Positions 1-35,494 of a stretch of 35,494 bases of DNA are shown piece after piece; position 1 is the stretch's first letter, and each line of letters starts with the position of its first letter. The notes below the pieces were generated by a model that searched no databases, was not told the origin of the DNA, and worked only from the letters and a program-made list of their open reading frames with translations. Source of the stretch: an uncultured Cellvibrionales bacterium (GTDB taxonomy: Bacteria > Pseudomonadota > Gammaproteobacteria > Pseudomonadales > Cellvibrionaceae); contig CAJWZU010000028.1 in NCBI GenBank assembly GCA_913050115.1, positions 1 to 35,494 on the forward strand, read 5' to 3'. The position numbers were made by a program, and so were the translations under genes.

Positions 1-763
1 TTTTTTTTATTATATTTCCATAACCAAATTTATTTAATTTATTTGGATGGCAGAATATCAGTTTGTAATCTTTAAGAATAAAAGCTTTTAAATATTTCAA
101 TGGAAATTCACAGGCAACCTTGACAATACTCAGACCACTCTCTTCGTCTTCGTATTTCGAGGTCATGGGAATATCGCGCACTACAGCCCGCAAGGTACCC
201 AGCCGAAACAGCATGTCACTCTCAAAAAAGTAGCGCTTACTAAGCTTATCCAACGGCAACATAGCCAGCGAGCTGTGATGAATCGCAGTAAAGCCATTCG
301 TAGGGTCCATAATATTCCAGTAACCGCTGGACACTTTGTTGACAAAGGATAATACGGCATTGCCAAACTTGCGCATGCTCGGCATAGCATCCAGGGAATC
401 AAGAGAATAAAAACGCGAGCCCTTGGCGTAGTCTGCACGGCCCTCTATTATTGGTTTAATAAATTTAGGAATTAACCTTGGATTCATCTGCCCATCACCG
501 TCAATTTTGATAACAATATCCATACCCTCTGCCAATGCAGCGCGATACCCACTACAAACGGCGCCGCCTACACCCTGATTTTGTTCATGGAAAATAACCT
601 TAACGCGATCGTCTTTGACCTCGATCTCAACAAATCTGCCAGACTCATCAGGACAGCAGTCATCCACCACATAAATGCGATCGACCTCTGGGCCAATGTC
701 TTCTATCACCTTAAGAATATGGGATTTCACCTTATAACAGGGAATTGCAACAGAAACTTTCAT
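1..763 (-). CDS. Family 2 glycosyltransferase, 3' end outside the window (partial)
   Basis: This frame is open from the ATG at 763 to the left edge without a stop, so only the first 254 codons are visible. The protein looks like a GT-A fold, polyprenyl-phosphate-sugar type glycosyltransferase that would transfer a sugar from a nucleotide donor at the inner membrane face. Visible motifs are IPCYK at residues 7-11, VVDD at 32-35 and the metal-binding DGDGQ at 88-92, followed by a conserved-looking GSRFY segment. No membrane helix is seen in the visible part; related proteins often carry one or two at the C-terminus, which would lie outside. The start is supported by AAGGTG about six bases upstream. 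The acceptor cannot be told from the sequence. It could belong to a surface polysaccharide or lipid-modification cluster to the left. Confidence 0.88.
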   Translation of the reverse strand, partial: MKVSVAIPCYKVKSHILKVIEDIGPEVDRIYVVDDCCPDESGRFVEIEVKDDRVKVIFHEQNQGVGGAVCSGYRAALAEGMDIVIKIDGDGQMNPRLIPKFIKPIIEGRADYAKGSRFYSLDSLDAMPSMRKFGNAVLSFVNKVSSGYWNIMDPTNGFTAIHHSSLAMLPLDKLSKRYFFESDMLFRLGTLRAVVRDIPMTSKYEDEESGLSIVKVACEFPLKYLKAFILKDYKLIFCHPNKLNKFGYGNIIKK

Positions 764-956
764 GCTAGCACCTTAACGAACAGATATTGTTAAGCCAACC
801 AAAATATAAACGGCATCAGGTAACAACAAGTACGCCAGAGCGTCTTACAAAATATGATACTTACGTTGTTTGCCTGTTTTTATTATTTAATTGCATATTG
901 TCGGCAAAGGGGAATATAACACGAATTGGTTTCTGATATTTCTCAGCGTAAAAATC

Positions 957-1223
957 TCATCGAATAAAGTAATACACTCCTAATATTAATAGTAATATTC
1001 CAACCCCCAAAGGCGATATTAATCCAGCCTCACTTTCTTCAGGCTGACTAGGCTCTGGCGTTAGCCCATCCACTAACGCTTTGGCCTGCACCAGATCACA
1101 GTCTAAACGTTCGCGGCAGAGCTTTACCGCCTCGATAGTCTGCCCCTGTTCTAGCAGTGGCTGTAACTCGGCTTTAAGTGCTTCGCTTAGCTCGGGTTCG
1201 AGTATTCCGGTTTGATCAGTCAT
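957..1223 (-). CDS. Small tail-anchored protein with an L7/L12 C-terminal-like segment
   Basis: This is an 88-residue protein. Residues about 28-55 (IEAVKLCRERLDCDLVQAKA and following) resemble the helix-turn-helix segment of the ribosomal protein L7/L12 C-terminal domain, where the usual pattern is AVKxxRExTGxxLxEAK. A Pro/Glu-rich linker follows, then one strongly hydrophobic helix (about residues 69-86) ending in FIR, which suggests a C-tail membrane anchor with the domain in the cytoplasm. It lacks the L7/L12 N-terminal dimerisation domain, so it is not the ribosomal stalk protein. Similar small proteins occur in many bacteria, usually without assigned function. It stands alone between the glycosyltransferase and the esterase. 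The coding call is good; the role is unknown. Confidence 0.75.
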   Translation of the reverse strand: MTDQTGILEPELSEALKAELQPLLEQGQTIEAVKLCRERLDCDLVQAKALVDGLTPEPSQPEESEAGLISPLGVGILLLILGVYYFIR

Positions 1224-1388
1224 GGCTGTCGGTTCTGTAATAATTGAAATGCTATTTTAAGCTGAGTAGGTTCTGGCAACGAACTCGGCTCAGCCCAAGG
1301 TTGCTTGTGACTCACTTTGGCAAGCTTGTTTAAGCCGCTTATATAAACAATAGCCTGCACTCAAAGCCACTAGCGGCTGTTAATTAAA

Positions 1389-2060
1389 CTAAGCCAATAC
1401 CTTCTGCAGCCAAGTCGAAATATCGTTGATCTGCGCGGGGCAGACACTGTGTTCCATCGGATAGCTTTTATATTCCGGGGCATAGCCTTTGTCAGTTAAA
1501 ACATCGCAGGCGCGACGGCCGAGCAATTCAGGCACTACGCCGTCTCGGTTGCCATGGTGAATTAGTACTGGCAACGAGTGGTTGGCGGCACTGAAGGCTA
1601 TCGAGTCGGCGGTGGCAAAATAGGTGGATAGCGCCATCAAACCGGCCAATGGTTTATCAAAGCTAAGCGCCGTTTGGTAAACCACCGCCCCACCCTGAGA
1701 GAAACCGGCCAGCACTATCTTGTCGCTGGGCACACCGCGCTCAAGTTCACGCTCGATAAGTTGCACCACTGCATCACTGGATGCTAGCAGCTGCGCCTCA
1801 TCCAATTCGCGCTCTAAGGTCATGGAGATAATGTCGTACCAGGCAGGCATCACATAACCATTATTAATGGTGACCGGGATTTGCGGCGCATGAGGCATAA
1901 TAAAACGCACTGCCATAGACTCAGGCAGATGCAACTCAGGCACTATGCCGGCAAAGTCGTGGCCCGAGGCACCGAGGCCATGCAGCCAAATAACGGCGGC
2001 TGTGGCCGGCTGTGTAGGTTCAACTTCGATACAGGCAAGCAGTGGATTAGATGCGTTCAC
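1389..2060 (-). CDS. Alpha/beta-hydrolase, phospholipase/carboxylesterase family
   Basis: This 223-residue protein matches the compact cytoplasmic carboxylesterase family (Abhydrolase_2, related to acyl-protein thioesterases). It hydrolyses short-chain carboxylic or thio-esters, but the natural substrate is not known. Visible landmarks are the oxyanion-hole loop WLHGLGASGHDF at residues 25-36, the nucleophile elbow GFSQGG with Ser121, the acid in HGNRDGVVP (Asp173) and the catalytic His204 in PMEHSV. The length is normal for the family and there is no signal peptide. It is divergent from the membrane-protein gene at 2127, with roughly 60 bases between starts, so their promoters must overlap. 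Confidence 0.93.
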   Translation of the reverse strand: MNASNPLLACIEVEPTQPATAAVIWLHGLGASGHDFAGIVPELHLPESMAVRFIMPHAPQIPVTINNGYVMPAWYDIISMTLERELDEAQLLASSDAVVQLIERELERGVPSDKIVLAGFSQGGAVVYQTALSFDKPLAGLMALSTYFATADSIAFSAANHSLPVLIHHGNRDGVVPELLGRRACDVLTDKGYAPEYKSYPMEHSVCPAQINDISTWLQKVLA

Positions 2061-2126
2061 GGTTTATACTCTTAGCGATATGAATAGCGGCCAATTATAG
2101 GCGCTTACACGACAATGGAACACACA

Positions 2127-2462
2127 ATGAAACATTCGATAAAAGCCGCACTGCTGTCCGCTTTGGTTTTTCCTGGTGCCGGACACCTGTTACTGAAGAA
2201 GTACCCCGCCGCTGCCGCATTGGCGACGGCGGCCGGAGTGGGCGCCTATGTACTCATTGCGCAGGCGTTCGACACCGCATTGACTATTAGCGCAAAAATT
2301 GAAAATGGTGAAATACCTTTAGACCCAGTACAAATCATAACGGCCATTAATCAGCACACCAGTATCGCTCAATCTCAGACCGCCAGTATTGCCACTTGGG
2401 TGATTATTATCGCTTGGGTTATCGGAATTGTGGATGCTTATCGCCTTGGCGATCGAGAGTAA
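2127..2462 (+). CDS. Small predicted membrane protein of unknown function
   Basis: The protein has 111 residues from the ATG at 2127, which I prefer to the in-frame ATG at 2115 because GGAA lies six bases before it; the longer form would add four residues. It starts with a hydrophobic helix containing FPGAGHLLLKKY, a motif common in small poly-topic proteins with a PGxGH turn, followed by an Ala/Gly-rich second helix (AAAALATAAGVGAYVLIAQA). A hydrophilic middle and a third helix (ATWVIIIAWVIGIVDAYRLG) follow. It is probably an inner-membrane protein with two or three helices. No enzymatic motif is visible. It ends before a bidirectional terminator shared with aroA. Confidence 0.75.
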   Translation: MKHSIKAALLSALVFPGAGHLLLKKYPAAAALATAAGVGAYVLIAQAFDTALTISAKIENGEIPLDPVQIITAINQHTSIAQSQTASIATWVIIIAWVIGIVDAYRLGDRE

Positions 2463-2625
2463 AACCCCGTCACGCTCATTTTATGTGCGGCGCTTTGGTG
2501 TCGGGCTTTGACCCCATTCGATACACAAGCATGAATTAATTAAGCTCAACTTAGCGTTTAATCACGAAGTCATTGGGTTTAATGCCATTGACTAACGGCA
2601 TCTTGGCTATTTTCTTCTTGGCCAT

Positions 2626-2662
2626 AAAAAAGCGCCACAGGTGAAAGCCTGTAACGCTTTTT
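2626..2662. terminator. Bidirectional intrinsic terminator between the 2127 gene and aroA
   Basis: The arms AAAAAAGCG + ACAGG (2626-2641) and CCTGT + CGCTTTTT (2648-2662) pair around a six-base loop, with a small internal bulge. The A-run on one side and T-run on the other give a U-tract in both directions. It sits between two convergent genes and can end both transcripts. Confidence 0.85.
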
Positions 2663-2696
2663 AGAAGTTACTCAATAAACGAGAATATTTGTGATA

Positions 2697-3995
2697 CTAC
2701 TGCTCGACAGTGACACCCTTAAACAACTCGAAGTAATTGGGAAAGGTCTTTGAGGTACATTTCGGATCATTGATGGTAATCGCGCTATTGCCAAAGGCCG
2801 CCAGTGAGAAGCACATGGCCATGCGATGGTCATCGTAAGTATCGATAGCCGCCGACTGCACCTCGGCGGGCGGAGTGACAACGATATAATCTTCGCCCTC
2901 CTCAACCGTAGCGCCGACTTTACGCAGCTCGGCCGACATAGCCGCCAGGCGATCGGTTTCTTTCACGCGCCAATTATAGATATTGCGAATAGTGGTGGTG
3001 CCCTTGGCAAATAGCGCCGCGGTAGCAATAGTCATGGCAGCATCGGGGATATGGTTGAGATCGACATCGACCGCGTTCAGCTCGCCCTTAGTCACTTCAA
3101 TCCAGGTATCGCCCCAAGTAACCTTAGCGCCCATCTGCTCGAGCACATCGGCAAACTTGGCGTCGCCCTGCACACTAGCAGTACCGGTGCCATGCACGCG
3201 CACAGTGCCGCCGGCTATCGCAGCGGCGGCCAAAAAGTAAGAGGCTGAAGACGCATCGCCCTCGACCATAATCGCTTTGGGCGACACGTACTGCTGCCCA
3301 GCCTTAATGACAAAACGCTGGTAGTTGTGATTTTCAACCTCGACGCCAAACTTCTTCATCACATCGAGAGTAATGGTGATGTAGGGTTTTGAAACTAGCT
3401 CGCCATCTATCACGATCTCCAAATCGGACTCGCACAAAGGCGCGGCCATCAGCATGGCCGTCAGAAACTGGCTGGAAATATTACCGCGGATAGCCACCGA
3501 GCCGCCCTTGAGGCCAGTACCGGTAATTTTTAGTGGCGGATAATCGGCATCGCCCAGATATTCAATGGCGGCACCCGCTGAGCGCAGGCAGTCAACTAAA
3601 TCGCCAATGGGGCGCTCGAACATACGCGCTTCACCGGTTAAGGTAAAATCGCCCTGCCCCAAGCACAGCGCTGCACATAGCGGACGCATGGCGGTACCGG
3701 CATTACCTAAAAACAACTCTACAGCGCCGTCCTTACCTTGTGGCAGGTTCAATGGACCAGCTTTACCCTTTACTACACACTCGGTCTTATCGGCGCTTAA
3801 GGTATATTCAACACCAATGCTGGTAAAGGCATTGAGCATATGGCGAATATCATCGCTGTCGAGCAGGTTGGTAATCTTGGTCTCGCCTTCGGCCAGTGCG
3901 GCCAGTAACAAGATGCGATTAGACAAACTTTTGGAGCCGGGCAGAGTCACGTCACCGGTAACAGATTTAAGAGGCTTAAGAGTCAGAGTTTCCAT
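2697..3995 (-). CDS. aroA: 3-phosphoshikimate 1-carboxyvinyltransferase (EPSP synthase)
   Basis: The enzyme joins phosphoenolpyruvate to shikimate 3-phosphate in the cytoplasm, the sixth step of the shikimate pathway and the target of glyphosate. The 432-residue length is normal. The N-terminal [10 protein letters not shown] (residues 18-27) binds shikimate-3-phosphate and phosphoenolpyruvate. [13 protein letters not shown] (94-106) is the signature of the class I, E. coli-like, glyphosate-sensitive type. DDHRMAM is near residue 389 and the family C-terminal motif SKTFPNYF follows. It is not next to serC, tyrA, cmk or rpsA, the usual partners in many gammaproteobacteria; upstream lies slyD after about 200 bases. 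The terminator at 2626-2662 lies just downstream. Confidence 0.97.
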
Positions 3996-4201
3996 AATCG
4001 GGCTTCAATAGTGTGTGATGTGATAAAAATTTGGGCCATATCATAGCAGCGTTCAATGCGTATGCTGAAATGAAGTTTATCGCCCCATTACCGACCCTAA
4101 GACGCACCGCCAAATATAGTGTGGCAAGACATGAAAGTGCAGAAAGAGTCGGCCTATTTCAAACTTTCACAACGCCGCCAAACTGCAGCTGGCAAAGCGT
4201 C

Positions 4202-4744
4202 TTAATGGCCGCAACCGCCGGCGGCATGGGCATGGCCATGCTGTGTCTCGTCGTCGGTAGCAGCGCGCACGGCAACCACATCCATGTCAAAGGTCAATGT
4301 CATGTCAACATAGGGGTGGTTGGTGTCAATATCGACCGATTTCAAACCCTGCTTGATTACAGTCGCTTCGCGCGGGCCTTGTTGGGTTTGTACTTCTACA
4401 ATGGTGCCGGGTTTAAGCTTGCCTTTAATGGCTTTTTGGCCCGGCAGTTTAACGTTTTTCAGCGGTACACGACCCTTGGATTTTTCATCGTAACGGCCAT
4501 AGGCATCGTCGGGAGACAACGTTACCGAGGCGGTATCGCCGGTAGTCTTACCCTCTAAGCCAGCTTCAATACCGGCCATCATGCCGTTATAGCCGTGCAA
4601 ATACAGTACCGGTTCACCGCCGGTAATACTTTTGGAGGCGGTGCTACCCTTGGAGTTTTCAAGCTCGGTGCCGGCCGCGTCTTTAAGAGTGTAGTGAAAG
4701 GTCACTACGGTGTCTTTGCTAATATTTATGTGTTCTTCGGTCAT
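4202..4744 (-). CDS. slyD: FKBP-type peptidyl-prolyl isomerase / metallochaperone SlyD
   Basis: SlyD is a cytoplasmic proline isomerase and chaperone that also binds nickel and other metals for metalloenzyme maturation. The 180-residue protein starts with an FKBP strand (VVTFHYTLKDAAGTELENS), then GMMAGIEAGLEGKTTGD (residues 54-70). The insert-in-flap chaperone domain covers about residues 85-140, followed by NHPYVDMTLTFDMDVVAVR, which closes the FKBP fold. The tail HGHAHAAGGCGH (169-180) has four His and one Cys and is a shorter version of the metal-binding tail of the E. coli protein. It is 30 bases downstream of the DUF3087-like gene on the same strand, so the two may be co-transcribed. 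Confidence 0.95.
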   Translation of the reverse strand: MTEEHINISKDTVVTFHYTLKDAAGTELENSKGSTASKSITGGEPVLYLHGYNGMMAGIEAGLEGKTTGDTASVTLSPDDAYGRYDEKSKGRVPLKNVKLPGQKAIKGKLKPGTIVEVQTQQGPREATVIKQGLKSVDIDTNHPYVDMTLTFDMDVVAVRAATDDETQHGHAHAAGGCGH

Positions 4745-4774
4745 GATGTCAATCTCTATATGTTGCGTATTCGG

Positions 4775-5311
4775 TTAATACTGTTTGAGCAATTCTTCGC
4801 GGTAGTCATCGAGGGCAACATCCAGCTCCAGTTCGGCTATCTGAGCATCCAGCGCTGCAATCTTGAGGCGCAGGTCATCCAGAGTAATGATGTTGTTATC
4901 TAGGATGTAGAGCTGCTCAGAACCCCGATAACTGAAATTCAGAGCGATAATAGCATCACGTTCACCCCTCTGTGCCGCCTCAGTGACGGCTTTGAACTTG
5001 CGGGTGATGCGGTTGAGTTGCTGCTTTAAACGCCAGACATAAACCACTTCATGCATCCACGGGTGGCTGCTGGTGCGTTTAAGAACTGCGACCACGATCA
5101 CTGCCGCCACCGCCACACCTATAGCATTGAGGATGACATTGCCGCCATCGGCGCTGCCAATTAGCACAATTAACAGCGCCGAAAAGGGAATAGAAATAAT
5201 ACAGAGGGCGACCACCACCATTAGCATCAACAGTCGCAGGCGCTTGGTATAAGTTTTCTGATCGATATCTTCTAGCAACATAACAGACTCAAAATCAATA
5301 ATGGCCCGCAT
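4775..5311 (-). CDS. DUF3087-type two-helix membrane protein
   Basis: The protein has 178 residues from 5311, or 168 if the ATG at 5281 (MLLEDIDQKTYTKRLR) is used; the latter fits my memory of DUF3087 proteins, which begin close to such a motif, but neither start has a strong ribosome binding site. Two hydrophobic helices (LLMLMVVVALCIISIPFSAL and the Val/Ala-rich NAIGVAVAAVIVVAVL) are followed by HPWMHEVVYVWRLKQQLNRI, a conserved-looking segment, and a long helical cytoplasmic C-terminal half ending in a charged coiled-coil-like stretch. No function is known to me for the family. It probably forms a short operon with slyD. Confidence 0.85.
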   Translation of the reverse strand: MRAIIDFESVMLLEDIDQKTYTKRLRLLMLMVVVALCIISIPFSALLIVLIGSADGGNVILNAIGVAVAAVIVVAVLKRTSSHPWMHEVVYVWRLKQQLNRITRKFKAVTEAAQRGERDAIIALNFSYRGSEQLYILDNNIITLDDLRLKIAALDAQIAELELDVALDDYREELLKQY

Positions 5312-5715
5312 TATATGCTCTGTAACCCATTATTGCTGCAGCTGAAGTGTCAACTCAGCGAATTTGCGTATGCCCCGTTCGCGCTCATCTGATTAGGGCT
5401 CACAGACAGTCAGGCCAGTACAGTGCTAAGCGAGCGAGTAAAGCTGAGGGATTGGGCACTGGTGTTGTCACTAACGGCCTTTTATTTCCCGATAACGGGC
5501 AGTAGATCCCTGTACAAAGATGGGTCGGCGCTAGCGCTAGCCCACGTTAAAATAGTCTCGCCGCAAAAACAGCTGCTATAAAAAAACCGCGCTGTTAAGC
5601 GCGGTTTTTTTATAGCTAAATTAGAGACAATCTTCATTCAATTTATCGACATCATAACTTGAAGACTTGACCTCATTTTTTAACTCATATCAGACTTATC
5701 AATATTAAAAAATCT
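5312..5715. other. Intergenic spacer, 404 bases
   Basis: Apart from the terminator at 5575-5616 I see no gene here. All frames are interrupted. A short direct repeat of GCTAGC occurs around 5531-5540. Confidence 0.7.
5575..5616. terminator. Perfect bidirectional intrinsic terminator
   Basis: A perfect 19-base inverted repeat (5575-5593 and 5598-5616) encloses a four-base loop. The stem contains the GC core CCGCGCT flanked by a seven-base A-run and the matching T-run. It lies 100 bases after the stop of the methyltransferase-like gene read on the minus strand and would end that transcript. Confidence 0.9.
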
Positions 5716-7098
5716 TTAAACTTTGTCGTAGACCGACTCGACACTTCGCCCAGTATCACCGCCTACGGCAGTAGTTCTGGCAGGCCTAGATTCAACATTA
5801 AATAGCTGACCCGGCTTGAACTTTAGTACCGGCAACCAGCGCCCCACCCAAGCGAACATACCATGCTTTTCGATATAGGCCGAGTAGGCAATATAATCGG
5901 CATCCATCGACAAGTGCCTCTCTTCAGTGCGCGAACGGAAAAAGTAAATGACATTTTGCAGAATCAACAGCAAACTCAAACGCAGCTTGTCATCAAATTC
6001 GGGCGCCATTAAAAACGGCATAAAGATCAACCACCAAGACAAATTCTTACTGATATAGGCCGGATGCTTAGTGTAGCGATAAGCGCCGTTAGTAAGAATA
6101 CCTCGATGGGTAAGGTTGGAGAAGCGAATGCCAAAGGCCATGCTGGCCCAAACATAGATCACCACCAGCGACAGAATGACGGCGCCGTAAGAGAAGTGCA
6201 CCCAGGGCATATCCCAAAACAAGTTGCTCCAGTCACGGCCGCTGTTATAGCTGATGTAAAGGCTACCAAACACCGCGCCCCAAAATGGTTGGTAACACAT
6301 AACAGCGACTACCCAGCCAAGGAAGGTCGGCTCGGTAGAGCGAATGTGCGAATCGAATAAGCGCACAGTAAAGCAATACCCGACAGTGACAAACAATAGG
6401 TCGATGTAGAACAGGAAGTTATTGAAAAAACTATAAAGATTGAGTGACATACGTCCACTGAGATCGCCACTCAGGTTAAATACATTCGAGAAATTGACAT
6501 TAATAAGGCTATTAAGGTTGTTGCCAGAGTATCTAAACATCAGCGGCAAGAAGAACAGTTTTACTGTCCAGCCCAGCAGTAACTGGCCTATTTTGGCCCA
6601 GCTAATCTCGCTCCACTGCCCCAGCACCAACATACCCATATGCCAATAGCCGTCTTTGGGCTCCGTCATAGCTCGGTCGATAAAATAAAAATATGGAATA
6701 GCAACCAACATCAAACCGATGAGTATGGTTCTTAGTATCGAGAAAAACCCCTCATAGTAGCCGCCGCGATACTCTGGAAAAATCCAGTAGATAAAAGCCA
6801 CAAAACCGAAACTGGCGTAAAGCCCCAGTAGTTTAATGGCCGTGCGTTTGAGGTTGCCGGAACGCTTACTCTTAGCAGCACTAAAATCGAGCCCTGCTGA
6901 CTTATTGCGGTAAGGCTTGAGGAATATCCACTCCAGCACAATGATCGGTACCGCCAATGCCAGACAAGTAATGATTATACCGCCGGTAGCCGCCGAGTAG
7001 TGCTGGCCATATTCGCGCAGCCACCAGATAGAGGCCAGTGAAATAAATAATCCAATACAGTTGATCAGCATATTGGTGGGGGATTTTGGACACGTCAT
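5716..7098 (-). CDS. Multi-pass membrane protein with isoprenylcysteine methyltransferase-like C-terminal domain
   Basis: The 460-residue protein has about ten hydrophobic segments over its full length. The C-terminal third carries the signatures of the ICMT/PEMT membrane methyltransferase family: GAYRYTKHPAY at residues 338-348 and RTEERHLSMDADYIAYSAY at 390-408, where the paired Glu is typical. These enzymes methylate lipids or prenyl/thiol groups with S-adenosylmethionine in the membrane. Usual bacterial members have 150-220 residues, so the N-terminal ~300 residues are an extra membrane domain I do not recognise. The first codons have a weak ribosome binding site, and the ATG at 7071 is an alternative start. 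It is monocistronic, with the 5575-5616 terminator downstream. The substrate is unknown. Confidence 0.85.
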   Translation of the reverse strand: MTCPKSPTNMLINCIGLFISLASIWWLREYGQHYSAATGGIIITCLALAVPIIVLEWIFLKPYRNKSAGLDFSAAKSKRSGNLKRTAIKLLGLYASFGFVAFIYWIFPEYRGGYYEGFFSILRTILIGLMLVAIPYFYFIDRAMTEPKDGYWHMGMLVLGQWSEISWAKIGQLLLGWTVKLFFLPLMFRYSGNNLNSLINVNFSNVFNLSGDLSGRMSLNLYSFFNNFLFYIDLLFVTVGYCFTVRLFDSHIRSTEPTFLGWVVAVMCYQPFWGAVFGSLYISYNSGRDWSNLFWDMPWVHFSYGAVILSLVVIYVWASMAFGIRFSNLTHRGILTNGAYRYTKHPAYISKNLSWWLIFMPFLMAPEFDDKLRLSLLLILQNVIYFFRSRTEERHLSMDADYIAYSAYIEKHGMFAWVGRWLPVLKFKPGQLFNVESRPARTTAVGGDTGRSVESVYDKV

Positions 7099-7685
7099 GG
7101 GGTATCGCTCTTGTTATTGTTATAGACCATTACCAATGGCGTCCTGCCCAACAGTCACACTAAATCTTGAATGGTAAGATTACCTCTTATCCAGTGTGCA
7201 AATTGTTAACATTTACGTCATTGAAGTCAATAATGGCATAAAACGTCAAAAAGCTGTGCATTTAGTTTGCGTATTATTTCGACAATTGGTGGACCAAGTA
7301 ACGCTTTGTAAATATTAACGGCACGAAAAGACCAACTGCAGTCACTCGGTTTAGGCTCTGACTGAGCCCACCACTTGGCCTGCCGAACCCGATCACTATG
7401 GTTAAGTGGTCGCCACTAGAGAATGACCTCAATCACTTTACCCCGCTGGCTGGCTAAAATCAGTCTGAGTATTTACCGCAAATTACTAATGCACTAGGAA
7501 AAATAAATCAAATGGATAACAATTGACCCGAGCATGGCGCCCTCATGATCAGCAAACCCAGCCCATTATTGGCAAATAACTGACTGTATTGTTAGTTCTG
7601 GCGAGTATTTTTATGTGTGACACAGCGAAAAGGGTCGAGTTCAACTAACATAAAGAGGTCAGCAGACGACACAGCGGTGAGAAGC
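7099..7685. other. Intergenic spacer, about 590 bases
   Basis: No convincing gene is visible. The region is AT-rich, and a small hairpin GGCTC-tgact-GAGCC lies around 7353-7367. A minus-strand scrap at 7416-7472 ends in GKVIEVIL and recalls the end of zinc-type dehydrogenases, but is too short to call. Confidence 0.6.
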
Positions 7686-7928
7686 ATGCAGCGTAGAATT
7701 TTATCGGAAGCAGAGTTACTAAGCGTCATTAACAATACTTTTGCCAGCCATGAGCAATCTGCGGGGTCAAAAGTACAGACGCTATTATGGCAAAACAGCA
7801 TTGACGCCGAGCAGTGCAACTGGGTTTGCGGTTGTATTGACCATGGCGATAACCTACCCCACCAATATGAGACCCTACGTCATAATCTCATTAAACAATG
7901 CCAAGATAACTTTAATGTACGCCATTAA
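7686..7928 (+). CDS. Small hypothetical protein
   Basis: I place the start at the ATG at 7686, with GAGAAG just upstream, which gives 80 residues; a GTG at 7617 in the same frame would give 103. The protein is hydrophilic, contains HEQSAGSKVQTLLWQNSID and a Cys pair in CNWVCGCIDHG, and ends in a charged helix (HQYETLRHNLIKQCQDNF). There is no signal peptide or membrane segment. I do not recognise the family. The upstream minus frame over the same bases has a poor composition, so the plus strand is preferred. Its function and even its reality are uncertain. Confidence 0.45.
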   Translation: MQRRILSEAELLSVINNTFASHEQSAGSKVQTLLWQNSIDAEQCNWVCGCIDHGDNLPHQYETLRHNLIKQCQDNFNVRH

Positions 7929-8141
7929 GTGCTAGCGTCCAAAGCATTATGAGCATCGCCTTCACCACTAGTTTGGTTAAGCAGTGTTTATATAACCTTT
8001 ATTAGTAGTTGAGCTGGACTATTAGCCTATTCAATGGCAAACACAATAAAAAATACGATTTTTGAGACCTAGATGCAATTGCCGCCATTACAAACCCACT
8101 AAGATATTGAACCTAATACACCCCGCTAAATTAGGTTCAAC

Positions 8142-8678
8142 ATGGCATTATTAACCCGTATTGTTTTTATCAGCGCACTCTTTTTGCTGGGCTCTAATGC
8201 GAGTTATTCAGAGGAATTCTACACACTGCAGTTTAATGTGTCGCCACAGCAGGAAGGGTCATTGCAGCGTTTAACCCAACTGCAGAAAATTCACAGTGCC
8301 ACTCTTTCCCAACAAGAACACTTTGTTTTTTTAGGGAGCTTTTCCAGCGAGCGAAAAGCGACCGAGCAGCTGGTGCTCATTCAGCGCAAAATAGAGCCAC
8401 AAATTGGTAATTTTAACCCGCTAGTAGTCGAGCTATTTCGCAATCGAAGCGACCAAATTGAACCGCTCTCTATGGCTCGACAGAAACGTCTCAAGCTCGC
8501 CCCCGAAACGCTGCGAGCACGACCGGCCAGCGACCATACAACCCTCACACCTAAGGTAGCCGCTAATGCGGCTGTGGCTGCCGATTACCAAACTCCAGCC
8601 TTTACATCGGCCCAGACAGCACAGCCCAGACCGGTATTAACCGTCGAAAAGGCTACAGCATTGAAATTAGCGAATTAG
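8142..8678 (+). CDS. Secreted SPOR-like protein, paralogue of the gene at 9008
   Basis: The 178-residue protein begins with a Sec signal peptide (residues 1-23, hydrophobic core IVFISALFLLGS, cleavage near SYS/EE). The mature part starts with FYTLQFNVSPQQ and has HFVFLGSFSSERKATEQL and NPLVVELF, a beta-alpha-beta-like layout similar to a SPOR (sporulation-related, peptidoglycan-binding) repeat. This pattern recurs in the product of the gene at 9008 (FFTLQLQAAPSQ, QFVYLGKFKSAEQAQEIL, EPLVMELY). The remaining ~70 residues are Ala/Pro/Thr-rich and low in complexity. The SPOR assignment is inferred from pattern only. A second open frame overlaps the 3' end and may be the shifted continuation (see 8567-8860). 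Confidence 0.75.
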   Translation: MALLTRIVFISALFLLGSNASYSEEFYTLQFNVSPQQEGSLQRLTQLQKIHSATLSQQEHFVFLGSFSSERKATEQLVLIQRKIEPQIGNFNPLVVELFRNRSDQIEPLSMARQKRLKLAPETLRARPASDHTTLTPKVAANAAVAADYQTPAFTSAQTAQPRPVLTVEKATALKLAN

Positions 8679-8860
8679 ACAACAATTTGCAATTCCGCAA
8701 CTCAATTGACGATCACTTAAGCGGCGATTTTTACTGCAACACTGACATTAACGGGCTGAACTTTATTGATATAGGTGTGCATGGCATTACTCCAACATCA
8801 AACAGAGCCTGCAAAAAGCGGCCGCTTGGGACCACCTTTCATCATAGAGTATCACTCTGA
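8567..8860 (+). pseudogene. Possible frameshifted extension of the SPOR-like gene
   Basis: In frame 2, the bases from 8567 to the TGA at 8858-8860 form 97 codons without a stop and without ATG or GTG. The translation from about 8620 contains INRRKGYSIEISELDNNLQF, which looks like ordinary protein. It overlaps the last 37 codons of the SPOR-like gene in a different frame. A single indel near 8610-8650 would fuse the two and replace the low-complexity tail. It could also be chance; an open stretch this long is not rare enough to prove coding. Confidence 0.35.
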
Positions 8861-9007
8861 ATCAGCTTCGATTAACGCCTTGCCATTAAAGTGTCCAACA
8901 TAAAAGGCCAACATCTCTGTGTTAGCCGCGCATAAACCGATTCTTTTTTTCTTATCAGTGCTGCTATTATGTTAGCAGAATCACCTAACTCGAGAGCAGC
9001 TCCGTTC

Positions 9008-9319
9008 ATGAAGATCATTCTTTCCTCAGTGTCTATTACCCTGTTATTTTTGACTCAAGCCGTCTTCGCCGATACCTTTTTTACCCTGCAGCTGCAAGCT
9101 GCACCCAGCCAAAAAGAGTCCTTATCGCAGCATCTTTCGTTGCCCGTCATGCACAGTGAAACCTTTGGCCCTAGGCAGCAATTTGTCTACTTGGGTAAAT
9201 TTAAGTCAGCCGAGCAAGCACAAGAGATACTTAATGTACTACGTAAAAAAGAGTTAGAACCACCGGTGCAACTTTTTGAGCCGCTGGTGATGGAGCTGTA
9301 TACCGCCAAAAAACAATGA
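9008..9319 (+). CDS. Secreted SPOR-like protein, paralogue of the gene at 8142
   Basis: I start at the ATG at 9008, where a signal peptide begins (MKIILSSVSITLLFLTQAVF, cleavage after AFA-like VFA/DT); the earlier ATG at 8969 would put 13 polar residues in front. The mature 80-residue protein is FFTLQLQAAPSQKESLSQHL, then a middle with QFVYLGKFKSAEQAQEIL and the end EPLVMELYTAKKQ. It aligns with residues 25-100 of the product of the 8142 gene along its whole length, so the pair arose by duplication. It would be a small periplasmic protein. Binding to peptidoglycan or to denuded glycan is a family-based guess. There is no obvious terminator between this gene and the next one, which is on the opposite strand. 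Confidence 0.8.
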   Translation: MKIILSSVSITLLFLTQAVFADTFFTLQLQAAPSQKESLSQHLSLPVMHSETFGPRQQFVYLGKFKSAEQAQEILNVLRKKELEPPVQLFEPLVMELYTAKKQ

Positions 9320-9365
9320 AAATCTTGTCACTTATTGACGAGTATTAGACAATTATCGCAGCACT

Positions 9366-9411
9366 AAAAAAGGGCACGACAGCCTTAATAATATTAATGG
9401 TGTCTTGCCCT
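9366..9411 (-). terminator. Intrinsic terminator after phoH
   Basis: On the minus strand, GGGCAAGACA and TGTCGTGCCC pair with one mismatch around a 19-base AT-rich loop and are followed by six T residues. It begins about 80 bases after the phoH stop. Confidence 0.85.
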
Positions 9412-9447
9412 CACTTCTCGATAATTAACGCCAATGAATTGACAGCA

Positions 9448-9472
9448 TGCAGTTTATTTTAAATAAACTGCA
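9448..9472. repeat. Near-perfect 25-base palindrome downstream of phoH
   Basis: TGCAGTTTATTT and its exact complement AAATAAACTGCA flank one central base. It lies between the phoH stop and the terminator at 9366-9411. It may be an operator, a processing hairpin or a second weak terminator; nothing decides. Confidence 0.6.
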
Positions 9473-9488
9473 GTTAGAATTACAACCA

Positions 9489-10298
9489 TCAACTTTCATA
9501 GCAATCAATTATTTCTCGCACTAAACCGCTGCGTACAATATCGGCGCGAACAAATTCATGCACATGGATATTAGCTAACTTACCCAAGCGCTGTGTAGCA
9601 TCGGCCAAACCATTGGCACCGCGGATATCGCTCTGAGCAACATCGCCGTTAATCACCACTTTGCAGTTTTCACCGATGCGCGTAAGGAACATTTTCATCT
9701 GCGCTGGGGTGGTGTTTTGCGCCTCGTCTAAAATTACAAAAGTATTGCTATCGAAGGTTTTACCGCGCATATAGGCCAGCGGCGCCGCCACTATACGACC
9801 ATGTTTTAGAGCGTAGTTAACGGTGCCAGCACCCAGACGTTGATTGAGAATATCGCGAAATGCATCGATATAAACGGCAAATTTATCGTCGACAGCACCG
9901 GGTAAAAAGCCAAGATTCTCTCCCGCTTCTACCGCCGGCCGAGTCAAAATAATCCGTTCGATACGACCGCTCTCCAGTGCTGCGGCCGCCAGTGCTCCCG
10001 CACAATAACTCTTGCCGGTACCAGCAGGACCAATACCAAAGGTGAGATCGTATTTTTCAATGGCGCCAATATATTGCTGCTGCGCTGGATTTTTAGCGAC
10101 CAAGGGTGTCATAACACGCGGAGGTGAATAACTGGTTTGCAAGTTACCTGATGGGTCTAATTCGATCACGTTACTATCAGCCCGCACTTTTTTACGCGAG
10201 CGACCGTGATTGCGATCGTCGCTAGAGCTGTGACTCTGAGCATGATTATTGTGGCTATTGCGATGAGGATTGCGTTTTGCGTGAGATTTCTTAGCCAT
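9489..10298 (-). CDS. phoH: PhoH family ATPase
   Basis: This 269-residue cytoplasmic NTPase belongs to the PhoH family, which is induced by phosphate starvation in E. coli and is linked to RNA metabolism in other bacteria. The helicase-like P-loop GPAGTGKS lies at residues 90-97 and the Walker B/DEAQ motif VILDEAQN at 188-195; AEQ-like and Arg-finger segments follow (INGDVAQSDIRG, ADIVRSGLVREII). The first ~45 residues are an unusually His/Arg/Asn/Ser-rich basic tail, which may bind nucleic acid. The start at 10298 is followed directly by this tail and is preceded by GGGGAATACT, a fair ribosome binding site. It ends at the terminator at 9366-9411. No clear Pho box was found. Confidence 0.93.
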   Translation of the reverse strand: MAKKSHAKRNPHRNSHNNHAQSHSSSDDRNHGRSRKKVRADSNVIELDPSGNLQTSYSPPRVMTPLVAKNPAQQQYIGAIEKYDLTFGIGPAGTGKSYCAGALAAAALESGRIERIILTRPAVEAGENLGFLPGAVDDKFAVYIDAFRDILNQRLGAGTVNYALKHGRIVAAPLAYMRGKTFDSNTFVILDEAQNTTPAQMKMFLTRIGENCKVVINGDVAQSDIRGANGLADATQRLGKLANIHVHEFVRADIVRSGLVREIIDCYES

Positions 10299-10466
10299 AG
10301 TATTCCCCTAATTGTTACTGGAAATTACATTAAGATCTGGTCTAAAGCTCAGGTATTAACTACATATGTTATATGAAGCACTGCACGCGCTTTTACTTTT
10401 CCTCCTTTGGTTAAGTTAAGTGATATTTTTATTGACTCAAAAAAAGCAACTGTTAGATCTTATTTG

Positions 10467-10763
10467 CTATGGAACATTTAATAGCTGCTGTATGTCTTTG
10501 AGGTGTCGTACCACCCAATTTTTATCAAAAGACCCCCAATCGAGCACGCGGTGGTAACCGTCATTATTGCGCACTCCTTGCTGCACAAAATCCACCTCAC
10601 AGCCATGCCCCGGTAAACCCTTAGCGATAATGTCTTGTAAAGTGCGGCGCGGCCAACCGGTTTCGGCTTCTAAAGCAGGTGTATCGGGTTTTTCCAGAGA
10701 ATCGATAAGATGAAGCGTTAACATACGCCGGCAAATAGTAGGATTAAGTTTACTAATATCCAC
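10467..10763 (-). CDS. Small helix-turn-helix protein
   Basis: The protein has 98 residues. Residues about 28-50 (TPALEAETGWPRRTLQDIIA) fit a winged-helix DNA-binding recognition segment, followed by a beta wing (CEVDFVQQGVRNNDGYHRVL) and a C-terminal helix (NWVVRHLKDIQQLLNVP). I know similar conserved small proteins in gammaproteobacteria by sequence but no named role. It is 168 bases upstream of phoH on the same strand, so co-transcription is possible. It could be an autoregulator; that is inference. No signal or membrane segment is present. Confidence 0.8.
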   Translation of the reverse strand: MDISKLNPTICRRMLTLHLIDSLEKPDTPALEAETGWPRRTLQDIIAKGLPGHGCEVDFVQQGVRNNDGYHRVLDWGSFDKNWVVRHLKDIQQLLNVP

Positions 10764-11396
10764 TCAATTGTCCTTTTTCTTTGATACTTTAAATATGACA
10801 TTAGAAAAAGCACTATGCAAATTTATTTTTCACATTTATGCCACTAAAAAAGTTTTACCGACGACTAAATAGTAATATGGACCTTATTAGACTGCTCAAT
10901 CAGCAGTGATATAAACATTACTGTAATGTTTATATTCGATATTTTTTATGCAATAAAGCTCACAAGCGATAGTGAACCCTAACAAGTGATCGTCTTCGCT
11001 AACGACTCATTCAATTTCTTACTGTTCACAACTTGCCGTCAGAAAAATACAGTCGCGTAAATGCATACCGTTAAAAATTAGCGTTGATTGAGAACAATAG
11101 CTATTGCTAAAATTTTTATGGGTTTTACTGTGCTAAGTCACAATTTTTAGAGACGCTGATTTGTGCTGTAACAGTCGCTGCAGAATCACCTTTAACACGG
11201 TTTTTTGAAGGAGCCCGAGGTGTCAATTACGGCTTAAGCTTTATGACAATCGGCAACTGTTAGCTTTATGGGCTAAATAGTATGGTCTTTGGTTAAAAAA
11301 TTGTAGCTGAGATTATTTTGATAACAGTTAGCGGTAATGTTTCAGACACTTTAAAATGAAACCCTTGACTACGAATAAACGGCCTTGCGACACATC

Positions 11397-11458
11397 CTCG
11401 CTATTGGCAGTATCTGCGCCTGTAATAAATAGGCGACTCAGTTGTGATCAATAGCGAG
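11397..11458. repeat. Two-stem hairpin of unknown role
   Basis: CTCGCTATTG (11397-11406) pairs with CAATAGCGAG (11449-11458), and inside it CGCCT (11417-11421) pairs with AGGCG (11431-11435). The nested stems could fold in either transcript. No U-tract follows, so it is not a simple terminator. It may be an RNA element, a repeat-derived structure or chance. Confidence 0.45.
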
Positions 11459-11580
11459 TAGCCAGCGGTCAGGTCAATCACACAAACCAAGGTTTGCTAC
11501 TGATCTTGAATATCATCGTAACTACAATTAGTTTTGTACGCCCCAGGCAGATTGTTTTTATACCCTACCGGCTCATTTTA

Positions 11581-11846
11581 TTACTCGGGCAACACGCGAT
11601 TACCGGTATCACCGGGATTGATTTGGTTACAACTGAATCCATCATCACCTGAGCACTGTACAGTCACATCGCTGTCTTTAATTTCTGACTCCATTTAAGA
11701 AAACCGACATGATTAATACGGTCCTTGAGCACAATCAAAATTAAACCCCCTTTATTTGGGTGCGGAGCAGTTTTCACAATGTAATTAAAGCGGGTATCGG
11801 CGAGACAGACAAAACTACGGAGTCCGTCTAGGGTTGCAATGTGCAC
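11581..11846 (-). pseudogene. Possible broken coding remnant
   Basis: On the minus strand, 11846-11664 reads as a 60-residue frame starting LDGLRSFVCLADTRFNYIVK after a few residues, and overlapping it in another frame 11694-11581 reads MESEIKDSDVTVQCSGDDGF and ends in GNRVLPE. Both look like ordinary protein, with polar, Cys-bearing sequence in the second. An indel around 11664-11694 would join them. I do not recognise the family. The total of about 85 codons is short, so this remains doubtful. Confidence 0.3.
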
Positions 11847-11869
11847 AAATAACGGTCGTTAATTTTTAT

Positions 11870-11985
11870 GTTACTCATCAGGCGGCCACTTAAGGTGCTG
11901 GCATTGCCGCCCTAGCCGATTATCTGGCGAAGCCGGCCATAGATACAAAAAAACGGTTTGAGGTAATGCCTAAACCAAGCCATCG
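11870..11985 (+). pseudogene. C-terminal scrap of a LysR-type regulator
   Basis: Frame 2 reads GAGIAALADYLAKPAID followed by FEVMPKPS. This is close to the effector-domain segment near the end of many LysR-type regulators, where G-x-GIAxLPDYL and a following V-x-VLP are frequent. A TAA at 11891-11893 lies immediately before it, in frame with the preceding HQAAT. The DNA-binding half is absent from the upstream sequence. The assignment is from motif memory. Confidence 0.5.
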
Positions 11986-12074
11986 TAAAGTTATCCGCTC
12001 TGCTAGACCTCCTCGGCCCGAAGATGAGCTGATACACTATAAAAAATATTTCTTAACAACAGGACGGCCCTGTA

Positions 12075-12707
12075 ATGCTCATGACTCGCCATATGGCTTT
12101 ATTTGTTACTACATTTTTGGTCGCCGTATTCGTCAATGCCGCCGATGACTCCGCAAAAGAAACTAACAGATCGCTTTTTATCGATCAAAGTCAAAGTGAC
12201 TCTACCCAAAAATCTGACAAAGTGCCGGTCGCCAGTAGTGAGATCGCCTGGTCGCAGGGCCCCGGAAAGTGGCAAGTATTGCGCCATCTTAAGGATACAG
12301 AGAAAGAATACTACTCGGCCAATAGCGCCGAAGGCGCCGAGTACATGTCGCTGTCAACGCTTTTTACGCCGAAAAAATACTGTGAAGATGGCAAATCATT
12401 TATTGCGGCAAAACTGTCCAGCCCGACGCCCTTTAGCGCTAAGAAAGTTGGCCAAGTTACCACCCAATTTGACAATCTCGAATCGCGCAGTTTTAGTACC
12501 GATTATATATTTACCGAAGGCAGTCATATTATTTGGATTGATTTACCAACAGAGTTTCATACCCAAGCCCACCTCTTTCAAACACTCAGCTTACGCACTG
12601 ATGACTACCTTAAAGGGGCGCCGGTTCGAAAGATTCCGCTGTCGGGCTCTATAAAAGCACTTCAGAAAGCGCAAAAACTTTGCTATCGACTATTGCTAAG
12701 AATGTAA
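12075..12707 (+). CDS. Secreted protein of unknown function
   Basis: The protein has 210 residues. A Sec signal peptide covers about residues 1-22 (hydrophobic core ALFVTTFLVAVFV, cleavage near VNA/AD). The mature protein is polar, with a Ser/Lys/Asp-rich N-terminal ~40 residues and then a folded-looking domain with WSQGPGKWQVLRHL and HIIWIDLPTEFHTQ. There are two Cys (about residues 111 and 202), which could form a disulfide. The start may be the ATG at 12081 instead, but AGGA lies about 10 bases upstream of 12075. I do not recognise the family. It is 130 bases upstream of a sugar symporter on the same strand, so a shared role is possible but only by position. Confidence 0.7.
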   Translation: MLMTRHMALFVTTFLVAVFVNAADDSAKETNRSLFIDQSQSDSTQKSDKVPVASSEIAWSQGPGKWQVLRHLKDTEKEYYSANSAEGAEYMSLSTLFTPKKYCEDGKSFIAAKLSSPTPFSAKKVGQVTTQFDNLESRSFSTDYIFTEGSHIIWIDLPTEFHTQAHLFQTLSLRTDDYLKGAPVRKIPLSGSIKALQKAQKLCYRLLLRM

Positions 12708-12837
12708 TACATTAACTTTAATTCAATACCAGCCTCGCCACCAGTATCTATACTCAAATTTAAACAAGTGTCTCTGCGCCTATTACTGGCAGATACGCTT
12801 ACTTTTATCTTTAGTTATAACGCGAGAAGGAAATGAT

Positions 12838-14553
12838 ATGGCAATAAGCTCACCCAGTGCTGCCACTAGCCCTAGTGCTAACGCCACCTCAGGCGACACA
12901 AAAAAATACACAGTTGCTTTGATATTACTGGTAACACTGTTCTTTATGATCGGTTTTATCACCGTACTTAACGATGTGCTGCTGCCGCGCCTTAAAGGTC
13001 TGTTCGAGCTGTCCAATCGCGATGCCATGTTGATTATATTTGTGTTTTTCGGCGCATACCTCATTTGGTCCTACCCAGCCGGCGCCCTAGTAAGAAAAAT
13101 AGGCTACAAAAAAGGCATAATTCTGGCGCTGGTCACCGTCGCTCTTGGGCTCGCAACTTTTATTCCCGCCGCCCACTCGGTTGTCTATGGCTTATTCTTA
13201 ATCGCGCTCTTTATTACCGCCTCGGGTTTGGCCATTTTACAAGTGTGCATCAACCCCTACATTATTGCCTTAGGGCCAGAAAAGACCGGTGCCGCGCGCC
13301 TAAACCTTGGTGGCGCCATGAACTCTGCCGCTACCTTTATAGGTCCGATAATTGGTGGCGCTTTTATTTTGCAACACGTGGCAGCGCCGGACTTACCCGA
13401 CCCCCGCGATATTATGACCGTTAAGCAGGCCTACTCGATTGAACAAAGCGTCGAGCCTATCGCCAGTAATACCGCCCTTACCGCAGTTCAAAATATTTTT
13501 AACTATAAAATAGTATTGCAATCTATACCCAGCCCGGCAATGTCAGTCGGCACATCAATAAAAGACATTGATGAACTCAGTGATGAGGCCGCCAGTTCAA
13601 TGCTCGTCGTCATCAGACCCGATGTCGTTGGCACTCTCAACAATTCTGATTTTAAGCCCATAGAGACTCAAGCCAACAGTGCATGGAAGGCCTACCAACT
13701 GAAAAAAGCCGATTCAGTAGTGTTGCCCTACCTAGGGCTCTGCGTTGTAACCTTTTTAATCGCCTTAGCACTGGTGTATATCAAACTGCCAAAAATGAGC
13801 CATGAAGAGCCGGCCAATACCGAAGAGGCGAACCACGAGCTAATAGGTTCAGCATTTAACTATCTCCATATGAAGCTGGGTGCCTTGGCTATTTTCTTTT
13901 ATGTCGGTGTTGAAGTCTCTATTGGCGCAGGGCTGATTCTATACTTAGAGGAGGAGTCCATGGGGGCACTCAGCCACCAGTCGGCGGCCTATCTTTTAGC
14001 CTATTACTGGGGCAGCGCTATGATTGGTCGCTTTATCGGCTCTTACCTCGGCATTAAAGTCAGCGCTCAAGTAATGCTTCGCTATGTGAGTGTCGCCGCT
14101 TTAGTGCTACTAGGATTAAGCTATCTACCACCGTTGTTAAATAGCTGGATCCATGTGCCGGTTATTGCTATGACTCACGATCCATTCAGTATTGGCTTTA
14201 TCGATGTCACCATTCCATTAGCCGCTTTGTGTTTAGTACTCTGTGGTCTCTGCCACTCGGTTATGTGGCCGTCAATTTTTTCGCTCGGCATCGCCAAACT
14301 CGGCAAATACACCTCGCAGGCCTCGGGCATTATGGTGATGGGCGTGTTTGGCGGCGCCGTTATCCCCCTTGCCATCGGCTGGATCGCCGATTATCAGGGC
14401 TTCCAAATCAGCTTCGGACTGTGCGCTCTGTGTTATATCTACATTCTCTTCTATGCCCTGAAGGGTTACAAAATGGGCAAGATTGCTGACATGGCCGAGG
14501 ACGAAGTGCTCGGTACCGACGGCAAGCCTCACAAGCGGGATGAATTTGGCTAG
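12838..14553 (+). CDS. FucP/GluP-family sugar:H+ symporter with a large periplasmic loop
   Basis: This 571-residue major-facilitator protein belongs to the fucose/glucose-galactose symporter (FHS) family, which imports hexoses or related sugars across the inner membrane with protons. Family landmarks are VLNDVLLPRLKGLF in helix 1, GYKKGIILAL, LQVCINPYIIALGPEK and, in the second half, CHSVMWPSIFSLGIAKLGK and ASGIMVMGVFGGAVIPLAIG. Typical members have 410-450 residues. The excess is a roughly 100-residue hydrophilic insertion at about residues 187-293, between helices 5 and 6, on the periplasmic side if the usual topology holds. The substrate cannot be told. The ribosome binding site AAGGA lies seven bases before the start. 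Confidence 0.92.
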   Translation: MAISSPSAATSPSANATSGDTKKYTVALILLVTLFFMIGFITVLNDVLLPRLKGLFELSNRDAMLIIFVFFGAYLIWSYPAGALVRKIGYKKGIILALVTVALGLATFIPAAHSVVYGLFLIALFITASGLAILQVCINPYIIALGPEKTGAARLNLGGAMNSAATFIGPIIGGAFILQHVAAPDLPDPRDIMTVKQAYSIEQSVEPIASNTALTAVQNIFNYKIVLQSIPSPAMSVGTSIKDIDELSDEAASSMLVVIRPDVVGTLNNSDFKPIETQANSAWKAYQLKKADSVVLPYLGLCVVTFLIALALVYIKLPKMSHEEPANTEEANHELIGSAFNYLHMKLGALAIFFYVGVEVSIGAGLILYLEEESMGALSHQSAAYLLAYYWGSAMIGRFIGSYLGIKVSAQVMLRYVSVAALVLLGLSYLPPLLNSWIHVPVIAMTHDPFSIGFIDVTIPLAALCLVLCGLCHSVMWPSIFSLGIAKLGKYTSQASGIMVMGVFGGAVIPLAIGWIADYQGFQISFGLCALCYIYILFYALKGYKMGKIADMAEDEVLGTDGKPHKRDEFG

Positions 14554-14983
14554 CCAATTAACTCTTAATAAAAATTGACGCTCCGTTTTTTTGCCCCGTC
14601 TTAAACGAGTCAAGTGAGGTGTTTAGCTGCCATGCTAGATACAGTGCTGTCTTAAACCGTGTTATCAAGCCTTTTTGCGAGTAAAAGCCTAACGTTTCAG
14701 TCAAATTGCCCCTCAGAAAAACCGCGCTACTGGGTTACCCGATCATTTATTGGATAAAAAACGATCTAGCTGTCAATAACCCTTTACATTGGCGATTAAA
14801 GGTAATGCTCGAGCAGACGCTACAGACTCTTTTTCATTTAGCCCGCGGCTAGACCTTATAACCAAACCCTAGGTGGTTTTGGTTGTTTTTCGGCCATGCC
14901 CATATTAATATCGCGTTGAATTTCTTAAACACTAAAAATTATAAACAACCTACTGCAAACAACTTAAATAGGAATCTGGGCGT
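14554..14983. other. Spacer between the two sugar symporters, 430 bases
   Basis: No gene is visible. The region holds a near-palindrome AACCAAACC-ctaggt-GGTTTTGGTT around 14862-14886, which could be a regulator site, and the promoter candidate at 14916-14944. All frames are short. Confidence 0.55.
14916..14944 (+). promoter_or_regulatory. Candidate sigma-70 promoter of the second sugar symporter
   Basis: TTGAAT (14916-14921) and TTATAA (14939-14944) are separated by 17 bases. A start near 14951 would give a leader of roughly 33 bases to the ATG at 14984. Matches of this quality occur by chance in AT-rich DNA. Confidence 0.4.
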
Positions 14984-16342
14984 ATGAGTAATAATAAACC
15001 CCAAACTAGCTACATAGTGCCGATGGCGATCATCGCTGCGCTATTCTTTGTTTTCGGTTTCGTCACCTGGCTCAACGGTGCACTGATTCCTTTTCTGAAG
15101 ATGATTTGTGACCTAACTGCCTTTCAGGCGATGCTAGTAGCATCTTCTTTTTATGCCGCTTACACCGTTATGGCATTGCCATCGGCGTCTGTGCTTGAGC
15201 GTATTGGCTATAAAAAAGGTATGGCCCTGGGCCTGCTGGTCATCGCCGCTGGCGCACTGATCTTTATTCCGGCCGCTTACAGCCGCAACTTCGGCGTATT
15301 CCTGCTGGGACAATTTGTGGTAGGTACAGGTCTGACCTTGCTTCAAACCGCCGTTAACCCGTATGTGGTTAAACTTGGACCGAGTGAATCTGCTGCTGTG
15401 CGTATCTGCATCATGGGCTTGCTCAACAAAGCCGCCGGTGTTGTTGCCCCGATTGTTTTCAGTATTTTGGTTCTGTCAGGCATTACCGGTGCATCTGAAT
15501 CTGAAATTGCTTTGCTCTCTGATGTTGCTAAAGATGCCAAGCTGAATGAATTGGCCGGCCAGTTAGTGACACCTTACATCGGTATGGCTATTGTGCTGGC
15601 GGTCTTAGCCGTTGCAATGCTGTTCGCGCCTATCCCTGATATCGAAGACGAATTGACAGAAGGTCAGGACGACAGCGAAGTCACTTTGGCGGGCGTGTTC
15701 CAGTACCCACAACTGATCCTAGGCGCGATTGCCTTGTTCTTCTACGTTGGTGTAGAAGTTATCGCCGGCGACGCCATTGGCCTGCTGGGCAGCCAGGTTG
15801 GTCTCGATACCGCTGTTGCCAGTATGTTGACCTCTTACACCATGATATTCATGGTGTTCGGTTACCTCTACGGTACCTTCGCTATTCCACGCTTGATCAG
15901 CCAGCAAACTGCACTGCTGTTCTCTGCGGTCATGGGTATTGCTTTCACATTTTTCGTAATGTATGGCTCCACTACCAGCACCTCGATCTCTGCGTCCACT
16001 TTGGCAATGTTCGGTCTGCCGGAAATTCCTAACGCGGTGTTCTTCGTTGCTCTGCTCGGCTTCGCCAACGCCATGGTATGGCCTGCTATCTGGCCTCTAG
16101 CGCTGGAAGGCTTGGGCAAATACAGTAGTAAAGGTGCCGCACTGTTAATTATGGGCATCTCTGGTGGCGCAGTATTGCCGCTACTGTATGGTCACTTTGC
16201 CGATGGAAGCGATGTTAACGCGGGTCAGATGGCCTTTGTCGTAACTATTCCTGCCTATGCCTTCATCTTGTTCTACGCTGTCAAAGGCCACAAGATTAAG
16301 AGCTGGTCAAAAAAAAATAGCCCTGTACAGCAAGACGCTTAA
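14984..16342 (+). CDS. FucP/GluP-family sugar:H+ symporter
   Basis: This 452-residue inner-membrane symporter is from the same family as the upstream gene and is of normal length. Landmarks are FGFVTWLNGALIPFLK in helix 1, ERIGYKKGMALGLLVIAAG, LLQTAVNPYVVKLGP, and AMVWPAIWPLALEGLGK with GISGGAVLPLLYGHFAD in the second half. The loop between helices 5 and 6 is only about 35 residues. Its codon use is more biased (many CTG, GGT, GCT) than that of the neighbour, which suggests high expression. AGGA lies about 11 bases before the start. A strong terminator follows. The substrate is uncertain; hexose or N-acetylglucosamine are the usual candidates in this family. Confidence 0.94.
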   Translation: MSNNKPQTSYIVPMAIIAALFFVFGFVTWLNGALIPFLKMICDLTAFQAMLVASSFYAAYTVMALPSASVLERIGYKKGMALGLLVIAAGALIFIPAAYSRNFGVFLLGQFVVGTGLTLLQTAVNPYVVKLGPSESAAVRICIMGLLNKAAGVVAPIVFSILVLSGITGASESEIALLSDVAKDAKLNELAGQLVTPYIGMAIVLAVLAVAMLFAPIPDIEDELTEGQDDSEVTLAGVFQYPQLILGAIALFFYVGVEVIAGDAIGLLGSQVGLDTAVASMLTSYTMIFMVFGYLYGTFAIPRLISQQTALLFSAVMGIAFTFFVMYGSTTSTSISASTLAMFGLPEIPNAVFFVALLGFANAMVWPAIWPLALEGLGKYSSKGAALLIMGISGGAVLPLLYGHFADGSDVNAGQMAFVVTIPAYAFILFYAVKGHKIKSWSKKNSPVQQDA

Positions 16343-16382
16343 AGCTAAATAGCAGGACTTATTGCGTTAGAGCCTTAACGCC

Positions 16383-16420
16383 AAAAGCCCCCGTTTGAGC
16401 AATCGAACGGGGGCTTTTTT
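16383..16420 (+). terminator. Strong intrinsic terminator after the second symporter
   Basis: A 16-base stem (16383-16398 with 16403-16418) with one wobble pair closes on the tetraloop GCAA and contains a CCCCC/GGGGG core, followed by six T residues. It is the strongest terminator in the window. Confidence 0.95.
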
Positions 16421-16463
16421 GTGTCTGCTAACAAATTTCAATTGACTCACAGCTGCATCAAAT

Positions 16464-16482
16464 GATAATGTATATCATTCTC
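16464..16482 (+). promoter_or_regulatory. Fur box
   Basis: The 19-mer matches the consensus GATAATGATAATCATTATC at 15 positions, including the whole first GATAATG. It is embedded in a longer dyad (16461-16485). Its right edge is 22 bases before the start codon at 16505, where it should block the promoter when ferric-uptake regulator with iron is bound. Iron starvation would then induce the two genes downstream. Confidence 0.75.
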
Positions 16483-16504
16483 ATTAAGTGTTATGGGGAT
16501 TGAT

Positions 16505-16696
16505 ATGTCACATCTGGCTCGCTGTTCTTGTCTCGGTATTGGAGTGCTAATGGCTCCTGCACTCATGTTTAATCGCCAGCCTCTGCTGTTTAGCGACCAA
16601 GCTATTATACTGTGCGGCATATTGCTGGTTTCTGCGGCCTGCGCACTGCTATGGCAAGAGTGCCTGCAATTGCTAGAACAGGAATCCTTGCAATGA
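16505..16696 (+). CDS. Small membrane protein under a Fur box
   Basis: The protein has 63 residues from the ATG at 16505, which has GGGGA five bases before it; the in-frame ATG at 16493 lies too close to the Fur box and has no such site. Two hydrophobic helices (about residues 9-23 and 31-50) are joined by a polar turn (NRQPLLFSD); the end is acidic (WQECLQLLEQESLQ). Four Cys, three of them in or near membrane segments, are a notable feature. It is probably an inner-membrane protein. I do not recognise the family. The stop overlaps the next start as ATGA, so the two genes are translated as a pair. Confidence 0.7.
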   Translation: MSHLARCSCLGIGVLMAPALMFNRQPLLFSDQAIILCGILLVSAACALLWQECLQLLEQESLQ

Positions 16697-16869
16697 AATC
16701 GCCTCGCAATCTCCGGCGCAACCGACGCAATCGCATCAAAGCGGCAATTGCTCAGCGCTTAACGGAACAATTCTTACTGATCCAGATCAAGACGCACAAA
16801 CCCAGCAGTGATACGTCACTGACACTACCGCAAGGACCTGACCTACAGAACTGTGCATCCGCTTGGTAA
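16693..16869 (+). CDS. Small basic protein, second gene of the Fur-controlled pair
   Basis: The 58-residue protein starts at the ATG at 16693 that overlaps the upstream stop, with AGGA about ten bases before it. The first 15 residues are strongly basic (MKSPRNLRRNRRNRIKAAIA), which suggests nucleic-acid or membrane-surface binding; the rest is polar. An upstream in-frame ATG at 16612 lies inside the previous gene and is not favoured. No family is recognised. Since it can only be expressed well with the first gene, it probably takes part in the same iron-related function. Confidence 0.6.
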   Translation: MKSPRNLRRNRRNRIKAAIAQRLTEQFLLIQIKTHKPSSDTSLTLPQGPDLQNCASAW

Positions 16870-17176
16870 GAACCTATGACTCTAGCACCATGCTATACCA
16901 AGACCTTAATGTGAATATAAGAAGCGCCTTGAAACAACCACACAAGTGTTCAGCATAATTAGCACAAGAATACCGATTACGGGGCAGTCAGTAGATTTTT
17001 AATCGCTATACAGTTAGCCCCCTGTCTGTTGAGAATATAGTGCGACAGTGGGACATTAGAATGTTTGTTGACGGCTAAGCATAGGCTAACGCCACTAAAA
17101 ATATCGGCGCTAGAAATTGTCTAATCGGTTACTTCTAAAGAGTTAAAACACTGTTTAATTTAACATTGCTTTAAAC
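16870..17176. other. Intergenic spacer, 307 bases
   Basis: I see no gene and no convincing signal in this AT-rich stretch between the small iron-regulated pair and the convergent rsmJ. Confidence 0.6.
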
Positions 17177-18004
17177 TCAGCTCATTTTTTTTAGCGTGTA
17201 AATATCATAGCGGCTACTTTTGCCCAGTAACTGAAAGTTTGGAGCCAGCTCGTTTAAAAACGGCGCCTTGCGCGGCCGCTTGACCACCACTCGATACTCG
17301 GCTAACCGCAATGCCTGCGGCAGCAAATCAGCAGCATCGAGGTCGGCGCCCACGATGGCGTGAAAGGCGCGCATCTCTTTTTTTACATCAGCACTTTTAT
17401 CGCGGCCAGGGAACATGGGGTCGAGATAGACCACATCCACCTTGCCTTCGGGCAGTTGCTCTCTGGTCAAACAAAGCTGGCGACTATCGGAATTTCCCAG
17501 CAAAGTCATTCGTGCAAGAATTTCTGCCAGCTCGACGTCATCCCAGCGAACAGAGTCAGCTGCACGCGCCAAGCCATCACTGAGTAAGGCATGGACAATA
17601 GGCGAGCGCTCGTTCAGCAACATCTCACAGCCCAGAGACGCCAACACAAAGGCATCTTTGCCAAGCCCGGCGGTCATATCCAAAATTTTTGGTAGGGCCC
17701 CCGCTTTCAAACCACAGGCCTTAGCGATCATCTGCCCCTTGCCGCCACCTTGCTTGCGGCGGTGGTCGACTGAACCCGAAATAAAGTCGACTCTAATTTC
17801 TCCAGGGGCCTTGCGGCCAGTCTGCTGCAGAGCTAAACCTTTACCGTCAAGCAATAAAACAAATTCACTCGACTCGATAAACTTAGGATTAGCATCCTCA
17901 AGCAGCGGCAGCTGTAACTTTTGACTTAACTCAATACCGAGAGCAGTTTTATCAATACTGTTGCAAACAAGACTCAGTAAAGGTTTATCAATATGACTAT
18001 TCAT
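17177..18004 (-). CDS. rsmJ: 16S rRNA (guanine1516-N2)-methyltransferase
   Basis: RsmJ methylates G1516 of 16S rRNA with S-adenosylmethionine in the cytoplasm. The 275-residue protein has the family core [20 protein letters not shown] (residues 80-99), the SAM-binding [12 protein letters not shown] (108-119), the catalytic-type YLDPMFPG (193-200) and the C-terminal [11 protein letters not shown] with [12 protein letters not shown]. The length fits the family, which is about 250 residues in E. coli. It is monocistronic. The short ORFs on the opposite strand over this gene are shadows. Confidence is high because four family blocks appear in order. Confidence 0.96.
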
Positions 18005-18501
18005 GAATGCATCGTTTAATGTCTAAATAGGCCGCTATATTAACATCTCTAACTATCAACGAGACAGTCAACACACTGTCTACAAAAATTCATACTTTGC
18101 CTTTGGCAAACAGTTATAGGCCTCGTTGAAACCTTTAGTGGTCTTTACACTGCTAACACTGGGATGTGTGGTTCAGATAAATTTTCTACTGGTAAAGCAA
18201 TATTAAAACTCGCTATTAATTCTTATAAACGGTCCGCTACACTAGTGTGAATACTATAGCGCTACAAATAATGAACGCCTATGAGCAGTAGAAACGTCTT
18301 GCTATAAGCATGCTCCACTCGTCGCCATTAACACTCATACACAACGACAACAATGACCAAAAATAATTAATGCTCAAAACCATTAAGTAATCTGCTGAGG
18401 ATTTTTTACTTACGCAGGATTAGCACAGTATTCGCCTAGTGCTAATAAGTTGCGCTCTGCGCACGAATATCAGGAACGAGCTCACTCCAGCATATATCTT
18501 T
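18005..18501. other. Intergenic spacer between rsmJ and the tonB pseudogene
   Basis: About 500 bases with no gene I can support. The plus frame 18053-18250 is open for 65 codons, but it lacks a ribosome binding site and a start near its 5' end. Confidence 0.5.
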
Positions 18502-18790
18502 TTACCAGCGTTCATTTTTCAGACGAAAACGAATACGTTCACATAAATTAACAACGGCTTGTCGCTCGCCATCGATCAGTTCCGGCTTGTACTTTCACTT
18601 GCGCAACGTTTTAAGGCCGCCTTGTCGAAGGTACCGGCAGGCTCTGGGCGAGAATACTAATATTTACAGTGCCGCCAAACGTAGTGACATCAAAGCTGAC
18701 ATCGACATACCCCTCTACCCCTTTCATTAATGCACGGCGCGGATAACGCGGACTGACGCGAATAAATGGCGACAATTGATTATCACCCAA
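18502..18790 (-). pseudogene. Broken TonB C-terminal domain gene
   Basis: The three frames together rebuild a TonB C-terminal domain. The first piece reads PFIRVSPRYPRRALMKGVEG and GYVDVSFDVTTFGGTVNIS; the second, in another frame, reads GTFDKAALK; the third reads LRK-stop-KYKPELIDGERQAVVNL and ends in RIRFRLKNERW. The canonical LRKWKY has lost its Trp codon to TGA at 18595-18597. Thus there are two frameshifts and one nonsense mutation. TonB transduces proton-motive force to outer-membrane receptors. The N-terminal anchor is absent; the remnant starts at about 18780, near the start of fpr. This is a non-functional relic. Confidence 0.85.
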
Positions 18791-18833
18791 AATAATGTCT
18801 ATAGTTGTAGTGAATTTTAGGGGAGTTGGGTCA

Positions 18834-19577
18834 ATGCAATGGCAAAATGCAACCGTAATAGGCAATAAACAGTGGAATGAGCGACTTTGTTCATTACGAA
18901 TTAAAGCGCAATTACCTGCCTATGAGGCGGGTCAATTTGTTAGTGTGGCGCTGCCAGAGAGTGATGGTAAACCACTGGCTCGGCCCTATTCATTGGTCAA
19001 TAGTCCCGCTGACGATGACTATGAGTTTTACTTTAACCGTGTTGATGATGGCCCACTCTCGCCCCGCTTGCAGCAGCTAAAAGTGGGTGACGGTCTGTTA
19101 GTCGCAACTCGTGCGGCCGGCTTTTTAGTACTGTCTCAGGTACCTGATGCCGAACAGCTATGGCTGCTAGCGACAGGTACTGGTATTGGCCCGTTTCTCG
19201 CTATGCTGCAAACACGCGATCCGTGGATGCGCTTTAAAACGGTCATTCTTGTACACGGTATCCGCAATCGCTCTGAAATGGCTTATATCGATACTCTGTC
19301 GGCTATTAAACGAGAACACCCAGAGCAATTTCAGTTTCAGCATTCCATTACTCGCCAAATTACTGACAATACTTTGCAGCAGCGCATACCCTATGCCATT
19401 ACAGACGGCAGCCTTGAGGATAAGTGCAATACTCGTTTTAGCGCTAACAAAAGTCAGGTGATGATCTGTGGTAACCCAGCGATGGTGGCAGACAGCAGCG
19501 CCGCCTTAGTAAAAAAAGGCTTGATCAAAAATCGTCGGCGCCAGCCAGGACAAATAACTGTAGAGGTTTATAAGTAA
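18834..19577 (+). CDS. fpr: Ferredoxin--NADP+ reductase
   Basis: Fpr transfers electrons between NADPH and ferredoxin or flavodoxin in the cytoplasm, feeding iron-sulfur and radical-SAM enzymes and oxidative-stress repair. From the ATG at 18834 the protein has 247 residues, the usual length. AGGGGAG lies eight bases upstream, so I prefer this start to the GTG/ATG at 18795 (13 extra residues). FAD-binding RPYSLVNSP is near residue 60, the NADP-binding LLATGTGIGPFLAML at about 108-122 and the conserved MICGNPAMV near residue 205. It is divergent from the tonB relic. Confidence 0.93.
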   Translation: MQWQNATVIGNKQWNERLCSLRIKAQLPAYEAGQFVSVALPESDGKPLARPYSLVNSPADDDYEFYFNRVDDGPLSPRLQQLKVGDGLLVATRAAGFLVLSQVPDAEQLWLLATGTGIGPFLAMLQTRDPWMRFKTVILVHGIRNRSEMAYIDTLSAIKREHPEQFQFQHSITRQITDNTLQQRIPYAITDGSLEDKCNTRFSANKSQVMICGNPAMVADSSAALVKKGLIKNRRRQPGQITVEVYK

Positions 19578-19955
19578 TTAACGCTTACTTTGAATGTGCC
19601 TTTGAAGACTCTGCACACAGGTAACTTTGCAATGACTGTCTGATGTTGTGGCGGTAAAAAAGATGGTTTTTTGCTTAAATTAAAGACCTTTCTCAAAGTC
19701 ATTGATTCCGACCGCTATGACAATGGACGGTCAATTATCAGTAGCCTGTCTACTGGGACGACATGACTAACATAGATAATCGCCTCGACAGCCAAAAATC
19801 TAAGCCTTAACAAGGCACAATTGAATACATAACTTCGAATGGATACTCACCAATATTATCGTTGCCACAGCGAAAATATAGAATAAAAAAACAGCAGTCC
19901 AAGGCCTTCAGACCGGGATAACGGCTAACTTAAAATAGCAGGCATAACATGTATA
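19578..19955. other. Intergenic spacer, 378 bases
   Basis: No gene is supported. A T-run follows an imperfect GTCTGAAGGCCTTGGAC dyad on the minus strand around 19893-19918, which could be a weak end for the Gld-like operon. The frame 19644-19766 is open for about 40 codons but has no start. Confidence 0.5.
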
Positions 19956-21854
19956 TCATTTTAATAAACGCCGCTGATAGCGCCGATAGCCCCACAACAA
20001 ACACACCAACAATGTTAACAATAAAGGTACAGCCAGAAAATTGATTAACATTAAACGAAACTGTAAAGACTCAATATCTTGATCAAGTTGATGCTGCACC
20101 GATCGCAACTGTTTACGAATATTAAGCCGTTGCTGCTCAAATCTTTCTATTTCTTGCCGCTGTTCTGGGATCAAGGTAAGACTGGGCAATAATGACGAAG
20201 GCGTAACGCCAGACTTGGGATGGTCGCTACTAAGCGCAGAGATTTTCTGCTCTAACTGTTCGAGTTTCGCCCTTAATATTTGCTCTTTACGCCGATAACT
20301 ATCCGCCGCTTGCATGCGTAAATCATCCATTACAGCAAAAGGTCGAGAGTAAACACCGCGTGAACGCAGCTGAATTAAGTCACGACTACCGAGCATATTG
20401 TCGACTGCATTGATTAACAGATCACCATTATTTGCCCAAGGGGACGCTAGGTTTTGACCGAAGAAATTACTGACCTGAACCCAAAGGCGGTCGCTGAGCA
20501 TATCAGTGTCGGCGCCAACAATGACATTGATCTTGCCGCTAACTTGATGCTCTGTACCAGCGGACATTTCAGTGCTATTAAAAGCGGACTGGGCAGGCCC
20601 CGTTAAGCGCGCCATTAATATATAAATCTCACCGCTGGCACTGAAATTTTTCAATAACACACTGTGATCTTTTTCGGCGATCAAGTCCGCCGCCGCTAAA
20701 ACCTGTGCATGTTCACTAGAGGTTAATATAGGGGTCAGTTTAGTGCTGGCACCGGCACTAGCGTGAAAGTAGCCCACCGATGACATGTTCACAATCTCCA
20801 GGTCGGAACTGATTAAATCTTCACGATTAATTGATGCCTGTGACACGCTAATAATGCCTATGTGTGGCAGTGCTACACCACTGTCACCCGCGGGCAAACG
20901 CATGCCCCAGTGACTGTCCCCAACAGTGAGTGCGGAGTCATATTCGACCCCCCAGGTTTTAAACAATTTTGACAAGTCAGAAGGATAGGGACCGGGACCG
21001 GCCATGGGAGTTACAGCTGCCATTTCGGCATTGGGGTCGACAAATATAATCGCCGCTGCACCAGACAATATGTACTGATCAATGGCATATAAAGTCTTAT
21101 CACTTAAACGACTCGGATGAACAATGAGCAGTAAATCGATACTCTGGTCAATTTTTTTTAGGTTGTGTTCGAGCTTAATAACTGACATATTTTGCTGCAA
21201 CTGCTGTACCGCAAACCAACCCATACCGGGTTGCTGTGGTTGGGCATAGGGTTGCAATAAGGGCAGGCTGGAAATAAGGCCTATGGTGGATTTCTTGCGA
21301 TCATCGAGACGGTAAATAAGCTGACTAATATCGTATTCCAAATACGCTTCACGCTCTGGTGTGAAAAAACGAATCACTTCACTGCTCGGGCTGTCGGCTG
21401 ACTCAATAACATTAAATTTTTCTATATCAAGCTCACCCACTAAGCCAAAATAGACCATGTCACCACCGACACTGGCCGCAATACCCTGTAAGCCAAAATC
21501 CACAGCGGTATCTTCAGCTTCGCTAAAGGCTTCCGGATCGACCTCATTAATAGTAATCAGGTTGGGTGCAGCGCGCTTATATTCCTGCAATAAATCGCGC
21601 ACTCTATACGCATAACTACGCTGTTGCGGTAATTCAGACGTAGCATGATTAGAAAAATAAAAGTTCAGGGTTATCGGTTGCTCTAGTCTCGCCAGCATCG
21701 CCAAGCTGCCTTTATCGAGGGTGTAGAGCTTTTCCTCGGTCAAATCCAAACGCCAAGATGGCAACCATTGCAGCAGAAGAGTAAATAACAGGAGCAGTGA
21801 CAGCAGAAGCACGATGGCGGCACTTGAGCGTCCGGCTAAATTGACTTTGGTCAT
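19956..21854 (-). CDS. GldG-like ABC-complex subunit
   Basis: The 632-residue protein follows the ABC permease by 12 bases. It has an N-terminal membrane helix (about residues 13-30), a large extracytoplasmic domain (LTEEKLYTLDKGSLAMLARL at 37-56 is the family start), a long coiled-coil (YRRKEQILRAKLEQLEQKIS and the later RFEQQRLNIRKQLRSVQHQL) and a C-terminal helix (LMLINFLAVPLLLTLLVCLL). This layout is that of the GldG/DUF7088 family, whose members work with an ABC-2 transporter; in Bacteroidetes GldA-GldF-GldG are needed for gliding. In gammaproteobacteria the role is unknown. No gliding genes are near. Confidence 0.88.
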   Translation of the reverse strand: MTKVNLAGRSSAAIVLLLSLLLLFTLLLQWLPSWRLDLTEEKLYTLDKGSLAMLARLEQPITLNFYFSNHATSELPQQRSYAYRVRDLLQEYKRAAPNLITINEVDPEAFSEAEDTAVDFGLQGIAASVGGDMVYFGLVGELDIEKFNVIESADSPSSEVIRFFTPEREAYLEYDISQLIYRLDDRKKSTIGLISSLPLLQPYAQPQQPGMGWFAVQQLQQNMSVIKLEHNLKKIDQSIDLLLIVHPSRLSDKTLYAIDQYILSGAAAIIFVDPNAEMAAVTPMAGPGPYPSDLSKLFKTWGVEYDSALTVGDSHWGMRLPAGDSGVALPHIGIISVSQASINREDLISSDLEIVNMSSVGYFHASAGASTKLTPILTSSEHAQVLAAADLIAEKDHSVLLKNFSASGEIYILMARLTGPAQSAFNSTEMSAGTEHQVSGKINVIVGADTDMLSDRLWVQVSNFFGQNLASPWANNGDLLINAVDNMLGSRDLIQLRSRGVYSRPFAVMDDLRMQAADSYRRKEQILRAKLEQLEQKISALSSDHPKSGVTPSSLLPSLTLIPEQRQEIERFEQQRLNIRKQLRSVQHQLDQDIESLQFRLMLINFLAVPLLLTLLVCLLWGYRRYQRRLLK

Positions 21855-21866
21855 GAATCTATCTTT

Positions 21867-22622
21867 TTAGTTGGATTTTTTTAAATCAATAATAATCTTG
21901 GTCGCCAGCAACCATATCGCAATAAATCCAGCGAAAAACAGCAAATCACGTAAATCTAGTACGCCACGACTAATCGCTTGAAAGTGCGTCATAAGGCTTA
22001 AATTAGCAATTAAATCAGTCATATGGGCAGGCAGCCAGGCATAAAAAAACTTCAGCACCGGCGGCATACCCAACAAAACAAATAACAAGCACAAGGTAAT
22101 AGTTAACACAAAGGCGATCACTTGATTGCGGGTTAACGCTGACATGCAGGAACCTAAGGCTAAAAATGCTCCCGCCATTAGCCAGCTGCCCGCATAAGAT
22201 GCGGCAATAACACCGTTGTCGGGTGAGCCGAGATAGATCACCGTAAGCCACAGTGGAAACGTCAGCGCCAGTGCCAAGCCAGAAAAAACCCAGGCGGCAA
22301 TAAACTTTCCAAGCACCGCATCAAAGGTAGTGATAGGTAGTGTGAGCAGCAACTCAATAGTACCGCTATTGCGCTCTTCGGCCCATAATCGCATTGCCAA
22401 GGCTGGCGCCAGTAGTACATATAGTAATGCTTGGAAATTGAAAAAACTTTGTAGATCGGCCTGACCACGAGCGAAAAAACTGCCCATCTCAAAGGTAACA
22501 AATGCGCTCATCAGTAAAAAAATAAGAATAAAAATATAGCCCAACGGCGTTGCAAAGTATGATTTTAATTCTCGCTTAACGATAATACCTGGGCGCCCAA
22601 AGAAGCCTTTTATGCCGTTCAT
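21867..22622 (-). CDS. ABC-2 type permease, GldF-like
   Basis: The 251-residue protein has about six membrane helices, beginning after a conserved-looking VKRELKSYFATPLGYIFILI and including ALAMRLWAEERNSGTIELLL, the ABC-2 permease signature (residues ~76-95). It forms the channel of an exporter with the ATPase encoded directly upstream; the start overlaps the ATPase stop as ATGA. It pairs with the GldG-like protein downstream. The substrate is unknown; a lipid, a surface component or energy-coupled envelope remodelling are possible. Confidence 0.9.
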   Translation of the reverse strand: MNGIKGFFGRPGIIVKRELKSYFATPLGYIFILIFLLMSAFVTFEMGSFFARGQADLQSFFNFQALLYVLLAPALAMRLWAEERNSGTIELLLTLPITTFDAVLGKFIAAWVFSGLALALTFPLWLTVIYLGSPDNGVIAASYAGSWLMAGAFLALGSCMSALTRNQVIAFVLTITLCLLFVLLGMPPVLKFFYAWLPAHMTDLIANLSLMTHFQAISRGVLDLRDLLFFAGFIAIWLLATKIIIDLKKSN

Positions 22623-23581
22623 AGACGGCCCCCAGTTAAGCGTCGAAACACATCATCGAGCCGGCCTTGTTCCATATGCAGCTCGTTAACAACCCAGCCA
22701 TTGTCTTTAATCGCAGCGCTTACTGCCGGGTAAATATCCTGCCTGCGTCCCTGCTTTGACTCCGAATTAAGCTCTGCAAATACAGTAATGGTGTTCACTC
22801 GTTCCCGATCGGGCTCAACATTGGTGACGTATTTTAATTGAGACAAGACGTCTTGAACCGCCGACATAGAATTCAGTTCAGCATCGAACTCTAGGGTTAT
22901 GGCGCCACAATAACGCGACTGACTGCGCAATTGTGCCGGTGTACCATCGGCCACTAAAAGACCATGGTCAATAATAATTGCACGCGAGCAAACCGCACTC
23001 ACTTCTTCGAGAAGATGCGTCGAAATAATTACAATTTTGTCGCACGCTAGGTTCTGAATAAGTTCGCGTACCTGTTGTTTTTGATTGGGATCGAGACCAT
23101 CGGTGGGCTCATCCAAAATTAATATTTTAGGGTCATGGATTATCGCTTGAGCCAAACCAACCCGACGTTTAAAACCCTTAGAGAGCGTGTCAATAACTTG
23201 CCGGCGCACTCCCAGTAATTGCAATTGCTGTAGCACCTGATCAACGCGCAGCTTTTTATTTTTACCGCGTATGCCGCGAATATCAGCAATAAATTGTAAA
23301 AAATCCAACACCGTCATCTCACCGTAGCTTGGCGCGCCTTCCGGTAAATAGCCGATCATCTGCTTTATACCGATAGGATCAGTTGTATGTGTTTTAGCAA
23401 ACAGAGTAATGCTGCCGCTATCGGGCCGTAAAAAACCACTGATCATTTTCATGCAGGTGGATTTACCCGCGCCATTGGGGCCGAGAACACCCAGCACTTC
23501 ACCGGCGGCAACACTAAAGGACAGGTTGTCCACTGCATTAAAGTTGGCAAAAGATTTTGTAACGGATGAAAGTTCAATCAT
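22619..23581 (-). CDS. ABC transporter ATP-binding protein, GldA-like
   Basis: The 320-residue ATPase has all ABC motifs: Walker A GPNGAGKST at residues 34-42, Q-loop near YLPEGAPSYGEMT, signature LSKGFKRRVGLAQA, Walker B KILILDEPTDGLDP and H-loop STHLL. The C-terminal ~100 residues are an extra domain typical of ABC-2 export ATPases. It is the first gene of a three-gene operon (ATPase, permease, GldG-like) with overlaps or short spacers. The family names come from gliding Bacteroidetes, so the operon here is only Gld-like. It probably powers the neighbouring permease. Confidence 0.93.
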   Translation of the reverse strand: MIELSSVTKSFANFNAVDNLSFSVAAGEVLGVLGPNGAGKSTCMKMISGFLRPDSGSITLFAKTHTTDPIGIKQMIGYLPEGAPSYGEMTVLDFLQFIADIRGIRGKNKKLRVDQVLQQLQLLGVRRQVIDTLSKGFKRRVGLAQAIIHDPKILILDEPTDGLDPNQKQQVRELIQNLACDKIVIISTHLLEEVSAVCSRAIIIDHGLLVADGTPAQLRSQSRYCGAITLEFDAELNSMSAVQDVLSQLKYVTNVEPDRERVNTITVFAELNSESKQGRRQDIYPAVSAAIKDNGWVVNELHMEQGRLDDVFRRLTGGRL

Positions 23582-23902
23582 AGCTGGGCGTTCTTATTGT
23601 TATTATCATCGATAGGTGACTATAAAGAGTTGTGGCGAACCAAAACAATATTTACGCTATGCGGATAATCCCTGAAGCAATTTTAGGCCCCGCACACCAT
23701 CAACACCGTGACATATTACCTAGCATCATTGCAGTGAACGCAGCTCGATAATGCCACACGGTTGCAGTAACTGCTGCTAATGGAGACAACGAAAAGATTA
23801 AAAGTCCATTATTCCATTAGTGTATCGGGGCTTAACGCATCTGCTGGTACCACAAAGGGCATTCCATGACTCACTTGTTCTTAAAGTATAGTTACCGGCC
23901 AC
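23582..23902. other. Spacer between the Gld-like operon and the OmpA-lipoprotein gene
   Basis: About 320 bases without a supported gene, which should contain the promoter of the Gld-like operon near its left end. No clear signal is seen. Confidence 0.5.
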
Positions 23903-23939
23903 AAAAAAGGGCGGCAGAGAATGAATCTCTGCCGCCCTT
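23903..23939 (-). terminator. Intrinsic terminator after the OmpA-type lipoprotein gene
   Basis: On the minus strand AAGGGCGGCAGAGA and its exact complement form a 14-base stem with a five-base loop, followed by six T residues. It lies 80 bases after the stop at 24019. Confidence 0.93.
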
Positions 23940-24018
23940 ATGTTCAAGATGTATGGAAATATAAATAGCTCCTGTATTACCGAGATGAACAAAAGCAACT
24001 AATATTCGGGTAAGCAAG

Positions 24019-24672
24019 TTACATCGGCAACAATTCAAGCTCTACCCGACGGTTTGCCTGACGGCCGCTAGCCGTGCTGTTAGACGCGATCGGATAGCGC
24101 GGGCCGTAACCGACAGCCTGTATACGACCGGTGGCTACGCGCTGTCCGGCTAAGTAGCCGCGCACGCTATTGGCGCGCTGTTCGCTAAGAGTCTGATTGG
24201 TCTGATTACCGCCAGTAGAATCGGTGTGGCCACTAATTTTAATACTGGTGTTATCAAATTCATTCAATATTAATGTGACCGAGTTGAGTACCTCATAAAA
24301 GTCGGCACGAATCTCATAGCGGCCGGTGGCGAAAGTAATATTGCCGGGCATAATCAGCTGAATAGTATCACCCTCGCGGCGCACCTGAACGCCGGTACCC
24401 TGTAAACGCTGGCGCAGTGCCGCCTCTTGGCGATCCATATAATAGCCAACACCAGCACCGGTGGCACCACCGGCGGCAGCGCCAATAGCTGCACGTTTTT
24501 TACGATCGTCGTTATCTTTACCGGTCGCTGCACCCAGTATTGCCCCTGCAAGCACACCTAAACCTACCCCCTTGGCAGTATTGCTGGTTTTCTGTTGACC
24601 GGTATAAGGGTCGATGCTGGTACAACCAACAAAAAATACGGATAGGGCTATAATAACCAGATAGTTTTTCAT
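24019..24672 (-). CDS. OmpA-family peptidoglycan-associated lipoprotein
   Basis: The 217-residue protein has a lipoprotein signal (MKNYLVIIALSVFFVGC, lipid Cys17). Then comes a glycine-zipper segment (about residues 35-77, with GVGLGVLAGAILGAATG and AAIGAAAGGATGAGVGYYMD) that can insert in or contact a membrane. The C-terminal OmpA/MotB domain spans about 108-217, with NITFATGRYEIRADF, ISGHTDSTG (147-155) and LSEQRANSVRGYL, the usual peptidoglycan-binding motifs. This layout matches the E. coli YiaD type. It anchors the outer membrane to peptidoglycan. It is divergent from the lipoprotein gene at 24789, with 116 bases between. Confidence 0.92.
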   Translation of the reverse strand: MKNYLVIIALSVFFVGCTSIDPYTGQQKTSNTAKGVGLGVLAGAILGAATGKDNDDRKKRAAIGAAAGGATGAGVGYYMDRQEAALRQRLQGTGVQVRREGDTIQLIMPGNITFATGRYEIRADFYEVLNSVTLILNEFDNTSIKISGHTDSTGGNQTNQTLSEQRANSVRGYLAGQRVATGRIQAVGYGPRYPIASNSTASGRQANRRVELELLPM

Positions 24673-24788
24673 ATTTAGATCCTTAATGTTCAGTACATAG
24701 AATAAACGCAGTTTAAGTCATCCAAACTGAATATAATATGACTAGCATACAAAACTAGAATGCAGCGGCAACGGTAAAAAATTCGACT

Positions 24789-25295
24789 ATGATGTCTACA
24801 CTGATAAAAATAACACCGCTCATTCTTATGGCTACTTTGTCCGCTTGCAGCAAATATGACTTTAGAGTAAACGATGCTGTCATCTATGAGCCCGCCACTG
24901 TGTTTAGCGACTTCGCTCTGGCCGATAAAAATTTACACGCCTGTGTCGCCCAAACTATTTTAGATCAAAATATAACGGGCCGTGAACAGCTTAACCGACT
25001 GGTTTGCACCAGCGCCGGTATCAGAAGCTTAATAGGGCTGGCGACATTCACACAACTGCAACAACTCAATCTCAACAGCAACCAACTGCAAACATTGAAT
25101 GGGATAGCCGCACTGAGTAAGTTACAAGTTTTGGATGTGAGTGATAACCAGCTTATCGATGCCAGTGCATTACTGAGCCTGCTAAGCTTGCAACGTTTGA
25201 ATATTGAAGATAACAGCGCCCTGAGCTGTAATGATTTAAATCAGCTTTCCCAGCATAGCCAAGCCGAACTAAAGTTGCCTAACCAGTGTATCTAA
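24789..25295 (+). CDS. Leucine-rich-repeat lipoprotein
   Basis: The 168-residue protein has a lipoprotein signal with lipobox LSAC (Cys20). After an N-terminal region with Cys at about 52 and 74 it has about four leucine-rich repeats, for example LQQLNLNSNQLQTLNGIAAL and LQVLDVSDNQLIDASALLSL, then a C-terminal Cys-bearing cap. Leucine-rich repeats bind proteins, so it is probably an envelope protein with a recognition role. The likely location is the outer-membrane inner leaflet or the inner membrane; the residue after Cys20 is Ser, not Asp. The product is not one I can name. It is convergent with the PilZ gene. Confidence 0.85.
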   Translation: MMSTLIKITPLILMATLSACSKYDFRVNDAVIYEPATVFSDFALADKNLHACVAQTILDQNITGREQLNRLVCTSAGIRSLIGLATFTQLQQLNLNSNQLQTLNGIAALSKLQVLDVSDNQLIDASALLSLLSLQRLNIEDNSALSCNDLNQLSQHSQAELKLPNQCI

Positions 25296-25322
25296 GGCCA
25301 GCAAGAGGTGACTTATTCTGGC

Positions 25323-25595
25323 TTAAATAAACATCAAACCTACGACATTGCGATTCTCGTGCATCACACGCATACGCACAGGCTCAAGATTGATGGCGCC
25401 AACCATCTTACGGAATTTTACATCGACCAGAGTGCCGATCGGTGGCAGGGGCTGATTATCTATTTTGACCGAGGCACCACCATCGGAAATATCGTGCGCA
25501 AAACCGATAATAGTGCCAAAGGCGGCATGGGTAATCTCCACACGAATTGACGTTGATGTCCGTTCAAAACGCCTGCGTTCGTCTATTGCGCTCAC
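25323..25595 (-). CDS. PilZ-domain protein
   Basis: This is a single-domain, 90-residue cytoplasmic protein. PilZ domains bind cyclic di-GMP with two motifs, both present: RRRFER at residues 7-12 (RxxxR type) and DISDGG at 35-40 (D/NxSxxG, with D35, S37 and G40). The C-terminal VRMRVMHENRNVVGLMFI forms the last strands. Many such proteins act by binding partners controlling motility, polysaccharide synthesis or type IV pili. It lies 99 bases after the metallo-hydrolase gene on the same strand. A partner is not in the window. The assignment is firm, the process unknown. Confidence 0.92.
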   Translation of the reverse strand: MSAIDERRRFERTSTSIRVEITHAAFGTIIGFAHDISDGGASVKIDNQPLPPIGTLVDVKFRKMVGAINLEPVRMRVMHENRNVVGLMFI

Positions 25596-25694
25596 TCAAG
25601 ATACCCCTGCTGATATAAAATTTAAGACCGTGATTGTAACCATCTATTAGTAATGCACAAAGCCATAAGTTCAACTTAGTTCGTTAACATAGCG

Positions 25695-26474
25695 TTAGGC
25701 AATATCGAGCCAATCAAAGCCATCATCCTGACAGGCCCAGGTCACTTTCTTTATCGCTGCGGCGACATCCCCTAGCACCTGCTGGGCCAATGCTAATGAG
25801 TTGTTCTGTAAACTCATATGCGCCACTACTAAATGCTGCAGCCGGGGTAAATCCGCCCGCTGTAAAAAAGCGGCAGTTTGCTGGTTACTCAAATGCCCCC
25901 AAGGACCTCCCACCCTTCGTTTCAACGACGGTGGATAGGCACCACAGGCTAACATCATAGGGTCGTGATTAGCTTCCATCAGCAGTGCGTCGCAACTCCT
26001 AAAACTGTCTTCGACATGATTGGAAACGCTACCAAGATCGGTGAGAATACCCAAGCGCCTTAACCCCAGTTCAAATATAAACTGACAGGGTTCGCGCGCA
26101 TCATGAGGCACAGCCACAGGCTGTATCTTGAGCCCGGAAATAGAGAAGCCTTGATAGCCCTCAATCAGATTAAGCTCGGGCAACACGCCGAGATCTTTAC
26201 TGTGAAAGGTGCCCGGTGTCATATAGACAGGCAGTTTAAAACGTCGTGCCAATGGCGCAACACCTTTAATGTGATCGCCGTGCTCGTGCGTGACTAAAAC
26301 AGCAGCAAGATCTGATGCCTTTAAACCAAGGCGCTCGAGGCGCATAACGGTTTCTCTCGCGCTAAAGCCACAGTCGACTAGCAGAGCGACAGGTTGACCT
26401 TCGTCGCCCTGCCACTGCACCACGGTTCCGTTGCCCTTGCTACCGCTACCCAGTGATGCAAATCGAAAAGTCAC
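25695..26474 (-). CDS. MBL-fold metallo-hydrolase
   Basis: The 259-residue cytoplasmic enzyme belongs to the metallo-beta-lactamase fold and resembles the YycJ/WalJ and PhnP-like subgroup, which act as phosphodiesterases or nucleases. The metal-binding THEHGDH lies at residues 62-68, and further ligands are in VAVPHDAREP, LTDLGSVS, EANHDP and the late VVAHMS. The length is normal. The start is a GTG at 26474 that overlaps the last base of the bamC stop (TAGTG), implying translational coupling. The reaction is not settled from the sequence. Confidence 0.9.
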   Translation of the reverse strand: MTFRFASLGSGSKGNGTVVQWQGDEGQPVALLVDCGFSARETVMRLERLGLKASDLAAVLVTHEHGDHIKGVAPLARRFKLPVYMTPGTFHSKDLGVLPELNLIEGYQGFSISGLKIQPVAVPHDAREPCQFIFELGLRRLGILTDLGSVSNHVEDSFRSCDALLMEANHDPMMLACGAYPPSLKRRVGGPWGHLSNQQTAAFLQRADLPRLQHLVVAHMSLQNNSLALAQQVLGDVAAAIKKVTWACQDDGFDWLDIA

Positions 26475-27628
26475 TAGATTAAATTACGACGCAGTGTTTT
26501 CAGTAGCTTGCGCGCATCAACTGGCGCCAGCTGGCGGCCGTAGCCATCGCGAATACGCACTTGAATATCGAGTTCATCCCCACGAATAATCACCAAGTAA
26601 CCCGGTATATCATCCAGAGGATCACTACCTGCGCCGCTGACGCCAGAAAGTAAGGTGTTATCTACGGGCAAATGATTCAGCAACTGACTGAGTTTGTAGG
26701 GTGATGTCGGAACTTCGACCTCATTTGAGCCCCAGCTAAACCAGCTGTCACTTACCTCTACCGGTTTAACATAGCCGACATAATAGATGCCCACATTAAT
26801 GTCATCGTCGAGCAGTGTGAAGCCCTCGCGATTCACCGAGTAACCCAAGGTGGCCCAAGCGCGCTTGAATTCCAACTGCATTTTCAGCACTGGCTCGCCC
26901 TCAATTTGAGCCAAATTAACCTTGGAGCCACTGCCGATATTCTGTGCCAGCATCGAGGTACCGCCAGACATATCACTGGCCAATGTAGCCGCCAGCTCAT
27001 CCAATAAAATAGCTTCACGCTCTGGATTCATTGAACGCTGCGGCCAACGTACCTGCCCCGTTTCAGCAATAGTGCTGTCGATATTCATATGCACTACATG
27101 TATTTCAGAGGTGTCAGGCTGTACGCCCTGATCAATCTGCAAGCGAAATTTATCTTTTTTACTCAGGTCGTCTTTAAATTGAATCCAGCTGGTATCCAAA
27201 ATACCATTATTGGTATCGGCATAGACCACATCGAGGTTGTTTTTCGCCAAAAAGCTGCGCAGCTGGGGCCACACTTCACTGGGGGGCACATTAACAAGAA
27301 TCCAGCGACGGCCGGCCAGTTTTTGAATTTTGACGGTTTCTTCCAGCAAGTTAGCCGATAGGGACTGAGGCCGCGGCACCACAAACGCTTCATCGGGTTC
27401 GAAGTCGTCTTCGTTATTTATTTTTGGAATAGCGTAGAGCGCCTGCACACGCTGATTCTCAATACCGTCGGGCATCTGCAAAGGTTCAATAGCTTCTGAA
27501 CGCAGATAATCGTCGCCGCGATCACGAAAGTAGCCGTCGTCACCAAATAGCGAACCACAGCCACTGACTGACATTCCAAGTAAAGCCAATAGCGCGGCTT
27601 TTAATACAGATTCCTTACTCAACATCAT
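26474..27628 (-). CDS. bamC: Outer-membrane protein assembly factor BamC
   Basis: BamC is a lipoprotein of the BAM complex that folds outer-membrane proteins into the outer membrane. I start at 27628, where AAGAG lies just upstream; the in-frame start at 27658 would add ten polar residues before the signal. The signal ends in the lipobox SVSGC (Cys24), then a disordered N-terminal segment (YFRDRGDDYLRSEAIEPLQM) that in E. coli binds BamD. Two helix-grip domains follow (RRWILVNVPPSEVWPQLRSF, and later LKMQLEFKRAWATLGYSVNR). The end RIRDGYGRQLAP... is the second domain. It follows dapA, as in E. coli and many relatives. Confidence 0.94.
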   Translation of the reverse strand: MMLSKESVLKAALLALLGMSVSGCGSLFGDDGYFRDRGDDYLRSEAIEPLQMPDGIENQRVQALYAIPKINNEDDFEPDEAFVVPRPQSLSANLLEETVKIQKLAGRRWILVNVPPSEVWPQLRSFLAKNNLDVVYADTNNGILDTSWIQFKDDLSKKDKFRLQIDQGVQPDTSEIHVVHMNIDSTIAETGQVRWPQRSMNPEREAILLDELAATLASDMSGGTSMLAQNIGSGSKVNLAQIEGEPVLKMQLEFKRAWATLGYSVNREGFTLLDDDINVGIYYVGYVKPVEVSDSWFSWGSNEVEVPTSPYKLSQLLNHLPVDNTLLSGVSGAGSDPLDDIPGYLVIIRGDELDIQVRIRDGYGRQLAPVDARKLLKTLRRNLI

Positions 27629-27675
27629 ATCCACTCTTAAGCCTAATCTGGAACTCATTAAGGTATAAATTATGC

Positions 27676-28554
27676 CTAAACGATCTTAGCCGTCGCCAAC
27701 GCCGCTAATAAAGGCGCGCGATAGATTTCCGACAAAGGCGTCAGCGGCAGACGTATGCCCGGCATAATTAAGCCCATCTGCGCACAGGCCCACTTTACCG
27801 GAATAGGGTTGGCTTCGACAAACATCGCGTCATGCACGGGCATCAGCAGGTCATTAAGCGCGCGCGCGCCGTCGGCATCTCCCGCCAGCGCCAGCGAACA
27901 CATTTTGGCGACCTGTTCGGGAGCGATATTAGCCGTAACCGTAATTTCACCGGTACCGCCCATCAAAATCATCTCCACGGCGGTAGCATCATCACCGGAG
28001 ATGATATCAAAACTGACGTTAGCCGTGGCATCAATTAGCTGCTTGGCGCGTTCTAAGTCGCCGGTTGCCTCTTTAATGCCAATAATATTTTTGTGATCAA
28101 CCAGCCGCAACACGGTTTCCGGCAGCATATCGACACCGGTGCGCCCAGGTACGTTGTAGAGAACCTGCGGGATTTCGACCGCGTCAGCAATGGCCTTAAA
28201 GTGCAAGTACAAGCCTTCCTGAGTCGGCTTGTTGTAGTAAGGCGTCACCAACAGGCAGGCGTCGGCACCGGCATCTTTAGCGGCGCGGGTCAGCTCAATA
28301 GCTTCGGCGGTAGCGTTGGCGCCGGTACCGGCAATTACCGGAATACGACCGGCCACTTGGGCAACGATGCGTCGGACAACCTCTAAGTGTTCAGTAACGT
28401 TCAAAGTCGCCGATTCACCCGTGGTTCCGACCGCCACAATGGCATGGGTACCTTTTTCCAAATGCCAATCCACCAGTTTGTTCAGAGCGGTCCAATCCAA
28501 TTGATTATCATCGGTCATCGGTGTCACTAGGGCAACCATACTGCCTTGAATCAT
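27676..28554 (-). CDS. dapA: 4-hydroxy-tetrahydrodipicolinate synthase
   Basis: DapA condenses pyruvate with aspartate semialdehyde, the first committed step of diaminopimelate and lysine synthesis. I choose the ATG at 28554 because GGAGAGAG lies just before it; the TTG at 28575 would add seven residues. The 292-residue product then has the active-site Tyr133 (LYNVPGRTG) and the Schiff-base Lys161 (IIGIKEATGD) at the same numbers as in E. coli. GTTGESAT (43-50) is the conserved loop. It heads a likely operon with bamC (47 bases apart) and the MBL-fold gene. Confidence 0.97.
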   Translation of the reverse strand: MIQGSMVALVTPMTDDNQLDWTALNKLVDWHLEKGTHAIVAVGTTGESATLNVTEHLEVVRRIVAQVAGRIPVIAGTGANATAEAIELTRAAKDAGADACLLVTPYYNKPTQEGLYLHFKAIADAVEIPQVLYNVPGRTGVDMLPETVLRLVDHKNIIGIKEATGDLERAKQLIDATANVSFDIISGDDATAVEMILMGGTGEITVTANIAPEQVAKMCSLALAGDADGARALNDLLMPVHDAMFVEANPIPVKWACAQMGLIMPGIRLPLTPLSEIYRAPLLAALATAKIV

Positions 28555-28665
28555 TACTCTCTCCGTCGCTTTCAAACTGTCTTGCGGCTACTGCCACATA
28601 AAATGCTATGTTACTGACGCCCAAGGGTAGGCACAAGTTCCGTCATTGATGTACTTATATACGGC

Positions 28666-29760
28666 CTATTGATTAGCCGCGGCGACTTTATCGGCTGAAA
28701 AGTCCAGCATCCTCTGCAGCGGCTTCATCGCTCGCTCTCGCAGACCTTCATCGACAAAAATCTCACACCCTTGCAGCGAGTCTGTACTGGAGCCATCCGC
28801 TGCTTCCAACACCTGCACTAGGCTCTCCAGCTCATTCATTGCCATCCATGGGCAACTAGCACAGCTACGACAAGTGGCCCCGGAACCGGCGGTGGGCGCA
28901 ACAATGAACTCTTTATCTGGGCACAGCTGCTGCATCTTGTAAAAAATGCCTTGATCTGTAGCGACAATAAAACGCTGATTAGGCAGTCTTTGGGCAGCGC
29001 TAATCAACTGCGATGTGGAGCCGGCCACATCCGCCAGCTCCACCACCGCATTGGGTGATTCCGGATGCACCAGTATCGCCGCATCTGGGTAGAGCGCCTT
29101 TAGATCTTCAATACCTTTTGCCTTAAATTCTTCATGCACAATACAGGCACTGTCCCACAGCAGCACATCGGCTCCGGTCTGACGCTGCACATACTCACCT
29201 AAATGTTTGTCGGGGGCCCAGAGGATTTTCTCGCCTTTGGCATCGAGTGCGTCGACCACATCCAGAGCAATACTGGAGGTCACTACCCAGTCGGCGCGTG
29301 CCTTTACCGCGGCCGAGGTATTGGCGTAAACCACCACTGTACGATCAGGGTGTTGATCACAAAACTTGGAAAACTCATCAATCGGACAGCCGAGATCCAG
29401 CGAGCAGGTTGCTTCTAGTGTCGGCATCAGCACACGTTTGTGCGGCGTAAGAATTTTAGCGGTCTCGCCCATAAACTTAACCCCGGCGACAATCAGCGTC
29501 TCGGCCGGATGATCGCGACCAAAGCGTGCCATCTCCAACGAATCAGACACACAACCGCCGGTCTCTTCGGCTAGCGCCTGAATGACCGGGTCACAGTAAT
29601 AGTGAGCCACAAGCACGGCATTGCGCGCGCGCAACAGTTGGGTGATACGCGCTTTATAGTCTGAAACTTGCTCCGGAGTGTATGTCGGCTGATCGTGATC
29701 ATTAGCCAAATAGGCCTTAACTTGATCGCGAGGGGTGCAGGTATTATCGACTACAGACAT
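28666..29760 (-). CDS. nadA: Quinolinate synthase A
   Basis: NadA condenses iminoaspartate with dihydroxyacetone phosphate to quinolinate, an early step of NAD synthesis, using a [4Fe-4S] cluster. I take the ATG at 29760 (MSVVDNTC...), which gives 364 residues; an earlier start at 29793 would add 11 but lies beside the tRNA terminator. Conserved blocks are [55 protein letters not shown] and [14 protein letters not shown], with the cluster Cys in the last three. The gene follows tRNA-Lys, a familiar order in gammaproteobacteria. Confidence 0.96.
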
Positions 29761-29802
29761 GTAACGCTCGCTTAGCTGACGACTCGCCAGCAAAAAAAGA
29801 CG

Positions 29803-29834
29803 AAAAAAAGGGGATACCTAACGGTATCCCCTTT
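29803..29834 (-). terminator. Intrinsic terminator after tRNA-Lys
   Basis: GGGGATACC (minus strand) pairs with GGTATCCCC around a TAAC-type loop, followed by seven T residues. It lies only six bases after the tRNA 3' end and about 40 bases before the nadA start, so nadA needs read-through or a promoter within that gap. Confidence 0.92.
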
Positions 29835-29839
29835 AAATA

Positions 29840-29915
29840 TGGTGGGTCGTACGGGATTCGAACCTGTGACCAATTGGTTAAAAGCCAACTGCTCTACCAA
29901 CTGAGCTAACGACCC
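29840..29915 (-). tRNA. tRNA-Lys (anticodon TTT)
   Basis: The minus-strand sequence starts GGGTCGTTAGCTCAGTTGG and ends in the TTCGAATCCCGTACGACCC arm followed by ACCA, with the CCA encoded. The acceptor stem GGGTCGT/ACGACCC, the D-arm with TAGCTCAGTTGGTAGAGC, the anticodon loop CTTTTAA with TTT and the GTTCGAATC T-loop are all complete. It is 76 bases long and reads AAA/AAG codons. Confidence 0.98.
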
Positions 29916-30051
29916 TCTGAAGGAGGCGCGTATCTTACTCCCTGGTGAAAAAATGACAAGTACTTTTTTTACCTAATGCATTACCGATAGATGACGCCCC
30001 TTTACCTGCCGCACCGGGCTAACAGGTTAGAGTAATCTATGCTCAGGTGGA

Positions 30052-30738
30052 TCAAGCGCCATAGATCGTCTGATCTTCTAACCCTGCCTGAATAAAGCCC
30101 TGCCTGCGCAGACGGCAGCTGTCGCAAACGCCACAGGCTTTACCACTATCGGTGGCCTGATAGCAGGACACAGTAGTGAAGTAGTCAACGCCAAGCGCCA
30201 TTCCCCGCTGAATAATCTCGGCTTTAGTCAAATCAATTAAAGGCGTTCGAATACGCAACTTACGCCCCTCAACACCAGCCTTTGTGGCCAAGTTAGCCAT
30301 CACCTCAAAAGCGGCTATATAGTCGGGGCGACAATCTGGGTAACCGGAGTAATCCACTGCGTTAACGCCGATAAATATATCATCAGCACCCAAAACCTCG
30401 GCCCAGCCCAACGCGATCGACAAAAACACGGTATTACGTGCGGGCACGTAGGTGACGGGAATGCCCGTACCTTCTTCTTCGGGCACATCAATACTGTCAT
30501 CGGTAAGCGCAGAGCCACCGATGGTGCGTAAATCCAACAACACCTCTTTGTGCTCAACCGCACCCATAACTTCGGCCGTGCGCGAGGCCGCCAACAACTC
30601 CGCCCGATGGCGCTGACCGTAATCAAAGCTCAAGGTGTAACAGTCATAACCCTCACTTCTAGCCATCGCCAAAACCGTGGTGGAGTCTAGACCACCGGAA
30701 ACCAATACCAATGCGCGTTTTTTTTCAGACATAACCAT
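30052..30738 (-). CDS. queC: 7-cyano-7-deazaguanine synthase
   Basis: QueC converts 7-carboxy-7-deazaguanine with ammonia and ATP to preQ0, a step of queuosine (tRNA) synthesis. The 228-residue protein has the ATP-pyrophosphatase loop [10 protein letters not shown] (residues ~12-21), FDYGQRH, the conserved [18 protein letters not shown] and the zinc-binding Cys cluster [20 protein letters not shown] near the C-terminus. The queE stop is directly followed by the ATG at 30738; the ATG two codons later (30732) with GGAAGG at better spacing is as likely. It forms an operon with queE. Confidence 0.97.
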
Positions 30739-31398
30739 TTACCTTCCAGCCTCATCGGACCAAAGTATCTTGTGCAATTGCAGCTGAAAGCGCACCGGTA
30801 AGTTATCCGCTACTATCCAATCGGCTAAGTCGCGAGCTTCTATCTGACCGAAACTAGGCGAAAAGAGCACATCACTAACACGCCCGCACAGCTGGTGTTC
30901 ATCGACTTTAAGTCGCGCCCAGTCGTAGTCACTGCGCGAACAGATGACAAACTTGATTTGATCATGGACTGTCAGCAACGAAATATTCTGCCACAGATTG
31001 CGGTGACTCTCATTGGAATCCGGCGTTTTCAAGTCCATCACGCGACTAACACGGCTGTCGACCTCGCTCACATCCAGAGCGCCACTGGTCTCCAGAGATA
31101 CCTCATAACCCTCATCACAAAGGCGCTGCATTAACTGAATAACCTGTTTTTGCGCCAGAGGCTCGCCCCCTGTCACGCAGATATGGCGCGGCTTAAACTC
31201 GGCCACTTGAGCACAAATAGCATCAAAACTTAGACGCTCGCCACCAAAAAAGGCATATTCAGAATCGCAATACTGGCAGCGTAACGGACACCCCGTCAGC
31301 CTCACAAACACTGTCGGCAGGCCTATAGTGCGCGATTCACCTTGCAGCGAGAAGAATATCTCGGTGATTTTTAACGTCTGATCACTCATGGGTACCAC
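30739..31398 (-). CDS. queE: 7-carboxy-7-deazaguanine synthase (radical SAM)
   Basis: QueE is a radical-SAM enzyme that contracts the ring of 6-carboxytetrahydropterin to 7-carboxy-7-deazaguanine for queuosine synthesis. The 219-residue protein carries FFSLQGES near the start, the cluster motif CPLRCQYC (C-x3-C-x2-C, residues ~37-44) and CVTGGEPL (~73-80). The start may be the ATG at 31389 (MSDQTLK) instead of the GTG at 31398; neither has a good ribosome binding site. It is divergent from the gene at 31559, with about 160 bases between. The queE-queC-tRNA-Lys order is one I recall from Pseudomonas. Confidence 0.95.
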   Translation of the reverse strand: MVPMSDQTLKITEIFFSLQGESRTIGLPTVFVRLTGCPLRCQYCDSEYAFFGGERLSFDAICAQVAEFKPRHICVTGGEPLAQKQVIQLMQRLCDEGYEVSLETSGALDVSEVDSRVSRVMDLKTPDSNESHRNLWQNISLLTVHDQIKFVICSRSDYDWARLKVDEHQLCGRVSDVLFSPSFGQIEARDLADWIVADNLPVRFQLQLHKILWSDEAGR

Positions 31399-31558
31399 TG
31401 CTATCGAAAAATAGCCCTGACAAAAAAGAGAGGCATTTTACCCAATGCACAGCTGCGCCACCAGAGCCTGAGTTCACAGCAGAAAGTGTAAAGCTCTGTT
31501 ATTCTATGGTATCTAATATATTATCGCCTTTTAGGCACGCAATTATTAAAGTATAGCT

Positions 31559-31885
31559 ATGCCGGTAAAACCCGATATCACCAAAAATATGATCCGCGCC
31601 GAAATCGATGCGCAGATTAACGCCTACCTGCAAGAAGGTGGCGAAGTCGCGGCTGTCGATAAAGGTAGTAGCGGACGCGACAACCCCGACCAAGCGCTAC
31701 CACCGCAAGCATTCAACCAGCCGAGAGCCCAGCGAACGCCTGTCGGCGACACTATATCCAATATCGAAGCTCGAAAAAAACCGCCAACAAATAACAAGGT
31801 CGCCAGTAACAAACCCGCTAAAAAAGAGATGCTTCTCGATGATTTTGGTGAACCCTTGCGCTGGCAATGGAAACAGAGTGATTAG
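31559..31885 (+). CDS. Small hydrophilic protein, possibly SutA-like
   Basis: The 108-residue protein is polar and without membrane or signal segments. The N-terminal region has a helix ending in a Gly-Gly turn, IRAEIDAQINAYLQEGGEVA, and a short VDKGSSG, which resembles the segment FLxxGGxVxxI of SutA and related small proteins that bind RNA polymerase. The middle is disordered (Pro, Gln, Asn-rich), and the C-terminal LLDDFGEPLRWQWKQSD is aromatic and acidic and may form a short binding motif. The relation to SutA is weak and from memory. Codon use looks ordinary, and I favour this frame over the two overlapping ones. Confidence 0.7.
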   Translation: MPVKPDITKNMIRAEIDAQINAYLQEGGEVAAVDKGSSGRDNPDQALPPQAFNQPRAQRTPVGDTISNIEARKKPPTNNKVASNKPAKKEMLLDDFGEPLRWQWKQSD

Positions 31886-32237
31886 CCCCACCCAGCGACT
31901 TGAAGCCTTATTCGAGCTGAACGGCTAGTCATACCGAGCTTTACCAGCAAAACTGAACACTTTTTTAAGCAGCGCTTTTTCAAATTCCTTAAAGCCCAAA
32001 CAAGCCAGAACTCCGAGCTTTATCTCGCGCGTGTAATTATCTTCGATAGAGTCAAATAATAGCCACCTCACCGGCTCTCAACTGATCATTGGCTCGCAGT
32101 GCGAAGTGACCAGTCCGAGATTATCGATACCGACCGGCACTCACAAAGCATATGAGCATTATGTTCGAGCAACCCTGTGTCCGCATACCCTAAACTGCAT
32201 GACGAAACTGCCGCAGCATAGGTAATTCATGCAGCGC
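31886..32237. other. Intergenic spacer, 352 bases
   Basis: No supported gene. A plus frame at 31904-32059 has 52 codons without a stop or a start and reads like a degenerate piece (HFFKQRFFKFLKAQTSQNSE), which could be a relic or chance. Confidence 0.5.
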
Positions 32238-33167
32238 TCAGGACTTTTTATAGGGCCGCTGTTCACCTTCAGGCCTAGTTTTAAAGCGCCGATGCACCCA
32301 TAGGTACTGCTCCGGACATTCGGCGATGGCGGCTTCGATATGCTGATTCACCAACGTTGCGTCAGCTACATCATCACCCGAGGGGAAGTTTTCAAGCGCC
32401 GGCTTAATCACCACCCGGTAGTAACCGCGCTCATCGCGATAGTGCGAAAAGGGCAATAACGCAGCACGACTGACCTTGGCGATACGGGCGGAGCCTGTAA
32501 CAGTAGCCGCTTGCTGACCAAAAAATGGCGCAAACACGCTGTGTTTGGCGCCGTAATCTTGATCTGGGGCATACCAAGCCAAATTGCCGCGACGCAACGT
32601 TTTTACCAGCTTGCCCATATCGCTGCGTAAAATGGAGTCGCCAAATTGATCTCGCGCCTTAGTAACCTGATAGGCCATAACGGGATCTTTATGCTTGCGA
32701 TAGACGGTGTCTACGCGTTGGTAGTAAGCGACAATGCGTCCGGCCACATCGATGGTGGTGAAATGCGCACCCAGCAAAAGCGCACCGCGCCCTTCGGCCT
32801 GCGCTTTTTCGATATGCTCTAGCCCTTCAATAATGTGCCTACCCTTAAATTTATCAGCTTGCCCCCAAAGGGCGGCGCCGGCCTCAAAAAAAGTGATACC
32901 AACCGAAACCATCGATTCTTTTACTACAGCGGCCTGCTCACTGGAATTAAGCTGAGGAAAACAAAGAGCAATATTAACCTCCGCTATGGCGCGGCGCTGG
33001 CCGGCACAACGGTAGAGCAGCAAACCTAAACCACGCCCCAAGCAAAGAGAGAACGCCAGCGGCATTAGAGCAATAACTTTTAACAGACCCACCAGGAACC
33101 AAGACGGCCAATGTTGTGGCAACAACAGAGACTTATCAAATGCGGGAGGGGTTTTTTTGTAGGACAT
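32238..33167 (-). CDS. lpxL: Lipid A lauroyl-type acyltransferase
   Basis: This inner-membrane enzyme adds a secondary acyl chain to lipid A precursors during lipopolysaccharide synthesis. The 309-residue protein has one hydrophobic N-terminal segment (SWFLVGLLKVIALMPLAFSL), the catalytic HxxxxD in GAHFTTIDVAGR (residues ~133-144), WYAPDQDYG and the C-terminal YLWVHRRFKTRPEGE, all typical. Whether it adds C12 or another chain is not visible, nor whether it acts as LpxL or LpxM. It lies 83 bases after grxD on the same strand, but a terminator separates them, so it has its own promoter. Confidence 0.92.
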   Translation of the reverse strand: MSYKKTPPAFDKSLLLPQHWPSWFLVGLLKVIALMPLAFSLCLGRGLGLLLYRCAGQRRAIAEVNIALCFPQLNSSEQAAVVKESMVSVGITFFEAGAALWGQADKFKGRHIIEGLEHIEKAQAEGRGALLLGAHFTTIDVAGRIVAYYQRVDTVYRKHKDPVMAYQVTKARDQFGDSILRSDMGKLVKTLRRGNLAWYAPDQDYGAKHSVFAPFFGQQAATVTGSARIAKVSRAALLPFSHYRDERGYYRVVIKPALENFPSGDDVADATLVNQHIEAAIAECPEQYLWVHRRFKTRPEGEQRPYKKS

Positions 33168-33195
33168 AATTTAACAATAACAGCCTAGAGGATAC

Positions 33196-33221
33196 AAAAA
33201 TCCCAGCACGCAGGCTGGGAT
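33196..33221 (-). terminator. Intrinsic terminator after grxD
   Basis: ATCCCAGC and GCTGGGAT pair around a six-base loop, followed by TTTTTG on the minus strand. It lies about 30 bases after the grxD stop and ends that short transcript. Confidence 0.85.
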
Positions 33222-33250
33222 CTCTTTGCGCCGAGTCTTTCGCTAATCGA

Positions 33251-33574
33251 TTACTCAGCTGCAGGCGCCGCTTCGTCAACCAGCTCTTTTAACTCGCCCT
33301 TTTCATGCATCTCGGTGATGATGTCGCAACCACCAATCAGTTCACCTTTAATCCACAATTGTGGAAAAGTTGGCCAGTTAGCAAACTTAGGCAGCTCTGA
33401 ACGAATTTCTGGATTGCTGAGGATATCAACATATGCAAAGCGCTGACCACAGGCCATCAATGCCTGTACTGTGCGCGAAGAAAAACCGCACTGAGGCGCA
33501 TTAGGCGAGCCTTTCATGTACAAAAGGATCTCGTTGTCTTCGATTTGCTGCTTGATAGTGTCCAGAATTGCCAT
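33251..33574 (-). CDS. grxD: Monothiol glutaredoxin
   Basis: The 107-residue protein is a cytoplasmic monothiol glutaredoxin, which binds and transfers [2Fe-2S] clusters and supports iron homeostasis. The active-site CGFS (residues 29-32) lies in PQCGFSSRTVQALM, and family blocks LYMKGSP, WPTFPQLWIKGELIGG and GGCDIITEM follow. The C-terminal extension VDEAAPAAE is acidic and low in complexity. It is monocistronic, with a terminator downstream. Confidence 0.97.
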   Translation of the reverse strand: MAILDTIKQQIEDNEILLYMKGSPNAPQCGFSSRTVQALMACGQRFAYVDILSNPEIRSELPKFANWPTFPQLWIKGELIGGCDIITEMHEKGELKELVDEAAPAAE

Positions 33575-33910
33575 TGTTATTACCTATTGATTCATTATTT
33601 AAAGCTATCTGAGAACACCGTTAATATCGGACCAATGCACTCAAGTATTGCCGCTATTCTAACTCAGTTTTGACAGTGATACAGCCCTAGGCAGCTCTGA
33701 TATACAAGGCATTGTCTCGGATGTACAAAGCGATTGGCGATTAAGGTGCAACTCCGACAGTTATTAGCTCCCACAAAACCTGCATATTCACCATCTGTGG
33801 TGATCAAGTCATGTGTCAACCTGACAATATACTGCAGCAAGGGTAGGCACGACAAAGAGTGTGGGTCGGGCTGAGTATCACGAAGAGCGAGGCGTTTATA
33901 CCAGCGGCGC
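33575..33910. other. Spacer upstream of grxD and downstream of hyuB
   Basis: About 336 bases. A minus-strand frame (33664-33939) overlaps the hyuB stop; I consider it chance. No other feature is seen. Confidence 0.5.
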
Positions 33911-35482
33911 CTAGCCCTTCTTTCCCCAACCGCCACCACCGGGGGTCTCTATGCAAAGCCGGTCCCCGGCCTTCAAATTCAAGCTGCACTTAGGGGGCAA
34001 TGTTGTCCCATTCAAACGATTGTGACCAGGGCTCGCCGGCAAGCCCTGCCTCAACCCCCAAGGCCTATGCAGGCGACGCTCCGTCAGCAGTGTCGCCTGC
34101 GCATTAGCGGTAAATTCAAACTCGCGCAACAAACCGTCACCGCCGTTAAAAGCTCCCGCGCCGCCGGAGCCATGCCGAATTTCATAGCGATGCACACGCA
34201 GCGGAAAATGGCTCTCTAAACTCTCTACAGGAGTGTTCAGCGTGTTGGTCATATGCGTTTGCAGCGCAGATAACCCAGATCCCTTGACGCTTGCCCCCAT
34301 TCCACCCCCAATGGTTTCGTAATAGTTCCATGCCGCGCTACCATTTGAGGCACGAGCGCCCATGGCAATATTATTCATAGAACCGTGACTGGCAGCGGGA
34401 ATACGATCGGGTATAGCCTGTGCTAAGGCCCCCAGAATCACATCCACCACTCGAGTCGAAGTCTCTACATTGCCCGCTGCAACTGCTGCAGGTCGGCGCG
34501 AATTAAGTAAAGAACCCTCGGGTGCATATAATGAAATAGGCCGAAAGCTGCCAGCACACGCTGGTGTTTGCGCCGGCATCAGACAGCGAAACACATAGTA
34601 AACACCGGCCGCCGCCACCGACAAAGGACAGTTAATATTACCCGCTACCTGCGCGCTGGTACCACTGAAGTTAACCCTTACGTCGCCCGCAACAACATTG
34701 ATAGCAACAACAATAGGGATGTCTTTATTACCGAGACCGTCATCGTCCATCACATCACTAAAGCGATAACAGCCATCGGGAATATCTTGTAATGCGGCCC
34801 GTGCCAAACGCTCACCGTAATCGTTCAGCTGCTGTAGCGCCGAAAAAAAACGCTGCACGCCGAGCCCGGTAATGAGTTCAGATAAGCGCATCACACCGGC
34901 AGTATTAGCACTGATCTGCGCCGAGAAATCACCATGCGATTCAGCGTCATTACCACTTAAGCGCGACAACACCGCGGCTAAGGTCTTGCCCCGTTGCTGA
35001 ATGAGCGTCGGCGCAATTATAAGGCCCTCCTCTTCCAGCGAGGCCGAAATAGGCATTGATCCTGGGCTGTCAGAACCAATATTGGCATGATGGGCGCGAT
35101 TGGCGACAAAGCCCAATAATTGCTGTTTATTAGCATCAAATATCGGTGATATGAGTGTAACGTCGGGCAAATGCGTTCCGCCGAGATAGGGATCATTAAC
35201 CACTATCATATCGCCATCACACCAGTCGATAGTGGCTATGATACCGGCCATGGCGTAGGCCATGCTGCCCAGATGCACCGGAATATGGGCAGCCTGCGCG
35301 CACAACTGACCATCGGCATCGAATACAGCGCAAGAATAATCGAGACGATCCTTAATATTGGGAGAGAAAGCCGCACGTTTAAGCGTTGCGCCCATCTCAT
35401 CACAGACCGCCTCAATACGACTGCCAAACACGCCCAGTTCAATTGCACTCAAGCGTTTGGGCACTGCAACTTCAATACTCAT
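33911..35482 (-). CDS. hyuB: Hydantoinase B / oxoprolinase family protein
   Basis: The 523-residue cytoplasmic protein is the HyuB-type subunit of ATP-dependent hydantoinase or 5-oxoprolinase, which opens cyclic imides or amides with the HyuA partner. Family blocks are FSPNIKDRLDYSCAVFDADG, NDPYLGGTHLPDVTLISP, VANRAHHANIGSDSPGSMP, FRCLMPAQTPACAG and the Gly-rich end GDRLCIETPGGGGWGK. The start is the ATG at 35482 behind AGGGGG; the GTG directly before it is unlikely. HyuA would normally sit upstream, so it is expected just beyond the right edge. The substrate is not visible. Confidence 0.93.
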   Translation of the reverse strand: MSIEVAVPKRLSAIELGVFGSRIEAVCDEMGATLKRAAFSPNIKDRLDYSCAVFDADGQLCAQAAHIPVHLGSMAYAMAGIIATIDWCDGDMIVVNDPYLGGTHLPDVTLISPIFDANKQQLLGFVANRAHHANIGSDSPGSMPISASLEEEGLIIAPTLIQQRGKTLAAVLSRLSGNDAESHGDFSAQISANTAGVMRLSELITGLGVQRFFSALQQLNDYGERLARAALQDIPDGCYRFSDVMDDDGLGNKDIPIVVAINVVAGDVRVNFSGTSAQVAGNINCPLSVAAAGVYYVFRCLMPAQTPACAGSFRPISLYAPEGSLLNSRRPAAVAAGNVETSTRVVDVILGALAQAIPDRIPAASHGSMNNIAMGARASNGSAAWNYYETIGGGMGASVKGSGLSALQTHMTNTLNTPVESLESHFPLRVHRYEIRHGSGGAGAFNGGDGLLREFEFTANAQATLLTERRLHRPWGLRQGLPASPGHNRLNGTTLPPKCSLNLKAGDRLCIETPGGGGWGKKG

Positions 35483-35494
35483 CACAGACCCCCT

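Follow-up and report, generated by a model that had tools for sequence, protein, structure and literature searches.

Two small open reading frames, ORF A and ORF B, stand in tandem on the + strand of the window (the whole stretch of 35,494 nucleotides analysed here), 329 bases apart and convergent with the gene for a short PhoH protein (9489-10298). They raise the question of whether their products are ordinary SPOR proteins, exported proteins of another kind or the relics of something larger. The original prediction had described them as secreted paralogues with a SPOR-like pattern.

Two tandem, exported-looking paralogues

The features of the pair are listed below, where 'N-type' is our label for the divergent first domain of secreted multi-SPOR proteins. 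The ORF list starts ORF B at an ATG at 8969; the signal-peptide-like start lies at the ATG at 9008, which is the probable initiation codon and gives a product of 103 aa.

8142-8678, + strand: ORF A, 178 aa, with a signal-peptide-like start, an N-type SPOR-like domain and a 76-residue tail (ORF list, BLASTP, AlphaFold2, profiles)
8142-8210, + strand: signal-peptide-like segment of ORF A (hydropathy; cleavage site by eye)
8211-8447, + strand: N-type SPOR-like domain of ORF A (alignment, model, profiles)
8448-8675, + strand: low-complexity tail of ORF A, probably a former linker toward a second domain (model, codon usage)
9008-9319, + strand: ORF B, 103 aa, with a signal-peptide-like start and the N-type SPOR-like domain alone (ORF list, Pfam, BLASTP, AlphaFold2, profiles)
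9008-9070, + strand: signal-peptide-like segment of ORF B (hydropathy; cleavage site by eye)
9071-9316, + strand: N-type SPOR-like domain of ORF B (alignment, model, profiles)

BLASTP aligns ORF A with ORF B at 37% identity over 103 aa (E 2e-18), and their domains reach a Smith-Waterman score of 146 that was equalled in 0 of 1000 shuffles, which bears out the tandem paralogy claimed for them. The shared motifs described for the pair are all found, as FYTLQ, FVFLGSF and PLVVEL in ORF A and as FFTLQ, FVYLGKF and PLVMEL in ORF B. The signal peptides claimed for both agree with N-terminal hydrophobic cores whose best 12-residue mean hydropathy is 2.5 in ORF A and 2.4 in ORF B, with the cleavage sites placed by eye from the sequence, and the extra low-complexity tail of the first product is present as 76 residues modelled with low confidence. 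Both products, paralogues of each other, look exported and carry a single domain, of the N-type family. Promoter- and terminator-like sites were no commoner than chance, and the RNA-family matches were to tRNA-Lys only.

Several other features of the window and genome were recorded. A second PhoH-type match in the genome lies on contig C11 (19432-20037). The window also encodes a 460-aa membrane protein (5716-7098) with an ICMT-type match in its C-terminal part (28 bits, cut-off 24), a 210-aa ORF (12075-12707) that begins like a signal peptide and has no match in Pfam, and two adjoining transporter-like ORFs (12838-14553 and 14984-16342) that look like paralogues by eye, the first being longer through an insertion in mid-protein.

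Annotation and predicted fold

Pfam gives ORF B a SPOR match of 13.6 bits, under the cut-off of 21, and ORF A has no match of any kind in a Pfam scan; we therefore do not file either as a member of PF05036 and describe them as distant SPOR-like domains only. An NCBIfam scan matched neither ORF.

AlphaFold2 models were computed with the two paralogues as input. The model of ORF B has the order E-H-E-E-H-E (pLDDT 80.6, pTM 0.68), with a short and less certain last strand, and that of ORF A has the first five of these elements followed by the low-confidence tail (mean pLDDT 61.5). The predicted models thus contain the beta-alpha-beta-beta-alpha-beta order over about 70-80 residues. SPOR domains, which belong to the RNP-fold superfamily, are described with the same strand-helix order in PMC6895207.

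A Foldseek search with the ORF B model returned no match at E <= 0.001; the RlpA SPOR domain (6i09) ranked 22nd with an E of 0.046, behind mitoribosomal, PII-like and elongation-factor domains, and Klebsiella MzrA, a periplasmic protein, ranked 17th. No SPOR chain was among the best 50 matches listed by VIA-align, nor among the best 50 listed by Foldseek for the less reliable model of ORF A. When an 8-row family profile was run against the sequences of solved structures, the eight matches at E <= 10 included no SPOR chain; pentatricopeptide and PRP8 matches among solved structures were weak and were taken as chance. Many ferredoxin-like domains share the E-H-E-E-H-E order, and other ferredoxin-like proteins head the fold searches, so the predicted fold agrees with SPOR and is not decisive. 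The structural comparison proposed with the original prediction came out divided: both models share the order of strands and helices, but the fold searches place other ferredoxin-like proteins first.

Relatives of the pair in its own and other genomes

The genome assembly, of 2.72 Mb in 100 contigs, encodes three SPOR proteins above the Pfam cut-off, which by reading are FtsN-, DedD- and RlpA-like. It also holds a third relative of A and B, on contig C11 directly behind pnp. When a 3-row profile was searched against 144 genomes of the family, five genomes of genus g10 proved to have the domain (E 2e-7 to 3.6e-4). At E <= 1 this search matched 56 of the 144 genomes, among which the loci of the genome itself, the five g10 genomes, L105 and L106 were examined; the g10 tally counts matched genomes and not every g10 genome. 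L105 and L106 were not SPOR by eye and were discarded. In the g10 relatives the N-type domain is the first domain of a secreted protein, 615 to 645 aa long where complete, encoded behind pnp. The three g10 proteins that were scanned have Pfam SPOR matches of 35 to 47 bits downstream of this first domain, and their first domains, scanned alone, have no Pfam match.

With enriched profiles, two genomes of genus g14 were matched as well, one (G505) with a 397-aa protein that has a Pfam SPOR match of 33.3 bits and does not lie behind pnp within the stretch seen, the other (G503) with a 259-aa protein that carries the N-type domain and is encoded behind pnp. In total the domain was found in 8 of 143 genomes and 3 of 32 genera, all in one bacterial family. 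Thirty pnp loci, from the 61 genomes with a pnp match, were examined by eye, and four had such genes behind pnp, namely that of the genome itself and those of three g10 genomes. The order pcnB, folK, panB, SPOR gene, pnp is common to the genome itself and to a relative (G009) that has two genes more; the names in this order were assigned by eye except for pnp. The g10 loci also encode a SPOR protein of 117-118 aa between pnp and the multi-SPOR gene in four of five cases (for example L100, 2070-2423, Pfam 25.3 bits), and no such protein was seen beside pnp at the pnp locus of the genome itself.

A profile built without A and B, from the C11 copy, four g10 proteins and the G505 protein, recovered ORF B at 4.4e-7 and ORF A at 5.7e-6 in their own genome. 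Another, built from six proteins of other genomes only and run on 801 six-frame stretches of the window, placed B at 1.2e-7 and A at 1e-5, the next stretch having an E of 1.1. By their recovery with profiles built without them, A and B belong to the N-type domain family. In a tree of eight N-type domains no branch is well supported; A and B join at 85/91.

The pair as such was absent from every other genome examined, so the expectation that it would recur in relatives failed, the domain alone being present in two other genera of the family. A contig pattern scan with B gave 200 matching stretches, none of which encodes a relative; a search of 97 genomes with B and an 8-row profile search of 390 genomes of the order (E <= 0.001) each returned only the genome itself. 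Matches in G488 run across stop codons and were set aside as chance. No SPOR-like neighbour of phoH was seen at L020 or at five loci of close PhoH relatives (L190-L194, about 1500 bases viewed on each side), judged for the family profile on the best 40 of its 51 matches. The literature search found no paper that pairs a SPOR domain with Cellvibrio.

Likely distant homology to SPOR

Nine profile-profile comparisons, each with 150 column shuffles, were made between N-type profiles and SPOR sets, the mixed set comprising 33 canonical and 8 g10 domains:

Against the mixed SPOR set: pair 91.5%, three own copies 78.9%, all seven members 58.5%; reached by 0 of 150 shuffles each
Against the g10 SPOR domains alone: pair 83.3%, three own copies 63.8%, all seven members 75.5%; 0 of 150 shuffles each
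Against canonical SPOR alone (weak): pair 20.6%, three own copies 2.7%, all seven members 3.6%; 0, 2 and 3 of 150 shuffles

Searches outside the family point the same way. A 7-row profile run on 369 genomes of the class matched the genome itself and one outside protein, a DedD-like one (E 7.7e-5) with a Pfam SPOR match of 40.4 bits. With a 3-row profile on 390 genomes of the order (E <= 0.01), the genome itself and five weak outside matches were returned, one of which (L014) lies in a Pfam SPOR protein and another (L017) in a protein that is RlpA-like by eye; the other three look like chance. Since the profile-profile scores, the SPOR domains in the same polypeptides of relatives and the outside matches in SPOR proteins agree, we consider it likely, if not certain, that the N-type domain is distantly homologous to SPOR. 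The SPOR-like pattern originally described for the pair is supported as a distant relationship by the score of 91.5% and the SPOR domains downstream in relatives; against it, the Pfam cut-off is missed and the comparison of the pair with canonical domains alone reaches 20.6%.

The domain might instead be some other exported ferredoxin-like fold that resembles SPOR, a reading to which the place of the RlpA SPOR domain behind other ferredoxin-like domains in the fold search, and the failure of the family profiles to match a solved SPOR chain, would lend themselves. We consider this very unlikely, as the profile-profile match beats all 150 shuffles in seven of the nine comparisons, N-type and SPOR domains stand in the same polypeptides, and the outside matches fall in SPOR proteins.

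Interrupted and probably frame-shifted second domains

The copy on contig C11 and the sequence behind ORF A suggest what has become of the ordinary SPOR domain in this genome.

L008, 1087-1866 (pnp-linked copy on contig C11): third family member, whose N-type domain is separated from a second SPOR domain by a TGA in the reading frame
8654-8779 of the window, + strand: what is probably left of a second SPOR domain, lying in frame +2 with respect to ORF A (shuffled alignments, codon usage)

The C11 gene runs for 143 codons to a TGA, which is followed by 115 codons in the same frame that match the g10 SPOR profile at 5.4e-15 and stay open to their own stop; Pfam has no match to the piece behind the TGA, and by eye no ATG, GTG or TTG stands ahead of the second domain. 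Counted with the TGA the gene has 259 codons, which equals the length of the intact relative in G503 (259 aa). The assembly is unlikely to be poor throughout, because aroA, dapA, nadA, queC, queE and grx4, all encoded in the window, match their models over almost the full length; a local error is possible.

Behind ORF A, positions 8567 to 8860 form an open stretch in the +2 frame. The stretch 8654-8779 within it scores 56 against the second domain of the C11 gene and 57 against one g10 domain, each equalled in 0 of 5000 shuffles, and it ranks first of 82 stretches of the window against both domains and for the sum over nine domains. Its support is uneven across these nine SPOR domains: two gave 0 of 1000 shuffles, one gave 10 and the rest 18 to 648, so that five of the nine lack support at <= 2% of shuffles, and three further domains were equalled by 162, 1269 and 2405 of 5000 shuffles. 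Codon usage in the remnant frame scores 0.23 over 8645-8772, within the range of 0.17-0.44 for 22 genes of the window, and -0.05 over the whole open stretch. A frameshift-tolerant alignment scored 37.5; none of 60 shuffles came as high, but 2 of the 46 control stretches did, and SPOR profiles run on the window placed the stretch third at E 0.25, or lower at 1.6. The last third of the former second domain of ORF A (fragment f3) shows no recognisable similarity, and behind ORF B no second-domain-like stretch was seen. On these alignments, a remnant of a second SPOR domain probably lies out of frame behind ORF A.

Such damage raises the possibility that the family is decaying in this genome and that A, B and the pnp-linked copy are functionless relics. 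The TGA in the pnp-linked copy, the probable frame change behind ORF A, the missing second domain behind ORF B and a genome of 2.72 Mb, below most relatives listed in size, would all fit. We nevertheless regard general decay as quite unlikely, because all three N-type domains are open, each with a signal-peptide-like start, and their codon usage (0.18 for the domain of A, 0.25 for B and 0.33 for the pnp-linked ORF) falls inside the range of the window's genes.

Recoding, with readthrough of the TGA and a frameshift in ORF A, could also be imagined still to yield two-domain proteins, given that the C11 second domain is open to its own stop and that the core behind ORF A has gene-like codon usage in its frame. 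This is extremely unlikely: no recoding signal was identified, fragment f3 is unrecognisable and the intact relatives do without recoding.

Glycan-binding residues

PMC6895207 describes RlpA as contacting glycan through its backbone atoms, through Q270 (the glutamine in beta1) and through a basic patch of R302, R309 and R311, with much reduced binding in a triple arginine variant; the patch residues are said there to vary among SPOR domains. The beta1 glutamine is present in nine of nine N-type domains (eight aligned rows and the G503 protein). It was counted as any Q in residues 3-10, which is a crude criterion, so only the N-type count, checked against the alignment, is used. By eye, Glu occupies the aligned position in both second-domain stretches, the one that follows the TGA and the one that follows ORF A. 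A single K or R stands within the 16 residues that precede the beta3 Gly in A, and likewise in B; the N-type mean is 1.33 (0-3) and that of the 33 canonical domains 2.61 (1-4), the two ranges overlapping. In our alignment, A and B have F or Y at the places of the RlpA beta3 arginines, and a basic glycan-binding patch is not evident in either sequence.

These residues bear on whether A and B work as ordinary SPOR proteins that are soluble in the periplasm, bind denuded peptidoglycan and gather at the division septum. The invariant glutamine, which corresponds to a glycan-contact residue of RlpA, the large share of backbone atoms in glycan binding (both PMC6895207) and the distant SPOR homology seen by profile-profile comparison would all accommodate such a role. 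Against it stand the single basic residue of each protein before the beta3 Gly and the aromatic residues at the arginine positions, in a patch that itself varies among SPOR domains, together with the failure of A and B to reach the Pfam cut-off, and we judge the ordinary role unlikely, though a real prospect. From the retained beta1 glutamine and the lack of an evident basic patch, we infer that a protein partner, or a glycan modified in another way, is a likelier ligand of the N-type domain than the denuded glycan that a standard septal tag would bind. Among SPOR proteins there is a precedent for binding a partner: DamX and DedD are reported to stimulate PBP1A and PBP1B (PMC7642682). Peptidoglycan binding, and the cell-wall or septum function that the original prediction offered as possible, are putative for A and B.

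A proposed origin for the pair

We propose, as a reading with about an even chance of being right, that A and B are tandem-duplicated exported proteins of a single N-type domain, drawn from a multi-SPOR family, in which the ordinary SPOR domain has been lost or broken in this genome and the ligand has altered. In this narrow family of secreted envelope proteins, mostly encoded just behind pnp, an N-type domain would normally have at least one ordinary SPOR domain after it, and tandem duplication would have given A and B. With the ordinary SPOR domain absent in B, probably out of frame in A and behind the TGA stop in the pnp-linked copy, the products would be free N-type domains. Sec export would release each into the periplasm as a soluble protein that lacks an anchor and an enzyme part; at the wall, the N-type domain may engage a partner or a differently modified glycan, and an ordinary SPOR domain, where present, would engage denuded glycan. 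A broader version, in which a multi-SPOR envelope protein gave rise in this lineage, through separate SPOR losses, to several free N-type proteins with a new ligand or partner, is offered tentatively, as possible and somewhat doubtful.

What is new here is a divergent SPOR-like branch that stands alone in its own genome and is joined to ordinary SPOR domains elsewhere. Standard models miss it, though it occurs in the same polypeptides as recognised SPOR domains, and if our proposal is true, comparing it with them would be a natural way to learn which features of a SPOR domain the binding of denuded glycan needs. Its scope is narrow, three genera of one bacterial family among the genomes searched.

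Comparison with known systems

Like the SPOR domains of PF05036 in RlpA, FtsN, DedD and DamX, the domains of A and B have about 80 residues, the predicted element order of the RNP fold, the beta1 glutamine, LG-x-F/Y after beta3 and, apparently, export. They differ in lying below or outside the Pfam cut-off and in the basic patch, which is not evident, and no membrane anchor, lipobox or enzyme domain is seen in them. The small SPOR protein of 117 aa in g10 resembles A and B in being small, apparently exported and of one domain, but that domain is an ordinary SPOR domain above the Pfam cut-off. The pnp-linked multi-SPOR proteins of g10 and g14 share their first domain with A and B. In those proteins a CLSxG...C preamble precedes the domain and ordinary SPOR domains follow in frame, both of which A and B lack; A and B start directly with the N-type domain and adjoin phoH instead of pnp, so that the two groups have a domain in common and not an architecture.
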